From Oscillospiraceae bacterium (GTDB lineage: Bacteria; Bacillota; Clostridia; Oscillospirales; Oscillospiraceae): a DNA stretch of 60,955 nt. The stretch covers positions 1-60,955 of the forward strand of contig JAFQTF010000022.1 in the NCBI GenBank assembly GCA_017409205.1. The letters run 5' to 3'. Shown piece by piece: positions 1 through 60,955 of the stretch (the stretch's first letter is position 1; the number at the start of each line of letters is the position of its first letter). Both the position numbers and the translations under genes were made by a program. The notes below the pieces were generated by a model that searched no databases, was not told the DNA's origin, and was given only the letters and a program-made list of their open reading frames with translations.

Positions 1-470
1 ACGACGGTCAGGCAATCGGTGTGGGTGCCGGTCAGCAATCCAGAGTCCACTGTGTCAGACTGGCTGGCGGCAAGGCCGATACCTGGTTCCTGCGTCAGCA
101 TCCCAAGACCCTGAACCTGCCCTTCCGTCCCGACCTGGGCCGTCCCGGCCGTGACAATGTCATCGACGGCTACATCAACGGCAACGAAGAGGATGTCTGC
201 GCAGAGGGCATCTGGCAGAACTATTTCACCGTTCGCCCCGAGCCTCTGACCGCCGAAGAAAAGCGTGCATGGCTGGATTCCCGTGATGCTGTTGCCCTGG
301 GTTCCGACGCCTTCTTCCCCTTCCCCGACTCCGTCAAGCGCGGCGTTGCCTCCGGTGTCAAGTACATCGCTGAGCCCGGCGGCTCCATCCGCGATGATCT
401 GGTCATCGAGGAGTGCGACAAGAACGGCATCGTCATGGCCTTCACCGGCATGCGCCTGTTCCACCACTAA
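1..470 (+). CDS. purH: AICAR transformylase (PurH-type), C-terminal part only
   Basis: Transfers a formyl group from 10-formyl-tetrahydrofolate to AICAR, the next-to-last step of IMP synthesis, in the cytosol. The frame is open from base 3 to the stop at 468-470 and the start lies outside the window. Family signatures seen are GAGQQSRV, SDAFFPFPDS, EPGGSIRDD and the closing TGMRLFHH. Between the first two blocks there are about 50 extra residues (WFLRQHPKTLN to EEKRAWL) that bifunctional PurH usually lacks. I associate this insert with the stand-alone transformylase of many Clostridia, but the missing N-terminus means a fused IMP cyclohydrolase domain cannot be excluded. It is followed by purD after 79 bases, so it heads a purine run. 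Confidence 0.88.
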   Translation, partial: DGQAIGVGAGQQSRVHCVRLAGGKADTWFLRQHPKTLNLPFRPDLGRPGRDNVIDGYINGNEEDVCAEGIWQNYFTVRPEPLTAEEKRAWLDSRDAVALGSDAFFPFPDSVKRGVASGVKYIAEPGGSIRDDLVIEECDKNGIVMAFTGMRLFHH

Positions 471-480
471 GATTTTACCT

Positions 481-512
481 CAGGGGACAGTCCAAAACGG
501 GCTGCCCCCTGT
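481..512 (+). terminator. Imperfect hairpin between AICAR transformylase gene and purD
   Basis: CAGGGGACAG and CTGCCCCCTG can pair over 10 positions with one A-C mismatch around an 11-base loop. No solid T-run follows, only TCGGTGCGTTTT. It is more likely an attenuating or mRNA-stabilising hairpin than a full terminator. Confidence 0.3.
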
Positions 513-549
513 CGGTGCGTTTTAAGTAATTCAAAAATAGGAGTACACT

Positions 550-1815
550 ATGAATCTTTTAGTTGTCGGCGGTGGTGGCCGTGAACACACCATCATCCGC
601 TATCTGAAAAAGAATCCCACCGTTGAGACCATTTTCGCCTGCCCCGGCAACGGCGGCATGGCTGACGAAGCTGTCTGCACCGGCATCGGCGCCACCGATA
701 TCGAAAAGATCGTGGCTTTCGCTGTAGAGAACAAGATCGATTACGCCGTTGTGGCCCCTGATGATCCCCTGGTTCTGGGCTGCGTGGATGCGCTGAATGA
801 GAAGGGTATCCCCTGCTTTGGCCCCAATGCCAACGCTGCCATCATCGAAGGCAGCAAGGTCTTCTCCAAGAATCTGATGAAAAAGTACGGCATCCCCACC
901 GCCGAATACGAAGTATTCGAGAATATGGAGGATGCTCTGCGCTATCTGGAAACCGCTCCCATTCCCACCGTTGTCAAAGCCGATGGTCTGGCTCTGGGCA
1001 AGGGCGTCATCATCGCCCAGACCCGCCAGGAAGCCAAGCAGGCTGTCATCGACATGATGGAAGGCGGTATTTTCGGCAAGTCCGGCAGCCGTGTGGTCAT
1101 CGAGGAATTCCTCACCGGCCCCGAGGTCTCCGTTCTGGCCTTCACCGATGGCAAGGTGGTCAAGCCCATGGTCTCCTCCATGGACCACAAGCGCATTGGT
1201 GACAACGACACCGGCCTGAACACCGGCGGCATGGGCACCATCGCCCCCAACCCCTACTACACCACTGCCATCGCAGAAGAGTGCATGAACACCATCTTCC
1301 TGCCCACCATTAATGCCATGAACGCTGAAGGCCGCACCTTCCAGGGCTGTCTGTACTTCGGCCTGATGCTGACCCCCAAGGGCCCCAAGGTCATTGAGTA
1401 CAACTGCCGCTTCGGCGATCCCGAGACCCAGGTGGTTCTGCCCCTGCTGGAAAGCGATCTGCTGACCATTATGCAGGCCACCACCAACGGCACTCTGGCA
1501 GAGACCGAAGTCAAGTTTGCCAATGCCCATGCCTGCTGCGTCATTCTGGCCTCCGCCGGTTATCCCCAGTCCTACAAGAAGGGCTTCGAGATCACCATGA
1601 CCGCCGAAGCCAAGGCGCATACCTTCGTGGCCGGCGGCAAGCTCCAGGACGGCAAGCTGGTCACCTCCGGCGGCCGTGTCACCGGAACCACCGCCATTGC
1701 CGCTTCTCTGGAAGAAGCCATCCGTGAAGCATACCGCATCTCCGATGGTGTCCGGTTCGAAGGCGCCTACCGCCGCAGCGACATCGGCCAGCGGGCCCTG
1801 CAGGCTCTGAAGTAA
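550..1815 (+). CDS. purD: Phosphoribosylamine-glycine ligase (GAR synthetase)
   Basis: Joins phosphoribosylamine and glycine with ATP to give GAR, the second step of purine synthesis; cytosolic. The 421 residues match the usual family length. The N-terminus MNLLVVGGGGREHTI is the classic PurD start, followed by the ATP-grasp core (VKADGLALGKGV, GPEVSVLAF, NTGGMGT) and the metal/phosphate-binding stretch EYNCRFGDPETQ. GGAG lies 6-9 bases before the ATG. It sits between the transformylase gene and purL, which fits one purine transcript. Confidence 0.97.
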   Translation: MNLLVVGGGGREHTIIRYLKKNPTVETIFACPGNGGMADEAVCTGIGATDIEKIVAFAVENKIDYAVVAPDDPLVLGCVDALNEKGIPCFGPNANAAIIEGSKVFSKNLMKKYGIPTAEYEVFENMEDALRYLETAPIPTVVKADGLALGKGVIIAQTRQEAKQAVIDMMEGGIFGKSGSRVVIEEFLTGPEVSVLAFTDGKVVKPMVSSMDHKRIGDNDTGLNTGGMGTIAPNPYYTTAIAEECMNTIFLPTINAMNAEGRTFQGCLYFGLMLTPKGPKVIEYNCRFGDPETQVVLPLLESDLLTIMQATTNGTLAETEVKFANAHACCVILASAGYPQSYKKGFEITMTAEAKAHTFVAGGKLQDGKLVTSGGRVTGTTAIAASLEEAIREAYRISDGVRFEGAYRRSDIGQRALQALK

Positions 1816-1866
1816 AAAATGTCCCTCCGGGGCAACCGAAATACAGAAACTAGGAGGAAAAACCCC

Positions 1867-4800
1867 ATGGTTTATCGTGTATACGTTGAAAAGAAACCTG
1901 GTCAGACCCATGAGGCTGACGGACTGCTGCGGGAGATCAAGGACTTCCTGCAGATCGATGCCCTGACTGCCGTTCGTGTTCTGAACCGTTATGATGCCGA
2001 AAACATCGAGGAATCCCTGTTCAACTACGCTGTGAACACCGTTTTCTCCGAGCCTCAGGTTGACAACGTCAGCTACGAGGTCCCCACCGGTGACGTGGTG
2101 TTCGCTGTGGAGCCCCTGCCCGGTCAGTACGATCAGCGGGCTGACTCCGCTGCTCAGTGCATCCAGATCATTTCCCAGGGCAACCGTCCCACCATCCGCA
2201 CCGCCAAGGTTTACGTCCTCTCCGGCGACCTGACCGCCGAAGCCGTTGCTGCCATCAAGAAGCATGTCATCAATGCTGTGGAAAGCCGGGAAGCTTCTCT
2301 GGAAAAGCCCGAAACCCTGGCAATCGAATACGCCATTCCCGAGACCGTTGCCACCATCGATGGTTTCATCGCTCTGGATGAGCAGGGCCTGACCGAACTG
2401 CTGGACAAGCTGGGTCTTGCCATGGATCTGGACGATCTGAAGTTCCTGCAGAACTACTTCCGTGATGAAGAGAAGCGGGATCCCACCATCACCGAGATCC
2501 GCGTTGTGGACACCTACTGGTCCGACCACTGCCGTCACACCACCTTCTCCACCCACCTGGACAATATCCGCATCCATGACGAGGAGATCCAGAAGGCTTA
2601 TGAAGCCTATCTGGCAGCCCGTGTGGAAGTCTATGGCGAAGAAAAGGCCGCTAAGCGGCCCCAGACCCTGATGGATATCGCCACCATCGGCACCAAGACC
2701 CTGAAGAAGCGGGGCCTGCTGCCGGAACTGGACGAAAGCGAAGAGATCAACGCCTGCTCCATCCATGTCACCGCCACCGTCAATGGCGAGGATCAGGACT
2801 GGCTGCTGATGTTCAAGAACGAGACCCACAACCATCCCACCGAAATCGAGCCCTTCGGCGGCGCAGCCACCTGTATCGGCGGCTGCATCCGTGACCCCCT
2901 GTCCGGCCGTGCCTATGTCCATCAGGCCATGCGTGTCACCGGTGCCGGCGATCCCCGGAAGTCTCTGAGCGAAACTCTGGCCGGCAAGCTGCCCCAGAGA
3001 AAGCTGTGTCAGACAGCTGCCGCAGGCTACTCCTCCTATGGTAACCAGATCGGTCTGGCCACCGGTCATGTTGCCGAACTGTACCATGAGGGCTACATCG
3101 CCAAGCGTCTGGAATGCGGCGCTGTTGTGGCTGCTGCTCCCGCCTATAATGTCCGCCGGGAACGTCCCGAGGCAGGCGACGTCATCATCCTGCTGGGCGG
3201 CCGCACCGGCCGTGACGGTATCGGCGGCGCCACCGGTTCTTCCAAGAGCCACAACCTGAAGAGCCTCACCACCATGGCTTCCGAAGTCCAGAAGGGCAAC
3301 GCCCCCGAGGAGCGGAAGATCCAGCGTCTGTTCCGGAATCCGGAAGTCACCCGCCTCATCAAGCGCTGCAACGACTTCGGCGCAGGCGGCGTCAGTGTTG
3401 CCATCGGTGAGCTGGCTGATGGCCTGCAGATCGATCTGGACGCTGTCCGCAAGAAGTATGATGGTCTGGACGGCACTGAGCTGGCCATCTCCGAATCCCA
3501 GGAGCGTATGGCTGTCTGCGTAGAAGCCAAGGATGCTGACGCTTTCATTGCCTTTGCCCAGGAAGAAAATCTGGAAGCCTACCGCGTGGCCGTTGTCACC
3601 GAGGAAGCCCGGATGGTCATGCGCTGGAAGGGCCATGAAATCGCCAACCTGAGCCGCGCCTTCCTGAATACCAACGGCGCTGTGAAGCATACCGGCGTTG
3701 CCGTTGCCAACCGCAAGACTGCTGAGGCCAGCGAAGCCCAGGATCTGCGCGCCATCGCCTCCTCTCTGAGGTTCGCTTCCCAGCGTGGTCTGGTGGAGCG
3801 GTTCGACGCCACCATCGGCGCAGGCTCCGTACTGATGCCCTTCGGCGGCAAGAACCAGTCTACTCCCACCCAGGCCATGGCCGCCAAGCTGCCTGTGCTG
3901 CCCGGTCAGGAAACCGATCAGGCCAGCCTGTTTGCCTGGGGCTGTGATCCCGATCTGCTGTCCGCCGATCCCTACACCGGCGCCAAGGCCAGCATCGTCT
4001 CCTCCATCGCCAAGGTCGTGGCCGCCGGCGGTGACTATAAGAAGGTCTATCTGACCCTGCAGGAGTTCTTCGAGAAGCTGAAGAACGAGCCCGCACGCTG
4101 GGGCAAGCCCTTCCAGGCTCTGCTGGGTGCGCTGGAGGCACAGCTGGGTCTGAACGCCGCTGCCATTGGCGGCAAGGACTCCATGTCCGGCACCTTCCTG
4201 GACAAGGATGTTCCCCCCACCGTCATTTCCTTCGCCATCGCTCCCCTGAAGGCTCAGGAAGTGATCTCCAACGAATTCAAGGAAGCCGGTCATCCCGTCT
4301 ACCTGTTCGGTACCAGAAATCTGTCTGACTTTGAAGGCATGAAGGCCGCCTGGGAGCAGTTCCACGGTCTGTGCGAAAAGGGTCTGGTGAAGGCTGCCTG
4401 GGCCGTGGACGGCGGCGGCATTGCTGAAGCTGTCATGAAGATGTCCTTCGGTAACGACATTGGCCTTAAGGCTGCCGACAGCTTTGAAGCTCAGTACGGC
4501 GCTGCCTATGGTCAGATCATTGCCGAGCTGACCGAGGAGATCGAGGGCGCTCAGCTGGTCGGTTTCACCACCGCTGACAAGACCATCACCTACGGCGGCG
4601 AGGCTGTCTCCATTGAAGAGCTGTATGCCCTGAACACCGCTGTTCTGGAAAATATCTACCCCACCAAGACCAAGGAAACCAGCAATACCATCCCCGCCTT
4701 CTGCGCCACCGGTGCTGTTGCCAAGGCTCCCGCCGTAAAGGTCGCCAAGCCCAAGGTCCTGATCCCCGTGTTCCCCGGCACCAACTGCGAGTATGACTCC

Positions 4801-5544
4801 GCCCGTGCCGTTATGGCTGCCGGCGCTGAAGCCGAGATCGCCGTTATCCGGAATCTGACCGCTGATGATGTCGCCCGCAGCGTGGAAAGCATCGCTGCAA
4901 AGATCGCTGACAGCCAGATGATCTTCATCCCCGGCGGCTTCTCCGGCGGCGACGAACCCGATGGTTCCGCCAAGTTCATCACTGCTTTCTTCCGCAACCC
5001 CGCCATCAAGGAGCAGGTCATGAATCTGCTGGACAACCGTGACGGCCTGATCTGCGGCATCTGCAACGGCTTCCAGGCACTCATTAAGCTGGGTCTGGTT
5101 CCCTATGGCAAGATCATCGATACCGATGAGAACTGCCCCACCCTGACCTACAACACCATCGCACGCCACCAGAGCCGCATCGTCCGCACCCGGATCGCCT
5201 CCAACAAGAGCCCCTGGCTGAGCCTGATGAACGTTGGCGACATTGTCAATGTCCCCATCTCCCACGGCGAAGGCAAGTTCCTGGCTCCCGATGCGCTGAT
5301 CCAGGAGCTGGCAAAGAACGGCCAGATCGCTACCCAGTATGTGGATCTGGAGGGCAACCCCACCATGGATGCTGCCTTTAACCCCAACGGCTCCCTGTAC
5401 GCCATCGAAGGCATTACCTCTCCCGATGGCCGCGTCATCGGCAAGATGGGCCACAGCGAGCGCTACAGCAATGGCTGCTACCGCAATGTTCCCGGCAACT
5501 ATGACATTCAGATGTTCAAGGCTGCCGTAAAGTACTTCAAGTAA
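1867..5544 (+). CDS. purL: Phosphoribosylformylglycinamidine synthase, single-chain with fused glutaminase
   Basis: Converts FGAR, glutamine and ATP to FGAM, the fourth purine step. It is a 1225-residue single chain: two AIRS/PurM-like halves, then a class I glutaminase domain from about residue 970 (PVFPGTNCEYDSA, FIPGGFSGGDE). The nucleophile is Cys1066 in GICNGF and the partner His lies in SHGEGKF. The ATP region ETHNHPTEIEPFGGAATCIGG is clear. A frame with an earlier ATG at 1819 exists, but the ATG at 1867 follows AGGAGG (1852-1857) at good spacing and begins MVYRVYVEKKPG, typical of the clostridial PurL clade. It is the last gene of the purine run, followed by a strong terminator. Confidence 0.96.
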   Translation: MVYRVYVEKKPGQTHEADGLLREIKDFLQIDALTAVRVLNRYDAENIEESLFNYAVNTVFSEPQVDNVSYEVPTGDVVFAVEPLPGQYDQRADSAAQCIQIISQGNRPTIRTAKVYVLSGDLTAEAVAAIKKHVINAVESREASLEKPETLAIEYAIPETVATIDGFIALDEQGLTELLDKLGLAMDLDDLKFLQNYFRDEEKRDPTITEIRVVDTYWSDHCRHTTFSTHLDNIRIHDEEIQKAYEAYLAARVEVYGEEKAAKRPQTLMDIATIGTKTLKKRGLLPELDESEEINACSIHVTATVNGEDQDWLLMFKNETHNHPTEIEPFGGAATCIGGCIRDPLSGRAYVHQAMRVTGAGDPRKSLSETLAGKLPQRKLCQTAAAGYSSYGNQIGLATGHVAELYHEGYIAKRLECGAVVAAAPAYNVRRERPEAGDVIILLGGRTGRDGIGGATGSSKSHNLKSLTTMASEVQKGNAPEERKIQRLFRNPEVTRLIKRCNDFGAGGVSVAIGELADGLQIDLDAVRKKYDGLDGTELAISESQERMAVCVEAKDADAFIAFAQEENLEAYRVAVVTEEARMVMRWKGHEIANLSRAFLNTNGAVKHTGVAVANRKTAEASEAQDLRAIASSLRFASQRGLVERFDATIGAGSVLMPFGGKNQSTPTQAMAAKLPVLPGQETDQASLFAWGCDPDLLSADPYTGAKASIVSSIAKVVAAGGDYKKVYLTLQEFFEKLKNEPARWGKPFQALLGALEAQLGLNAAAIGGKDSMSGTFLDKDVPPTVISFAIAPLKAQEVISNEFKEAGHPVYLFGTRNLSDFEGMKAAWEQFHGLCEKGLVKAAWAVDGGGIAEAVMKMSFGNDIGLKAADSFEAQYGAAYGQIIAELTEEIEGAQLVGFTTADKTITYGGEAVSIEELYALNTAVLENIYPTKTKETSNTIPAFCATGAVAKAPAVKVAKPKVLIPVFPGTNCEYDSARAVMAAGAEAEIAVIRNLTADDVARSVESIAAKIADSQMIFIPGGFSGGDEPDGSAKFITAFFRNPAIKEQVMNLLDNRDGLICGICNGFQALIKLGLVPYGKIIDTDENCPTLTYNTIARHQSRIVRTRIASNKSPWLSLMNVGDIVNVPISHGEGKFLAPDALIQELAKNGQIATQYVDLEGNPTMDAAFNPNGSLYAIEGITSPDGRVIGKMGHSERYSNGCYRNVPGNYDIQMFKAAVKYFK

Positions 5545-5688
5545 AGCCGCAGGGCGGCTGGCTAATGCGCAACATAGCCGGTCACTAATCGGCACACCCC
5601 TTGGGTACTGCTGTGCGCTAAGAGCCGTCTCGGCGGTTGCGCTCTGTGCGCCACTGCGGCGTCAGCACTTGATTCGCAACATACTGCA
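5545..5688. other. GC-rich intergenic stretch of unknown role
   Basis: These 144 bases after purL hold several short self-complementary parts, for example GCCG-N9-CGGC near 5578, GCACA/TGTGC flanking CCCTTGGG, and GAGC/GCTC around 5620-5645. They also hold a near repeat of CGCAACATA at both ends. I see no convincing ORF, tRNA or known RNA family. Confidence 0.3.
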
Positions 5689-5720
5689 AACCCCCGGAAG
5701 GAGAAATCCTTCCGGGGGTT
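5689..5720. terminator. Bidirectional terminator between purL and the GH13 gene
   Basis: A perfect 14-bp stem (AACCCCCGGAAGGA and its complement) closes a GAAA tetraloop. It is followed by CTTTGTTT on the + strand and preceded by a weak A-run on the other side. It separates two convergent genes. Confidence 0.9.
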
Positions 5721-5731
5721 CTTTGTTTATC

Positions 5732-7573
5732 TTATTCTTCCACCAGGCAGAAGCCACGGGGTGCCAGAGTCAGCCAGTCAGGTGCCAGCGTCTGTATATT
5801 ATAGCCAAATGTCACGCTGCCGGCAGGAATATCCCAGGGATCGCCGCTGCGGTTGACATAAATCTTTACAGACTTTCCGCCGTAAGTTCTGACAAAGCCC
5901 AGATGCTTGTCCTCCGCCTCAAAGAACCGGATATCACCAAGCCGCAGGGCTTCATGATCCCGGCGAAGCTTACCCAGCCGCTTGAAGTGATTCAGCATCT
6001 CCCAATCCTCCCGGCCCCAGGGATAGGTGCGGCGATTGAAGGGATCCTTGTAGCCCTCCATCAGCGCCTCATCACCATAATACAGGCTGGGGCTGCCGGG
6101 CAGGGTATACTGCAGGAAGGAGGCCATCAGCAGCCGCTCCCGGGCCACTTCCATATTGTTCCGGGACAGGCGGCGCCTTGCCTTTTCCTCCCGGCTTCCG
6201 TCAAAGTCATCCACCAGTGCGGTAAGGATCCGGGGGGTATCATGGGTGCCCAGCAGATTCATATTGGCGGCAACCACTTCCGGCGGATAGTTTTCCACGA
6301 TGGACATGACCGTTTCCTTCAGGCCCCGGCCGCTGTCCCAGCCCCGCATGAAGTTCAGGATGGCCGTGCGGAAGGGATAGTTCATGACACTGTCCAGCTC
6401 CGCATTGGTAAAATAGGTGCGGCGGAGATTATAGGCCTTCTTATTGGAGGCATCCTCCCAGACCTCGCCCAGCACCAGCGCGTCGGGCTTCAGCTCCTTC
6501 ACCCGGTCATAGAGCAGCTTCAGGAATTCGTCCGGCAGTTCATCCGCCACATCCAGACGGAAACCGTCGGCGCCCAGCTTCAGCCAATGGGCCACCACAC
6601 TGTCCTCATCGGAAATGATAAACCTGATGAACGCGGGATCCATCTTGTGAATGGTAGGCAAGGTGTTGAAATCCCACCAGGAATGGTAATTATAAGGCCA
6701 TTCGTAGAATGTATACCAGCTGTAGAAGGGAGATTCCCTGCTCTGGAACGCGCCCACACCTTCAAAAGCATTTTCCCGGTTGAAATAGCGGCTGTTGGAA
6801 CCGGTGTGGGAGTATACACCGTCCAGGATCACCTTCATACCCAGCTTATGGGCTTCCTCACAAAGGATCCGGAAATCCTCGGTGGTACCCAGCATGGGAT
6901 CAGGCACCTTATAGTCGCCGGTATCGTAGCGGTGGTTGGAGAAGGCCTTGCCGATGGGGTTCAGATACAGGATGGTCACGCCCAGAGAGGCAATATAGGG
7001 CAGTTTTTCGGTGATGCCCTTGAAATTACCGCCGTAAAAATCATTGTTCAGCACAATGCCCTCAGGCGTGGGACGCCACTCCACGTCCTCATCCCAGTCG
7101 CTGTGGACAGTGTAGGGCTCCAGCTTGCCGGTGAGATCGCAGCTGCCGGATTTATAGAACCGGTCGGGGAACACCTGATAGATCAGAGCGCCCTTGGCCC
7201 AGTCGGGGGTATGGAACGTTACAGGCACACAGCTGAGCTGCCACAGGTCACCGGCCTCCATATTGGTGTCATCGCCCTGCCGGAACAGGCGGAAACAGCT
7301 GTTTGCGGTGTGTACCCGGAAATAGTAGAAATACAGTGCGGATGTATCAAGCTTGAATTCTCCCCTGAAAATCTGATATGCACCCTTGGAAGCATCCAGC
7401 ATAAGCTTTACGCTCTGCGCGGGAGAATGATCTTCGTAAAGCAGTTCACAGGTCAGAAATTCTGCCTGAACGGAAGCAGGAACATGGACGTTAATGGTAC
7501 AGGTCTGCCCCGGCACCAGAGTGCCGAAGGGGGATTTGAATTCGGTTTCGCGGCTGTTGTAAAGAATGCGCAT
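5732..7573 (-). CDS. Glycoside hydrolase family 13 (alpha-glucosidase/neopullulanase type)
   Basis: A 613-residue enzyme predicted to cleave alpha-glucosidic bonds of maltodextrins or related oligosaccharides. There is an N-terminal beta-rich domain (about 1-120), then the GH13 barrel starting at GALIYQVFPDRFY. The catalytic set is complete: nucleophile Asp341 in GFRLDVADE, acid/base Glu370 in LGEVWED and Asp445 in GTHDTPRI. YSHTGSNSRYFN is typical of the neopullulanase/cyclomaltodextrinase branch. No signal peptide or membrane segment is seen, so it should act on imported sugar in the cytosol. AAGGAG precedes the ATG. Exact substrate is not deducible from sequence. Confidence 0.92.
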   Translation of the reverse strand: MRILYNSRETEFKSPFGTLVPGQTCTINVHVPASVQAEFLTCELLYEDHSPAQSVKLMLDASKGAYQIFRGEFKLDTSALYFYYFRVHTANSCFRLFRQGDDTNMEAGDLWQLSCVPVTFHTPDWAKGALIYQVFPDRFYKSGSCDLTGKLEPYTVHSDWDEDVEWRPTPEGIVLNNDFYGGNFKGITEKLPYIASLGVTILYLNPIGKAFSNHRYDTGDYKVPDPMLGTTEDFRILCEEAHKLGMKVILDGVYSHTGSNSRYFNRENAFEGVGAFQSRESPFYSWYTFYEWPYNYHSWWDFNTLPTIHKMDPAFIRFIISDEDSVVAHWLKLGADGFRLDVADELPDEFLKLLYDRVKELKPDALVLGEVWEDASNKKAYNLRRTYFTNAELDSVMNYPFRTAILNFMRGWDSGRGLKETVMSIVENYPPEVVAANMNLLGTHDTPRILTALVDDFDGSREEKARRRLSRNNMEVARERLLMASFLQYTLPGSPSLYYGDEALMEGYKDPFNRRTYPWGREDWEMLNHFKRLGKLRRDHEALRLGDIRFFEAEDKHLGFVRTYGGKSVKIYVNRSGDPWDIPAGSVTFGYNIQTLAPDWLTLAPRGFCLVEE

Positions 7574-7616
7574 GGTAGTCTCCTTGTGCGTCGTATTAGG
7601 GGGCTTGCCAAGGGCT

Positions 7617-7622
7617 ATTATA
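7617..7622 (-). promoter_or_regulatory. Probable -10 box of the GH13 gene
   Basis: A consensus TATAAT on the - strand lies about 44 bases before the GH13 start codon. The -35 region falls into the T-rich tail of the rubrerythrin terminator and shows no good TTGACA, so the promoter may depend on an activator. Confidence 0.5.
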
Positions 7623-7647
7623 TACCATTTTTTTCAAAAAGAAAAGA

Positions 7648-7670
7648 GGGCTGCGGAAAATCCGCAGCCC
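7648..7670 (-). terminator. Terminator of the rubrerythrin gene
   Basis: A 10-bp GC-rich stem (GGGCTGCGGA and complement) with a 3-base loop. On the - strand it is followed by CTTTTCTTTTTG. Confidence 0.88.
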
Positions 7671-7684
7671 TTTTGATCTATGGA

Positions 7685-8227
7685 TTAGTAGTTCTTGGCG
7701 TTGACTTCAAAGTAAGCCTTGGGATGATCGCAGGTGGGGCAGACATCGGGAGCAGCGGTGCCAACGATGATGTGACCGCAGTTGCGGCACTCCCAGACCT
7801 TGACTTCGCTCTTCTCAAAGACGGTCTTGGTCTCCACATTGTGCAGCAGGGCGCGGTAACGCTCCTCATGGTGCTTCTCAATGGCAGCAACCAGACGGAA
7901 CTTTGCGGCAAGCACAGGGAAGCCTTCCTTCTCTGCAGTCTCAGCGAAGCCGGCGTACATGTCGGTCCACTCGTAGTTCTCGCCGTCAGCAGCGTCCAGC
8001 AGATTCACTTCGGTAGAGGGCATACCGTTGTGCAGCTCCTTGAACCACATCTTGGCGTGCTCCTTCTCGTTGTCGGCGGTCTTCAGGAACAGGGCAGCAA
8101 TCTGCTCATAGCCTTCCTTCTTGGCCTTGGATGCGTAATAGGTGTACTTATTTCTTGCCATGGATTCGCCGGCGAAGGCAGCTTCCAGGTTCTTCTCAGT
8201 CTGAGTACCGGCGTACTTGTTAGCCAT
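7685..8227 (-). CDS. rbr: Rubrerythrin
   Basis: A cytosolic non-haem iron protein that reduces hydrogen peroxide in anaerobes. The 180-residue chain has an N-terminal ferritin-like diiron domain with the expected Glu/His ligands ([28 protein letters not shown]). A C-terminal rubredoxin-like domain carries CRNCGH and CPTCDHP, which bind the Fe(Cys)4 centre. It is a single gene with its own strong promoter and terminator. It marks an oxygen-sensitive host. Confidence 0.97.
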
Positions 8228-8275
8228 AGTAAAATCCTCCTGTTTGTATCCGGCATTTGGCCGGGTGTTACAATA

Positions 8276-8304
8276 AGTGTATCAGGATTTTTGTAGTTAG
8301 TCAA
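8276..8304 (-). promoter_or_regulatory. Rubrerythrin promoter
   Basis: On the - strand: -35 TTGACT (8299-8304), a 17-base spacer, and -10 TACACT (8276-8281), about 50 bases before the start codon. No clear PerR-type palindrome was recognised. Confidence 0.75.
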
Positions 8305-8325
8305 GTCTAACCGATTCACAAAAAC

Positions 8326-8351
8326 CCGGAGGATCCTGCAGGATCCTCCGG
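8326..8351 (-). terminator. Terminator after the nucleoside ABC transporter genes
   Basis: A perfect 26-base palindrome made of two 13-base arms (CCGGAGGATCCTG), followed on the - strand by GTTTTTG. It ends the transporter operon just upstream of the rubrerythrin promoter. Confidence 0.88.
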
Positions 8352-8358
8352 AAAAATG

Positions 8359-9303
8359 TTATCTGGTACCCTTATCGTAGGGGATACCCTCTGCCTTGGG
8401 AGCACGGGACTTCTTGGAGGTGAAGGCCAGGACCACCAGGGAGATGATATAGGGCAGCATGTTGTAGACCACGCTGGGAATATTCAGGGCCATCATGAAG
8501 TCGAAGCCGGAATAAACATTGCCCAGTGCCCGGAAGAAACCGAACAGCAGCGCTGCCAGAGCGATCTTCAGGGGATGCCATGCACCGAAGATCATAACGG
8601 CCAGAGCCAGGAAGCCGAAGCCTGCCACACCGTTTTCAAACTTCCAGACGCTGACGCCGGCGGTGATATAAACGATACCGCCCAGGCCGCCCAGCAGACC
8701 GGAGATCAGAACGCCGGCATAACGCATCTTATAGACATTGATACCCACAGAGTCCGCAGCCTGAGGATGCTCGCCGCAGGCCCGGAGCCGCAGACCAAAT
8801 CTGGTCTTATACAGCACCACAAAGGAAACCACCAGACAGATGGCAGCCACCAGCATGAACCAGTTGAACTCGAAGCTGCCCAGACGCACGATAAACAGAT
8901 CCTTGGCAGCGGTGTAGGCGATGTCGGAGGACACGTCGTTGCCGCCGGAGGCCGCAGTATTCATAGCCTTGACAGCCACGGTGGCACCGGCAGTGGCCAG
9001 CATATTCATGGCGGTACCGGTGATGGTCTGGTCTGCCTTGAAGTTAATGGCCGCAACAGCCAGCAGCAGGGAGAACAGCATGCCGAACAGGGCAGATGCC
9101 AGAATGGTCAGCAGGACCATAACGGGAGCGCCTGCGGAGATGGGCAGGAACTTCATGACCAGAGCGCCGCCCAGAGCGCCGATGACCATGATACCTTCCA
9201 GACCGATGTTGATGACGCCGGAACGCTCTGCAAAGCAGCCGCCCAGTGCGACCAGCATCAGAACGGAAGCGAAGATCAGCGTATATTGCAGAAGCAGTGT
9301 CAT
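8359..9303 (-). CDS. nupQ: Nucleoside ABC transporter permease (NupQ-like)
   Basis: An inner-membrane subunit of a BMP-dependent importer, 314 residues with about eight to nine hydrophobic segments. The FAERSGVINIGLEGIMVIGAL block is typical of the second permease of BMP/NupNOPQ-type systems. It overlaps the preceding permease gene by 4 bases (ATGA), so translation is coupled. The nearby deo/cdd/tdk genes make nucleosides the likely substrate. NupQ is named by analogy with Bacillus subtilis; the precise nucleoside range is unknown. Confidence 0.88.
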   Translation of the reverse strand: MTLLLQYTLIFASVLMLVALGGCFAERSGVINIGLEGIMVIGALGGALVMKFLPISAGAPVMVLLTILASALFGMLFSLLLAVAAINFKADQTITGTAMNMLATAGATVAVKAMNTAASGGNDVSSDIAYTAAKDLFIVRLGSFEFNWFMLVAAICLVVSFVVLYKTRFGLRLRACGEHPQAADSVGINVYKMRYAGVLISGLLGGLGGIVYITAGVSVWKFENGVAGFGFLALAVMIFGAWHPLKIALAALLFGFFRALGNVYSGFDFMMALNIPSVVYNMLPYIISLVVLAFTSKKSRAPKAEGIPYDKGTR

Positions 9304-10445
9304 TTCTCTTCGCCTCCTTCCTTATTTTCTGCCGCTTTCAAGGATGCGGCCTTCTTTTCGTCACTCTTGCGGATCCGGCCCTGGATGAAGAACTTGAAGA
9401 ATGCCACAAAGGCACACAGGTAAATAATCAGGCTGGAGATCAGGCTGGAGATCTGGGAGCAATAGACCTGCAGATCCACGTTGCCGCCGCCGGTGGTGAT
9501 ATACTGGATGAAGAATGCAGACAGAATGCTGCCCAGGGGGCTCAGGCCGCCCAGGAAGGCAACGGCAATGCCGTTGAAGCCCATGGCAGGCACGGAGGAG
9601 ATGGTGGTCTCCCAGTCTTCAATACCGGTCAGGAACAGCAGACCAGCACCCATACCGGCCAGCGCGCCGGCAATGACCATGGTCAGGATGATGTTCTGGT
9701 TTTCCTTCATGCCGGCGTACTTGGCAGCATTGTAGTTGTTGCCGGTGGCCTTCAGCTCATAGCCAAACCGGGTCTTGTTCAGAACCACCCAGACCACAAT
9801 GGCCATGATGATCGCCAGGGGGATGGCAATGGTGACGCTCTTTTCATTGTTGAACAGAGCGCCCAGACCCATGCTGGGCAGCAGAGCTGAGGGATTATTG
9901 CCCTGCAGCGCCAGAGTATAGGGGCTGTTGGGGCTTTTGACCGTACCCAGGACCAGGTTGGTCAGGTACAGGGTGATCCAGTTCAGCATAATGCCGGAGA
10001 TGACCACATTCACATTGCACTGGGTCTTCAGCCAGCCGGAGATGGCGCCCAGAGCGGCAGCAGCCACCATACCGATCAGCAGGCAAGGCAGCCAGGGCAG
10101 CTTCCAGGCCAGGGCTGCATACAGGCAGCCGCAGGCACCGGCTACATACTGACCGGCCACGCCGATGTTGAACATGCCCACCTTATAGGCAAAGAGAACA
10201 GACAGGGCGCACATCAGCAGAGGCACAGTACGAACCAGAGTCTGGCCCATGTACTTCAGCATCAGCTTGCCGGGATAACGGAAGAAGCTCTTCAGAACAG
10301 CCAGAATGGCTTCCAGAGCGCCGCTGGGTTCGATGATCAGCAGCGCGATGTAGCCCACCAGAATACCACCCAGGATGCAGACCAGAGAGGCCAGCAGCGT
10401 CTGGAATCCATCGGAGCGGATCAGGGAAGTTTTCTCTTTTTTCAC
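9300..10445 (-). CDS. nupP: Nucleoside ABC transporter permease (NupP-like)
   Basis: The first permease of the same importer, 381 residues with many membrane segments. The family block FNIGVAGQYVAGACGCLYAAL is present. The start is a GTG at 10443-10445, preceded by AGGAGGGAT that overlaps the end of the ATPase gene. The C-terminus is charged (RIRKSDEKKAASLKAAENK). It is transcribed between the ATPase and second permease genes with almost no gaps, the standard order for these systems. Confidence 0.88.
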   Translation of the reverse strand: MKKEKTSLIRSDGFQTLLASLVCILGGILVGYIALLIIEPSGALEAILAVLKSFFRYPGKLMLKYMGQTLVRTVPLLMCALSVLFAYKVGMFNIGVAGQYVAGACGCLYAALAWKLPWLPCLLIGMVAAAALGAISGWLKTQCNVNVVISGIMLNWITLYLTNLVLGTVKSPNSPYTLALQGNNPSALLPSMGLGALFNNEKSVTIAIPLAIIMAIVVWVVLNKTRFGYELKATGNNYNAAKYAGMKENQNIILTMVIAGALAGMGAGLLFLTGIEDWETTISSVPAMGFNGIAVAFLGGLSPLGSILSAFFIQYITTGGGNVDLQVYCSQISSLISSLIIYLCAFVAFFKFFIQGRIRKSDEKKAASLKAAENKEGGEEK

Positions 10446-10448
10446 TGC

Positions 10449-11981
10449 TTATCCCTCCTTCTTGGCGCCTGCCATGTACAGGCCCAGTTCTTCCACAGTG
10501 GTGGCCTTGGGATCCAGTTCGCCGACGATCTCGCCTTCGTACATCACCAGGATCCGGTCGGAGACGGTCATGACCTCGTCCAACTCCAGGGACACCAGCA
10601 GCACAGCCTTACCGGCATCCCGCTGGGCCACGATCTGTCTGTGGATATATTCGATGGCGCCAACGTCCAGACCACGGGTGGGCTGAACGGCGATCAGCAG
10701 CTGGGGATCCTTGTCGATCTCGCGGGCGATGATGGCCTTCTGCTGGTTACCGCCGGACATGGCACGGGAAATGGTGATGGGACCCTGACCGGAGCGGACG
10801 TCATACTGCTCAATGAGCCGCTCAGCATAGGTACGAATGTTCTTGCGGCGCAGGAAGCCGAACTTGTTGGTGAATTCCGGCTGGAAGTAACGCTGCAGAA
10901 CGATATTGTCCTCCAGGGTGTAATCCAAAACCAGACCGTGCTTGTGACGGTCCTCGGGAATATGGGACATGCCCATGAGGCTTCTCTTACGGATGGGGGC
11001 ATGGGTAATGTCGTTGCCCAGCAGGGAGATGGTGCCACCGGCCACATTTTCCAGACCGGAGATGCCGAAGACCAGCTCGCTCTGGCCGTTGCCATCGATA
11101 CCGGCAATACAGACGATCTCACCGGCGCGTACCTGGAAGGTAACGTCATTGACTGCCATTTTCTTGCTGACCTTGGAGGCAACGGACAGATTCTTCACAT
11201 CCAGAACCACATCGGTGGGCTGGGCGGGCTTCTTCTGCACGGCAAATTCCACATCGCGGCCAACCATCATCCGGGAGAGGTCGTCCTTGGTGCAGTCCTT
11301 GATGTCCACGGTACCGATATATTTACCCTTACGCAGAACGCTGCAGCGGTCTGCCACAGACATGATCTCATTCAGCTTATGGGTAATAAACAGGATGGAT
11401 TTGCCTTCAGCTGCCAGATTCTTCATGATCTGCAGCAGTTCCTCGATCTCCTGGGGAGTCAGAACCGCGGTGGGTTCGTCGAAGATCAGGATCTCATTGT
11501 CGCGGTACAGCATCTTCAGGATCTCGGTACGCTGCTGCATGCCGACAGAAATATCCTCGATCAGTGCATCGGGATTGACGCTGAGGCCATACTTTTCGGA
11601 CAGGGCTACCACCTTTTCCCGGGCCTTATCCCTCTGCAGGATGCCGTTCTTCGTATCCTCCACACCCAGGATGATGTTGTCCAGAACAGAGAAACATTCC
11701 ACCAGCTTGAAGTGCTGGTGCACCATGCCGATACCCAGATCATTGGCATCGTTGGGGTTGTTGATCTTAACGATCTCACCGTTTTTCTTAATGACGCCCT
11801 CTTCTGCCTGATACAGGCCGAACAGAACGCTCATCAGGGTAGACTTGCCGGCGCCGTTTTCGCCCAGCAGTGCATGGATCTCGCCCGCTTTCAGCTGCAG
11901 CGTAACATTGTCATTTGCAATGATGCCGGGGAACCGCTTGGTTATGTTCACCATTTCGATTGCATAAGGAACGTTATTCAA
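10449..11981 (-). CDS. nupO: Nucleoside ABC transporter ATP-binding protein (NupO-like, two ABC domains)
   Basis: Powers the importer. The 510 residues hold two tandem ABC modules, as in sugar/nucleoside ATPases of the RbsA/NupO type. The first has Walker A GENGAGKST and Walker B ILIFDEPTAVL. The second is degenerate around GIDGNGQSELV, as is usual for the family, and keeps the signature MSGGNQQK. I choose the TTG at 11979-11981 because AAGGAGG (11990-11996) lies 8 bases upstream. The longer reading from an ATG at 12044 has no ribosome site and would start inside the promoter region. Confidence 0.9.
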   Translation of the reverse strand: MNNVPYAIEMVNITKRFPGIIANDNVTLQLKAGEIHALLGENGAGKSTLMSVLFGLYQAEEGVIKKNGEIVKINNPNDANDLGIGMVHQHFKLVECFSVLDNIILGVEDTKNGILQRDKAREKVVALSEKYGLSVNPDALIEDISVGMQQRTEILKMLYRDNEILIFDEPTAVLTPQEIEELLQIMKNLAAEGKSILFITHKLNEIMSVADRCSVLRKGKYIGTVDIKDCTKDDLSRMMVGRDVEFAVQKKPAQPTDVVLDVKNLSVASKVSKKMAVNDVTFQVRAGEIVCIAGIDGNGQSELVFGISGLENVAGGTISLLGNDITHAPIRKRSLMGMSHIPEDRHKHGLVLDYTLEDNIVLQRYFQPEFTNKFGFLRRKNIRTYAERLIEQYDVRSGQGPITISRAMSGGNQQKAIIAREIDKDPQLLIAVQPTRGLDVGAIEYIHRQIVAQRDAGKAVLLVSLELDEVMTVSDRILVMYEGEIVGELDPKATTVEELGLYMAGAKKEG

Positions 11982-12015
11982 TCCAATTACCTCCTTCTTT
12001 CGTAACTGCCTTATT

Positions 12016-12044
12016 ATTATACACGATGCCTGTGCAGATTTCAA
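12016..12044 (-). promoter_or_regulatory. Internal promoter before nupO
   Basis: On the - strand: -35 TTGAAA (12039-12044), 17-base spacer, and a perfect -10 TATAAT (12016-12021). It follows the terminator after the binding-protein gene, so the ATPase and permeases can be expressed separately from the more abundant lipoprotein. Confidence 0.8.
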
Positions 12045-12092
12045 ATATAATCCGCAAAAACCTTTTGGAAAATGAGCAATTTTTACAAAAAA

Positions 12093-12119
12093 GAAGGAAC
12101 GGGCAAAGCCCGTTCCTTC
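12093..12119 (-). terminator. Terminator after the BMP lipoprotein gene
   Basis: A 12-bp stem (GAAGGAACGGGC and complement) with an AAA-type 3-base loop. It is followed on the - strand by TTTTTTG. It probably limits read-through into nupOPQ, giving an excess of binding protein. Confidence 0.88.
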
Positions 12120-12139
12120 AGAGATGTGGGTGATTCAGA

Positions 12140-13327
12140 TTACTTCAGGTTGCCCAGCCATTCAACATTGACGGCAGAGACAGCGGGCTCAGCGGAAATG
12201 TCGTTGGAAACCTTGATGGAACCGTCGAACATGCCCTTGACCATAGCCTTGTAATCATCCTCGGTGAAGGCATCGCCGAACTGGGTGGTGCCGGACAGCT
12301 GCACGTAGTTGGCAGCGGGATCCTCGGAAACCAGACCCAGGGAGACGATCTTGCCGGCGTAATCAGCCCACTTGCCATTCATAACGACATCAGTCAGAGT
12401 GTCGATGGTGGTGGGAGCCAGACCCTTCATAGCGGAGGTGATGGTCATGCCCTCGCCGAACTGGCCGTCGATGATGGGGGACTGGTCGGTGTCGACACCG
12501 ATCAGCTTGCCGTTAACCTTCTTGGCAGCCTCAGCTGCGGAAGTCCAGATGCCGCCGCCACAGGCGAAGACGATCTCGGTGCCGCCGGCATACCAGGTGT
12601 CCATAACAGCGGTGATATCAGCATCGCCGAAGAACTGGTTGCCGTAAGCGTACTTCATGTCGACAGTGATGCCCAGCTCCTTGGCAGCAGCGTCAACGCC
12701 CTGCACGTAGCCGTAGCCGAAACGCATAACAGCGGGAACAGCCATGCCGCCCAGGAAGCCCAGCTTGGTGTAGCCCAGCTTGACAGCAGCGTAGCCAGCC
12801 ATGTAGCCGGACAGCTCTTCCTGATAGATGGCGCAGTAGACATTGTCCATGTGGACATAGTCGGTCAGGTTCCAGTTGTCGGGGTTGTAGTCGTAGGTCT
12901 CACCCTTCAGAGCAACAGCGGTCTCCAGCAGGTCACCAGCTGCAACGTCCAGAGCGATGAACTTGATTTCGGGGTAGTTGCCGGAAACTTCAGCGATGGT
13001 GCCGCCGAAAGCGTAGCCGGGCATAACGATGACATTGTAGCCCTCAGCGATGGCCAGTTCCACGGAAGCAACACGGCCGGCGGTATCGTTGGTGGTGGGC
13101 TTGTAGTACTTGGTCTCGATGCCGTTGTCCTCGCCGAACTTGATGCAGGCTTCCCAGGTGGTCTGGTTGAAGGACTGGTCGGTGATGTCGCCGTAGTCGG
13201 TGACCATTGCAACCTTGTACTCGGATGCTGCAGCAGGAGCGTCAGCTGCGGGAGCGTCGGAGCCGCCGCAGGCAACCAGGGACAGAGCCATGACCAGAGC
13301 CAGCAGCAGAGCCAGAATCTTCTTCAT
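12140..13327 (-). CDS. BMP-family nucleoside-binding lipoprotein
   Basis: The extracytoplasmic receptor of the adjacent importer (395 residues). A lipoprotein signal MKKILALLLALVMALSLVAC is cut before Cys20 and followed by an Ala/Asp/Pro linker. The mature part shows the BMP signature (VTDYGDITDQSFNQTTWEA, GYNVIVMPGYAFGGTIAEV, FLGGMAVPAVMRFGYGYVQG). The ATG at 13325-13327 is chosen because GGAGG sits 10 bases upstream; other upstream in-frame ATGs lie too close to or before that site. Family members bind purine or pyrimidine nucleosides. Confidence 0.93.
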   Translation of the reverse strand: MKKILALLLALVMALSLVACGGSDAPAADAPAAASEYKVAMVTDYGDITDQSFNQTTWEACIKFGEDNGIETKYYKPTTNDTAGRVASVELAIAEGYNVIVMPGYAFGGTIAEVSGNYPEIKFIALDVAAGDLLETAVALKGETYDYNPDNWNLTDYVHMDNVYCAIYQEELSGYMAGYAAVKLGYTKLGFLGGMAVPAVMRFGYGYVQGVDAAAKELGITVDMKYAYGNQFFGDADITAVMDTWYAGGTEIVFACGGGIWTSAAEAAKKVNGKLIGVDTDQSPIIDGQFGEGMTITSAMKGLAPTTIDTLTDVVMNGKWADYAGKIVSLGLVSEDPAANYVQLSGTTQFGDAFTEDDYKAMVKGMFDGSIKVSNDISAEPAVSAVNVEWLGNLK

Positions 13328-13378
13328 AAGTTTCATTCCTCCATTGTTTCTATATATGTGGTATTCCACATCAAATTC

Positions 13379-13407
13379 ATTGTCGCATATTCTGCCGGAA
13401 AAATCAA
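13379..13407 (-). promoter_or_regulatory. Candidate promoter of the BMP lipoprotein gene
   Basis: On the - strand: TTGATT (13402-13407), 17 bases, GACAAT (13379-13384). It lies 52 bases before the start codon. The -10 is moderate, so the assignment is tentative. Confidence 0.5.
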
Positions 13408-13452
13408 CATATTTTCAAATCTTTGTCACTTATCACAAAGCTTTTCCGGCAG
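13392..13452 (-). other. Nested inverted repeat between cdd and the BMP gene
   Basis: CTGCCGGAAAA (13392-13402) and TTTTCCGGCAG (13442-13452) are perfect 11-base complements 39 bases apart. Within the gap CTTTGT and ACAAAG form a small inner stem (13421-13440). The element covers the -35 of the candidate BMP promoter and follows the cdd stop by 10 bases. It may be an RNA structure at the cdd 3' end or an operator. Confidence 0.45.
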
Positions 13453-13462
13453 TTTCCTGTAC

Positions 13463-13876
13463 TCAGATGCCCATGTGCTCCGCGGGAGAGAAGGAGAAAG
13501 GCAGAATTTCCGCCAGTGTCCTGGCTTCGTAGCTGTTCCCTGCCCCCACCATGTAGATCACAAAATCATCGCCGCAGAATTCCCGCATCACCTGACGGCA
13601 GACGCCGCAGGGCGGGAACGCGCCGGTGATAACACCATCCTTGCCGCCGCAGACCGCAATGGAGACGAAGTCCCGGTGGCCGTCATAGACAGCTCTGAAA
13701 AAAGCGGTACGCTCGGCGCAGTTGGTGGGACCGTAGGCAGCGTTTTCAATATTGCAGCCCTGATATACCGTGCCGTCGGCGCACAGCAGGGCTGCGCCCA
13801 CCTTATAGCCGGAATAGGGCACATAGGCGCGAAGCATGGCTTCCTTTGCCAGCTCGATCAGTTTTTCAGGGGCCAT
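13463..13876 (-). CDS. cdd: Cytidine deaminase
   Basis: Deaminates cytidine and deoxycytidine to the uridine forms with a zinc-bound water. The 137 residues match the tetrameric, short-form family. Zinc and catalytic residues are present: Cys53 and Glu55 in NCAERTAFF, and Cys90 and Cys93 in PPCGVC. The substrate loop GCNIENAAYGP is typical. It follows deoB by 29 bases in the salvage operon and precedes the nucleoside receptor gene, consistent with processing of imported pyrimidine nucleosides. Confidence 0.97.
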   Translation of the reverse strand: MAPEKLIELAKEAMLRAYVPYSGYKVGAALLCADGTVYQGCNIENAAYGPTNCAERTAFFRAVYDGHRDFVSIAVCGGKDGVITGAFPPCGVCRQVMREFCGDDFVIYMVGAGNSYEARTLAEILPFSFSPAEHMGI

Positions 13877-13905
13877 TGTATTTCCTCCTTTGACGTGGCA
13901 AATGA

Positions 13906-15072
13906 TTACAGTATCTCCTTGGCAAAGCTTTCACCGGGAGTGTCATAGTCCACACGCAGAAGCTCTGTGACAGTGGCAGCGATATCGGCAAAGCTTTTCC
14001 GGGTGCCCAGATTGACAGGCTTGACACCCTTGCCCAGGATCAGCAGGGGCACATACTCTCTGGTATGGTCAGTGGTTGCCGTATAGGCAGGGTCACAGCC
14101 ATGATCGGCGGTGATCATTACCAGATCCTCGTCTCCAAGTTCCTTCAGGAAGCCGCCCAGCCAGGCATCGAACTCGGACAGGGCATTGGCGTATCCGTCA
14201 ATGTCCCGGCGGTGGCCGTAAAGCATATCAAAATCCACCAGATTTACGAAGCACAAACCGTGGAAATCCTTTGCGGCAAAATTGGCAGCATGCTCCATGC
14301 CGTTGGCGTTGGATTTGTTGTAAACGTACTCCGTGTCACCGTAACCTGCAAAAATATCATGGATCTTGCCCACAGCAATGGAATCCAGCCCCGCAGCCTT
14401 GATGGCATCCAGCATGGTCTCTCTGGGAGGCTCCAGAGAATAGTCATGGCGGTTGGAAGTACGCTTGAAGCCGTTTTCGCTGTCGCCAACGAAGGGACGG
14501 GCAATGACACGGCCTACGCCATGCTTTCCGCGAAGAATGTTTCTTGCCTTGTGGCAGGCATCATACAGCTCCGTGAGTCCGATGAATTCCTCATGGGCCG
14601 CCACCTGGAATACAGAGTCAGCGGAGGTATAGACAATCCATTTTCCGGTATCCAGCTGCTGCTGTCCGTAGTCCCGGATCACATCGGTGCCGGAATAGGG
14701 CAGGTTGCACAGGCAGCCCCGGCCGGTGGCTGCCTCAAAGGCATCCAGCACCTCCTGCGGGAAGCCATCGGGATAGGTGGGCAGCGGATTGGGAGAAACC
14801 ACACCGGCGATCTCCCAGTGGCCGATGGTAGTATCCTTTCCCATGGAGGCCTCCTGAAGCCGGGCAAAGGCCCCGGTGGGGGCATCGGCTTTGGGCAGGC
14901 AGGTCACACCGTCAATGTTACCCAGACCGGCCGCAATCATATTGGGAATGTTCAGCTTGTCAGAAGCGGCACAGGAAGCCAGCGTATTGACTCCCACATC
15001 GCCAAAGGCTTCGCTGTCCGGCATGGCTCCGATGCCGAAGGAATCCAGCACGATCAGAAAAATACGTTTCAT
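13906..15072 (-). CDS. deoB: Phosphopentomutase
   Basis: Interconverts (deoxy)ribose 1-phosphate and 5-phosphate, linking nucleoside phosphorolysis to DeoC and the pentose pathway. The 388 residues show the alkaline-phosphatase-superfamily metal site (IFLIVLDSFGIGAMPD at the start, VDFDMLYGHRRD, MITADHGCDPAY) and the phospho-acceptor region GKDTTIGHWEIAG. GAGGTGATACT precedes the ATG. The gene sits downstream of deoD and two unknown membrane proteins and upstream of cdd. Confidence 0.97.
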   Translation of the reverse strand: MKRIFLIVLDSFGIGAMPDSEAFGDVGVNTLASCAASDKLNIPNMIAAGLGNIDGVTCLPKADAPTGAFARLQEASMGKDTTIGHWEIAGVVSPNPLPTYPDGFPQEVLDAFEAATGRGCLCNLPYSGTDVIRDYGQQQLDTGKWIVYTSADSVFQVAAHEEFIGLTELYDACHKARNILRGKHGVGRVIARPFVGDSENGFKRTSNRHDYSLEPPRETMLDAIKAAGLDSIAVGKIHDIFAGYGDTEYVYNKSNANGMEHAANFAAKDFHGLCFVNLVDFDMLYGHRRDIDGYANALSEFDAWLGGFLKELGDEDLVMITADHGCDPAYTATTDHTREYVPLLILGKGVKPVNLGTRKSFADIAATVTELLRVDYDTPGESFAKEIL

Positions 15073-15091
15073 AGTATCACCTCAAAAAATA

Positions 15092-15117
15092 CAGGGAAGG
15101 GGCCATCCCCTCCCCTG
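15092..15117 (-). terminator. Terminator or attenuator just before deoB
   Basis: CAGGGAAGGGG and CCCCTCCCCTG pair over 11 positions with one mismatch around a 4-base loop. On the - strand a T6 run follows, directly next to the deoB ribosome site. Partial termination between the unknown genes and deoB is likely. Confidence 0.6.
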
Positions 15118-15130
15118 CCAATTATCAACA

Positions 15131-15622
15131 TCAGGTCGTATAATATTCCACATCCGAAAACAGCTTCTGAAGCTGGTCTTTGCGCTCACTGCTATAGGAT
15201 ACCCATAGGCCCATATCCGGCGGAAAATAGGCAAACAGGAACTTTGGGGGAACCGGAATCACTTTTTCCGGGCTTTGAAGCGCCAGTATGATCAGGTCTT
15301 CCCGGCAGCTTCCGCCTTTTCCCAGTGAAACACTTGCGCCGATAAGAGCTTTGACGGAAGACACCGAAAATTGCCGCAGTGTCACAGGCCCCAATTTCAA
15401 TTGTATCTGTCCATCGCAGATCCGCACTGTCTGAACACAAGCTGCACAGGTCGGCAAACCAACACACAGCAAAAGGACCCCAGCAATTGTAGAAGGCAGC
15501 AGAAACCCATTCCAGAGCTGATGGAGCAAACACCACAGGCCCATAACCACAAAGGGGATCTCAAGCTGCAGCCAGGGGGACTTCCAGCGCAGGCGCTGCA
15601 TCCGTACTTCCTCACTGCCCAT
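15131..15622 (-). CDS. Unknown membrane protein, possible PH-like domain (second of a pair)
   Basis: Function unknown. 163 residues: two hydrophobic segments near residues 20-65 (PFVVMGLWCLLHQLWNGFLL and TIAGVLLLCVGLPTCAACV), then a soluble part that starts VRICDGQIQLKLGPVTLRQF. That pattern, a membrane hairpin followed by a beta-rich stretch, resembles bacterial PH-domain (DUF304-like) proteins, but similarity is weak. The start at 15620-15622 is chosen over upstream ATGs because GAGGGAG precedes it. It overlaps the end of the neighbouring unknown gene by 11 bases, so the two are probably translated as a pair. Confidence 0.65.
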   Translation of the reverse strand: MGSEEVRMQRLRWKSPWLQLEIPFVVMGLWCLLHQLWNGFLLPSTIAGVLLLCVGLPTCAACVQTVRICDGQIQLKLGPVTLRQFSVSSVKALIGASVSLGKGGSCREDLIILALQSPEKVIPVPPKFLFAYFPPDMGLWVSYSSERKDQLQKLFSDVEYYTT

Positions 15623-16262
15623 GTTTTTCTCCCTCTGCGTTTCGAAGCTGCGTTTCAAAAATCTGCTTTTGCGTGCAGTCCAGCCATTGGGCATCGGGGT
15701 ACATCTGCCGCAGCAGCTGCAGCCGTTCCGGTGCCCAGTCCAGCCACAGGATCTTCCGCATAAAATTCATCTCACCGGGAACTGTCATGCTGCGGTGGTA
15801 CAGGTAGCTTTCCGCAAACTCTCCCGGCCATCGGGGCTTTGCGATACGCATGAATCTGGGTGTGGTCTTATAACCCAGCTGAGTCAGTTCTTCCAGTGTC
15901 TTGTCGCAGACGGCGATCCGGTTCACCCGGTCATTGGCAGCATTGCCGGGGATGGCGGTCAGGAACCGGATCTGCTCTGCCGGGAACCGACGCAGCGTTT
16001 TCCCAAACAAGGTAATCGCAATTCCCTCCGGCACAATGTGCAGCACAGCAAAGAGTTCCAGCACATTGGAAGAAAACAGCACCAGCATCAGCAGCACCGG
16101 CAAAAAGCAGATCAGCCAGTCATACCAGATCTGCGGCCGGATCATCCAGACAAACAGCAGCCCGCTGGCAACTGTACAGATGGACATTACAATTATCGTA
16201 CCGATCCGCACGCCCCGGTCCACCGCATAGGGCAGACTGTAGCCTCTGCCGGTTTCGGACAT
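15612..16262 (-). CDS. Unknown membrane protein, possible PH-like domain (first of a pair)
   Basis: Function unknown. 216 residues with two hydrophobic segments (about 27-65), then HIVPEGIAITLFGKTLRRFP, which parallels the same position in the next protein, and a soluble C-terminal half rich in Arg and Trp. The start at 16260-16262 lies one base after the deoD stop, with GGAG in the deoD 3' end, so translation is coupled to deoD. Its place inside a nucleoside salvage operon suggests a link to that process, but nothing in the protein shows catalysis. Confidence 0.65.
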   Translation of the reverse strand: MSETGRGYSLPYAVDRGVRIGTIIVMSICTVASGLLFVWMIRPQIWYDWLICFLPVLLMLVLFSSNVLELFAVLHIVPEGIAITLFGKTLRRFPAEQIRFLTAIPGNAANDRVNRIAVCDKTLEELTQLGYKTTPRFMRIAKPRWPGEFAESYLYHRSMTVPGEMNFMRKILWLDWAPERLQLLRQMYPDAQWLDCTQKQIFETQLRNAEGEKHGQ

Positions 16263-16263
16263 T

Positions 16264-17016
16264 TTATTTGTTCTCCATGGCCACAGCCACATCCAGGGCC
16301 ACCTTCATCATGGTGGTGAAGGAATTCTGCCGCTCCTCAGCGGTAGTCTCCACACCGGTCAGCACATGATCGGAGATGGTGCAGATGCACAGGCCCCGCT
16401 TGCCGTAGCGGGCGGCGTTCATGTACAGGGCAGCAGCCTCCATTTCCAGGGCCATGACGCCCATCTTCTTCAGGCCGTAGACACTGTCCAGACCTTCGGG
16501 GACGCCCACATGGTCGCCGTAGAACACATCGGAGGAATTGATATTGCCCACATGATAGGTGGCGCCGTGTTCCTTGCAGGCCTTGACGGCTTCGCAGATC
16601 ATGTCGAAGTCGGCAATGGGTGCGAAGGTGCCGGGCAGATGGTACTGCTTAGCCCAATTGGAATCGGTGCATGCGCCCTGGCCGATGACGATGTCATAGA
16701 CATGGATGTGCTCCTGAATAGAGCCGGCACTGCCGACACGGATGATGTTTTCCACATCAAAGAAATTAAACAGTTCGTGGGAGTAGATGCCGATGGCGGG
16801 CATGCCCATGCCGGAAGCCATGACGGACACCTTGACGCCCTTGTAGTAGCCGGTGTAGCCGTTGACGCCGCGGACGCCATTCACCAGCACGGGGTTCTCC
16901 AGGAAGTTCTCGGCAATGAATTTGGCCCGCAGGGGATCGCCGGGCATCAGAACGGTCTTGCCGAAGCCAATCTCGTTGGCAACATTGATATGGGGAGTGG
17001 TCGCAAAGTTAGACAT
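16264..17016 (-). CDS. deoD: Purine nucleoside phosphorylase, DeoD type
   Basis: Splits purine (deoxy)nucleosides with phosphate to free base and (deoxy)ribose 1-phosphate. The 250 residues match hexameric DeoD. Signatures seen: VLMPGDPLRAKFIAENFL, GMGMPAIGIYSHEL, RVGSAGSIQ (phosphate/ribose region), ALEMEAAALY (ribose-binding Glu) and ISDHVLTG with the catalytic Asp. The start at 17014-17016 follows AAGGAGG; an ATG farther up gives an unusual 14-residue extension. Its product feeds DeoB and then DeoC. Confidence 0.96.
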   Translation of the reverse strand: MSNFATTPHINVANEIGFGKTVLMPGDPLRAKFIAENFLENPVLVNGVRGVNGYTGYYKGVKVSVMASGMGMPAIGIYSHELFNFFDVENIIRVGSAGSIQEHIHVYDIVIGQGACTDSNWAKQYHLPGTFAPIADFDMICEAVKACKEHGATYHVGNINSSDVFYGDHVGVPEGLDSVYGLKKMGVMALEMEAAALYMNAARYGKRGLCICTISDHVLTGVETTAEERQNSFTTMMKVALDVAVAMENK

Positions 17017-17095
17017 ACGCAAATCCTCCTTGAAAGATAAGTTATGAGATAAGTGCATCCAATATCCAATATCCTGTATCTGATATCGTGCTTAC

Positions 17096-17764
17096 TTAGT
17101 AGCTTCCATCATTTTCGAGGCCCTTGGCGATCTTGACGATGCGGGAAGTACCCAGACGGCTGGCGCCCAGAGCGATGAACTTTTCGGCATCCTCCAGGCT
17201 GGAAATACCGCCGGCGGCCTTGATCTTTACATGGGGAGCAACATGTCTGGCAAACAGTGCCACATCCTCAAAGGTAGCGCCGGCCTTGGAGAAGCCGGTG
17301 GAGGTCTTGATGTAATCGGCGCCGGAATCGGAAACGCACTTGCAAAGCGCGATCTTCTCCTCGTCCGTCAGCAGGCAGGTCTCGATGATGACCTTCAGCA
17401 GCTTGCCCTTGCAGGCAGCCTTGATGGCCGCGATCTCAGCGGTGATTTCCTCCCACTTGCCTTCCTTGGCCCAGCCGATATTGATGACCATATCCACTTC
17501 GTCGGCACCGTTGTCCACAGCATCGGAGGTCATGAAGCACTTGGCAGCGGTGGTGGCATAGCCATTGGGGAAGCCGATGACCGTGCAGATGGCGAGTTTT
17601 TCGCCTACATATTCCTTGGCCTGCTTCACAAAGGCAGCGGGGATGCAGACGGAAGCCGTCTCAAACTTCATGCCGTCGTCGCAGATGGCCTTGATGTCCG
17701 CCCAGGTAGCGGTCTGGGCCAGCAGGGTGTGGTCGCACTTGGCGAGAATTTCAGAAATCTGCAT
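17096..17764 (-). CDS. deoC: Deoxyribose-phosphate aldolase
   Basis: Cleaves deoxyribose 5-phosphate to acetaldehyde and glyceraldehyde 3-phosphate, sending nucleoside sugar into glycolysis. 222 residues. The Schiff-base Lys153 lies in DYIKTSTGF, the second active-site Lys182 in KIKAAGGI, and Asp91 in EVDMVINIG. The ATG at 17762-17764 follows GGAGATAATATT; an upstream in-frame extension to 17953 overlaps tdk and has no family support. It lies 43 bases after tdk and 79 before deoD. Confidence 0.96.
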
Positions 17765-17807
17765 AATATTATCTCCTTTTGCTGTATTACAAATTGATGA
17801 TTGTGAA

Positions 17808-18410
17808 TTAGTTCTGTCCATGGAGTTTGATCTTCTTATGTTCCCGGATGCCCCGGATGTAGCACCTGTGGCACATGGCAATGTAGCAATCGTTACCGCC
17901 CAGCACCACCTGAGCGCCCTCGGTGACGATGTAACCGTCGCTGATACGGGCATTGACAGTTGCCTTGGAACCGCAGTCGCACATGGTCTTGATCTCCTCG
18001 ATGCAGTCAGCCAGCTCCATAAGCCGGCGGCTGCCGGGGAACAGCCTGGTCTGGAAATCGGTGCGCAGACCGAAGCACATCACCGGCACATTGTAGTCGT
18101 TGACGATGGCCCGGAGCTGTTCGATCTGCTCCTCCGTCAGGAACTGACATTCATCCACGATTACTGCGTCGCATTTTCCCACGCGGGTATTGCCGTAGAT
18201 GGCATGAATGTCCATATCTGGGGTCATGACCTCCACTGTGGCCGCCAGACCGATGCGGCTGCGCAGGATCTGCACACCGTCCCGGGTATCGGCACTGGGT
18301 TTGATGAGCCAGACCTTCATATCATTTTCTTCATAATTGTATTTGGTGATCAGCGCCTGTGCCGTCTTGCTGGAGCCCATAGCGCCGTATTTGAAGTAAA
18401 GCTTTGCCAT
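17808..18410 (-). CDS. tdk: Thymidine kinase
   Basis: Phosphorylates thymidine (and deoxyuridine) with ATP in the salvage pathway. The 200 residues belong to the type II family. Walker A GAMGSSKT is at 9-16 and Walker B VDECQF ends at 90. A zinc site is formed by CDCGSKA (about 143) and CHRCY (about 183). It is the first gene of the salvage cluster behind a good promoter, so it marks the operon start. Confidence 0.96.
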
Positions 18411-18439
18411 TTTCTTTCTACCTCCGTTCGTACCTTTTC

Positions 18440-18468
18440 ATTATACCGAAAAACAGCCATCGTTGCAA
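18440..18468 (-). promoter_or_regulatory. Promoter of the tdk-deoC-deoD salvage cluster
   Basis: On the - strand: -35 TTGCAA (18463-18468), 17 bases, and a perfect TATAAT (18440-18445), 30 bases upstream of the tdk start codon. Confidence 0.8.
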
Positions 18469-18560
18469 CCCTCATTCATGCAAATTTAACAAGACGGGGG
18501 CTTGTCCCGGAGATCCTGATTTGATAAAATAATAAAAACAGCTCACCAAATGTGAAACCT

Positions 18561-18584
18561 TCGCCAAATTCTGGCGAGTATACT
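18561..18584 (+). promoter_or_regulatory. -10 box and operator-like inverted repeat before the DUF4349 gene
   Basis: TATACT (18579-18584) is a likely -10. Between it and the expected -35 lies a perfect inverted repeat, TCGCCA-N5-TGGCGA (18561-18577). A repressor bound there would block RNA polymerase. The -35 itself is poor. Confidence 0.5.
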
Positions 18585-18618
18585 GATGAAAGCAAATAAC
18601 CGCAAGGAGGTAATGAAA

Positions 18619-19548
18619 ATGAAAAAACTGACTGCGCTGCTTCTGACCGTTCTGATGGTGCTGACCCTCTTCACCGCCTGCGGCGGCAGCAGCAAATCCC
18701 AGGTTGCCATGGACTACGCCATGGAAGAGAAAATGGAGGCCGAAGCCCCCGCCGCCATGATGAACAGTGCTTCTGACACCCTGACCGGTGCCGGAGAGAC
18801 CGGCTCCACTGCCCTGCCGGAAAACCGGAAGTGGATCATCACTGTACATATGGATGCCGAAACCGAAGATCTGGACGCCCTTCTGGCTGGTCTGGATCAG
18901 AAGATCACCGCCATGGGCGGCTATGTGGAGGATCAGGACATCTACAACGGCTCCTCCTATGCCTCCCGCCGTCACCGCAACGCCAACCTGACCATCCGGA
19001 TCCCCGCTGCCGATGTGGATGCTTTCACCGAGGAGGTAAAGGGCATCGCCAATGTGGTCTCCACCAATCTGAACCGGGACGATATCACCCTGAATTACGT
19101 TGCCACCGAGAGCAAGATCACCGCCCTGAAGACCGAAGAAGCCCGGCTGCTGGAGCTTCTGGCGCAGGCGGAGACTATGTCTGACCTGCTGGAGATTGAA
19201 GCCCGGCTGTCCGATGTCCGCTACGAGCTGGAACGCTATTCCTCCCAGCTGCGGCTGTATGACAATCAGGTGGACTACGCAACCATCTACCTCTTCATCA
19301 GCGAAGTGCAGGAATACACCCCTGTTGCTGAAAAGACCGTCTGGGAACGGATCCGGGATGGCTTCTCCTCCAGTGTGAAGGGTCTGAAGGACGGCATCGT
19401 GGATACCGTGGTCTGGATCCTGGTCAACTCCCCCTATCTGCTGGTCTGGGGCATCATCCTCACCATTCTGGCCTTTGCCGCAAGGAAGCTCCGCCGGGGC
19501 CGCAAAGCAAAGAAAGTTGTTCCCCCTCCCCAGAACGAAGCCAAATAA
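18619..19548 (+). CDS. DUF4349 lipoprotein with coiled coil and C-terminal membrane helix
   Basis: Function unknown. 309 residues: a lipoprotein signal ending LFTAC (Cys21), a Met/Glu/Ala-rich linker, then a soluble domain with VEDQDIYNGSSY and NLTIRIPAADVDAF typical of DUF4349. A predicted coiled coil follows (about 165-215, ITALKTEEARLLELLAQAE), and one hydrophobic helix near the end (LVNSPYLLVWGIILTILAFAA) with a basic tail. It would sit on the outer face of the membrane, anchored at both ends. The ATG at 18619 is 8 bases after AAGGAGG; an ATG at 18613 is too close. Convergent with the permease gene. Confidence 0.85.
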   Translation: MKKLTALLLTVLMVLTLFTACGGSSKSQVAMDYAMEEKMEAEAPAAMMNSASDTLTGAGETGSTALPENRKWIITVHMDAETEDLDALLAGLDQKITAMGGYVEDQDIYNGSSYASRRHRNANLTIRIPAADVDAFTEEVKGIANVVSTNLNRDDITLNYVATESKITALKTEEARLLELLAQAETMSDLLEIEARLSDVRYELERYSSQLRLYDNQVDYATIYLFISEVQEYTPVAEKTVWERIRDGFSSSVKGLKDGIVDTVVWILVNSPYLLVWGIILTILAFAARKLRRGRKAKKVVPPPQNEAK

Positions 19549-19554
19549 TCGGTA

Positions 19555-19586
19555 AAAAAAGAGGCACCCACAGGTGCCTCTTTTTT
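19555..19586. terminator. Bidirectional terminator, DUF4349 gene / permease gene
   Basis: A perfect stem AAAAAAGAGGCACC with its complement and a CACA loop, giving T-runs on both strands between convergent genes. Confidence 0.92.
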
Positions 19587-19592
19587 GATGTA

Positions 19593-20867
19593 CTAAACGC
19601 CGAACAGGATCCAGATCAGGATATAGGCAGGAACGATGGCCGACAGGGTGAAGGGGATACCGATCTTGAAGAAATCTCCATTGGAGACATGACAGCCCTC
19701 CTTGCGCAGGATGCCGATACCGGTAATATTGGCCGACGCGCCGATGGGCGTGCAGTTGCCGCCCAGAGTGGCGCCAGACAAAAGGCCAAAGTACAGGGCT
19801 GTGGAATCGATGCCCATTTCCGTGGCGATACCGGCAATGACAGGGATCATGGTAGCCACATAGGGGATGTTGTCAATAAAGGCGGAGATCAGCACAGAGG
19901 CCCAGACGATGATGGTGTACATCAGGAAGGGACTGCCTGCACCCAGCTTGGAGAGACCCTGTGCCAGGGCGTCGATGACGCCCATGTTGGAAATTCCGCC
20001 GATCATCAGGAACAAGCCCACCAGCAGCCCCAGGGTTTCGAAGTCGATGGCCTTCAGCGGGCCAACGATGGCTTCCAGGTTTCTTCTTCTGGCGTAATTG
20101 TAAATCAGGCCGATGATCAGCAGACCGGTGCAGATCAGACCGTTTGTCTCGGCGGGCAGTTCGAAGGGCAGGAAGGAAGCCACGATCAGCAGTCCGATGG
20201 CGCCGAACAGCAGCCATGTGGGCACATAATCCGTGACCTGGGTCATCTTGCCGGACTTGGGAATGGCGCCCTTTTCCTTGCGGAAGGTGAAATAGACGAT
20301 GCAGGCGGACAGCAGCGCACCCAGCTCCACCATGAAGAACATACCGGGCTTGCCGTTATAGAAGATAAAGTCCAGGAAGCTCATATCCAGAGCTGAACCC
20401 AGCATGATGGCGGTGGTATCACCCACCAGCGTGGCAGCGCCCTGCAGATTGGAGGAAACTGCGATGGAGATGATAAAGGGAACGGGATTGGTCTTCAGCT
20501 TCCTGCAGATCTCGATGGCAACAGGGGCAACCATCAGAACCGTAGCCACATTGTCCACAAATGCGGAAATGACACCTGCAAACAGACTCAGGCAGACGGC
20601 GGCCCACTGCACATTAGGCACCTTATCCATAATCCCGTCCGCCATTCGTTCAGGCATGCGGCTGTCGATGAACAGCTGCACCAGACCCATAGTGCCGCCG
20701 ATCATCAGCAGCACGTTGAAATCCAGAGCGGGAATGATCTCCCCCAGCGGCAGCATCCCGGTGATGACGAAAATGGCGCCGGAGGACAAAGCGATGTAAG
20801 GACGGTATTTGCTGAAGGTCAGCATCAGCACATAGGTCGCAGCAAAGAGAATAATTGCAGGTATCAT
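19593..20867 (-). CDS. ArsB/NhaD/SLC13-type membrane permease
   Basis: A polytopic inner-membrane transporter of the ion transporter superfamily, 424 residues with about eleven hydrophobic segments. Repeat signatures of the family are visible: AFVDNVATVLMVAP in the first half and AFIDNIPYVATMIPVIAG in the second, each with an N-rich re-entrant region (SSNLQGAATLVGDTT and GGNCTPIGASANITG). These fit a cation- or proton-coupled anion or Na+/H+ carrier; the substrate cannot be told. Its promoter shares an unusual layout with the adjacent two-component system, so it is probably controlled by it. Confidence 0.85.
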   Translation of the reverse strand: MIPAIILFAATYVLMLTFSKYRPYIALSSGAIFVITGMLPLGEIIPALDFNVLLMIGGTMGLVQLFIDSRMPERMADGIMDKVPNVQWAAVCLSLFAGVISAFVDNVATVLMVAPVAIEICRKLKTNPVPFIISIAVSSNLQGAATLVGDTTAIMLGSALDMSFLDFIFYNGKPGMFFMVELGALLSACIVYFTFRKEKGAIPKSGKMTQVTDYVPTWLLFGAIGLLIVASFLPFELPAETNGLICTGLLIIGLIYNYARRRNLEAIVGPLKAIDFETLGLLVGLFLMIGGISNMGVIDALAQGLSKLGAGSPFLMYTIIVWASVLISAFIDNIPYVATMIPVIAGIATEMGIDSTALYFGLLSGATLGGNCTPIGASANITGIGILRKEGCHVSNGDFFKIGIPFTLSAIVPAYILIWILFGV

Positions 20868-20904
20868 AGTTTTTCCTTTCCATAATCAGGTTTTGATACC
20901 TTCC

Positions 20905-20937
20905 ATTATATGAAATCTTCGGTTAATATTTGGTAAA
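20905..20937 (-). promoter_or_regulatory. Permease promoter with regulator-type direct repeat
   Basis: On the - strand: TTTACC (20932-20937), 5 bases, TTAACC (20921-20926), 10 bases, TATAAT (20905-20910). No TTGACA-like -35 is present; the repeats cover the -35 position. The geometry is identical to that at 22779-22811. Confidence 0.7.
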
Positions 20938-20966
20938 ATCCGCATGCCTGCGTTTAAGAAATGGTA

Positions 20967-20990
20967 AAAGGACCCCGAAAGGGGTCCTTT
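20967..20990 (-). terminator. Terminator of the KdpDE-like operon
   Basis: A perfect 10-bp stem (AAAGGACCCC and complement) closes a GAAA loop; on the - strand TTTTACC follows. It lies just after the response regulator stop codon. Confidence 0.85.
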
Positions 20991-20995
20991 TGTTC

Positions 20996-21700
20996 CTATT
21001 CGTCCAGCATCCGGTAGCCCACACCAAGCTCATTGATGATATAGCGGTTATCACCGGGAACGGTGCCCAGCTTTTTGCGGATGTTGGCCATGTTGACCTG
21101 CAGTTTCTTCACACTGCCGTCATCCTGACTGCCCCAGATGCTGCGGATGATGGTGGAATAGGTCAGCACCTTGCCCTTGTGCTGGGACAGCAGCGACAGG
21201 ATATTGAACTCGGTCTGGGTCAGCTTCACTTCCCTGTCTGCCACCGTAACGACACGGCGGCTGTAATCGATGGTCAAGTCATCCAGCTGGAATTCGCCTG
21301 TCAGGCCATCCTTCAGTTCGCCGGCCATCATCCGGATCCGCAGACCTGCCCGGACACGGGCCATGAGTTCCGCCGTGCCAAAGGGCTTGGTAACATAGTC
21401 GTTTGCCCCCAGATCCAGCGCCGCCACCTTATCTTCCTCCAGTGCACGGGCGGACAGCACCAGAATCGGTACCGAACTGAGCCCCCGTGCCATACGAATA
21501 AACTCCAGGCCATCTCTGTCGGGCAATCCCAGATCCAGAATCACCATGTCCGGAATATGGGAAGAGAACATCATCATTCCCTGCCGGCAGGTGACGGCCG
21601 TCAGCACCTGATAGCCGTTGGTCTCCAGCATCGTCTGCACGAAACTGCGGATATTGCTTTCATCCTCGATCACCAGGATCTTGAATTTATTGTTGCTCAT
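20996..21700 (-). CDS. OmpR/KdpE-family response regulator
   Basis: 234 residues: receiver domain (phosphoacceptor Asp56 in VILDLGLPD, Lys in YVTKPF) and a winged-helix DNA-binding domain (about 135-234, LTQTEFNILSLLSQHKGKVLTY to NELGVGYRM). It resembles KdpE most. The start at 21698-21700 follows GGAGG and overlaps the 3' end of the kinase gene by 14 bases, so the pair is translationally coupled. No kdpFABC genes occur in the window. The target suggested by matching promoters is its own operon plus the neighbouring permease. Confidence 0.92.
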   Translation of the reverse strand: MSNNKFKILVIEDESNIRSFVQTMLETNGYQVLTAVTCRQGMMMFSSHIPDMVILDLGLPDRDGLEFIRMARGLSSVPILVLSARALEEDKVAALDLGANDYVTKPFGTAELMARVRAGLRIRMMAGELKDGLTGEFQLDDLTIDYSRRVVTVADREVKLTQTEFNILSLLSQHKGKVLTYSTIIRSIWGSQDDGSVKKLQVNMANIRKKLGTVPGDNRYIINELGVGYRMLDE

Positions 21701-22751
21701 TCGTTTCCTCCTTTTCCAGGCTGAATGAAAATTCCACTCCGCCATCGGGCAGATTACGGGCGTATATCTCACTTCCATGGGCTTTTACAATGGCTGAGCA
21801 CACGCTCAGTCCGATACCCATATTATGCCGTGTGCCATCCGCAGGATGGTCTGCTCTGTCCAGATACCCGGTAAACAGCAGCTTCATCCGGTCTGCCGGA
21901 ATACCACAGCCATTGTCCCGGACCGAGAACCAGGCCCTGCTGTCCCTGTCCGCCACCGTCAGTACAAGCTCGGTCATACCCACCGCGTGGTTCACCGCGT
22001 TTTCCAGAATGTTCAAAAGGACCTGCTCAATCAGCATGGCGTCCATGGGAATACTGATAAAGTCATCCGGGATCCGGACAGTGACTGTCTGATCGGGATA
22101 ATGCTTGTGGAATTTCAGGATCACGGCGTCGATCAGTTCTTCCAGCACCGTGGGGATTTTGCTGATCTGCACCTTGCCGTCATCGATCCGGGTAACGGAC
22201 AGCAGGTTTTCCACCATGCGGATCAGCCACTGGGCATCCTCCTGGACTTCCCGGGTCAGCTTCAGCTTCTGTTCCTTGGTCAGTGCATCATAGTTTTCCA
22301 GAATGGTGCTGGTGGACCCGTAGATGGAGGTCAGCGGCGTGCGCAGATCGTGGGACACTGCCCGCAGCAGATTGGCCCGCATCCGCTCCCGTTCGATTTC
22401 TGCGCGGATCTTTTCCTGTACCTTCAGCTTGGTAGTCAGGGCGCCGGTCATCACCGACACGATCAGCATGACCACTGCAGAAAAAATACACTCCGGCGAG
22501 ATCAGGTCAAAGGCCCAGTAAGGATAGGTAAAGGTATAGTTCACCAGCAGCACGCTGATCATAGAGGATGCTATGCCCCAGAAATAGCCCTGAGTCTTCC
22601 AGGAGACCAGAAACACGCCCAGAACGAAGATCATGGGGATCAGGGTTCGGGAATGATAGACCTCCTGCAGTGCCAGATTCAGAAAAAAGCTGACAAACAG
22701 CGTGCTGGCCATAAACAGACCATCCATGAGCCATTGTGTTTTTTTGTCCAT
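21687..22751 (-). CDS. KdpD-like short sensor histidine kinase
   Basis: 354 residues. Four membrane segments (about 10-105) match the KdpD-type DUF4118 module. A HisKA domain has the phospho-accepting His134 in AVSHDLRTPLTSI, and a HATPase domain has N-box LNILENAVNHA, RDNGCGIP and GIGLSVCSAIVKAHG. The large N-terminal KdpD/UspA cytosolic sensor of full-length KdpD is absent, so this is the truncated form common in Clostridia. The ATG at 22749-22751 follows GGGAGG; upstream in-frame codons run through the promoter. Confidence 0.92.
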   Translation of the reverse strand: MDKKTQWLMDGLFMASTLFVSFFLNLALQEVYHSRTLIPMIFVLGVFLVSWKTQGYFWGIASSMISVLLVNYTFTYPYWAFDLISPECIFSAVVMLIVSVMTGALTTKLKVQEKIRAEIERERMRANLLRAVSHDLRTPLTSIYGSTSTILENYDALTKEQKLKLTREVQEDAQWLIRMVENLLSVTRIDDGKVQISKIPTVLEELIDAVILKFHKHYPDQTVTVRIPDDFISIPMDAMLIEQVLLNILENAVNHAVGMTELVLTVADRDSRAWFSVRDNGCGIPADRMKLLFTGYLDRADHPADGTRHNMGIGLSVCSAIVKAHGSEIYARNLPDGGVEFSFSLEKEETNEQQ

Positions 22752-22778
22752 AGCAGCCTCCCGTTTTACGTTGTTTTC

Positions 22779-22811
22779 ATTATACCAGTAAGCCGGTAAA
22801 GATTTGGTAAA
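22779..22811 (-). promoter_or_regulatory. Promoter of the KdpDE-like operon with direct repeat
   Basis: On the - strand: TTTACC (22806-22811), 5 bases, TTTACC (22795-22800), 10 bases, TATAAT (22779-22784). The 11-base period is what OmpR-family regulators bind, and no normal -35 is present, which suggests autoactivation. Confidence 0.7.
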
Positions 22812-22861
22812 CATTCTGTTTCCTGTCCGTCTTCCATCCAATCCTGGCCGGGAGAAAAAAA

Positions 22862-22883
22862 GCCCCGGCCATTTGGCCGGGGC
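22862..22883 (-). terminator. Terminator after jag
   Basis: A 9-bp stem (GCCCCGGCC and complement) with an ATTT-type loop, followed on the - strand by a T7 run. It ends the rnpA-yidD-yidC-jag operon. Confidence 0.9.
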
Positions 22884-22891
22884 AAGCAGCA

Positions 22892-23836
22892 TTATCTCAC
22901 ATACTCAATGACCACACGGCGGTTGGGTTCGGTGCCGGTGGAATGGGTGGTGATATTGTCCATCTCCTGCAGAGCAGCGTGGATCACATGACGCTCATAG
23001 GCGTTCATGGGTTCCAGAGTGGTGCGGCGGCGTGCCTTCAGCACCTGCTGAGCCTTCTTGCGGGCATAGCGGCGCAGACTCTCCTCCCGCTTTTCCCGAT
23101 AGCTTTCGGCATCCACATTGATACGGATGTGGCCGTCCACTTCCCGGTTGATGGTGTAGTTGGCCAGATGCTGAATGGCGTCCAGCGTATCGCCGCGGCG
23201 GCCGATCAGGTAACCCAGATCTTCGCCCACCAGATCCACCTTGTAGGTGTTGGCATCGGCCTTCCAGCAGTGGGGAACTGCCTTGGAGTCCATGTGCTCC
23301 AGCAGGCCCTTGATAAAGGTCTCGATCTTCTCCTCCACGGAGCCAGCTTCGGGAGCGGTGTATTCTCTGGGAGCCTCGACCTTCTTGGGTTCGGGCTTCT
23401 TCTCAGCCTTGGGGGCCTTGGGCTTTTCCTGCTTGGGGGCCTTGGGCGCTTCGGGCTTCTTCTCGGCTCTGGGCTTTTCAGCCTTGGGTGCCTCGGCCTT
23501 CTTTTCCTGCTTGGGAGCCTCGGCCTTGGGCGCTTCTGCCTTGGGAGCCTCGGGTTTGGGTTCGGACTTCTTCACGGGAGCAGCCGCCTTGGGCTTGGAC
23601 CGGGAAGCGCTGCCCAGAGCAGACTTGGGCTTTTCAGGTACGGCAGCGGGCACAGGATCGGGAACCTCATAGGTCACCTGCACCTTGGCAGGCTGGGCAC
23701 CGAAGCCCAGGAAGCCAGCCTTGGGCAGAGCCAGCACCTGATAGGTGATATCGTCCCGCTCCAGACCCAGCTGAGTCAGAGCGGCTTCCAGCGCGAGGTC
23801 AATGGTCTTGCCGCTGGTGATAATGGTCTTTTCCAT
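22892..23836 (-). CDS. jag: Jag/KhpB RNA-binding protein with long low-complexity linker
   Basis: Also called SpoIIIJ-associated protein; the family binds RNA and affects cell elongation and division in Bacillota. 314 residues: Jag_N domain (about 1-55), a linker of roughly 105 residues built of repeated EAPKAE/KKPEAPKA units (about 70-175), then a KH domain (GYLIGRRGDTLDAIQHL) and an R3H domain (MNAYERHVIHAALQEM, ending VVIEYVR). The linker is much longer than in Bacillus Jag (about 208 residues in total). It follows yidC by 6 bases, the conserved order. Confidence 0.94.
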   Translation of the reverse strand: MEKTIITSGKTIDLALEAALTQLGLERDDITYQVLALPKAGFLGFGAQPAKVQVTYEVPDPVPAAVPEKPKSALGSASRSKPKAAAPVKKSEPKPEAPKAEAPKAEAPKQEKKAEAPKAEKPRAEKKPEAPKAPKQEKPKAPKAEKKPEPKKVEAPREYTAPEAGSVEEKIETFIKGLLEHMDSKAVPHCWKADANTYKVDLVGEDLGYLIGRRGDTLDAIQHLANYTINREVDGHIRINVDAESYREKREESLRRYARKKAQQVLKARRRTTLEPMNAYERHVIHAALQEMDNITTHSTGTEPNRRVVIEYVR

Positions 23837-23842
23837 AGTTGC

Positions 23843-25081
23843 TTATTCCTCCGTGGAAGCGTAACGGTTGGGATCGTAGTTGCGGCCCTTGCAGTAAGGA
23901 CGGCTGGGGATACCAGACATGACGGTCTCCTCTTCTTCCTCTACAACGCCCTTCTTGGCAGCGTACTCCTTGGCATTGGCCTCCTTCAGTGCCTGAGCCT
24001 GGTCGCGCTGCTGCTTCTGCAGCTTCTTCTTGCTGGTGTTGGTGGTGATACCTTCGGGGTTGGCAGCGCGACGCTCGGCGCGGATGCGCTCCTTCTCAGC
24101 CTCAATGGCATCCTGCTCCATGGCACGCTTCAGACGCTCTGCGTCCTCGGCGTCATAGATTTTGCGGTAGTGCTTGGTCATGATGGGGTCAGTGATCATA
24201 CGGTAAACACCGCCGATGAACCAGTACAGGCTGAGGCCTGCGGAAACGGTGAAGCCGATCCACAGAGACATCAGGGGCATCATCCACATCATCATCTTGT
24301 TGGTCTGGGCAGTCTGGGAAGCGGCAGCAATTTCCTTATCCTGAACGCCCTTCTCATTGGTGATGACGGAGTCATTGGTCTTCTGGCTGACCCACATCTG
24401 GGCCACCTGAGAGGCAGCGGAAACGATGGGGATCAGGAATGCGCCGATGTGTGCCCAGTCCCATGCCCAGGTAGAGGCGAAGATGTTGAACTGGGGAATG
24501 GCACCCAGGTTGATGCCAAAGAAATCAAAGTTGATACCGGCCAGGGTCTCGGCACTGATGCCGGGAATGGCTGCCTGGATCTCGGTGGCATAGCGGGAGA
24601 TGGCGCTGGCAGCGATAACCTGGTCATAGTAATTGTTGCTGGAGAACAGATCCGCATTGAGGCCCTTAACGGTATTGATGATCTGCTGGGTGACCTCAGC
24701 GGATTCGCCCAGGATGTAGGTGATGGGCTCACGGATGACGGTGAACAGAGGGAACAGGATCAGCAGGGGCACAAAGCTCCACAGACAGCCGCCCATACCC
24801 ATGGATGCGCCCTCTTCCTGCTGCAGCTTCTGAATGGCTTCATTCTGCTTCTGCTGGTCATGGGCATAGCGTCTCTGGATGTCCTGGATGCGGGGCTGCA
24901 GGCGGGACATCTTCATCATGCTCTTCTTGGACTTGGCGTTGATGGGAGTCAGCACCGCCTGAACGATCAGAGCAAACAGGATCATGGCAACACCGTAGTT
25001 GCTGGTCAGATCATACAGAACGCCCAGCAGCCAGCCGAAAGGCACGGTGATAAGATCAGATAACTTAAATGCGAGAAACAT
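23843..25081 (-). CDS. yidC: Membrane protein insertase YidC/OxaA
   Basis: Inserts membrane proteins alone or with Sec. 412 residues with about five membrane segments: FGWLLGVLYDLTSNYGVAMI at the N-terminus, GCLWSFVPLLILFPLFTVI, then segments around HIGAFLIPIVSAASQVAQM and MMPLMSLWIGFTVSAGLSLYW. The cytosolic loop between the first two is coiled (IQDIQRRYAHDQQKQNEAIQ). No lipobox is seen, unlike B. subtilis SpoIIIJ. The C-terminal tail (about 300-412) is long, charged and Ala/Lys/Glu-rich, as in ribosome-binding YidC forms. Confidence 0.95.
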   Translation of the reverse strand: MFLAFKLSDLITVPFGWLLGVLYDLTSNYGVAMILFALIVQAVLTPINAKSKKSMMKMSRLQPRIQDIQRRYAHDQQKQNEAIQKLQQEEGASMGMGGCLWSFVPLLILFPLFTVIREPITYILGESAEVTQQIINTVKGLNADLFSSNNYYDQVIAASAISRYATEIQAAIPGISAETLAGINFDFFGINLGAIPQFNIFASTWAWDWAHIGAFLIPIVSAASQVAQMWVSQKTNDSVITNEKGVQDKEIAAASQTAQTNKMMMWMMPLMSLWIGFTVSAGLSLYWFIGGVYRMITDPIMTKHYRKIYDAEDAERLKRAMEQDAIEAEKERIRAERRAANPEGITTNTSKKKLQKQQRDQAQALKEANAKEYAAKKGVVEEEEETVMSGIPSRPYCKGRNYDPNRYASTEE

Positions 25082-25109
25082 TATTTTTCCTCCTCAGAGT
25101 TTTTGGGAG

Positions 25110-25322
25110 TTACGGAACGGGGTCATAGAAATTTCCCTTGTAGAAGGGATGGCAGCGCAGAAACCGCCGCAGGGCGAGCCATCCGCCCTTCAGAGTCCCG
25201 TATTTGCTGACAGCTTCGTAAGCATAGGCACTACATGTGGGTCGAAACCGGCAACGGGCCGGAAAATAAGGAGAAACCGCGCTCTGATAGAAACGGATCA
25301 GGGCAAGAAAGAGCTTTTTCAC
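25110..25322 (-). CDS. yidD: Membrane protein insertion efficiency factor YidD
   Basis: A small amphipathic membrane-associated protein (70 residues) that helps YidC-dependent insertion. The family core is complete: [24 protein letters not shown], and [18 protein letters not shown] at the C-terminus. It overlaps the end of rnpA by 4 bases and precedes yidC. Confidence 0.95.
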
Positions 25323-25663
25323 CGGGCATCCTCCTGCAGAAGGCCGGCTTTTCTCGCCAGGGAGAGATAGCTTTCCGTCAGCTTGTCAAAGGGAGCCTCC
25401 ACCGCTTTGGACCGGGCCACCACCACAATGTCCCAGCCGGGCCGGAACTGCGCTTCATTCAGGCGGTAAACCTCCCGGATGCGGCGGCGGGTACGGTTGC
25501 GGATGTGGGCCTTGCCCAGCTTTTTGCTGACAGTGACACCCACCCGGTTGACATTCAGACGGTTTTTCCGGGCATACAGCACCAGATGTCCGTCCGCCAC
25601 ACCCTTGGTGTGGTACAGCCGCTGGAAAATGTGATTCAGTTTCAAAGAACTTGAAAACTTCAT
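25319..25663 (-). CDS. rnpA: Ribonuclease P protein component
   Basis: The protein subunit of RNase P, which matures tRNA 5' ends with the RnpB RNA. 114 residues. Hallmarks are the N-terminal basic stretch, [27 protein letters not shown] (the RNR motif region) and the C-terminal helix. It heads the rnpA-yidD-yidC-jag operon. Unusually, it is separated from rpmH by 311 bases that include a terminator. Confidence 0.96.
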
Positions 25664-25680
25664 AGGTATCCTTCCTTAAA

Positions 25681-25702
25681 AAGCCGTCTGATCAGACAGC
25701 TT
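25681..25702 (-). terminator. Attenuator-like hairpin upstream of rnpA
   Basis: AAGCCGTCTGA and TCAGACAGCTT pair over 11 positions (one G-T) almost without a loop. On the - strand TTTTTAAGG, which includes the rnpA ribosome site, follows at once. A terminator directly before the start codon suggests controlled read-through. Confidence 0.55.
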
Positions 25703-25880
25703 CTCAAAAGAGGTGCTCGCAGAAGGGGGATTTCAGATGCACGGCGTGAGATTTTGATTCAGGCCAAAGTTCAGACCCGCAGGAATACTTTGTGTATTTC
25801 AAGGGGCTAAACTGCAGGATTGGAGCAAAAGATCCGCCGCTGCAGCGAAAAGCCGCTTCAAGAGTAACTCTCAATAAAAA

Positions 25881-25921
25881 GGGAGCGGGGCGAATTTCTC
25901 ATTCACCCCGCTGTAGCTCCC
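25881..25921 (-). terminator. Terminator of rpmH
   Basis: A long stem: GCGGGGYGAAT arms around a short loop, extended by GGGAG/CTCCC across a small bulge. It is followed on the - strand by TTTTTATT. It makes rpmH largely monocistronic. Confidence 0.8.
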
Positions 25922-25974
25922 GTTTCGCTTATTGCGCGATTATTCCGTTTGTGATTTCACCCACGGATCTGCAC

Positions 25975-26109
25975 TTAGGCGGACAGAACCTTGCGGCCCT
26001 TGGCACGACGGCGGGCCAGAACCTTGCGGCCGTTGGAAGTAGCCATTCTCTGACGGAAACCGTGGACCTTGGAACGATGACGGCGGCTGGGCTGGTAGGT
26101 ACGCTTCAT
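25975..26109 (-). CDS. rpmH: Ribosomal protein bL34
   Basis: A 44-residue, highly basic protein of the large ribosomal subunit. The start [12 protein letters not shown], the middle [16 protein letters not shown] and the end [11 protein letters not shown] match bL34 throughout. AGGAGG lies 8 bases before the ATG (26107-26109). A consensus promoter lies about 100 bases upstream. dnaA, its usual neighbour, is not next to it; typA lies there instead. Confidence 0.98.
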
Positions 26110-26181
26110 TACACTTTCACCTCCTGATGATTTGATTCATTATGCTCGACAGCCTGAATAGGCCGCAGCAACACATATTAA

Positions 26182-26199
26182 GTGACCATACATGGTCAT
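26182..26199 (-). other. Inverted repeat at the rpmH transcript 5' end
   Basis: TGACCA-N4-TGGTCA (26183-26198) begins about 10 bases downstream of the rpmH -10 box. It would form a small hairpin at the very 5' end of the mRNA or an operator at the transcription start. Confidence 0.4.
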
Positions 26200-26207
26200 G
26201 CTAGGCC

Positions 26208-26236
26208 ATTATAACCGAAAAAGGCAGTTTGGTCAA
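26208..26236 (-). promoter_or_regulatory. Strong promoter of rpmH
   Basis: On the - strand: TTGACC (26231-26236), exactly 17 bases, TATAAT (26208-26213). Near-consensus, as expected for a ribosomal protein gene. Confidence 0.9.
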
Positions 26237-26271
26237 CATTTTTTTCGCTTTTCCCGGAGAAAAATTCTGTT

Positions 26272-26297
26272 GGCTGCGCTGCAGCCGCAGCGCAGCC
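26272..26297 (-). terminator. Terminator of typA
   Basis: An 11-bp stem (GGCTGCGCTGC and complement) with a 4-base loop; on the - strand AACAGAATTTTT follows. Confidence 0.75.
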
Positions 26298-26309
26298 TGT
26301 GATTTTTCT

Positions 26310-28145
26310 TTAGCCGTTTTCCTGGGCCCGCTTCTTCATCAGATTGCGCATGCGGATGCCATGGTCCAGCTCCCGCTTGCGGATGCGCAGGCTCTTGGGG
26401 GTGCATTCCAGCAGTTCGTCATCTGCCAGGAATTCCAGGCACTGCTCCAGAGACATGATCTTGGGGGGCACCAGGCGGATGGCTTCATCGGAGCCGGAAG
26501 CACGCATATTGGTCAGCTGCTTGCGCTTGCAGACATTGACGGTCATATCCTCGTTACGGCTGCAGATACCCACCACCATACCGGCATAGACAGGGGTGCC
26601 GGGACCGATCAGCAGAGCACCGCGCTCCTGGGCAGCGCCCAGACCATAGGCAACGGCTTCACCGGACTCATGGGCAATAAGGCTGCCCACCAGACGGCGC
26701 TCGATCTCGCCCTTCATGGGTGCGTAGGAATCCAGAACAGAGGACATAATGCCTTCGCCCTTGGTATCGGTGAGGAACTCACTGCGGTAGCCGAAAAGGC
26801 CACGGGAGGGCACCTTGAACTCCAGACGATAACGGCTGCCCATGGGGGTCATTCCCAGCAGGTCGCCCTTGCGGCGGCCCATCTTCTCGATGACGGAGCC
26901 CATACACTCCTCGGGAACGTCGGCCACCATCCGCTCGATGGGCTCGCAGAGCTTACCGTCAATGGTCTTGGTCAGAACACGGGGGGTGGAAACAGAGAAC
27001 TCATAGCCCTCCCGGCGCATGGTCTCCATGAGGATGGACAGGTGCATTTCGCCCCGGCCTGCCACGTTGAAGGCATCAGTTCCCTGCTCGGTGACATGGA
27101 GGGAAACGTCCTTCAGCAGCTCCCGCTCCAGACGGTCCCGGAGGTTACGGGAGGTAACATGCTTGCCTTCCTTACCGGCGAAGGGAGAATCATTGACGGC
27201 AAAGGTCATTTCAATGGTGGGATCGCTGATCTTTACGAAGGGCAGCGGCTCCACGGCTTCGGGTGCGCAGAGGGTACGGCCGATGGTGATATCAGCCATG
27301 CCGGAAAGGGCCACGATCTCGCCAGCAGAGGCAGACTGGATGGGCTTCTTGCCCAGACCGTCGAACTCGTACAGGGCAACCACTTTGCCCTTCTGCTTCA
27401 GGGAAGGATCATGATAGTCGCAGATGGTGACTTCCTGGTTCACCTTGATGGTGCCCCGCTCCACACGGCCCACGGCAATACGTCCCACATAATCATTGTA
27501 GTCGATGGAGGAAACCAGCAGCTGCAGATCGCCGGTTTCGTCACCCTGGGGGGCGGGAATATAGTTGATGATGGTCTCGAACAGAGGGGTCAGATCCTTG
27601 CCCACCTCATCGGGGCCGTAGGCAGCGGTGCCCTGGCGGCCGGAGCAGAAAACCGTGGGGCTGTTGAACTGCTCGTCGGTGGCGTCCAGGTCCAGCAGCA
27701 GTTCCAGAACCTCGTCCATAACCTCCTCAATGCGGGCATCGGGCTTGTCGATCTTATTGACGGCCACGATGACCTTGTGGCCCAGTTCCAGAGCCTTCTG
27801 CAGCACGAAACGGGTCTGGGGCATGGGGCCCTCGGCAGCATCCACCAGCAGGATAACGCCGTTGACCATCTTCAGGATGCGCTCCACCTCGCCGCCGAAG
27901 TCGGCGTGGCCGGGGGTATCCACGATATTGATCTTGTAGTCCTTATACCGGACGGAAGTATTCTTGGCCAGAATGGTGATGCCACGCTCACGCTCCAGAT
28001 CACCGGAGTCCATAACCCGGTCCTGAGTGGCCTGATTTTCACGGTAAATGCCGCCCTGCTTCAGCAGCTCATCCACCAGAGTGGTCTTACCATGGTCAAC
28101 GTGGGCAATAATGGCAATATTTCTGATTTTTTCCTGAGATGCCAT
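26310..28145 (-). CDS. typA: Ribosome-binding GTPase TypA/BipA
   Basis: A translational GTPase that acts in ribosome assembly and stress or cold adaptation. 611 residues with elongation-factor architecture: G1 AHVDHGKTTLVDELL, G3 DTPGHADFGGE, G4 NKIDKPDA, then domains II and III and the BipA-specific C-terminal domain ending MKKRAQENG. The start at 28143-28145 (MASQEKIRNIAI) fits family length; a longer frame from 28181 is not needed. GGAG lies about 11 bases upstream. Confidence 0.96.
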   Translation of the reverse strand: MASQEKIRNIAIIAHVDHGKTTLVDELLKQGGIYRENQATQDRVMDSGDLERERGITILAKNTSVRYKDYKINIVDTPGHADFGGEVERILKMVNGVILLVDAAEGPMPQTRFVLQKALELGHKVIVAVNKIDKPDARIEEVMDEVLELLLDLDATDEQFNSPTVFCSGRQGTAAYGPDEVGKDLTPLFETIINYIPAPQGDETGDLQLLVSSIDYNDYVGRIAVGRVERGTIKVNQEVTICDYHDPSLKQKGKVVALYEFDGLGKKPIQSASAGEIVALSGMADITIGRTLCAPEAVEPLPFVKISDPTIEMTFAVNDSPFAGKEGKHVTSRNLRDRLERELLKDVSLHVTEQGTDAFNVAGRGEMHLSILMETMRREGYEFSVSTPRVLTKTIDGKLCEPIERMVADVPEECMGSVIEKMGRRKGDLLGMTPMGSRYRLEFKVPSRGLFGYRSEFLTDTKGEGIMSSVLDSYAPMKGEIERRLVGSLIAHESGEAVAYGLGAAQERGALLIGPGTPVYAGMVVGICSRNEDMTVNVCKRKQLTNMRASGSDEAIRLVPPKIMSLEQCLEFLADDELLECTPKSLRIRKRELDHGIRMRNLMKKRAQENG

Positions 28146-28197
28146 ATTTATAAAGTCTCCTTTGAGTCCTAAAAAATTCATAATCTACCAACTTAAA

Positions 28198-28226
28198 AAT
28201 ATAGCACATTGTCAAATAAAATGCAA
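28198..28226 (-). promoter_or_regulatory. Candidate typA promoter
   Basis: On the - strand: TTGCAT (28221-28226), 17 bases, TATATT (28198-28203), in an AT-rich gap about 50 bases before the start codon. Confidence 0.65.
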
Positions 28227-28277
28227 TATATTTTGTGAAAAAACAACATCTCCCCTTGTTTCCTGAAAGAAAAAACA

Positions 28278-28301
28278 GCACCGCGGGCAAAGCCGCGGTG
28301 C
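28278..28301 (-). terminator. Terminator of the AraC-family gene
   Basis: A 9-bp stem GCACCGCGG with its complement around a 6-base loop; on the - strand TGTTTTTTC follows. Confidence 0.88.
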
Positions 28302-28308
28302 ATGTTCA

Positions 28309-29220
28309 TCAGTGGAAATACTGAGACGAGGAATGATACTCCGATGGAGACATCCGGGTGTACTTTCGAAACTGCAGGGAAAAATACTGATAGGAAGAAT
28401 AATTCAGCATACTGGCGATCTGGGAATAGGTATACTGGTTTTCGCGAATCAGCCGCTTGGCGGTGTCGATCTTCATCCGGTTGAAATATTCGATCACGCC
28501 GCAGCCCTTCTGCTCATGAAAGATTTTCTGCAGCAGGGATTTGCTGATGTTATTATCCCGGCAGATCTCCCCCACAGATAGGTTCTGGTACACCCGTTCC
28601 TGTAGGTAAGCCGTGATCTGCCCCATCAGGCGGATATGGACTCCGTTTCCGGAAGAGAATGCACTGTCAGAGATGCCCGTTGGTGTGTTTGCCAGACGGC
28701 GGTACAGGCTGATCAGCAACAGCTCCAGATACATCTTGAAGATCTGTTCACTGCCGAAGGGTGCATCATACCGATGGCGCAGGGGATTGGACAGCGGCAG
28801 ACAGAAGGACTTGCGGGCTTCATCCACCAGCCGTCCCAGTGCGTGGATCTCCGTTTCCGTGGCCTGGATCGTTTTCTCCCGGAACATCTTCATATTCGGC
28901 GAATCGCAGCGGAAGGAAATGACGATAAGGTTGGGCGCATTTTTGCCGATTGCCCGCAGCGCATGGAATTCATTGGGCTGATGAAAAATGATCGCGCCCT
29001 TCTCAAGGATCACCTTTCGTTCCTCCGCAGTGACCTCCACCGCGCCGGCGTCCACAAACAGCAGCTCCCAAAAATCATGTTTTTCTCCTTTGAATACATA
29101 GTCGCAGTCATATTCAAAGTAGTGGACAGTGTAGATATCCGTAATGTCAAACACAGAGATCAGGGAAATGCTTTTGTAGTTTTTATATTTTTTGGGAAGC
29201 ATGCAGTCAGATTCTTTCAT
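28309..29220 (-). CDS. AraC-family transcriptional regulator
   Basis: 303 residues. An N-terminal cupin-like sensing domain (about 25-110, HDFWELLFVDAGAVEVTAE and GAIIFHQPNEFHAL) and two C-terminal helix-turn-helix motifs (about 200-300: LSVGEICRDNNISKSLLQKIF and YSQIASMLNYSSYQYFSLQFRKY). This layout is typical of regulators of sugar genes. Its start overlaps the end of the YesL-like gene by 14 bases. Target unknown; the divergent galK-galT genes and the amino-sugar locus farther right are possible but unproven. Confidence 0.9.
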   Translation of the reverse strand: MKESDCMLPKKYKNYKSISLISVFDITDIYTVHYFEYDCDYVFKGEKHDFWELLFVDAGAVEVTAEERKVILEKGAIIFHQPNEFHALRAIGKNAPNLIVISFRCDSPNMKMFREKTIQATETEIHALGRLVDEARKSFCLPLSNPLRHRYDAPFGSEQIFKMYLELLLISLYRRLANTPTGISDSAFSSGNGVHIRLMGQITAYLQERVYQNLSVGEICRDNNISKSLLQKIFHEQKGCGVIEYFNRMKIDTAKRLIRENQYTYSQIASMLNYSSYQYFSLQFRKYTRMSPSEYHSSSQYFH

Positions 29221-29833
29221 AGCGTTTCAGTATCCGGTTAAAAATATGGCTGGCGATCAGGTTGATGGTGGAAAATCCGCAGATCAGGAATGCGCAGGCA
29301 GCATACAGAAAGAACAATTCCGACAGCCCGCACAGTATGGGGATCACACCATGAAGCAGAAGAAGCAGCACTGTCCAGGGAAAATGGCCTGCCATCATCC
29401 GCAGTGCGTTCCCGGCTGCCTGCCGTGTCGTGCAGACAAAACGGGTCACAATTGGAAATACATAAATCACCATACAGCAGGCCGCTGCGAAGACCATTAT
29501 CAGCATGACCCGCGGAATCTGGTAAAATGCCGGAAGCATCACAGGCATCACCCACCAGTCCAGCGCCAGCAGCAGACACAGACCCAGAAAAAGGATCCAG
29601 AAAAATGTCGCCTGTCTGAAGTTGCTCCGGAATCCCTCCCAGTAGAGCTTCCAGACACTGCCGCTTTCTCCCCGGACCGTTTTCAGATTGACATGATACA
29701 TGCCGCAGACCGCCGCGCCAATGGTAACCACTGGCAGACAGCTGACCAGAAAGAACAGGTTCAGCAGGATCAGTTCACAAAATCCGGATAAGTAGCCCAT
29801 CGGTGTGCTGTTGTAGTCCAAGGTATCGCGCAT
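29207..29833 (-). CDS. YesL-like (DUF624) membrane protein
   Basis: 208 residues with about five to six hydrophobic segments (LSGFCELILLNLFFLVSCLP, FFWILFLGLCLLLALDWW and others). The motif PVVTIGAAVCGMYHVNLK is typical of the YesL/DUF624 family, often found beside carbohydrate ABC transporters in Bacillota; biochemical role unknown. The start at 29831-29833 follows AAAGGA. It is co-transcribed with the AraC regulator. Confidence 0.85.
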   Translation of the reverse strand: MRDTLDYNSTPMGYLSGFCELILLNLFFLVSCLPVVTIGAAVCGMYHVNLKTVRGESGSVWKLYWEGFRSNFRQATFFWILFLGLCLLLALDWWVMPVMLPAFYQIPRVMLIMVFAAACCMVIYVFPIVTRFVCTTRQAAGNALRMMAGHFPWTVLLLLLHGVIPILCGLSELFFLYAACAFLICGFSTINLIASHIFNRILKRYERI

Positions 29834-29868
29834 GGGAATAGTCCTTTCGTCCAAAAATGGTTTCTTTT

Positions 29869-29897
29869 ATTCTATCGAAAAAACGCCGAAAATGCAA
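29869..29897 (-). promoter_or_regulatory. Promoter of the YesL-AraC pair
   Basis: On the - strand: TTGCAT (29892-29897), 17 bases, TAGAAT (29869-29874), 36 bases before the start codon and back-to-back with the galK promoter. Confidence 0.7.
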
Positions 29898-29939
29898 TAT
29901 GATTTGTTTTCCCCGCCTGTCGGCCCAGCATATTTCCTG

Positions 29940-29968
29940 TGGACAGCAGCAAAAAAAGATGGTATGAT
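29940..29968 (+). promoter_or_regulatory. Promoter of galK-galT
   Basis: TGGACA (29940-29945), 17 bases, TATGAT (29963-29968), about 50 bases before galK. It lies 42 bases from the divergent -35 of the YesL-AraC pair. Confidence 0.75.
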
Positions 29969-30018
29969 AGCTGTGAAAATTATGGTTAAAAACCAGGAAA
30001 ATACAGGAGGAACGATCT

Positions 30019-31236
30019 ATGTCTGTCAGAACCCTTGTTTTGTCTTCCGAAAAGAAATCGGCTCTGGATGCCGGGTTTGCCGCTGCCTTCGGCGGTGCGC
30101 CTGACCGCTATTTTTCCGCCCCCGGCCGTACCGAGATCGGCGGCAACCACACTGACCATCAGCGGGGCCGTGTTCTGGCAGCTGCCGTGAATCTGGATAC
30201 GGTAGCGGCTGTCCGGCTCAACGGCACTGATACCATCCGGATCCTGTCCAAAGGCTACCCCATGAGCGTGGTGAATGTTTCCGAGCTGACCCCTGTGGAA
30301 TCTGAGATCAATACCACCTCTGCCCTGATCCGGGGCGTGGCTGCCCGGTTCACCCAGCTGGGCTGCACCGTGAAGGGCTTCGATGCCTACTGCGAATCCA
30401 CCGTCCTGCCCGGCTCCGGTCTTTCCTCCTCCGCTGCCTATGAGGTGCTGATCGGCACCATCGTGAACCACCTGTTCTTCGAGGGGAAGGTATCTCAGCC
30501 CGAGGTGGCCATGATCGGCCAGTATGCGGAAAATGTGTTTTTCGGCAAGCCCTGCGGCCTGATGGATCAGATGGCATCCAGCGTGGGCAATCTGATCACC
30601 ATCGACTTCTTTGATAAGGAGAACCCTGTCATTCAGCCTTTGAATGTGGATTTTTCCGCCTATGGCCATGCCCTGTGCATCATCGACTCCGGCGCCGACC
30701 ATGCCGACCTGACCGATGAATACGCCGCCATTCCCGGAGAAATCAAAGCCATCGCCGCTCACTTTGGCAAGGAAGTGCTGACCCAGATTGAGGAAGCTGA
30801 CTTCTATGCTGCGATTCCCACGCTGCGGAAGACCTGCGGCGACCGGGCTGTTATGCGGGCAGTGCACTTCTATCAGGAAAATGCCCGGGTTCCCCTGCAG
30901 GTGGCAGCTCTGGAAAACGGAGATTTTAACCGCTTCCTGTCTCTTGTAAAGCAGAGCGGCTATTCCTCCTGGATGTACCTGCAGAATGTGATTCCCGCAG
31001 GCTATAAGCAGCATCAGGATGTGGCTGTGGCGCTGGCACTGTGCGAGCATTATCTTCAGGGCCAGGGTGCTTACCGCGTCCATGGCGGCGGCTTTGCCGG
31101 AACGGTACAGGCTTTTGTACCCTTCGATATTCTGGACAGCTTTGTTGCCGGTATCGACGGTGCTCTGGGTGCAGGCGCCTGCCATATACTGTCCATCCGT
31201 CCCCAGGGCGGTGTGCCGGCAGTGACTGCTGAATAA
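30019..31236 (+). CDS. galK: Galactokinase
   Basis: Phosphorylates galactose to galactose 1-phosphate (Leloir pathway). 405 residues of the GHMP kinase superfamily. The galactokinase signature PGRTEIGGNHTDHQ is at 35-48. The GHMP ATP loop LPGSGLSSSAA and the C-terminal motif HGGGFAGT are present. AGGAGG lies upstream of the ATG. It is followed by galT after 17 bases. Confidence 0.96.
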   Translation: MSVRTLVLSSEKKSALDAGFAAAFGGAPDRYFSAPGRTEIGGNHTDHQRGRVLAAAVNLDTVAAVRLNGTDTIRILSKGYPMSVVNVSELTPVESEINTTSALIRGVAARFTQLGCTVKGFDAYCESTVLPGSGLSSSAAYEVLIGTIVNHLFFEGKVSQPEVAMIGQYAENVFFGKPCGLMDQMASSVGNLITIDFFDKENPVIQPLNVDFSAYGHALCIIDSGADHADLTDEYAAIPGEIKAIAAHFGKEVLTQIEEADFYAAIPTLRKTCGDRAVMRAVHFYQENARVPLQVAALENGDFNRFLSLVKQSGYSSWMYLQNVIPAGYKQHQDVAVALALCEHYLQGQGAYRVHGGGFAGTVQAFVPFDILDSFVAGIDGALGAGACHILSIRPQGGVPAVTAE

Positions 31237-31253
31237 GAAGGGGGCGCGCAGAT

Positions 31254-32747
31254 ATGAAAATTGAAACCTATATTGATTCCCTGATTTCCTATGCCATGAA
31301 CTGCGGTCTGGCTGAACCCTGCGATCATGTGGTACTTGTAAACCGGCTGCTGGATCTGCTGCACAAAGAGGATTACGAGCCCTCTGACGAACCTCAGAGC
31401 GAGGATCTGGAGGAGATCCTGGCCGGTATTCTGGCCTATGCCGTGGAGAAGGGCCTCTGCGATGACGGCATCACTGCCAGAGATATTTTTGACACCCGCA
31501 TCATGGGCGCCGTTACCCCCATGCCCCGGGAAGTGATCCATACCTTCCGGGAAAAGTTTGCCCTCAGCCCGGAGGCCGCCACCGACTGGTACTACAAATT
31601 CTCCTGCGATACCGACTATATCCGCCGTTACCGCATTGCCAAAGATATGCGCTGGAAGTATCCTTCCGAATATGGTGAGATGGACATTACCATCAACCTG
31701 AGTAAGCCCGAAAAGGACCCCAAAGCCATTGCCGCCGCCAAAAATGCCCCTCAGAACGCCTATCCCAAGTGCCAGCTGTGTGTGGAAAATGAGGGCTATG
31801 CCGGACGGATGAATCATCCTGCCCGGGCAAACCACCGGATTATTCCCATCGACATGGGCGGTGAGGACTGGCGGCTGCAGTACAGCCCCTATGTTTACTA
31901 CAATGAGCACTGCATCGTGTTTAATTCCCAGCATGTTCCCATGAAGATTGACCAGCGAGCCTTTGAAAAGCTGCTGGATTTTGTGGCAGTGTTCCCCCAC
32001 TACTTTGTAGGCTCCAACGCTGACCTGCCCATCGTGGGCGGCTCCATCCTGAGCCATGAGCATTTCCAGGGCGGTCATTATACCTTTGCCATGGAGACTG
32101 CACCCGTGGAGACGGCGCTGACCTTTGCGGGCTTTGAGGATGTGCAGGCCGGTATCGTCAAGTGGCCCATGAGCGTCATCCGTCTGGATGGCACCGATCC
32201 CAAGCGGCTGGCAGAACTGGGCGGCAAGATTCTGGCTGCCTGGCGGGGCTACAGCGATGAAAGCGTGGGTGTCATCGCCTTCTCCGACGGTGAGCCCCAC
32301 AATACCATTACCCCCATCGCCCGCCGCCGGGGCGACCTGTTCGAGCTGGATCTGGTGCTGCGGTGCAATATCACCACTCAGGAGCATCCTCTGGGTGTAT
32401 TCCATCCCCATGCAGACAAGCACCACATCAAGAAGGAAAACATCGGTCTCATCGAGGTCATGGGTCTGGCTGTGCTGCCCAGCCGTCTGAAGAGCGAACT
32501 CACTGCACTGGCTGAGGCCATCGTTTCCGGCGGGGATATCGCCGGTGATGCCCTGCTGAGCAAGCACGCAACATGGGTGGAGGAGCTGAAACAAGCTTAC
32601 ACCTTCACCGCAGAAAATGCTCTGGACATCATTCTGCAGGAAACCGGCCGGGTCTTTGCCGCCGTTCTGGAGGATGCCGGCGTCTACAAGAATACAGACG
32701 CGGGAAAGGCCGCTTTCCTGAAGTTCGTGGAATTTGTAAATCAATAA
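31254..32747 (+). CDS. galT: UDP-glucose-hexose-1-phosphate uridylyltransferase, class II
   Basis: Exchanges galactose 1-phosphate with UDP-glucose. The 497-residue length and N-terminus (TYIDSLISYAMNCGLAEPCD) identify the Bacillota class II enzyme, longer than the E. coli type. Active-site region GGSILSHEHFQGGHYTF, with the His-rich motif, is present, as is the zinc-type CQLCVENEGYAGR. No galE is in the window. Confidence 0.95.
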   Translation: MKIETYIDSLISYAMNCGLAEPCDHVVLVNRLLDLLHKEDYEPSDEPQSEDLEEILAGILAYAVEKGLCDDGITARDIFDTRIMGAVTPMPREVIHTFREKFALSPEAATDWYYKFSCDTDYIRRYRIAKDMRWKYPSEYGEMDITINLSKPEKDPKAIAAAKNAPQNAYPKCQLCVENEGYAGRMNHPARANHRIIPIDMGGEDWRLQYSPYVYYNEHCIVFNSQHVPMKIDQRAFEKLLDFVAVFPHYFVGSNADLPIVGGSILSHEHFQGGHYTFAMETAPVETALTFAGFEDVQAGIVKWPMSVIRLDGTDPKRLAELGGKILAAWRGYSDESVGVIAFSDGEPHNTITPIARRRGDLFELDLVLRCNITTQEHPLGVFHPHADKHHIKKENIGLIEVMGLAVLPSRLKSELTALAEAIVSGGDIAGDALLSKHATWVEELKQAYTFTAENALDIILQETGRVFAAVLEDAGVYKNTDAGKAAFLKFVEFVNQ

Positions 32748-32754
32748 TATGTGC

Positions 32755-32789
32755 AAAGAAGCCCGGGAGAATTCCTCCCGGGCTTCTTT
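32755..32789 (+). terminator. Terminator of galK-galT
   Basis: A perfect 15-bp stem AAAGAAGCCCGGGAG with its complement, 5-base loop, T-rich 3' arm. Confidence 0.93.
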
Positions 32790-32802
32790 GCGGATATTTC
32801 CT

Positions 32803-32831
32803 TTGACTGTTCTTTCATTATCTGCTATAAT
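32803..32831 (+). promoter_or_regulatory. Promoter of trmB
   Basis: TTGACT (32803-32808), 17 bases, TATAAT (32826-32831); near-consensus, about 50 bases before the start codon. Confidence 0.88.
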
Positions 32832-32879
32832 GATAAAATGAAAAATGTGGGCATTTTTGCCCTTTTGGAGGATAATTCT

Positions 32880-33563
32880 ATGAGAATGCGCAGAATGAAG
32901 AATCTGGATCCCCGGATGGAGAAGTGTGCCGCCCTTCGCATCGCCGAGCCTGCTGCCCTGAAGGGTAACTGGCGGAGCCTGAAACCGGACTGCACCGCCC
33001 TCTGGGTGGAAGTGGGCTGCGGCAAGGGCAAATTTACTGCCGAGACTGCCGAAGCCAATCCCGATGTGCTGATGATCGCCGTGGAGCGCTGCCGGGAGGC
33101 CATGGTAGTGGCTATGGAGAAGGCACAGTCCATGGGCCTGAAAAATGTATTCTATATCGATATGGATGTCGCCAACATCGAGGAGATCTTCGAAGGTGAG
33201 GAGATCGACCGACTGTTCATCAATTTCCCCGACCCCTGGCCCCGAAAGAAGAACGCCAAGCGCCGTCTGACCCACCGCGGCTTTCTGGACAAGTACTGCC
33301 GGGTGGTACGAACCGGCGGCGAGTTCCACTTCAAGACTGACAATGCCCCCCTGTTTGAGTTCAGCGTGGAAGAGTTTGCCGCCTGCGGTCTGGAGGTAAA
33401 GAATCTGACCCGTGATCTGCACGCAAACGGCATCGTGGGCATCATGACCGGCTATGAAGAAAAATTCCACGGTCTGGGTACCCCCATCAACCGCTGTGAA
33501 GTGGTCTGCAAGCCCTTTGTGCTTCCTGCTGAGGAGAAAAAGGAAAAGACAGAAGAGATATAA
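32880..33563 (+). CDS. trmB: tRNA (guanine-N7-)-methyltransferase
   Basis: Methylates G46 of tRNAs with S-adenosylmethionine. 227 residues. The SAM motif [10 protein letters not shown] and the TrmB hallmark [16 protein letters not shown] are clear, as is [11 protein letters not shown]. The start [12 protein letters not shown] at 32880 follows GGAGGATAATTCT. An upstream frame opening belongs to the leader. It is 49 bases from mnmG, so two tRNA modification genes share a transcript. Confidence 0.95.
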
Positions 33564-33612
33564 GATATTGGATGCGGTGCATCGAAAATATCTTATTTCC
33601 GGAGGAACGACT

Positions 33613-35481
33613 ATGACAACCTATTATGGAGGAACCTGTGATGTTGCGGTCATCGGCGCCGGCCATGCCGGCATTGAGGCAGCCCTGGCAGCTGCCCGAC
33701 TGGGCATGCACACCATCCTCTTTACCATCAATCTGGATACTGTGGGCAATATGCCCTGCAATCCCGCAGTGGGCGGCACCGGCAAGGGCCATCTGGTCCG
33801 GGAGATCGATGCCCTGGGCGGTGAAATGGGTGTTGCCGCCGACCACAGCTGTATCCAGTACCGGATGCTGAACCGGGGCAAGGGCCCTGCCGTCCATTCC
33901 CTCCGGGCGCAGGCAGACCGGCGGAAATACCAGCAGTACATGAAACACGCGCTGGAACTGCAGCAGGATCTGGAACTGAAACAGGCCCAGATCGTGGAAA
34001 TCCTGGTGGAAAATGGCGCAGTTTCCGGTGTCCGCACCCAGCTGGGCGCGGAGTACGGCGCCAAGGCCGTTATCATTGCCACCGGCACATATCTGGACAG
34101 CACCATCATCACCGGTGAAAGTGTGATCCCCTCCGGACCCGATGGCATGCACCCCAGCATCGGCCTTGCAGACAATCTGCGTGAGCTGGGGCTTTCCCTG
34201 CGCCGGTTCAAGACCGGCACACCGCCCCGGATCAACCGCCGCAGCATCGATTTTTCAAAAATGGAGCTGCAGCCCGGCGACGAGACTGTTGAGCCCTTCT
34301 CCTTCAAGACCGGCCATAAGGTGAACAATTCCGCCGTGTGCCATCTGACCTATACCAACGAAAAGACCCACGACATCATCCGGGCCAATCTGCACCGCAG
34401 CCCCATGTATGACGGCACCATCTCCGGCGTGGGACCCCGGTACTGCCCCAGCATCGAGACCAAGATCGTCCGCTTTGCGGATAAGGAACGCCATCAGCTG
34501 TTCATCGAGCCCTGCGGTCTGGACACCGAGGAAATGTATATCCAGGGTTTCTCCTCTTCGCTTCCCGAGGATGTTCAGATCGCCATGATGCGCACCATTC
34601 CGGGACTGGAAAAAGCGGAAATGATGCGTCCTGCCTACGCCATCGAGTATGAATGTGTGGACCCCACCCAGCTGCTGCCCACCATGGAGACCAAGTGCAT
34701 CCGCAATCTCTACGGTGCCGGCCAGTTCAACGGAACTTCCGGCTACGAGGAAGCTGCGGCCCAGGGTCTGATCGCCGGTATCAACGCCGCGCTGCGGCTG
34801 AAGGGGGAAGAACCCTTTATCCTGACCCGGGATACCAGCTACATCGGCACTCTCATCGACGATCTGGTGACCAAGGGTACCAACGAGCCTTACCGCATCA
34901 TGACCAGCCGCTGCGAATACCGGCTGCTCCACCGGCAGGACAATGCCGACCAGCGGCTGACCCATCTGGGCGCGAAGGTGGGACTGGTTTCACCGGAGCG
35001 GCTGCAGGAAGTGGAGGAAAAATATGCCCGGGTCGCCTGGGAGGTTCGCCGCCTGGAAAGCAACGGTGTACCCGCTTCCCCCGAACTGAACGCCATGCTG
35101 GAAGCAAAGGGAAGCGCGCCTGTTGCAAATTCCGCAAGGCTTGCCGACCTTCTGCGCCGTCCCAACATCACATACGCAGACATTGCGCTCTTTGATCCCA
35201 ACCGGCCCGATCTGCCTGTCTCCGTTACCGAGGAAGTGGAGATCCAGATCAAATATGCCGGGTATCTGGCCCGGCAGGAAAAGCAGGTGCGGGAATTCAA
35301 GAAGGAAGAGTCCCGGCTGCTCCCTGTGGACATCGACTATGATTCCATCGTGGGTCTTCGTCTGGAGGCCAAGGAAAAGCTGCAGCAGATCAGGCCCATG
35401 TCCATCGGTCAGGCAGGCCGGATATCCGGCGTCAGCCCCTCAGATATTGCCGTGCTGCTGATCTGGCTGGAAAGCCGATAA
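33613..35481 (+). CDS. mnmG: tRNA uridine 5-carboxymethylaminomethyl modification enzyme MnmG (GidA)
   Basis: An FAD enzyme that with MnmE modifies U34 of tRNAs. 622 residues. The FAD-binding [17 protein letters not shown] is near residue 15, then [23 protein letters not shown] and GTPPRI, with the C-terminal helical domain ending [16 protein letters not shown] lies 8 bases before the ATG. mnmE and rsmG, often next to it, are absent here. Confidence 0.97.
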
Positions 35482-35494
35482 TTTCATCACAATC

Positions 35495-35533
35495 ATCGCC
35501 TCTGGTGCATATCCTGCCCAGAGGTGATTTTTT
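35495..35533 (+). terminator. Terminator of mnmG overlapping the next gene's ribosome site
   Basis: ATCGCCTCTGG (35495-35505) and CCAGAGGTGAT (35518-35528) pair over 11 positions with one G-T around a 12-base loop, followed by a T6 run (35528-35533). The 3' arm contains the AGAGGTG ribosome site of the downstream peptidase gene, whose TTG start lies in the T-run. Confidence 0.75.
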
Positions 35534-36452
35534 GTCTGTCGTCAAAACGGATGTACCAATGACCAGCGAACTGTGCACCCAGTGTATTCAGGAGCTGGCA
35601 GAAATGTATCCCTTTATTTCAGTGGAGCGGCTGGCGGATACAGCCTTCGGCCGCCCGGTATGGGCCATTACCCTGGGAGCCGGCGAGCGGCATGTGCTGT
35701 ATACTGCGGCCCATCATGCCAACGAATGGATCACAGCGACGCTTCTGCTGAAATTTACGGAGGAACTGGCAGAAGCATGTCAGTCCGGCGGGGCGCTTGG
35801 CGGAGTTTCTGCAAATCAGCTGTTGGAAAAGGCCACCATCCATCTGGTACCCATGGTGGATCCGGATGGGGTGGATCTGGTAACAGGCGCCATCGGACCG
35901 GACGCGGAGGAATATGCCCGGGCCGCAAAGATCGCAGCGGCTTTCCCGGAGATCCCCTTCCCGGAGGGATGGAAGGCGAACCTGAATGGAGTGGATCTGA
36001 ATCTGCAGTACCCTGCCGGATGGATGATCGCCCGGGAACTGAAGTTTTCCCAGGGCTTTGATCGCCCTGCCCCCCGGGACTATGTTGGCCGTTCTCCGCT
36101 GAATCAGCAGGAGACCATGGCGCTGGCAGAATACACGGAGCAGATCGACCCGGCGCTGGTTCTGGCCTATCATACCCAGGGGCAGGTAATCTACTGGCAG
36201 TTCCGGGATTATCAGGTGCCGGGGGCCCAGATGCTGGGGGAAGAATTTGCCCGGCTCAGCGGCTACGAACTGGCAGATGTACCTTATGAATCCTCCTTTG
36301 CCGGCTACAAGGACTGGTTCATACAGCGGTTCCGCCGTCCGGGTTTTACCATTGAGGCCGGAATGGGCGTCAATCCATTGCCTGTCAGCCAGTTCCAGCA
36401 GATCTGGCAGAACAATCTGCCTGTTCTCGTAACTGCTGCCGCGGGTCTGTGA
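35532..36452 (+). CDS. M14-family zinc carboxypeptidase (gamma-D-glutamyl-diamino acid endopeptidase type)
   Basis: 306 residues, predicted to cleave peptidoglycan-derived peptides. Zinc ligands His62 and Glu65 lie in HHANEW, with a third His in LAYHTQGQ and the catalytic Glu in FTIEAGMG. AVDPDG-type residues are in VPMVDPDGVDL. No signal peptide is seen, so it is likely cytosolic recycling. I choose the TTG at 35532-35534 because GAGGTG lies 5-6 bases upstream and the resulting MSVVKTDVPMT matches the usual start of this family. An ATG at 35505 lies in the terminator loop region. Confidence 0.85.
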   Translation: MSVVKTDVPMTSELCTQCIQELAEMYPFISVERLADTAFGRPVWAITLGAGERHVLYTAAHHANEWITATLLLKFTEELAEACQSGGALGGVSANQLLEKATIHLVPMVDPDGVDLVTGAIGPDAEEYARAAKIAAAFPEIPFPEGWKANLNGVDLNLQYPAGWMIARELKFSQGFDRPAPRDYVGRSPLNQQETMALAEYTEQIDPALVLAYHTQGQVIYWQFRDYQVPGAQMLGEEFARLSGYELADVPYESSFAGYKDWFIQRFRRPGFTIEAGMGVNPLPVSQFQQIWQNNLPVLVTAAAGL

Positions 36453-36473
36453 CCCCTTCATTCCCAGCATCAA

Positions 36474-36505
36474 AAAATACCGCATCCTTTCGGATGCGGT
36501 ATTTT
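36474..36505. terminator. Bidirectional terminator, M14 peptidase / DUF4091 gene
   Basis: A perfect 14-bp stem AAAATACCGCATCC with its complement and a TTTC loop between convergent genes. Confidence 0.92.
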
Positions 36506-36521
36506 CCATTTCAGACGATCA

Positions 36522-38171
36522 TCAGGCGTTGACAAACTCAGCAATCTTCCTGTTGATACGCAGGCGCATGTTCTGCAGCCAGGCAGAACTCTGGGGATAC
36601 ACATCGATTTCCAGCGTCTCGCCGTTCTCGATGCAGTCCATAACCGCTTCGCGGCCGGCCAGCTCCTCCAGCAGATACATGGCACACAGATCGGACATAG
36701 CCTCGTCCATCAGCATCAGGCGCAGGGATCCCACAGGCTTTCCATCCGCACCGGGATATACCAGGAAGGGATCACCGGAGGGGAAAGCGCCGGCGCTGTC
36801 GGTACAGCGGTAGGGATCAATGGGATACCAGGAGTACTCAGAGTTGTAGAAATTATAGCCCCACTGCAGGAACCCGTCCAGACGGTACTTATACATCTGC
36901 GCGCCCAGAATCCGGGTACGGAAGCCGGGCAGAGTGATGAACCGGTTGGACACATCCACGCATTGCGCAGTACAATAATAACCCCACAGTTTATCCGGCC
37001 GCTGACCCTCCTCCAGGAAGGGCATTATGTGATCCAGACCGCAGATAGGCTGCTTCACCAGGCCATGCTGGTAGAAGTCATAATTGGACAACGCATCGAT
37101 GATGGTATAATCCTTCAGATCCTCCGACACCACGCTCAGCGCAGCCCGGTAATTATCCAGGTGCTCCATAGCCGGCTCATCGGAAATGTGGAAATAAGTG
37201 ACCTTATCGATCTGCAGTTCCTCCAGCACCTTCTTCAGCGCAGTCAGGAACTGGTGCATGAATTCGCTGTACTCAGGTCCGGCAGCTTTGGTTTCCCAAC
37301 CAAAGAGACGCTGATACACGCCATCCCTGGTACCCATAACTTTGGGTGCCGCGGCAGCACCCCACTGGCTGAACAGGTGGGATATCTCAAAGTATTCAAT
37401 GCCGCAGCGCTTTGCCATTTCCACCCAGCGGTAAAATTTCTCAAAGCCAAAGACATAGCCATCCTCAGCAACTGTCACATCCACCAGCTGGACCGTGGGA
37501 CGCTCGCCGCCCACTGCAGTATCCAGCGGCGGGGTAAACACAGGCGTCAGCAGCATATTGCACTTGTGCTTCACCGCTGTCTTCACATATTCCTCAATAA
37601 TGCGCCAGTGCTCTTCGGAGAAGATCTCCACATTGTAGTAATTGGACAGACAGTCACAGTGGAACCACTCTGTACGGGGAACCGGCAGCTTGGGCAGCAC
37701 CGCACCAATAACCTCCACAAGAACAGTGGCTTCGCCCAGCTGTTCTTCCTTGGTTTTCAGTACGATCTTCACAGGATATTTTCCAGCTGCCAGATCCTCT
37801 GTCAGCTCCACATCCACCCAAAGACTGCGCCACTGGCCGGAAACCAATGGGAATCCGAATTCATTCAGATCCGTCAGAAGGTCGGGATACAGGCCGGACT
37901 CCGTGGCCAGGTAGCCGCTGTCACGCTTCATGTGGCATGGATATTCGCAGGGTACCAGCCGGACCTCACGGATCCGGACCTGTTCTGCAAGCTCAGACTC
38001 CACATGGCAGAAGCCTGGTGTCTTCCGGGTACCGTCCCAGTAATAGGCTATCTGGAAGGAGACGGTCTCCCCTTTCAGACCGGACAAGGTTTTCTCTTCC
38101 AGTTCCAGAACATCCTTGGCATTGGAAAAGATCTTTTCCATGGACGAAACAACTTTATAAACAAATCCCAT
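36522..38171 (-). CDS. DUF4091 domain protein, glycosidase-like
   Basis: 549 residues without a signal peptide. An N-terminal beta-rich part (about 20-155) is followed by a barrel-like region (FHCDCLSNYYNVEIFSEEHW, HISDEPAMEHLDNYRAALS) and a DUF4091 C-terminal half (FLQWGYNFYNSEYSWYPIDP, SGDPFLVYPGADGKPVGSLR). The conserved ISDEP acidic motif and the Trp-rich FLQWGYNFY resemble glycoside hydrolase active sites, but no activity is assigned. It is the last gene of the amino-sugar locus, 31 bases after a CUT1 permease, so it probably works on the sugar that transporter brings in. Confidence 0.75.
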   Translation of the reverse strand: MGFVYKVVSSMEKIFSNAKDVLELEEKTLSGLKGETVSFQIAYYWDGTRKTPGFCHVESELAEQVRIREVRLVPCEYPCHMKRDSGYLATESGLYPDLLTDLNEFGFPLVSGQWRSLWVDVELTEDLAAGKYPVKIVLKTKEEQLGEATVLVEVIGAVLPKLPVPRTEWFHCDCLSNYYNVEIFSEEHWRIIEEYVKTAVKHKCNMLLTPVFTPPLDTAVGGERPTVQLVDVTVAEDGYVFGFEKFYRWVEMAKRCGIEYFEISHLFSQWGAAAAPKVMGTRDGVYQRLFGWETKAAGPEYSEFMHQFLTALKKVLEELQIDKVTYFHISDEPAMEHLDNYRAALSVVSEDLKDYTIIDALSNYDFYQHGLVKQPICGLDHIMPFLEEGQRPDKLWGYYCTAQCVDVSNRFITLPGFRTRILGAQMYKYRLDGFLQWGYNFYNSEYSWYPIDPYRCTDSAGAFPSGDPFLVYPGADGKPVGSLRLMLMDEAMSDLCAMYLLEELAGREAVMDCIENGETLEIDVYPQSSAWLQNMRLRINRKIAEFVNA

Positions 38172-38202
38172 TGCAATATCCTTTCAATACTCTTTTCAGT
38201 GA

Positions 38203-39024
38203 TTATCCCTTCACGCCGCTGAGGGCAATGCCTTCCACAAACTGCTTTTGCAGGAACACATACAGAATAAAGGGGAAGATAAAGGAAACCGCCGCACCTG
38301 CCATGATCAGACCATAGTTTGTACCGTACTGGGTCTTCAGCAGTGACAACGCCACCGTCAGCGTATACATATCGGAATCCGTAGTGGAAACCAGAGGCCA
38401 CAGGAAGTCATTCCAGGAGGTAACAAAGGTAAACACGATCAGGCTGATCAGAACAGGTTTGATCAGAGGAAGAACGATGTTTATAAAGATCTTATGTTCC
38501 GGGCAGCCGTCCACCTTGGCCGCTTCCAGAAGCTCATCCGGAACACCCGCCATGAAGGAACGGATCAGCAGAACACCGAAGGCGTTGATGATCAGAACGA
38601 TCAGAGAGAAATACGTATTCAGAAGTCCCAGCTTCTTCATGATAATGAACACGGGAATCATGGTGACCTGACCGGGAACCATCATTGTGGCAACATACAT
38701 GTTGTAGATTTTCTCCCGGCCCGGGAAGCGCTTCTTTTCAAAGCCGTAGGCTGCCATGGAAGCAACGACACAGTTGAAGAAGCAGGAGCAGCAAACCACG
38801 ATGATACTGTTCTTCAGCGCACCAAAGAACCCGCTCTTGTTAAACACATGAGAGAAATTGGAAAAATCCGAGAAGTTGATATCCTGCATCCGCAGCGTCA
38901 GGGTCGTGGACTTGGTGAAGGACATCAGGATCATGTAAATAAAGGGCGCAATACAGGTGATTGCAAACACGATCACCAACAGCAGACCAAGTACGGAGGA
39001 AACTGTCCATTTCTTGTTTTCCAT
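38203..39024 (-). CDS. Carbohydrate ABC permease (CUT1, MalG/UgpE type)
   Basis: 273 residues, six hydrophobic segments. The EAA-loop motif ELLEAAKVDGCPEHKIFINIVLP is the ATPase contact site of CUT1 permeases. The C-terminus QKQFVEGIALSGVKG is the family's usual ending. The ATG at 39022-39024 follows AAGGAGG. It begins 4 bases after the partner permease stops. No ATP-binding subunit is encoded beside it, so a shared MsmK-type ATPase from elsewhere is likely. Confidence 0.9.
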   Translation of the reverse strand: MENKKWTVSSVLGLLLVIVFAITCIAPFIYMILMSFTKSTTLTLRMQDINFSDFSNFSHVFNKSGFFGALKNSIIVVCCSCFFNCVVASMAAYGFEKKRFPGREKIYNMYVATMMVPGQVTMIPVFIIMKKLGLLNTYFSLIVLIINAFGVLLIRSFMAGVPDELLEAAKVDGCPEHKIFINIVLPLIKPVLISLIVFTFVTSWNDFLWPLVSTTDSDMYTLTVALSLLKTQYGTNYGLIMAGAAVSFIFPFILYVFLQKQFVEGIALSGVKG

Positions 39025-39028
39025 CTGC

Positions 39029-39904
39029 TTAATCCTCCTTTTCGCCGAAGACACGCTGCTTCACCGCATTGATAATCAGAACGATCACCAGCAGGAGCAT
39101 TGCCATCGCACAGGCATAGCCCATCTTGTACTGCTTGAATGCTGCGTTGTAAATTGCCATGACGATGGTAACGGACGAATAGCCGGGGCCGCCGCCGGTC
39201 ATCTGGTAGGACAGGTCGAAGACCTGGAAGGACCAGATAATGCCCAGTGTAACCACCAGAGAGGTGATCGGTTTCAGCATGGGCAGGGTGATCCGGAAAA
39301 ACTGCTGGTAGGTATTGGCGCCGTCCACACGGGCTGCCTCATAAAGGCTCTTGGGAATATCCATAATACCCGCATAGAAGATAACCAGGAAATAGCCTAC
39401 GTTCTTCCAGATGGCAACAATACAGATACTGATCAGAGAGGTTTTGGAATCGCCCAGCCAGTTGACAGGATCAAAACCAAAAATACCAATGATACTGTTC
39501 AGAATACCGCCATCGGTTCCGAGAATGGTTCTCCAGATAGTACCGGAAGTAACCGCAGAAGCGATAACGGGAATAAACATAACACTGCGCAGGAATTCAC
39601 CGGACTTATTCTGCATCTTCACAGCCAGGAAGGCGGCAAAGGTCAGTGACAGAGCGGTCTGAATAGGCACCGTGATCAGAACATACTTCAGTGTGTTGAC
39701 CAGAGCTGCACGAACATATTCATCGCGTAATACCTTCTCATAGTTCTCCAGGCCCACAAATTTGGGAGAATTCATGACATTGTATTCTGTAAAACTGAAT
39801 ACGCCGGACATGAAGATGGGGATGATACTGAAGCTCAGGATCAGGATCAGGCTGGGGAGGATATAGATATAACCCTGAGTGGCTTCCAGTCGTTTTTGCT
39901 TCAT
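39029..39904 (-). CDS. Carbohydrate ABC permease (CUT1, MalF/UgpA type)
   Basis: 291 residues, six hydrophobic segments, starting with the typical YIYILPSLILILSFSIIPIF. The EAA loop SLYEAARVDGANTYQQFFRITLP is intact. The start at 39902-39904 follows AAAGGAG; an upstream in-frame extension reads through the hairpin at 39943-39966. It pairs with the next permease and the lipoprotein upstream. Confidence 0.9.
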   Translation of the reverse strand: MKQKRLEATQGYIYILPSLILILSFSIIPIFMSGVFSFTEYNVMNSPKFVGLENYEKVLRDEYVRAALVNTLKYVLITVPIQTALSLTFAAFLAVKMQNKSGEFLRSVMFIPVIASAVTSGTIWRTILGTDGGILNSIIGIFGFDPVNWLGDSKTSLISICIVAIWKNVGYFLVIFYAGIMDIPKSLYEAARVDGANTYQQFFRITLPMLKPITSLVVTLGIIWSFQVFDLSYQMTGGGPGYSSVTIVMAIYNAAFKQYKMGYACAMAMLLLVIVLIINAVKQRVFGEKED

Positions 39905-39942
39905 AAGTTCGCTCCTTTGTAAAAATAGGTATAACCTGCAAT

Positions 39943-39966
39943 CGGGAGAATCCATAGATTCTCCCG
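39943..39966 (-). other. Hairpin between binding-protein and permease genes
   Basis: A perfect 9-bp stem CGGGAGAAT with its complement and a 6-base loop, without a T-run. Such hairpins usually protect the abundant binding-protein mRNA 3' end. Confidence 0.55.
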
Positions 39967-39989
39967 ACCGCATGGATCACTTATGATGA

Positions 39990-41225
39990 TTACTTCAGAT
40001 TGGAATCGTAGTACTCAGTGGTCTTGGTCAGAACCTCTTCGGGAGTCAGTTCACCCAGCATCATGGACTGAATGTTCTTATACAGAGCATCGTACATGGA
40101 GCTTGCACCCTTGAAGACGGGCAGGGAACGCAGCATGCCAGCGTCATCGGTAAACAGGCCTGCATACTTCTCGCTGCCGGTGTATTCTTCATCAGCAGTG
40201 ATGGGAGGCTGATCGGTGATGGTCTTGTGGTAGCGGCTCATAACGTCGCTGCTGGTCAGATACTTCATCAGCTTTGCAGCCAGTTCCTTGTTCTCGCAGG
40301 ACTCAAACATAACCAGGGAGTCGGCAGCAACGAAGGTCTCAGCGTCCTGGGGACCCTGCAGAGCAGTGACATATTCCCAGTTGATGCCTTCCAGCTTCAG
40401 TGCATTGCCGGAAGCCATGAACACGAATGCGGCCTCGCCATTGCTGAAGGGAACCTTCACGTCGTCACATGCAGTGGCGTTGGCGCCCAGATAACCCTTC
40501 TGAGCCATATCGTACAGCAGTTCGGTAGCCACCAGGCCTTCTGCGGAGTTGATGGTCAGATTGCCTGCATCATCAACGATCTCACCGCCGGCAGACCAGA
40601 AGTAGGGCCAGAAGATCTCGTTCAGAGAACCATAGTGGGGGTTGCCCCAGTCCTGAACCAGAGGAATCACACCGGGGCAGTTTGCCAGCACGGCGTCACA
40701 GGCAGCAGCCAGTTCCTCCCAGGTGGTGGGAATAGCTTCGACACCGGCCTGAGCCAGAATGTCCATATTTGCCAGCATAATTCTGGGGTTACCAACAATG
40801 AAAGGCAGAGCATACTGACCGCCCTGGATATTGCCCAGATTATAGTACAGATAGTTGTCCTTCTCTGCATCGGTAAAGTGTGCATCCAGATCAACCAGAG
40901 CGCCCATTTCGATGTAGTCATAGAACATTTCCATGTACAGCCAGCCGACATCGGGGCCGTCGCTGGAAGTAACACCGGTCAGATACTTCTCTTCATAGCT
41001 GTCCCAGGGGATGATCTCGACCTTAACGGTGCAGTTATTGGCGGCACCGAACTCATTACCGATCTCAGTCCAGAACTCTTCGTCGGTAATTTCCGCATCG
41101 GAACCAGCCATGGGTGCCATCCACAGAGTCAGTTCGTTACCTGCAGATTCGGATGCGCCGCAGCCAGCAAACATGCTGGCGACCATAACCAGAACCAGCA
41201 GGAATGCCAGAATCTTCTTGTTCAT
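39990..41225 (-). CDS. Extracellular sugar-binding lipoprotein (family 1 SBP)
   Basis: The receptor of the CUT1 transporter, 411 residues. The lipoprotein signal MNKKILAFLLVLVMVASMFAG is cut before Cys22. The mature part has the family 1 pattern (NNCTVKVEIIPWDSYEEKYLTG, GPDVGWLYMEMFYDYIEMGAL, YALPFIVGNPRIMLANMDIL). AGGAGG precedes the ATG. It lies next to sialic acid genes; CUT1-type sialic acid carriers (SAT2 class) are known, so sialic acid or its anhydro form is possible, but oligosaccharides are equally so. Confidence 0.9.
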   Translation of the reverse strand: MNKKILAFLLVLVMVASMFAGCGASESAGNELTLWMAPMAGSDAEITDEEFWTEIGNEFGAANNCTVKVEIIPWDSYEEKYLTGVTSSDGPDVGWLYMEMFYDYIEMGALVDLDAHFTDAEKDNYLYYNLGNIQGGQYALPFIVGNPRIMLANMDILAQAGVEAIPTTWEELAAACDAVLANCPGVIPLVQDWGNPHYGSLNEIFWPYFWSAGGEIVDDAGNLTINSAEGLVATELLYDMAQKGYLGANATACDDVKVPFSNGEAAFVFMASGNALKLEGINWEYVTALQGPQDAETFVAADSLVMFESCENKELAAKLMKYLTSSDVMSRYHKTITDQPPITADEEYTGSEKYAGLFTDDAGMLRSLPVFKGASSMYDALYKNIQSMMLGELTPEEVLTKTTEYYDSNLK

Positions 41226-41285
41226 ACTTGTATTCCTCCTTATTATTTCGGCAAAATTCTTAATTCACCTTGCCTTTATAAATAA

Positions 41286-41291
41286 ATTATA
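41286..41291 (-). promoter_or_regulatory. -10 box of the CUT1 transporter operon
   Basis: TATAAT on the - strand about 60 bases before the lipoprotein start. The -35 region (around 41309-41314) is poor, so an activator is probably needed. The rest of the gap to 41443 is AT-rich with no gene. Confidence 0.6.
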
Positions 41292-41443
41292 CCTTTATTA
41301 CGTTTTTGGGTCTTCATATATTTATCCTCAAGTTACATATAATTGTCCATTTTCTACAAAAATGATTTCACATATTATATAAACCCAAAATATTTTTTTA
41401 TCTCCGTTTTGTGCAATTCAGCCACTTTTCAGACACAACAAAA

Positions 41444-41471
41444 CCAGCCGGAGAAAAGCTTCTCCGGCTGG
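41444..41471 (-). terminator. Terminator after the epimerase gene
   Basis: An 11-bp stem CCAGCCGGAGA with its complement, 6-base loop, and TTTTGTTG following on the - strand. It separates the Opp-nanA-epimerase part from the CUT1 part of the locus. Confidence 0.8.
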
Positions 41472-41481
41472 CTTGAAAAAT

Positions 41482-42672
41482 TTATTCGCCCAGCACCTGA
41501 GTCATCATCTGATCCACCAGGATCAGGCAACGCGGCACATGGAAGGGACCCTTGAAGGTGGAACCCTTGCAGGCAGGCTGGGTGGGCTGGCCATCACGAC
41601 GCAGGTAACCATACCATTCGCCGTACTCGTCAGCAAAGTACTTCTTGCAGTAGTCCAGGATCTGGTAGAAGATATCCAGATACTTTTCGTCCTTGGTATC
41701 GCGGTAGATCATCATGGAAGCGATCAGGGCCTCATTGTGGGGCCACCACAGCTTCATATCATGCTCGTAAGCTTCGGGAGGATTGCCCAGGCAGTCCATG
41801 AAGTACAGGATGCCGCCGAACTCATCGTCCCAGCCCTTGGAGAAGGCCATGTCGAAGACATTGATGGCCTTGGCATGGAGCTCCTTGTCGCCCATCTCGT
41901 TGGCATAGTCCATCAGGAACCAGCTGCACTCGATGTCATGGCCGGGGTTGACCATGCGGCCCTCGGTAACGTGCAGACGGGGGGTGCCGTCCAGAGCAAC
42001 GCTTTCCAGCGTGACGCCCAGCTCAGGCTTCACATGGTAGGCAAAGATATCATGGACACATTCCTTGGCGCGCTCATCGTACAGCTCCTTCATTTCGGGG
42101 TCAACACGCTTCATGACGCCGGTAACGTTCAGAATAATCATGGGAATACCCAGGGCGCGGCCGGTGCGGGTGGACTTGGGGCCCATGCCGGTGGGGTCTT
42201 CTATGCCATGGTTCAGGTTCCAGTACATATCATAGGCGCGGCGGGCACGGAGCAGATGTTCCCGTTCACCGGTGATGCCATAATACTCGGCATTGGCGAT
42301 GCAGTAGAAGGCCTCAGAGTAGCAGTAGCGGCGCTGACGCAGGGGGGTGCCGTCGGCTTCCACGGTAAAATACAGACGGCCATCGGCATCGTGGTTGACA
42401 CAGTGCTCTTCCAGGAAGTCGATGCAGCTCTTGGAGAACTTCAGCCAGTCCTCCCGGACGCCATAGATGTTGCACAGGTATGCGTAGGTCCAGCCGCAGC
42501 GGCCCTGCATCCAGACGCTCTTGTCAGTGGAATAGACCTGAGCAGTGCGGTCCAGACAGGTGGTAACACCGCCGTTGACGTGATCCCAGCCATTCTTCAG
42601 CCAGAAATCCGCAACATTGCTCAGCTGGTTGCGGATCCACTGGCGCTCAGCCAAAAACTTTTTGCGATCCAT
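41482..42672 (-). CDS. AGE-family N-acylglucosamine 2-epimerase
   Basis: 396 residues, an (alpha/alpha)6 barrel enzyme of the AGE/renin-binding family; these interconvert ManNAc and GlcNAc or epimerise other sugars. Family marks are QGRCGWTYAYL, RRYCYSEAFYCIANAEYY, NPGHDIECSWFL and KLWWPHNEALIA with the catalytic His residues. The neighbouring sialic acid lyase gene makes ManNAc the likely substrate, as for the AGE-type NanE of Bacteroides. Cellobiose 2-epimerase is a related alternative, less likely in this context. Confidence 0.85.
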   Translation of the reverse strand: MDRKKFLAERQWIRNQLSNVADFWLKNGWDHVNGGVTTCLDRTAQVYSTDKSVWMQGRCGWTYAYLCNIYGVREDWLKFSKSCIDFLEEHCVNHDADGRLYFTVEADGTPLRQRRYCYSEAFYCIANAEYYGITGEREHLLRARRAYDMYWNLNHGIEDPTGMGPKSTRTGRALGIPMIILNVTGVMKRVDPEMKELYDERAKECVHDIFAYHVKPELGVTLESVALDGTPRLHVTEGRMVNPGHDIECSWFLMDYANEMGDKELHAKAINVFDMAFSKGWDDEFGGILYFMDCLGNPPEAYEHDMKLWWPHNEALIASMMIYRDTKDEKYLDIFYQILDYCKKYFADEYGEWYGYLRRDGQPTQPACKGSTFKGPFHVPRCLILVDQMMTQVLGE

Positions 42673-42710
42673 TATGAATTACCTCCATTGAAGTAAAATA
42701 GATACGGACG

Positions 42711-42749
42711 ATACGCCGGGAAAGAACTCTGTTCTGTTTCCCGGCGTAT
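42711..42749 (-). other. Nested hairpin between nanA and the epimerase gene
   Basis: ATACGCCGGGAAA (42711-42723) and TTTCCCGGCGTAT (42737-42749) are perfect 13-base complements, with AGAAC/GTTCT pairing possible inside. There is no real T-run on the - strand, so RNA processing or stability is more likely than full termination. Confidence 0.6.
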
Positions 42750-42769
42750 TTCCAATTTACAATGTTATT

Positions 42770-43696
42770 TTACTGGATTCTTCTGACAATGTCCAGACCA
42801 ATTTCGTCTGCCTTGTCGATGGCAACCAGTTCATCAACCAGCTTCCGCTCCTCTTCCTCCGTAAAGTTGGAGAAGGGACGGCGGGAATATCCGGCAGGAA
42901 TTCCGGCGGCCCGGAGCCAGACCTTCATACAGGCCATCATGCTGCCGCTGCGGATGCCCGCAAAGATCACATGGACAGCCTGACGCTGGAGCCGGGTGGC
43001 TTCCGCAATATCAGAGCTCTTCACTGCAGCCCAGATCTTACCATACAGGTCCGGGATCACGTTGTAGAAGGAACCGATGACGCCGTCCACGCCCAGAGCA
43101 ATATTGGAACTGCCCAGTTCATCACAGCCGCCGTAGACCAGGAAGCCTGGCTTGCAGCCTTCCTTGATCTGCATAACTTCATACAAAGCCGTGCCGGTGT
43201 ATTTCACACCCTTGACGTTTTCGATCTCAGACAGGCGAATGATCTGATCCACAGTCATCATACCGGCCAGAGGAATGTTGTAAACGATCATGGGCAGGCT
43301 GGTGGCCTCGGCCACATCCTTGTAATAATGGAAGATCTGATCGGGGTTATACTTGAAGTAGAAAGGAGGTACGCTGGAAACACCGGCAGCACCGAGCTGC
43401 TCAGCGTGTTTTGCCAATCGGATGGCCTCCCGGGTAGACATGGCGCCCACGTGGACCACCACAGGAACCTTGTCACCCACTTCTTCCATGGTGATCTCCA
43501 CCTGACGCATCCGCTCTTCCGCGGTCATCAGCCAGGTTTCGCCGGTGGAACCGGTGACATACAGACCGCCGATGTCGTAAGTCAACAGATGGCGGATAAA
43601 TTCACGGGTACCCTGCTCGTCCAGATTCTCATCCTTATCGAATACAGACAGGACTGCAGGGATCACACCTTTGAAATCCAGAATATCTCTGCTCAT
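42770..43696 (-). CDS. nanA: N-acetylneuraminate lyase (DapA superfamily)
   Basis: Cleaves sialic acid to ManNAc and pyruvate. 308 residues, TIM barrel. The carboxylate-binding GSTGE is at 49-53, the catalytic Tyr139 in VYNIP and the Schiff-base Lys165 in GVKYTG. The position between an Opp-type transporter and an AGE epimerase supports this lyase over dihydrodipicolinate synthase or other DapA relatives, though a related aldolase remains possible. Confidence 0.87.
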   Translation of the reverse strand: MSRDILDFKGVIPAVLSVFDKDENLDEQGTREFIRHLLTYDIGGLYVTGSTGETWLMTAEERMRQVEITMEEVGDKVPVVVHVGAMSTREAIRLAKHAEQLGAAGVSSVPPFYFKYNPDQIFHYYKDVAEATSLPMIVYNIPLAGMMTVDQIIRLSEIENVKGVKYTGTALYEVMQIKEGCKPGFLVYGGCDELGSSNIALGVDGVIGSFYNVIPDLYGKIWAAVKSSDIAEATRLQRQAVHVIFAGIRSGSMMACMKVWLRAAGIPAGYSRRPFSNFTEEEERKLVDELVAIDKADEIGLDIVRRIQ

Positions 43697-43714
43697 TGTA
43701 ATGCCTCCCCAGGC

Positions 43715-44758
43715 TTATTCCTTCACCACGGGGTGGAGACCCTTGGCAGCCAGTTCTTCCTTCACCTTATGGCAGGAAACGAAGTGGCTGACGCCATCAA
43801 TGATATACTCTTCCAGCATGGGCCGCTCGGTCTTGCACTTGTCGCAGACCTCGGGGCAGCGGGGATGGAAGGTACAGCCGCTGGGAGGATTGGCGGGAGA
43901 GGGAACGTCGCCCTGCAGGGGGATGCGCTTCTTGGTCTGATTCACATCAGCAACAGGGATCGCGGACAGCAGAGCCTTGGTATAGGGATGCAGCGTATTG
44001 GCAAACAGTTCCTCAGAGGTGGTCAGCTCCACCACCCGGCCCAGATACATAACGGCGATACGGTCGGCCAGGTACTCAACCACAGACAGGTCATGGGTGA
44101 TGAAGATGTAGGTCAGCTGATATTCTTCCTTCAGCTGGTTCAGAAGCTTCAGAACCTGAGCCTGAATGGAGACGTCCAGCGCAGAAACCGCTTCGTCACA
44201 GATAATCAGTTCGGGGTTGACGGACAGGGCACGGGCAATACCGATTCTCTGACGCTGGCCGCCGGAGAACTCGTTGGGGTAACGGGTCATGTAGTCCCGG
44301 GGCAGGTTGACGGATTCCAGCAGGTCGCCGATCTTCTTGATACGGTCATCCTTATTCTTCATGCCGAACTTGATCAGGGGATCCTCCAGGGAGCCGAAGA
44401 TGGTGAAGGCAGGATTCAGAGAAGAGTAGGGATCCTGGAACACGATCTGGATCTTCTGACGGGCATTGTCGATCTCCTTGCGGGTCAGGGTTCTCAGATT
44501 CTTGTAGCCGTCCTCAAACTTGTATTCCATGGAGCCGTCGGTGATGGGCACCAGCTGCAGAATGGACTTACCCAGGGTGGTCTTGCCGCAGCCGGACTCA
44601 CCAACCAGGCCCAGAGTTTCACCCTTGTAGACATCCAGGCTGATATCGTCAACAGCCTTGACATAGCCCACAGTGCGCTTCATCAGACCCTTTTTGATGG
44701 GGAAGTAGGTTTTGGCGCCTCTGACTTTCAGAAGGACTTCTTTTTCCTTATTTTCCAT
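43715..44758 (-). CDS. Opp/Dpp-type ABC ATPase (OppF/DppF)
   Basis: 347 residues. Walker A GESGCGKTT, signature FSGGQRQRIGIARAL, Walker B LIICDEAVSALDVS. The C-terminal oligopeptide-transporter domain ends with an iron-sulfur-type cysteine cluster (CTFHPRCPEVCDKC). The start overlaps the end of the preceding ATPase gene by 11 bases. It serves the permeases and permuted binding protein upstream. Confidence 0.93.
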   Translation of the reverse strand: MENKEKEVLLKVRGAKTYFPIKKGLMKRTVGYVKAVDDISLDVYKGETLGLVGESGCGKTTLGKSILQLVPITDGSMEYKFEDGYKNLRTLTRKEIDNARQKIQIVFQDPYSSLNPAFTIFGSLEDPLIKFGMKNKDDRIKKIGDLLESVNLPRDYMTRYPNEFSGGQRQRIGIARALSVNPELIICDEAVSALDVSIQAQVLKLLNQLKEEYQLTYIFITHDLSVVEYLADRIAVMYLGRVVELTTSEELFANTLHPYTKALLSAIPVADVNQTKKRIPLQGDVPSPANPPSGCTFHPRCPEVCDKCKTERPMLEEYIIDGVSHFVSCHKVKEELAAKGLHPVVKE

Positions 44759-45773
44759 TTGCCGTTACCTCCTTATAGTTGAAGCAGCGCACGTAATGGC
44801 CCTCGGTGACCCATTCCTCGGGAGGCATCTCATTCTGGCAGCGCTCGCAGGCGTAATCGCAGCGGGGGCAGAACTGGCAGCCCTTGGGCCGCTTGAAGGG
44901 GTCGGGGGTAGAACCCCGGATGGGCTCCAGCTGCTGATTCTTGCCCTTGCCCAGAACGGGGATAGACCGCAGCAGGGCCTTGGTATAGGGATGGGAAGGA
45001 TTGGTGAAGATCTTCTCCACAGGACCGTATTCCACGATGTTGCCCATGTACATAACGGCAACCTCATCGGCCATTTCTGCCACGACGCCCATGTTGTGGG
45101 TAATCATCATGATGGCAGTGTCGTGTTCCTTCTTCAGGTTGTTCATCAGATCAAAGATCTGGGCGGAAATGGTAACGTCCAGCGCAGTGGTGGGCTCGTC
45201 AGCCAGCAGGATCTTGGGTTCGCAGGACATACCCATGGCGATCATGGAACGCTGACGCATACCGCCGGAGAACTGGTGAGGATATTCGCCGTAGCGGATG
45301 TCAGGCGCAGGGATGCCCATGTCGGCCAGGTCTTCGATGGCAGCTGCCTTGTACTCGGCCTTGGTCATGCCCTTCTTGTGCTCCTTCAGCATTTCCTCGA
45401 TCTGGGAGCCAACGGTATACACAGGATTCAGAGCGGTCATGGGATCCTGGAAGATGATGGCGATGTCTTCGCCACGGAGCTTACGCATCTGCTTGCCGTT
45501 CTTTTCCAGCTGATCCAGACGGATCTCCTGACCATCTTCCTTATAGTAGGTAATGGAGCCACTCTCGATGCGGCTCAGATCAGGCAGCAGCCGCAGAATG
45601 GAGTTGGCGGTAACAGACTTGCCGCAGCCGGACTCGCCGACCACGCACAGGGTTCTGCCCCGCTTGATGTCAAAGCTGACACCACGGATGACCTTGTTGC
45701 ATCTCTGGTTGGTATAGAAATAGACATGCAGGTCTTTTACGCTCAGAACAACATCATTATTTTTTTCAGCCAT
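44748..45773 (-). CDS. Opp/Dpp-type ABC ATPase (OppD/DppD)
   Basis: 341 residues. Walker A GESGCGKSV, signature FSGGMRQRSMIAMGM, Walker B LLADEPTTALDVT, and the C-terminal CQFCPRCDYACERC cluster. The ATG at 45771-45773 is preferred, with AAGAGGTGA just upstream; a GTG three codons earlier is possible. Sialic acid carriers of this family (SatABCD in Haemophilus ducreyi) also use two such ATPases. Confidence 0.93.
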   Translation of the reverse strand: MAEKNNDVVLSVKDLHVYFYTNQRCNKVIRGVSFDIKRGRTLCVVGESGCGKSVTANSILRLLPDLSRIESGSITYYKEDGQEIRLDQLEKNGKQMRKLRGEDIAIIFQDPMTALNPVYTVGSQIEEMLKEHKKGMTKAEYKAAAIEDLADMGIPAPDIRYGEYPHQFSGGMRQRSMIAMGMSCEPKILLADEPTTALDVTISAQIFDLMNNLKKEHDTAIMMITHNMGVVAEMADEVAVMYMGNIVEYGPVEKIFTNPSHPYTKALLRSIPVLGKGKNQQLEPIRGSTPDPFKRPKGCQFCPRCDYACERCQNEMPPEEWVTEGHYVRCFNYKEVTANGK

Positions 45774-45785
45774 GTCTCTCACCTC

Positions 45786-46724
45786 TTAACCAATCTGAGT
45801 GGGGTCGGATGCATCCCGGAGGCCGTCACCAATGAAGTTGATGGACAGAACAAACAGGATCAGCATAATGGCGCAGGGCAGCCACATCCACCAGTATTCC
45901 AGCCAGTCAAAACGGATGGTGCCACCGTTGGTGATAACATTAATAATGTTGCCCCAGGTTGCGATCTCCTGAGGAACGCCGTAACCCAGCACAGACAGGG
46001 ATGCTTCCTGCAGGATGAACATGGCGGTGGACAGCGTAATATTGACCACCACGGGACCCAGCGTATTGGGCAGCAGATGCTTGAAAGCGATCTTGGCATC
46101 GGAAATACCAAAGGCCCGGAGCGCCTGCACGAATTCCTGCTGCTTCAGGCTGAGCACCTTGGAACGGGTCATACGGTACATGCCCGGCCAGCCGGTGAGA
46201 ATAAAGATAATAATCAGATTTTCCATACTCTGACCAACCAGTGCCACGATGATGATAATCAGGACCATCTGGGGGATGGACTGGAAGATATCAGAGATCT
46301 TGATCAGCAGGCTGTCCACAATGCCACCCTTGTAGCCAACATACAGGCCCAGAGTAACACCCACCAGAGCGGCGCCCAGGGCGGAGCCCAGGCCGACAAT
46401 GATGGAGATCCGGCCACCGTAGAGGATACGGGTCCAGATATCACGGCCCATCTGGTCGGTACCCATGATATGTTCCGCACTGGGAGGAGCCATCTTGGCC
46501 CGCAGGTCAAACATCATGGGATCATACTTGCTAAACAGAGGTGCACCGAAGCACAGCACGCAGATCACAACGAACAGCAGCACGCCGATAACGGCCAGCT
46601 TGTTGGAGGTAAGTTTACGCAGAGTTCTGTTGGTCAGCTTGGTGCCCAACTTTCCGCTTTCTTCAGCCGCTCTGATCTTATCCAACTTTCGATCAAGCGC
46701 TGTTTTCTTCATCGTATTACTCAT
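45786..46724 (-). CDS. Opp/Dpp-type ABC permease (OppC/DppC)
   Basis: 312 residues with six hydrophobic segments. GTDQMGRDIWTRILYGGRIS and the EAA-like loop VQALRAFGISDAKIAFKHLLPN are standard OppC marks; the tail GDGLRDASDPTQIG is typical. The ATG at 46722-46724 overlaps the stop of the OppB gene (ATGA), so translation is coupled. Confidence 0.93.
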   Translation of the reverse strand: MSNTMKKTALDRKLDKIRAAEESGKLGTKLTNRTLRKLTSNKLAVIGVLLFVVICVLCFGAPLFSKYDPMMFDLRAKMAPPSAEHIMGTDQMGRDIWTRILYGGRISIIVGLGSALGAALVGVTLGLYVGYKGGIVDSLLIKISDIFQSIPQMVLIIIIVALVGQSMENLIIIFILTGWPGMYRMTRSKVLSLKQQEFVQALRAFGISDAKIAFKHLLPNTLGPVVVNITLSTAMFILQEASLSVLGYGVPQEIATWGNIINVITNGGTIRFDWLEYWWMWLPCAIMLILFVLSINFIGDGLRDASDPTQIG

Positions 46725-47671
46725 GACAACTTCACCCTCGGATCGAGTACTGCAGTCAGAATATCCACCAACAGGGAGGACAGCAGTACCATAAGCACCA
46801 TAAACAGGCCAACGGACATAATAATCGGGGTATTCTGGGTCTTGATGGCATCTGTGAACCACACGCCAACACCAGGCCACTGGAAGATATTCTCAATAAC
46901 AATAGCGCCGCTGATCAGTGTGGGCAGACGGAAGCCGATCAGAACCATGACGGGGGTGCAGGCCACACGGAATCCGTGGAACATATTGACCTTCCACTCC
47001 GCCAGGCCCTTGGCCCGCGCAGTCTTGACGTAGTCGCAGTTCATGGAATCCAGCATGGCAGAGCGGGAGTAACGCATAACACCGGCGGTCTGGGAAATGC
47101 CCAGGGCGAAAGCCGGCAGGAACAGGTGATGCAGCTCGCTGATGAGTCCGCCGTCACCTCTCTGACCTACAGGGAACCACTGCAGGTTCAGTGCAAACAG
47201 GATGATACAGAAAATACCGAACAGGAACTGGGGAATAGCAACGCCCACCATGCCGGCAACAGTCAGCACGTTATCGGCGATCTTGCCTTTCTTCAGTGCA
47301 GAAACGACACCCAGCAGAATACCCAGGAAAGAAGAGAGGATCAGAGATGCCAGAGACAGCTCGATGGTTGCGGGCAGCTTCTGCATCATCAGCGTTGCAA
47401 CAGGCATGTTGTTCTGGAGGGAATAGCCAAGGTCGCCCTTGCAGACACCCACCAGCCAGTTGAAATAGCGGACGATCATGGGGCCGTCCAGACCCTTTGC
47501 AGCGCGGAAGGCTGCAATCTCTTCCTCGGACATCTCGGCCAGCTGGTCCATGGGGATCAGGAAGTCGATAACATCACCGGGCATCATTTCGATACCTGCA
47601 TAGATCAGGAATGTGATGATCAGCAGCATCGGGATCATGCCCAGCAGTTTTCTAAGCGTAAAGTTTACCAT
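46721..47671 (-). CDS. Opp/Dpp-type ABC permease (OppB/DppB)
   Basis: 316 residues with six hydrophobic segments. The N-terminus LRKLLGMIPMLLIITFLIYA, the loop KTARAKGLAEWKVNMFHGFR and the ending DPRVKLS are family features. It is separated from the binding-protein gene by 160 bases that contain hairpins, a common arrangement that allows less permease than receptor. Confidence 0.93.
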   Translation of the reverse strand: MVNFTLRKLLGMIPMLLIITFLIYAGIEMMPGDVIDFLIPMDQLAEMSEEEIAAFRAAKGLDGPMIVRYFNWLVGVCKGDLGYSLQNNMPVATLMMQKLPATIELSLASLILSSFLGILLGVVSALKKGKIADNVLTVAGMVGVAIPQFLFGIFCIILFALNLQWFPVGQRGDGGLISELHHLFLPAFALGISQTAGVMRYSRSAMLDSMNCDYVKTARAKGLAEWKVNMFHGFRVACTPVMVLIGFRLPTLISGAIVIENIFQWPGVGVWFTDAIKTQNTPIIMSVGLFMVLMVLLSSLLVDILTAVLDPRVKLS

Positions 47672-47695
47672 GGGATAGCCCCTTTCTGTAGCATT

Positions 47696-47753
47696 CCAAT
47701 GATCCTCCGAAAAAGCAGTCAGATACTGTCTGCCTTTCTAAGAAGATCATTGG
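47696..47753 (-). other. Structured intergenic region with attenuator before the OppB gene
   Basis: CCAATGATC (47696-47704) and GATCATTGG (47745-47753) can pair over 9 bases. Between them a short hairpin (47715-47733) followed on the - strand by TTTTT forms a small terminator. The two structures are nested and could trade off. Confidence 0.5.
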
Positions 47754-47792
47754 CCGATCTGGCAGTTTTTGCCAAATCATCAGTAACATTCA

Positions 47793-47813
47793 GGGGCCAG
47801 CAGAGCTGGCCCC
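47793..47813 (-). other. Hairpin after the permuted binding-protein gene
   Basis: A perfect 8-bp GC-rich stem (GGGGCCAG and complement) with a 5-base loop and no T-run, 19 bases after the stop codon. Probably protects the receptor mRNA. Confidence 0.6.
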
Positions 47814-47831
47814 CTAATTGTTGTACGGAGA

Positions 47832-49487
47832 TTACTTAGCGGGTCTCTCGAACATGTTGATGAAGATATAACGGGGGAAGGTGACGTTGACAGTCTCAAC
47901 GTTGTAGCCTTCCATAGCCTGCAGCTGCTGGACCTGTGCGGAGTCCTTGCAGAATGCGTAGTCGATGTTGCCAGCCTGAGCATTGGTGATCAGGTTGGTG
48001 TCGCCGGCGTCGGTGGAGGGATACATGTAGATCTTCTCAATGTTGCCGGTACCGGTCATGTAGTAGTCAGCATTCTTGACCAGAGTGGTGTACTCGCCCA
48101 GCTTAACGGTTTCGACCTTGAAGGGGCCGGTGCCGATGGGAGCCTGCCAGAAGGTGTCAGCAGCGAAGTTCTCGGGAGTAACGTTCTCCAGAGCATGCTT
48201 GGGCAGGACGGGCCACTGGGAGAAGACAGTCAGAGCATTGGGCTGGGGATTGTTGAAGGTGAAGACAACATTGTTGCCGTCGACCTCGATGGAAGCAGCA
48301 TCGTTGATGACATCGGTCATAACGGTGTTGGCGCCGGGAACGGTGGGATAGTATTCGAAGGTCCACTTGACATCTTCAGCGGTAAAGGGAGTGCCGTCGT
48401 GCCAGACAACGCCCTCACGGATGGTGAAGGTGATGGTCTTGCCGTCTTCGGAGACTTCGAAAGCCTCAGCCAGCTGGCCGTCGGTGGGAGTCAGGGAGGA
48501 ATCAGCATTCAGCAGACGCTCGAAGACCAGTTCCTGATGCCAGAACAGAGCGGGGTTGGTAGCGGGATGCTCCAGGAAGTTGACAGCACCGGTGTTGGTG
48601 TACAGGGTGTTGTCTTCACGGTCGATGGTCCAGTCCAGAATGTTCTTCTGGTAAGCGAACTGGTCATTGCCGGGAGCGTTGCCAGCCATATCCAGCTTGT
48701 CAGAGGTGACAACCCAGGAGGGGATGTAGAACAGGGGGATGACGGTTGCGTCAGCGTTTTCGTACTGCTGGATGGCATCGTAAGCAGCCTTCTGATCCTC
48801 TGCGGTAACAGCGACCTTTGCGGTGTCGATCAGAGCGTCCAGCTCGTCGTTCCACTTAACGGTGGAGTTGTTGGCAGCGGTGGAATGATGGCGGTTGTAG
48901 AACTCGCCCAGGGTCAGAGCGTTGGTACCGGCAAATGCGATGTCCCAGTCAACAGCGGAGGTGACGCCGTCAGGAGAGGGAGTCCACAGCAGAGCGGTCA
49001 GGTTGTCGGTCAGCAGCTGGAATTCCATGTTGACGCCGACCATCTGCCAGTAGCCCTGGATAGCGGTGATGGTGTCCAGCAGGTTAGCGGTGTAGTAAAC
49101 AGCCTGGATGGTGTAGGAGCCGTCCCAGCCTGCTTCGGCCAGCAGCTGCTTGGCCAGCTCGGGGTTGTAAGAGTACTCGGTCAGACCGTCAGCCTGCCAG
49201 GTGCCCTCGGGAACCAGGGACTTCTTGGCAGCAACAACGGTGTTGTCCCACAGGCCTTCTACGATGGCATCCATATCAATGGCATACCACAGAGCCTGAC
49301 GGACGCGGGGGTCCTGCAGGGGGTGTGCGTAGGTTACGCCCTCGTCAGCACTGGGTGCTGCGGGAGCTTCGGCTGCGGGAGCATCAGCAGCGGGAGCGTC
49401 GGCCTTGGGAGCTTCAGCGGTGCCACCACAGGCGACCAGGGTCAGAGCCATGGCCAGAACCAGCAGCAGAGAGATCAGCTTCTTCAT
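47832..49487 (-). CDS. Substrate-binding lipoprotein of SBP family 5 with circularly permuted order
   Basis: The receptor of the Opp-type transporter, 551 residues. The signal MKKLISLLLVLAMALTLVAC has its lipid Cys at 20; an Ala/Pro linker runs to about 50. Residues 55-290 hold the part that is C-terminal in every family 5 protein I know: DPRVRQALWYAID (59-71), YNPELAKQLLAEAGW (107-121), PLFYIPSW (251-258), ending NILDWTID. Residues 292-551 hold the normal N-terminal part: VFERLL (321), LAEAFEVSEDGKTITFTIRE (339-358), WHDGTPFTAEDV (362-373), IGTGPFK (451), NADYY (472), and end RYIFINMFERPAK, where DPRVRQAL should follow. The frame is unbroken. Context suggests sialic acid as ligand. Confidence 0.9.
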   Translation of the reverse strand: MKKLISLLLVLAMALTLVACGGTAEAPKADAPAADAPAAEAPAAPSADEGVTYAHPLQDPRVRQALWYAIDMDAIVEGLWDNTVVAAKKSLVPEGTWQADGLTEYSYNPELAKQLLAEAGWDGSYTIQAVYYTANLLDTITAIQGYWQMVGVNMEFQLLTDNLTALLWTPSPDGVTSAVDWDIAFAGTNALTLGEFYNRHHSTAANNSTVKWNDELDALIDTAKVAVTAEDQKAAYDAIQQYENADATVIPLFYIPSWVVTSDKLDMAGNAPGNDQFAYQKNILDWTIDREDNTLYTNTGAVNFLEHPATNPALFWHQELVFERLLNADSSLTPTDGQLAEAFEVSEDGKTITFTIREGVVWHDGTPFTAEDVKWTFEYYPTVPGANTVMTDVINDAASIEVDGNNVVFTFNNPQPNALTVFSQWPVLPKHALENVTPENFAADTFWQAPIGTGPFKVETVKLGEYTTLVKNADYYMTGTGNIEKIYMYPSTDAGDTNLITNAQAGNIDYAFCKDSAQVQQLQAMEGYNVETVNVTFPRYIFINMFERPAK

Positions 49488-49517
49488 TTGTTTTCCTCCT
49501 AATATTTCTGAAATGGA

Positions 49518-49592
49518 TCCGCCGTTCTCTTCCGGCGGACGTTTTCAAAGATGAAAACATTTTCAGAATTCCTGCTCTTTTTGCAGGAATTC
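49518..49592 (-). other. Three-hairpin 5' leader of the permuted binding-protein operon
   Basis: Stems at 49518-49539 (7 bp, TCCGCCG), 49541-49558 (6 bp, GTTTTC) and 49566-49592 (10 bp, GAATTCCTGC) lie between the promoter and the start codon. None is followed by a T-run on the - strand, so transcription termination is not evident. Confidence 0.5.
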
Positions 49593-49619
49593 GGGAAATA
49601 ATTTCCACCTTTCATGTTC

Positions 49620-49648
49620 ATTTTACACAAAGGCAACTATCAAGTCAA
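49620..49648 (-). promoter_or_regulatory. Promoter of the Opp-type transporter/nanA operon
   Basis: On the - strand: TTGACT (49643-49648), 17 bases, TAAAAT (49620-49625), with A/T tracts upstream that could act as an UP element. Confidence 0.82.
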
Positions 49649-49728
49649 CAAACATTTGCTCTCGCCCAAGAAAAAAATTTTCATCTATTCTTGTGCATTT
49701 TGCCATATTTTCTTTTTTCTTCCCGGTC

Positions 49729-49757
49729 TTGCTTTCCCTCCGGCGACATGGTATTAT
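49729..49757 (+). promoter_or_regulatory. Promoter of the YhcH-like gene
   Basis: TTGCTT (49729-49734), 17 bases, TATTAT (49752-49757), 45 bases before the start codon. Confidence 0.65.
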
Positions 49758-49802
49758 TAAGAATAACATTTTCTGGAAATCTTTGACAAAAAAGGAGACG
49801 CT

Positions 49803-50252
49803 ATGATCTACACAAAACGCAAGCACCTGCACCGTTATCTGGGCCAGAGTGCCGCTCTGGACACTGCCATCCGTTATCTGGATACCGCTGATCTGACCGC
49901 CCTGACCAAGGGCCGCAATGAGGTGGACGGCGACCAGGTATTCATCAACCGGTTCGACTACCAGACCATGCCTCAGGAGCAGGCCATTTGGGAGGGCCAT
50001 GTGCAGTACGCCGATATGCACGTTCTGCTGTCCGGCCACGAAAAGATCGGCGTCACCAATGTGGAAGCCCTCACCGAGACTGTTTTCAAACCGGATGAGG
50101 ATTTCAAGGGCTTTGACGGCCCCGTGGAAGTCTGGTTCCCCATGACCACCGAGGACATCCTCATCGTCTACCCCGAGGATATTCACATGGTCAAGGTCCT
50201 GGACGGCGACAGTGCACTGGTACAAAAGGCCTGTTTCAAGATCAAAGTATAA
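49803..50252 (+). CDS. YhcH/YjgK/YiaL-family protein (NanQ-like)
   Basis: 149 residues, a DUF386 cupin-type fold. GRNEVDGDQVFINRFDYQT, WEGHVQYADMHVLLSGHEKI and VYPEDIHMVKV are family landmarks with candidate metal ligands (His65, Asp70, His72, His127). E. coli YhcH (NanQ), encoded in a nan operon, speeds sialic acid anomer interconversion; relatives are also found with other sugars. The divergent position beside nanA supports a sialic acid role. GGAG precedes the ATG. Confidence 0.88.
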   Translation: MIYTKRKHLHRYLGQSAALDTAIRYLDTADLTALTKGRNEVDGDQVFINRFDYQTMPQEQAIWEGHVQYADMHVLLSGHEKIGVTNVEALTETVFKPDEDFKGFDGPVEVWFPMTTEDILIVYPEDIHMVKVLDGDSALVQKACFKIKV

Positions 50253-50266
50253 TTATTATAGTACGC

Positions 50267-50298
50267 AAGATCCCCGGTTCCGAAGAACCGGGGATCTT
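50267..50298. terminator. Bidirectional terminator, YhcH-like / GtrA-like genes
   Basis: A perfect 14-bp stem AAGATCCCCGGTTC with its complement and a CGAA loop between convergent genes. The identical 32 bases occur again at 58578-58609. Confidence 0.93.
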
Positions 50299-50302
50299 TT
50301 CA

Positions 50303-50884
50303 TTATTCGGCCTTTTTCCCCTCCGGGAAAATGATCTTGAACACAAAGAAGAACACCACCATGGAGATGCCGCCCATCAGCACCGTGGTGCCGATGTTGT
50401 ACAGCCAACCCGGCAGCAGCTGCGAGGCCACAGCCAGCCACACACAGTTGATGGAATTCACCACCAGGGTGATGACCACCCAGGCCAGGAAATACCACAG
50501 CATCTGATACCACACATTTCCCTTGCTGCGGAAAGTGATGTTGCGCTGCAGGGGGAAATTGATGACCTGCGCCAGGAAGGAACCGGCCAGCATTGCAATA
50601 AGATAGCCCACACCGCCGCCGATGACCACATTTCCCGCCGCATCATACAACACATCGTAGCCAATGGCATTCCAGGTAAAGTCAATGCCCAGCAGCCGCA
50701 GGGGTACTGCCGGCCAGCTCCAGGCCATGCCTGCCAGTTCCAGACCCAGCAGATTGGGCAGGAACGCATAGATGATGTACTGGATCACAGTGACCAGATT
50801 GCTGAACAGGAAGAACAGGCCGCCCTCCCGCAGCCATTTGGCTGCCTTGGGGTGCTTCTCGGCCCAGACTTTATACTGATTCAT
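50303..50884 (-). CDS. GtrA-like membrane protein
   Basis: 193 residues with about four to five hydrophobic segments. FLAQVINFPLQRNITFRSKGN fits the GtrA signature, in which a membrane helix runs into an N-R-x-F-T-F-like motif. GtrA proteins are linked to flipping or handling of polyprenol-linked sugars for surface glycans. Longer than the minimal 120-150 residues. The start at 50882-50884 follows GAGGTG and overlaps the GH3 gene end by 14 bases. Why it follows two glycosidase genes is unclear. Confidence 0.75.
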   Translation of the reverse strand: MNQYKVWAEKHPKAAKWLREGGLFFLFSNLVTVIQYIIYAFLPNLLGLELAGMAWSWPAVPLRLLGIDFTWNAIGYDVLYDAAGNVVIGGGVGYLIAMLAGSFLAQVINFPLQRNITFRSKGNVWYQMLWYFLAWVVITLVVNSINCVWLAVASQLLPGWLYNIGTTVLMGGISMVVFFFVFKIIFPEGKKAE

Positions 50885-53303
50885 GTTCCACCTCCAGAGA
50901 TTCCAAAGCCTTGATAAAACGGTGGTTTTCTGACCGGTTCCGGAAGAAATCCCGGATGAGCCGTCCCAGCCCCGCAAAGAACTGCCCGTTGACGATGGTC
51001 AGGATATCCGCCACCATCTGGCTGCTGACCATACCGCCGGTCATTTTCGCAATGGCCCGGAAGGGCATATTGGTGATAAACAGGATATTCAGATCCGGCT
51101 TTCCGGAGGCCTCTGCCTTTTCCTTCAGATGGTTCAGCAGGCGGCAAACCAGTCTCGCAGCCCTGGACTTTGCGTAATACATCTGGCAGATGGCATCATT
51201 TTCCTGAAGGGCTCCCTGCCAGCTGCCATCGGGAATGGGCCGGCCCAGCAGCTTGGCAAAGGCTTCATCGGAAACATCCTGGATGCGGCAGGCATGATAA
51301 CATTCCAGCCCATCCTCCCAGGGTGCGTCCCCCCGGATCTGCAGCTGCACTGTCAGGCGAACATCCGCTAGGCTGGCGGCAGCATGGATCTCATAGGTGC
51401 CGGTCTCCGTCTCCCAGCGGTCATGGGCCGTATTGAAGTAACGGAAAGCCATGGCATCCAGCGGGATCGTGATGCGTCTGCTCTCCCCCGGCTTCAGGAA
51501 TACCTTGGCAAATCCCTTCAGTTCCTTCCGGGGACGATAGACCCGGCTTTCCGGGCAAGACACATAGATCTGCACGACCTCCGCGCCCTCTGTATCACCG
51601 CAGTTGGTAACGGTCAGGCTGACCTGATCCCGGTCCGCTTCCAGACCGGAATAAGCAAACCGGGTATAGCTCATGCCGTGGCCGAAGGGGTAGCGCACAG
51701 CCACTCCGGCTGTATCATAGTACCGGTAACCCACGAAGAGGCCCTCCCGGTACTCACTGGTGCGTTGTCTGCTGGGGAACCAGGGATAGCTGGGATTGTC
51801 CTCCAGCTGCAGGGGCCAGGTCTCGTTCAGCTTGCCGCTGGGATTGACCTTTCCGGTCAGCACATCCGCCATGGCGCCTGCGCCAGCCTGTCCGCCCAGA
51901 TAACCGTGGACGGCGGCCCGGTAAGACAGCTGCCGGGGGATCACAAAGGGAGAACCGCCGGACAGCACCAGCACCACGTTGGGATTGACGGCACACACCG
52001 CCTCCATCAGGACATTCTGGCTTTCAGACAGGTTCATGTGGCTGCGGTCCATACCTTCGGATTCCATGATCTCGTCCAGACCCACGCACAGCAGTACCGC
52101 CGGGGCATTCTTTGCCAGCTCTACCGCCTCCCGGATCAGGTTTTCATCCGGCTTCGGTTCCTTCCGGTCAAAGCCCCGGGCATAGCCCGTTACTGCAAGG
52201 CCGGATTCCCGAAGACATTCCAGCAGGGTATCCAGCTTTGTGGGATTCACCAGACTGGAGCCGGCGCCCTGATATCGGGGCTGGGCAGCGAACTCGCCGA
52301 TCACCGCCACCTCCGTCTGCTGTTTCAGAGGCAGGATCCCGTCATTTTCCAGCAGCACGATGGACTCCGCCGCACACCGCCGTGCCAGCGCATGATGGGC
52401 TTCCCGGTCAAAGGTCTTGGGCTGCTGCGCCACAGCCTCCACGGCAGGCAGCAGAACCCCCAGCAGCTCCCGGATCCGGTCATCCAGTTCCCACTCCGCA
52501 AGTTTCCCTTCCCGGACAGCCCGGCACAGCTCCCGGGCACAGTTGGGTCCGGGGGCAGGCATCACCAGTGCAGAACCGGCGCGAACACCGGCGGCATGGT
52601 CATTGTCTCCACCCCAGTCCGTCACCACGAAGCCCTCAAAGCCCCATTCCTGCCGGAGGATATTCATCAGCAGGTGGGCATTTTCATTGGCATAGGTTCC
52701 GTTTACCATATTATAGCTGGACATGATGGTTTTGGCCCTACCCTCCGTCACAGCGATCTCAAAGCCGGTCAGGTAGATCTCCCGCAGGGTCCGCTCGTCC
52801 ACCACAGCATCCATGCTCATGCGCCGCAGCTCCTGAGAGTTGGCAGCGAAATGCTTGGGACAGGCAGCAACACCGTTTTCCTGAATACCCCGGATATAGG
52901 CGGCTGCCATTTTACCGGACAGATAAGGATCCTCCGAAAAATATTCAAAGTTCCGGCCGCACAAAGGACTTCTCTTGATATTCAGGCCCGGACCCAGCAG
53001 CACATGCACATCATTGGCTGCCGCTTCCCGGCCAAGGGCTCTGCCCACCGCCTCGCCCAGCGCCGTATCCCAGGAATTGGCTACCGTTGCAGTGGTGGGG
53101 AAACAGGTGGCAGGCACGGAGGCATTCAGTCCCAGATGATCTCCGGCGCCTGCCTGCTTCCGCAGTCCGTGGGGGCCGTCGGAAAGGAAAGCTGCCGGGA
53201 TATTCAGATGCCGGATCTGTCGGGTAGTCCAGGTACTCCAGCCCTGTACCATGGCACATTTTTCTTCCAGTGTCATTTGTTTCAGATAAGCGTCAATAGT
53301 CAT
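50871..53303 (-). CDS. Glycoside hydrolase family 3, canonical domain order (beta-glucosidase type)
   Basis: 810 residues, no signal peptide. N-terminal barrel with substrate/nucleophile region GFEGFVVTDWGG (Asp229) and KHFAANSQE; then the C-terminal alpha/beta domain (ESIVLLENDGILPL) and a fibronectin-III-like domain (PFGHGMSYTRFAYS to GTYEIHAAAS, about 530-660). An unusual tail of about 135 residues (from about 675) continues with AFAKLLGRPIPDG and a helical, basic end. Predicted to cleave beta-glucosides or similar in the cytosol. AAGGAG precedes the ATG at 53301-53303; the upstream in-frame stretch lies in the leader. Confidence 0.9.
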   Translation of the reverse strand: MTIDAYLKQMTLEEKCAMVQGWSTWTTRQIRHLNIPAAFLSDGPHGLRKQAGAGDHLGLNASVPATCFPTTATVANSWDTALGEAVGRALGREAAANDVHVLLGPGLNIKRSPLCGRNFEYFSEDPYLSGKMAAAYIRGIQENGVAACPKHFAANSQELRRMSMDAVVDERTLREIYLTGFEIAVTEGRAKTIMSSYNMVNGTYANENAHLLMNILRQEWGFEGFVVTDWGGDNDHAAGVRAGSALVMPAPGPNCARELCRAVREGKLAEWELDDRIRELLGVLLPAVEAVAQQPKTFDREAHHALARRCAAESIVLLENDGILPLKQQTEVAVIGEFAAQPRYQGAGSSLVNPTKLDTLLECLRESGLAVTGYARGFDRKEPKPDENLIREAVELAKNAPAVLLCVGLDEIMESEGMDRSHMNLSESQNVLMEAVCAVNPNVVLVLSGGSPFVIPRQLSYRAAVHGYLGGQAGAGAMADVLTGKVNPSGKLNETWPLQLEDNPSYPWFPSRQRTSEYREGLFVGYRYYDTAGVAVRYPFGHGMSYTRFAYSGLEADRDQVSLTVTNCGDTEGAEVVQIYVSCPESRVYRPRKELKGFAKVFLKPGESRRITIPLDAMAFRYFNTAHDRWETETGTYEIHAAASLADVRLTVQLQIRGDAPWEDGLECYHACRIQDVSDEAFAKLLGRPIPDGSWQGALQENDAICQMYYAKSRAARLVCRLLNHLKEKAEASGKPDLNILFITNMPFRAIAKMTGGMVSSQMVADILTIVNGQFFAGLGRLIRDFFRNRSENHRFIKALESLEVEHESV

Positions 53304-53368
53304 CCTGATGCTCCTTTTCGGGCAAATTGCCCCCCGCCGTCCGGCAGGGGGCAATCACAGACTCAAAA

Positions 53369-56257
53369 TCAGTTCTTTTCCGCTGCGGCTTTCTTGCGGG
53401 TCTTGCGCAGAATCATCATTTCCGCACCGATCAGGGCTGCTGCCAGGATCACATCCAGAGCATAAACAGCGATCTTCCAGCCGGGCATGCCGGCATTCTG
53501 GACAGCTTCTTCATACTCCCAGCTGTTCACCAGGGTATACATGATATTCTTGCAGCCGTTGCGCAGGTACTTGACGGTGCTTGCGCTGGGGTTCTCCCAG
53601 TCGTGGGGACGGTTGGGGCCTTCGCCGTAGGTAGCCAGCATGGCATCCATGCCGTTTGCCAGAGCGGCGTCAGCATTCATGAAGCCGTGGCCGTTGTTGC
53701 GGAAGAAGTCGGAGACCACGGTGCCGCGGAAGCCCCATTCATCACGCAGGACGGTATTCAGCAGCTGACCACATTCACCAGCCCAGGTGGTACCCAGGAA
53801 GCTCCAGGAAGCCATCACGCCGTCAGCGCCGAATTCCTTGACGCAGATCTCGAAGGGCTTCAGGTAGATCTCACGGATGGCCTGCTCATTGGACCAGATG
53901 CTGACCATCTTGTAGTTGCCGTCATACATGGCGAAGTGCTTGATGTAGGAATAAACGCCATGCTCCTCAGCACCGGCAACGGCGTTACCAGCCATACGGC
54001 CGGTGAGGACGGAATCCTCGGAGTAGTATTCGTAGTTACGGCCACCGAAGGGGTACCGGTGCATGTTGATGCCGGGGGCATACCAGCCGGCAACATCCAT
54101 CTCACGGGCCATCTCGCCCATAATGGAGCCATACTCGTGGGCCAGCTCCTGATTCCAGGTGCAGGCAATGACGGTGGCAACGGGGAAGCCGATGGAACCG
54201 GCGCCGGTGAAGTTATTGTTGATGGCGGCAGGGCCGTCGGCATCGTTGGCCTGAGCCTTGCCCACGGATTCCACACCGGGGGTCTGGTAGCCGCTGAGGG
54301 AGGTCATGTAGACCATGTCCGCTACACTCAGCTGATCCAGCAGCTGCTCCCAGCGGGGATCGTCATAGTCGGCGCCCCGCAGATCTGCCAGCACCAGACC
54401 ATTGTCCGCGCCGGTAGTGGGCATCACATCGCTGGGATCGATGTACATCTCATAGTCGAAGTTTGCGTTGAGCTGATAGGTGGGAATATACTTTTCAGCC
54501 ATATTCAGGCTGGCGGGTGCTGCGGTGGCCTCGGCAAAATTGGCAAACTTTCCGGTGCGGGACAGGTAGGTCACATCGCCGTGGACATCGCCGAACAGGT
54601 TGGTGGCAGCGGTGTCATCGGAAGTTCTGGCATTGTTTTCATCATAAACTACGGTCTTGTCCTGGGTATAGACAGTCTCGCCCACGATATCGTGGCTGTT
54701 GGTGCGGGCAGTGATGATGTACTCGCCCTGCTCCAGAACGTATGCCTCTTCCTTCAGGTAATCGTAGGAAGCCATATCCTCGATGGCGAAGGACAGCTCC
54801 AGCGTCTGGGAAGAGCCGGGTTCCAGAATGTCCGTCTTGCCGAACGCAATCAGATTTGCGGTGGCCTTTTCAATGCCGCCCTCGGTGTAGGGAGGATTGA
54901 AGTAGATACCCACAACATCCTTGCCGGCCATATCGCCGGTATTGGTGACGGTAACGGAAGCGGTCAGGCGTCCGTTGTTCTCGGTCAGTGCGCCCATCTC
55001 ATAGGAGAAGGTGGTGTAGCTCAGGCCGTGGCCGAAGGGATACTGCACAGTGGCATCATAGTCAAAGCCTTCCATGCCGATATCATGGGCAGTCTCATAG
55101 AACTTGTAACCCATGTAAACGCCGTCCACATAATGGACGAAGGAGGGGGAATAGGTCTGGGGCTTGCCTGCGTTCATGCCGTCAACGGTCATGTCCAGCA
55201 GGTTCTCGTAGTTGACCTTGGCAGCGTTGTTCCACCAGGGTGCCTTGGTCATGTCGTACAGGAAGGTATCAGAGGTACGGCCGGAGGGGTTGATCTCGCC
55301 GCGCAGGATCTTGCCCAGGGCATTGAAGCCCACGTTACCGGGGCCGGGGCACCAGATGGCAGCCTGGATCTGGGGATGTTCCTCCACAAAGCCCAGCTCA
55401 ATGGGGTTGGCGCCGTTGTACAGCACCAGGACCTTGTCGAAGTTGGCGCAAACCAGCTCCACCATGTTCTCTTCAGACTGGGACAGCTGCAGGTAGTGCT
55501 CGCCAGCCTCAAAGTCCAGATACTCGTCGGAGTTGTGGTCGAAAGCGACCTGGCTCACATCCATGGGCAGGTCGTTGTGGCCTTCACCTGCGGCGCGGGC
55601 CAGAACAATGACAGCCACATCGGAGAATGCCCGGGCATTTTCCAGAAGGGCATCGGAATATGCAGAAACAGGGGGTTCAGGCAGTGTCCAGCTCTGCTTT
55701 TCAATGGACATTTCAGGACGCTCGCCGGTATAGCCGGTGTAGAAGGCTTCCAGCTCTTCGTTCAGGGCAAAGCCTGCATTGATCAGGCCCTGCTTCATGG
55801 AAACAATGTCGAACAGGGCGTTGATGCCGCCGGAACCGGCACCGCCGTACAGGGGATTGACGGAAGCCCAGCCGAACAGGTTCAGTTTCTGGGTATCCTT
55901 CAGGGGCAGCAGGCCTTCATTTTCCAGCAGGACAAAGCCTTCTGCGGCCACCTGCTCGGCAACGGCAGCAGCCTTCTCGGTGGTATCGTCATCCACCTGT
56001 GCTTCGCCCATGGTCAGGCTGATCAGATTGGACATGGGGCCCAGGCAGATCAGATTGGCGACCAGCACGATGGCCAGCACCATAGCCAGAACAGCGTTCC
56101 AGCGGATCACGAACTTCTTTTCCTTGCTCAGCTTCTTGCTGACAGATGCCGCGACCAGCACAGCGATGCCGACAGCCAGGGCGATGAGCAGGGGGATCAG
56201 GTACTTCTGGCAGGTCTGCAGTACGCCGATCACGTCCTCCATGTTGATTTGTAACAT
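53369..56257 (-). CDS. Membrane-anchored glycoside hydrolase family 3 with swapped domain order
   Basis: 962 residues. Two membrane segments near the N-terminus (about 16-36 and 50-70), one near the C-terminus (about 928-952) and a basic cytosolic tail. Between them the order is: alpha/beta C-domain first (AAEGFVLLENEGLLPL), fibronectin-III-like domain (FGHGLSYTTFSYEM), then the catalytic barrel (AQANDADGPAAIN, RNYEYYSEDSVLTGRMAG, IKHFAMYDGN) with nucleophile Asp850 in TVVSDFF. With an even number of helices before it, the enzyme should face outside. Reverse-order GH3 enzymes are known, for example from Ruminococcus and Butyrivibrio. GGAGGAG precedes the ATG at 56255-56257. Confidence 0.88.
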   Translation of the reverse strand: MLQINMEDVIGVLQTCQKYLIPLLIALAVGIAVLVAASVSKKLSKEKKFVIRWNAVLAMVLAIVLVANLICLGPMSNLISLTMGEAQVDDDTTEKAAAVAEQVAAEGFVLLENEGLLPLKDTQKLNLFGWASVNPLYGGAGSGGINALFDIVSMKQGLINAGFALNEELEAFYTGYTGERPEMSIEKQSWTLPEPPVSAYSDALLENARAFSDVAVIVLARAAGEGHNDLPMDVSQVAFDHNSDEYLDFEAGEHYLQLSQSEENMVELVCANFDKVLVLYNGANPIELGFVEEHPQIQAAIWCPGPGNVGFNALGKILRGEINPSGRTSDTFLYDMTKAPWWNNAAKVNYENLLDMTVDGMNAGKPQTYSPSFVHYVDGVYMGYKFYETAHDIGMEGFDYDATVQYPFGHGLSYTTFSYEMGALTENNGRLTASVTVTNTGDMAGKDVVGIYFNPPYTEGGIEKATANLIAFGKTDILEPGSSQTLELSFAIEDMASYDYLKEEAYVLEQGEYIITARTNSHDIVGETVYTQDKTVVYDENNARTSDDTAATNLFGDVHGDVTYLSRTGKFANFAEATAAPASLNMAEKYIPTYQLNANFDYEMYIDPSDVMPTTGADNGLVLADLRGADYDDPRWEQLLDQLSVADMVYMTSLSGYQTPGVESVGKAQANDADGPAAINNNFTGAGSIGFPVATVIACTWNQELAHEYGSIMGEMAREMDVAGWYAPGINMHRYPFGGRNYEYYSEDSVLTGRMAGNAVAGAEEHGVYSYIKHFAMYDGNYKMVSIWSNEQAIREIYLKPFEICVKEFGADGVMASWSFLGTTWAGECGQLLNTVLRDEWGFRGTVVSDFFRNNGHGFMNADAALANGMDAMLATYGEGPNRPHDWENPSASTVKYLRNGCKNIMYTLVNSWEYEEAVQNAGMPGWKIAVYALDVILAAALIGAEMMILRKTRKKAAAEKN

Positions 56258-56315
56258 AGACTCTCCTCCTAATGATTTCTTATGCGTTCCGGGGCTTTCA
56301 CCCTTATGCACTGCC

Positions 56316-56343
56316 ATTTTATCACGGCAGGAAGCAATCCCAA
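56316..56343 (-). promoter_or_regulatory. Promoter of the GH3 operon
   Basis: On the - strand: TTGGGA (56338-56343), 16 bases, TAAAAT (56316-56321), about 58 bases before the start codon. The weak -35 fits an activated promoter. Confidence 0.6.
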
Positions 56344-56354
56344 AGCAGCAGCGC

Positions 56355-56383
56355 ACAAACTGTCATTTTCCCGCACAAACGGT
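56355..56383 (-). promoter_or_regulatory. LytTR-type direct repeat upstream of the GH3 promoter
   Basis: On the - strand ACCGTTTGT (56375-56383) and ACAGTTTGT (56355-56363) both fit the LytTR consensus [TA][AC][CA]GTTN[AG][TG]. They have a 20-base period (11-base spacer) and end 11 bases upstream of the -35. The LytTR regulator gene lies just upstream in the same direction. Confidence 0.65.
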
Positions 56384-56448
56384 TATTCTGCACGAAGGAG
56401 AATTCACAGGAACCGTTATTTTATACAAAACCAATAATTGCATTTTGT

Positions 56449-57762
56449 TTAGTTCGACGTATCTTTTTTAGGCAGCGGCAGCAGCACCTTCAGCACAAAC
56501 CACTCCCCTTCCACGCTCATGGTGGTGGTCCCGCCGTATTTCCGGGCGGTATGCTGGATGCTCTTTACGCCGAAGCCATGGTTTGCCGCATCTCCCTTGG
56601 TACTCATGGGCAGGCCGTTGCTGAACTGGGGTGGCTCCGGACAGTAATTCTCCACCCGCAGCAGCAGGAACTGCTTCTGGGTATTCAGGGACAGGTGGAT
56701 CATCCGTTTGCTCCTGTCCTGAATCTTCCTCTCACATTCGATGGCATTGTCCAGCGCATTGCCAAACAAAGTACAGATATCCATCACATCCATAAACCGC
56801 AGTTCCCGGCCATCTGCCACCACTGCCAGAGAAATACCGTGCTTCTGGCAGTACAGGCTTTTGCCGGTGAGCACTGTGTCCAGAACCGAATTGCCGGTCT
56901 TGTTCTGGGCTTCATAGCTGCGGATATCCTCCTCGATCTCATCCAGCCACTGATCCCGAACAGCAGGATTCTGCTCCGCCCGGAGGGCCGCAATCTGATG
57001 CTTCAGGTCATGGTACTTCCGGTTGATAAGCTCAATGGAATCCCTGCTCATGCGGTACTGGGCATACTGGTTTTCCAGAATGGTCTGCATGGCGTCCAGC
57101 TCCTTCTGGGCATACTGGTGGCGCCGCTGCTGATGGTAGGCAAAGAGCACCGCCACGCCTCCCAGATCTGCGAAGGTGCGGATATTCATGATCTCACCGG
57201 AATACTGGCCGCTGAACGGGGTGTCATGAAAATAAAAGCTGAGATTGCTGACGGCAAAAAAGCTGACGCCGATCACCGCCACGCTCATAAGTTCGCTGGC
57301 TGTCACCGGAGGCGTTGGGCCAGCCTTCTTTTCCAGCAGGAAAAAGAAGCCAAATACCGCAGCATACACCCCCAGCAGAAGACCATACCGCTGGCACAGC
57401 CCGGGGTCGTTCTCCGGCCACAAAAAGCAGTGGATCTGCCACTGCAAGGCCGCCGCGAACTCCGCCAAAAGGAAAGCCCGGATCGTCGTATAGGCGCCGG
57501 TTCGAATATCCAGATCGCACAGCAGCAGGATCAGCGCCAGGATCAGCAGTCCGGAAGCTGCCATACAGGGGATCCAGAGCCAGAGAACAATGTCGTCCGT
57601 CACCACCAGAAAGGCACACTGGATCAGAAGTCCGCAGATCCCGGTGATCCAGAACCGGCGGCCTTCCAGCTTTTTGGGGCTGCAGGCGATCATAATCATG
57701 CAGGCCAGCCACTGGGCAAGACCCGTATAGATCCGGGGAATATCCAGAACCACCGAACTCAT
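56449..57762 (-). CDS. GHKL-type sensor histidine kinase (AgrC-like)
   Basis: 437 residues. About six hydrophobic segments in the first 215 residues, then a dimerisation helix with His251 in KYHDLKHQI and a GHKL ATPase domain (FGNALDNAIECE, HGFGVKSIQHTARKYGG). This is the partner type of LytTR regulators. Such kinases often sense peptides or cell envelope signals; no peptide precursor gene was seen nearby. Its ATG overlaps the regulator stop by 4 bases. Confidence 0.9.
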   Translation of the reverse strand: MSSVVLDIPRIYTGLAQWLACMIMIACSPKKLEGRRFWITGICGLLIQCAFLVVTDDIVLWLWIPCMAASGLLILALILLLCDLDIRTGAYTTIRAFLLAEFAAALQWQIHCFLWPENDPGLCQRYGLLLGVYAAVFGFFFLLEKKAGPTPPVTASELMSVAVIGVSFFAVSNLSFYFHDTPFSGQYSGEIMNIRTFADLGGVAVLFAYHQQRRHQYAQKELDAMQTILENQYAQYRMSRDSIELINRKYHDLKHQIAALRAEQNPAVRDQWLDEIEEDIRSYEAQNKTGNSVLDTVLTGKSLYCQKHGISLAVVADGRELRFMDVMDICTLFGNALDNAIECERKIQDRSKRMIHLSLNTQKQFLLLRVENYCPEPPQFSNGLPMSTKGDAANHGFGVKSIQHTARKYGGTTTMSVEGEWFVLKVLLPLPKKDTSN

Positions 57763-58466
57763 ACCATCACCCCGCCGATATACTCTGTCAATGCTTCCAG
57801 GAAGCTGTTCTTCCGGGCCCTGCTGATCAGCAGTTTCTCTCCTGCCACCAGAGCGCAGCCATCCGTGATACCATCCACATGGGCAAGGGAAACCAGATAC
57901 CCCTTATTGCACCGGAAGAAGTGGAAGGGCAGCAGCTTCTCCTCCGCCGTCTTCATGGTGCCGGGCACGGTAAACACCCCGTCGGCAGTATGATACAGCA
58001 GATTATGTCCCTGGCTTTCCACATAGTAAATGGATTCGATCTCCAGCTTGCGGCCGCCGTTCTTGCAAGTCACCATCAGGTAATGTTTTCCCTGCCGGTC
58101 CAGACGCTGAATGGCCCGGCCCAGCCGCTGGGAGAACACAAAATAATTCACCGGCTTGAGGATGTAGTCCATAGCATCCACCTCATAGCCCCGGATGGCA
58201 TACTGGACCATATTGGTAACGAACAGCAGCATCACCTGGGGATCTGTCTGCCGGACCCGTCTGGCAGTCTCCATACCGTCGATTCCGGGCATCACAATAT
58301 CCAGCATAACGATGTCATACTGCCCCCGGAACTCTTTCAGAAATTCAATGCCGCTGCTGTAGCGTGTCAACTCGATCCTGTGGCCGGATTCTTCCATAAA
58401 TCTGGCAGCATACTCCTGAAACTGCTCCGCCACCGCATTTTCATCTTCCACAATCGCTATGCGCAT
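57759..58466 (-). CDS. LytTR-family response regulator
   Basis: 235 residues. Receiver domain with Asp56 in VMLDIVMPGIDGME and Lys in YILKPVNYF; C-terminal LytTR DNA-binding domain (about 140-235, LEIESIYYVESQGHNLLYHT and FFRCNKGYLVSLAHVDGI). The start at 58464-58466 follows GGGAGG; the longer upstream frame lies in the promoter. Predicted to activate the GH3 operon immediately downstream through the repeats at 56355-56383. Confidence 0.93.
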   Translation of the reverse strand: MRIAIVEDENAVAEQFQEYAARFMEESGHRIELTRYSSGIEFLKEFRGQYDIVMLDIVMPGIDGMETARRVRQTDPQVMLLFVTNMVQYAIRGYEVDAMDYILKPVNYFVFSQRLGRAIQRLDRQGKHYLMVTCKNGGRKLEIESIYYVESQGHNLLYHTADGVFTVPGTMKTAEEKLLPFHFFRCNKGYLVSLAHVDGITDGCALVAGEKLLISRARKNSFLEALTEYIGGVMV

Positions 58467-58519
58467 TTTCCCGCCTCCCGTGTATTCTTTCTGTCGGACT
58501 GGGCCCAATGGATGATCTC

Positions 58520-58548
58520 AGTATATCCAATCTTTTTTCCAAAAGCAA
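58520..58548 (-). promoter_or_regulatory. Promoter of the LytTR two-component operon
   Basis: On the - strand: TTGCTT (58543-58548), 17 bases, TATACT (58520-58525), 54 bases before the start codon. Confidence 0.65.
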
Positions 58549-58577
58549 GATGTTCCCATGGTTTCCTCCCCATGCAA

Positions 58578-58609
58578 AAGATCCCCGGTTCCGAAGAACC
58601 GGGGATCTT
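58578..58609 (-). terminator. Terminator of ppdK (copy of the 50267 hairpin)
   Basis: The same 32 bases as at 50267-50298: 14-bp stem AAGATCCCCGGTTC, tetraloop and complement, with TTGC following on the - strand. Confidence 0.9.
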
Positions 58610-58639
58610 GCTGTATTTCAGGATTTTCCCGCTGATGGA

Positions 58640-60955
58640 TTAGTCCTTCAGGGCAGCCTGTGCGGCAGCCAGACGTGCGATGGGCACACGGAAGGGGGAG
58701 CAGGAAACGTAGTCCAGGCCGATCTTGTGGCAGAACTCAACGGACATGGGGTCGCCGCCGTGCTCGCCGCAGATGCCGTAGTGCAGCTCCTTACCGGAAG
58801 CCTTACCCTTGGAGACAGCCATCTCCATCAGCATGCCGACGCCGGTCTGGTCCAGCTTGGCAAAGGGATCGTTCTCATAGATCTTGGAATCGTAGTAGGC
58901 GTTCAGGAACTTGCCTGCGTCATCGCGGGAGAAGCCGAAGGTCATCTGGGTCAGGTCGTTGGTACCGAAGCAGAAGAAGTCAGCTTCCTGAGCGATCTGG
59001 TCAGCAGTCAGGCAGGCTCTGGGGATCTCCATCATGGTGCCGACTTCGTACTTCAGATCGATATCGGAAGCAGCGATCTCAGCGTCAGCGGTCTTAACGA
59101 CAACGTCCTTGACGAACTTCAGTTCCTTGACTTCGCCGGTCAGGGGGATCATGATCTCGGGAACCAGGTTCCACTCGGGATGACGGCCCTTGACAGCCAG
59201 AGCTGCACGGATGACAGCCTTGGTCTGCATGGCAGCGATCTCAGGATAGGTGACAGCCAGACGGCAGCCACGGTGGCCCATCATGGGGTTGAACTCATGC
59301 AGGGAGGAGATGATGTCCTTGATCTGCTGAACGGTCTTGCCCTGAGTTGCGGCCAGAGCGGCAATGTCTTCCTCAGTGGTGGGAACGAACTCGTGCAGAG
59401 GGGGATCCAGGAAGCGGATGCAGACACGGTACTCTTCCATAGCCTCGTACAGGCCCTCGAAGTCAGCCTGCTGCATGGGCAGGATCTTCTCCAGAGCAGC
59501 TTCCCGCTCTTCCACGGTGTCAGCGCAGATCATCTCGCGGAAGGAACCGATACGGCCTTCCTCGAAGAACATGTGCTCGGTACGGCACAGGCCGATGCCT
59601 TCAGCGCCCAGGGAACGGGCCTTGATGGCGTCACGGGGGGAGTCGGCATTGGTGCGGACCTTCAGACGGCGGTACTGGTCAGCCCAAGCCATGATGCGGC
59701 CGAACTCGCCGGCGATTTCAGCTTCCTTGGTGGGGATGATGCCGTCGTAGATGCAGCCGGTGGAGCCATCCAGGGACAGGTAGTCGCCCTCGTGGTAGGT
59801 CTTGCCAGCCAGGACGAACTGCTTGTTCTCTTCGTCCATCTTGATCTCGGTGCAGCCGGAAACGCAGCAGGTGCCCATGCCGCGGGCAACGACAGCAGCG
59901 TGGGAGGTCATACCGCCGCGGACGGTCAGGATGCCCTGTGCAGCCATCATGCCTTCGATGTCTTCGGGAGAGGTCTCCAGACGAACCAGAACGACCTTCT
60001 CGCCGCGCTCTGCCCATGCCTTGGCATCTTCAGCGGTGAAGACGATCTTGCCGCAGGCAGCTCCGGGAGAAGCAGCCAGGGCCTTGCCCACAGGAGTTGC
60101 AGCCTTCAGGGCAGCAGCGTCGAACTGGGGATGCAGCAGGGTGTCCAGAGTACGGGGCTCGATCATGGCGACAGCCTTCTTCTCGTCGATCATGCCTTCG
60201 TCCACCAGGTCGCAGGCGATCTTCAGAGCAGCGGGAGCGGTACGCTTGCCGTTACGGGTCTGCAGCATATACAGCTTGCCGTTCTCAACGGTGAACTCCA
60301 TATCCTGCATATCACGGTAGTGGTCTTCCAGGATAGCGCAGACATTGGTGAACTGAGCAAAAGCCTCGGGGAACTTCTCAGCCATCTCGGAGATGGGCAT
60401 GGGAGTACGGACGCCGGCGACGACGTCTTCGCCCTGTGCGTTGGTCAGGAATTCGCCGAACAGCTTCTTCTCGCCGGTAGCGGGGTTACGGGTGAAAGCA
60501 ACGCCGGTGCCGCAGTCATCGCCCATGTTGCCGAAGGCCATGGACTGAACGTTAACGGCAGTACCCCAGGAGTAGGGGATATCGTTCTCGCGGCGGTAAA
60601 TGTTTGCACGGGGGTTGTCCCAGGAACGGAAAACGGCCTTGACAGCGCCCATCAGCTGCTCCTTGGGATCGGAGGGGAAGTCAGCACCGATCTTGTTGCG
60701 GTACTCAGCCTTGAACTGGTTGGCCAGTTCCTTCAGGTCCTCAGCGGTCAGGTCAACGTCCAGAGTGACGCCCTTCTTCTCCTTCATCTCATCGATGAGG
60801 ACTTCGAAGTACTTCTTGCCCACTTCCATAACGACATCGGAGTACATCTGGATAAAGCGGCGGTAGCAGTCATAAGCCCAACGGGGGTTGCCGGACTTGG
60901 CAGCCAGAACCTCCACCACCTCTTCGTTTAGGCCCAGGTTCAGGATGGTATCCAT
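58640..60955 (-). CDS. ppdK: Pyruvate phosphate dikinase, 5' end cut by the window
   Basis: Interconverts pyruvate + ATP + phosphate with PEP + AMP + PPi, a central step in anaerobic glycolysis or gluconeogenesis. 771 residues are in the window; about 100 N-terminal residues are missing, since the visible start MDTILNLGLN is an internal PPDK motif. Seen: the nucleotide-binding part (GNMGDDCGTGVAFTRNPATGEK), the phospho-His domain (GGMTSHAAVVARGMG), and the PEP barrel (GLCRTEHMFF, GTNDLTQMTFGFSRDD, and the catalytic Cys in GICGEHGGD). Confidence 0.96.
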   Translation of the reverse strand: MDTILNLGLNEEVVEVLAAKSGNPRWAYDCYRRFIQMYSDVVMEVGKKYFEVLIDEMKEKKGVTLDVDLTAEDLKELANQFKAEYRNKIGADFPSDPKEQLMGAVKAVFRSWDNPRANIYRRENDIPYSWGTAVNVQSMAFGNMGDDCGTGVAFTRNPATGEKKLFGEFLTNAQGEDVVAGVRTPMPISEMAEKFPEAFAQFTNVCAILEDHYRDMQDMEFTVENGKLYMLQTRNGKRTAPAALKIACDLVDEGMIDEKKAVAMIEPRTLDTLLHPQFDAAALKAATPVGKALAASPGAACGKIVFTAEDAKAWAERGEKVVLVRLETSPEDIEGMMAAQGILTVRGGMTSHAAVVARGMGTCCVSGCTEIKMDEENKQFVLAGKTYHEGDYLSLDGSTGCIYDGIIPTKEAEIAGEFGRIMAWADQYRRLKVRTNADSPRDAIKARSLGAEGIGLCRTEHMFFEEGRIGSFREMICADTVEEREAALEKILPMQQADFEGLYEAMEEYRVCIRFLDPPLHEFVPTTEEDIAALAATQGKTVQQIKDIISSLHEFNPMMGHRGCRLAVTYPEIAAMQTKAVIRAALAVKGRHPEWNLVPEIMIPLTGEVKELKFVKDVVVKTADAEIAASDIDLKYEVGTMMEIPRACLTADQIAQEADFFCFGTNDLTQMTFGFSRDDAGKFLNAYYDSKIYENDPFAKLDQTGVGMLMEMAVSKGKASGKELHYGICGEHGGDPMSVEFCHKIGLDYVSCSPFRVPIARLAAAQAALKD

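Follow-up and report, generated by a model that had tools for sequence, protein, structure and literature searches.

The protein encoded at 47832-49487 (-) of the window, by which we mean the whole 60,955-nucleotide stretch analyzed here, is in all probability a working natural circular permutant: a family-5 substrate-binding protein (SBP) and lipoprotein of a Dpp-type importer of the sialic-acid type, the same loop having been opened independently in a second, OppA-type family. The exchange of its halves is real. Natural permutation of an SBP is already known in the class of Tp0684, and the family-5 case is new in the open-licence literature, where Tp0684 is the sole example found and belongs to another SBP class. 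The first-pass annotation, which knew of no natural permutation described in this family, was thus correct within that literature, and the accessible part of PMC2588589 likewise describes none.

Tp0684 (TpMglB-2) of Treponema pallidum is a naturally permuted, glucose-binding ABC SBP lipoprotein that changes shape on binding (PMC4990184). As far as the accessible part of that report goes, the topology also occurs in other treponemes and in Gram-positive bacteria, many of them from the gut, and anchoring was raised as a possible cause of the permutation. Tp0684 and the window SBP are both natural permutations of ABC SBP lipoproteins; however, from what could be consulted of Tp0684, it has a cluster B (MglB) fold with a cut N-lobe sheet and a fourth hinge crossing, and its permuted part is hard to spot by sequence, whereas the window SBP belongs to PF00496 and its permutation is plain. 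The window protein also falls outside the MglB-2 group (Type Ic / cluster Bc), given its PF00496 and peptide/nickel-type matches and the absence of any MglB model among the matches listed.

Two families in one genus have their new termini at the same place, and normal-order relatives that are up to 80% identical occur in other species of that genus. Natural circular permutations are mostly known as single old events. Because close relatives of both orders exist, and because both orders can occur in one organism, the steps and effects of this change in topology are directly testable side by side, with folding, ligand closure, anchoring, and docking all open to such a comparison. Profile searches score the permuted proteins strongly, yet the swap goes unflagged.

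Order of the halves and position of the cut

The window gene is an uninterrupted frame of 551 codons on the minus strand, identified as a permuted family-5 SBP by profile and PDB matches and by a half-order test. Its product begins with a signal peptide (49431..49487) and the lipobox LVAC, whose Cys20 directly follows the signal peptide, a lipoprotein anchor recognized by pattern; then comes an Ala/Pro-rich linker (residues 21-54; 49326..49427). Next comes the usual C-terminal part, now in front (residues 55-289; 48621..49325), which was delimited by NCBIfam, PDB, and half-profile matches. Sequence comparison places the joined old C and N termini at residues 287-296 (48600..48629). The usual N-terminal part, now at the back (residues 292-546; 47850..48614), was recognized by Pfam as well as by the three former sources. 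The protein ends in FINMFERPAK, and the segment comprising ERPAK and the stop (47832..47849) corresponds, by sequence comparison, to a continuous loop in normal-order relatives. The first-pass annotation had described a lipoprotein signal and an Ala/Pro linker ahead of two swapped halves, with junctions at about 48615 and 49325, and the alignments place leader, halves, and junctions just so.

Three collections of references agree on the inversion. PF00496 matches the protein with 219 bits, against a gathering score of 32.4, but in two stretches, the better of which pairs query 337-545 with profile 4-208; in a six-frame search, the halves fall at profile positions 4-209 and 210-345. Among NCBIfam models, query 55-255 aligns with OppA positions 308-511 and query 320-540 with Opp4A positions 65-292. 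More generally, in NCBIfam and in the best 60 of 94 matched PDB sequences alike, DppA/OppA-type proteins align with the first half through positions of about 250-530 and with the second through about 10-310. DppA and OppA have the normal linear order and peptide ligands; both of their halves match the window SBP, and only the order differs. The canonical linear order of SBP family 5 is therefore inverted in the window protein, which we class as a permuted variant of PF00496.

Rotating the sequence restores collinearity with the family. The two PF00496 stretches merge into one (95-448 = 4-345), and the score rises from 219 to 232 bits. Similarly, two stretches on PDB 5isu become one (89.7 to 97.8 bits), and 6hlx and 5u4o are each matched in a single long stretch, while for some chains the gain is slight (4oet, 94.8 to 95.0). 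Homologous halves are exchanged, the old termini are joined, and the new termini lie inside a formerly continuous loop, so the circular permutation proposed at first reading is upheld.

The new start corresponds to position 308 of the OppA model and to position 274 of the DppA chain. If the domain limits of OppA and DppA are as we take them to be, the cut falls some 11-13 residues inside lobe 2 (domain III), and it probably sits beyond the lobe-crossing strand instead of in the hinge itself. The earlier placement of the cut in the hinge or lobe-crossing region is refined to that extent. In peptide SBPs, domain I contains both termini and lobe 2 is formed by domain III, according to the AliD limits in the consulted part of PMC11192437. 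The permuted protein would be expected to retain the two-lobed Venus-flytrap fold, with the chain still crossing between lobes twice; its N-terminal tether would now join the fold at lobe 2 (domain III) and no longer at lobe 1, and docking on the permeases might otherwise be as before.

Relatives in both orders and the number of order changes

Homologs in both orders, which the first-pass annotation had suggested seeking with the two halves separately, are plentiful. A half-profile order test, applied to 50 distinct ORFs in which each half matched at E<=1e-5, yielded 18 permuted ORFs (one truncated and one frame-broken) and 32 normal ones, a ratio that is no survey, because the loci were fetched with the window family as the query. 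Nine close relatives (L054, L058-L060, L070, and L073-L076) have the N-half before the C-half, unlike the permuted SBP, while occupying the same place ahead of dppBCDF; in the comparisons listed, which set four of these nine against six permuted copies, each half shows 34-53% identity. At the junctions, the normal form has a continuous loop, YTRLLYVNKFNKKDGTKSPLSDVRVRQAL, where the permuted form has the two ends YTRCFYINQFPHEANIK-stop and GTPLADVRVRQAL. Conversely, the C terminus, NWNIQNWTLK-stop, and the N terminus, TNIMYSNGGP, of the normal form are joined in the permuted counterpart as KNILDWTISRDDHTMYTNGGP. [Clostridium] citroniae carries a permuted copy (L035) and a normal copy (L070) on separate contigs of the same genome.

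The window's own genome (G000) contains five PF00496 ORFs, of which two are normal and three are permuted: the window gene and two of the OppA type. The latter lie on contig C61 (L096:1750-3600, +; 617 codons between stops) and contig C60 (L097:1000-2868, -; 623 codons between stops). The junction of the PF00496 halves falls at profile positions 209/210 for the window gene, and the OppA-type ORFs have it at 212/198 and 212/210. The C61 copy runs from a leader through EIRNALAMLIDR on to GYKYF, then into the usual N terminus SISVCLSSEPDTIDPALN, and ends at NMNEPLLP; its ends map to chain positions 279 and 288 of the solved OppA 1b05. The best PDB relative of the OppA-type permuted SBP is OppA 8are (209 bits). 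The OppA-type and window SBPs are both PF00496 proteins whose permuted members are cut in the same loop, but they form separate branches.

A three-segment test of 47 distinct OppA-type ORFs identified 27 as permuted at the same loop (C1-C2-N, some partial), 19 as normal (some from other genera), and one, L136, as cut elsewhere. OppA-type matches in either order occur in at least 39 of 119 genomes and in at least 50 of 136 genomes of the genus. Within those 136, C2 directly precedes N in at least 34 ORFs from at least 32 genomes (permuted; some seen in part), and close normal copies amount to at least 11 ORFs in at least 11 other genomes. The two genome sets share no member, as is expected of orthologues. 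Permuted and normal copies are 39-80% identical per half (printed pairs, five permuted against four close normal copies). Moreover, where the permuted copies are cut, the close normal ones carry a long loop rich in Ala/Glu (e.g., ILPAGSTLTGAEAEAAKAEIR), which is short in several outgroups.

L136:1636-3525 (+) has the order C2-N-C1, that is, a leader, the tail of the usual C terminus, the N-half, and the rest of the C-half. It is a gene from a single MAG and ends about 50 bases short of the contig end. Among the best few candidates per genome from the other genomes of the 136, none matched it over its full length, and no short tail of this kind was seen in 31 other PF00496 loci as judged from how much sequence precedes and follows the match, with odd lengths in L165, L169, and L179.

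In a joint tree, a single clade of all permuted copies from both families was rejected (AU p=2.4e-6). This rejects descent of both families from one permuted ancestor, and the same loop must have been opened at least twice. Trees and sequence together thus point to two or more independent events at one loop, with L136 as a further event elsewhere.

How often the order changed within each family is less settled. For the sialic-acid type, a single branch sets all permuted copies apart in trees of either half and of both halves together (32 sequences, with two partial permuted copies excluded), with support of 97.5/96 for the N-half, 93.2/96 for the C-half, and 96.8/96 for both. A DppBCDF tree built from the window, 14 permuted loci, nine normal loci, and the outgroup L040 (excluding permuted L023, L031, and L039) gave the permuted clade 100/100, while the normal set was weakly supported (46/69). 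AU tests of the SBPs rejected a grouping of the Oscillospiraceae type with normal copies (p=0.003) but left the corresponding Lachnospiraceae-type grouping standing (p=0.073), and the reduced joint SBP tree recovers the latter (84/87). A single event in this family, which is backed by the DppBCDF tree and opposed by the reduced SBP tree, is accordingly not firm.

For the OppA type, the best tree requires four order changes with 31 sequences and five with 43, where L136 counts as its own state and one change, and at least four changes occur in 999 of 1,000 bootstrap trees. In the 43-sequence tree, the normal copy L126 is sister to six permuted ones (98.4/97). Nevertheless, a single permuted clade survives the AU test (p=0.165 with 43 sequences and p=0.070 with 31), and the deep branches are weak. 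We therefore give somewhat less than even credence to the order having changed more than once within a family, whether the permutation recurred, was reversed, or spread through gene conversion involving copies of either order: the L126 placement, the change counts, and the Lachnospiraceae-type grouping speak for it, while the DppBCDF clade and the OppA-type AU results speak against it.

As for the route, a normal-order SBP heading an SBP-dppBCDF-nanA operon would have acquired its new termini in the loop that precedes the DxRVRQAL helix, presumably by duplication followed by partial loss. Independent opening in two families makes this loop look like a favored, tolerated place for new termini. 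The leader of the window SBP resembles those of other genes in its genome, where it is common to many genes; for instance, 16 of the 18 non-self matches of the window gene begin within it, among them L003 and L006, which belong to the two OppA-type permuted ORFs. In many copies, the leader's linker is Ala/Glu-rich, like the loop, so recombination between leader and loop is possible and, in duplicated genes, might be a source of the permutation. A broader proposal is more tentative still: that the family-5 SBPs of this genus have been permuted repeatedly, independently at one loop in two families and elsewhere in L136, with order switching between orthologues of neighboring species, leader/loop recombination as a potential driver, and a lobe-2 tether that is tolerated or favored.

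No intermediate of the permutation was found. A further SBP copy or remnant next to the permuted gene was considered and rejected, since comparison of the loci with the window operon proteins revealed none, save the two frames of the broken L039. Of the 18 permuted copies of the sialic-acid type, 11 (L022 included) have a lipobox recognized by pattern, as do all nine normal relatives; the seven permuted copies that lack one are L027-L031, L036, and L037. The tether reading thus does not fit all copies, and anchoring is disfavored as a general cause.

The operon and its likely ligand

The window SBP heads genes for two permeases and two ATPases, all on the minus strand: DppB/OppB type (46721..47671), DppC/OppC type (45786..46727, with the start codon set by eye; searched as 45786-46733), DppD type (44748..45782), and DppF type (43715..44758). 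All were assigned by profile match, as was the next gene (42770..43696, -), a DHDPS-family member whose best model is N-acetylneuraminate lyase (256 bits; cut-off, 281). It is followed by an N-acylglucosamine 2-epimerase (AGE) family gene (41482..42672, -), which is over the Pfam cut-off and below the NCBIfam equivalog. A divergent YhcH/YjgK/YiaL family gene (49803..50252, +) passes the subfamily cut-off and falls below the sialic acid anomerase equivalog. The sialic-acid-type operon of the first-pass annotation is therefore present, and linked sialic acid catabolic genes accompany it, with several of them below equivalog cut-offs.

This arrangement recurs. dppBCDF follows the SBP gene in 15 of the 16 permuted loci L024-L039 (L031 stops at the contig end) and in nine of nine normal-order loci. 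A NanA-like gene occurs in the window and in 14 of those 16 permuted loci; in normal loci, it lies directly after dppF in four of nine, with weaker matches in three more. The NanE model is over its cut-off in all four candidates submitted (L032, permuted; L056, L089, and L090, normal), as is the nagB model in L088 (normal). The nagA model narrowly misses its cut-off in L036 (permuted), and L056 has a NanK-like kinase that also scores below cut-off.

The ligand is most likely sialic acid or a close derivative, given these nan/nag-type neighbors, a reading that agrees with the presence of SatA structures (5z99, 5yyb, and 5za4) among the PDB relatives of the window SBP. SatA of Haemophilus ducreyi SatABCD (PDB 5z99) is a peptide-SBP-like sialic acid binder of an ABC importer, according to the accessible parts of two reviews (PMC11364026 and PMC10017367), and resembles the window SBP in this respect. 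It differs in its normal order, its distant sequence, and its gene set, SatA to SatD as opposed to an SBP with four Dpp-type genes. In these gut bacteria, the sialic acid would probably come from host mucus. A working permuted SBP for another ligand, either a different sugar acid or a peptide, is unlikely but deserves weight: the nearest models are peptide and nickel SBPs, and the window lyase is under the NanA cut-offs. Against this stand the genes for NanE, NagA, NagB, AGE, and YhcH that neighbor one or the other form of the SBP, along with the SatA structures. That the permuted protein has become a sensor or scavenger and lost its transport role is far less probable; although seven of the 18 permuted copies lack a lipobox pattern, the permuted gene heads dppBCDF wherever the fetched stretch extends far enough, and it is under purifying selection.

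Two further observations concern the neighborhood. Loci of both orders repeatedly have a fumarate-reductase-like flavoprotein gene alongside the operon (L056:13926-15542, L034:4077-5882, and L035:4172-5959; the profile scan covered the L056 copy). Adjoining the operon, the segment 36522-41225 (-) of the window encodes a family 1 SBP, two permease-like ORFs, and a GH123-type protein.

Spread, selection, and integrity of the permuted genes

Most genome searches scored a handful of top candidates from each genome (between 3 and 14 where a limit is stated), and counts of matching genomes are hence lower bounds. Among 99 genomes of relatives, the window's own included, at least four carry a permuted SBP at E<=1e-40; one copy is frame-broken, and the remaining two, both intact, share 93% and 82% identity with the window protein over their length. 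A collection scan returned 31 loci, of which 17 (L023-L039; three repeat loci from the former search) are permuted and the other 14 were normal or unresolved in that test. Other searches matched at least two of 391 genomes (own and one normal order), at least one of 148 (normal order), at least four of 96 (all normal order), at least two of 398 (a separate search; own and one normal order), and at least 10 of 299 (both orders in one genome, normal order in the other nine). A PF00496 search of 60 relatives found the split, swapped pattern in at least nine ORFs from at least seven genomes. The permuted copies are labeled Oscillospiraceae/Faecousia, Lachnospiraceae, Erysipelotrichaceae, Spirochaetia, Chloroflexi, and other Clostridia; they come mostly from MAGs, whose labels may be wrong, and two named strains have one, [Clostridium] citroniae WAL-17108 and Porcincola intestinalis.

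The permuted sialic-acid-type SBP is under purifying selection. dN/dS was 0.036-0.204 in six of seven pairs (with dS >1 in two of those), the seventh pair being saturated, and both halves gave 0.13-0.17 in the pairs that include the window gene.

That two different SBP genes each contributed a half by fusion, as opposed to permutation of one gene, is highly improbable. Identities of the two halves to one normal relative may differ (34% and 44% for L001 versus L054), but the tree of either half splits permuted from normal copies identically, and OppA-type halves are equally near normal copies (80% and 79% for L107 versus L128). An assembly chimera or binning error was rejected, and its likelihood is negligible: the window assembly is fragmented and 76.6% complete, but independent assemblies and the two named strains have the same order, making an artefact very unlikely, the junctions are conserved among permuted copies, and the OppA-type family is cut at the same loop.

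Some individual genes merit mention. L022:1480-3194, which is the same as L039, is a permuted relative of about 44% identity from one MAG with a frame broken mid-gene, reflecting either a sequencing error or a decaying gene. At L030:12426-13499, a NanA-like gene lies in two frames, also in one MAG. Finally, the window encodes a 995-aa GH3 protein at 53369-56356 (-) in which GH3_C (142-447) and an Fn3-like domain (481-553) stand ahead of GH3_N (723-907); reversed GH3 proteins are known.
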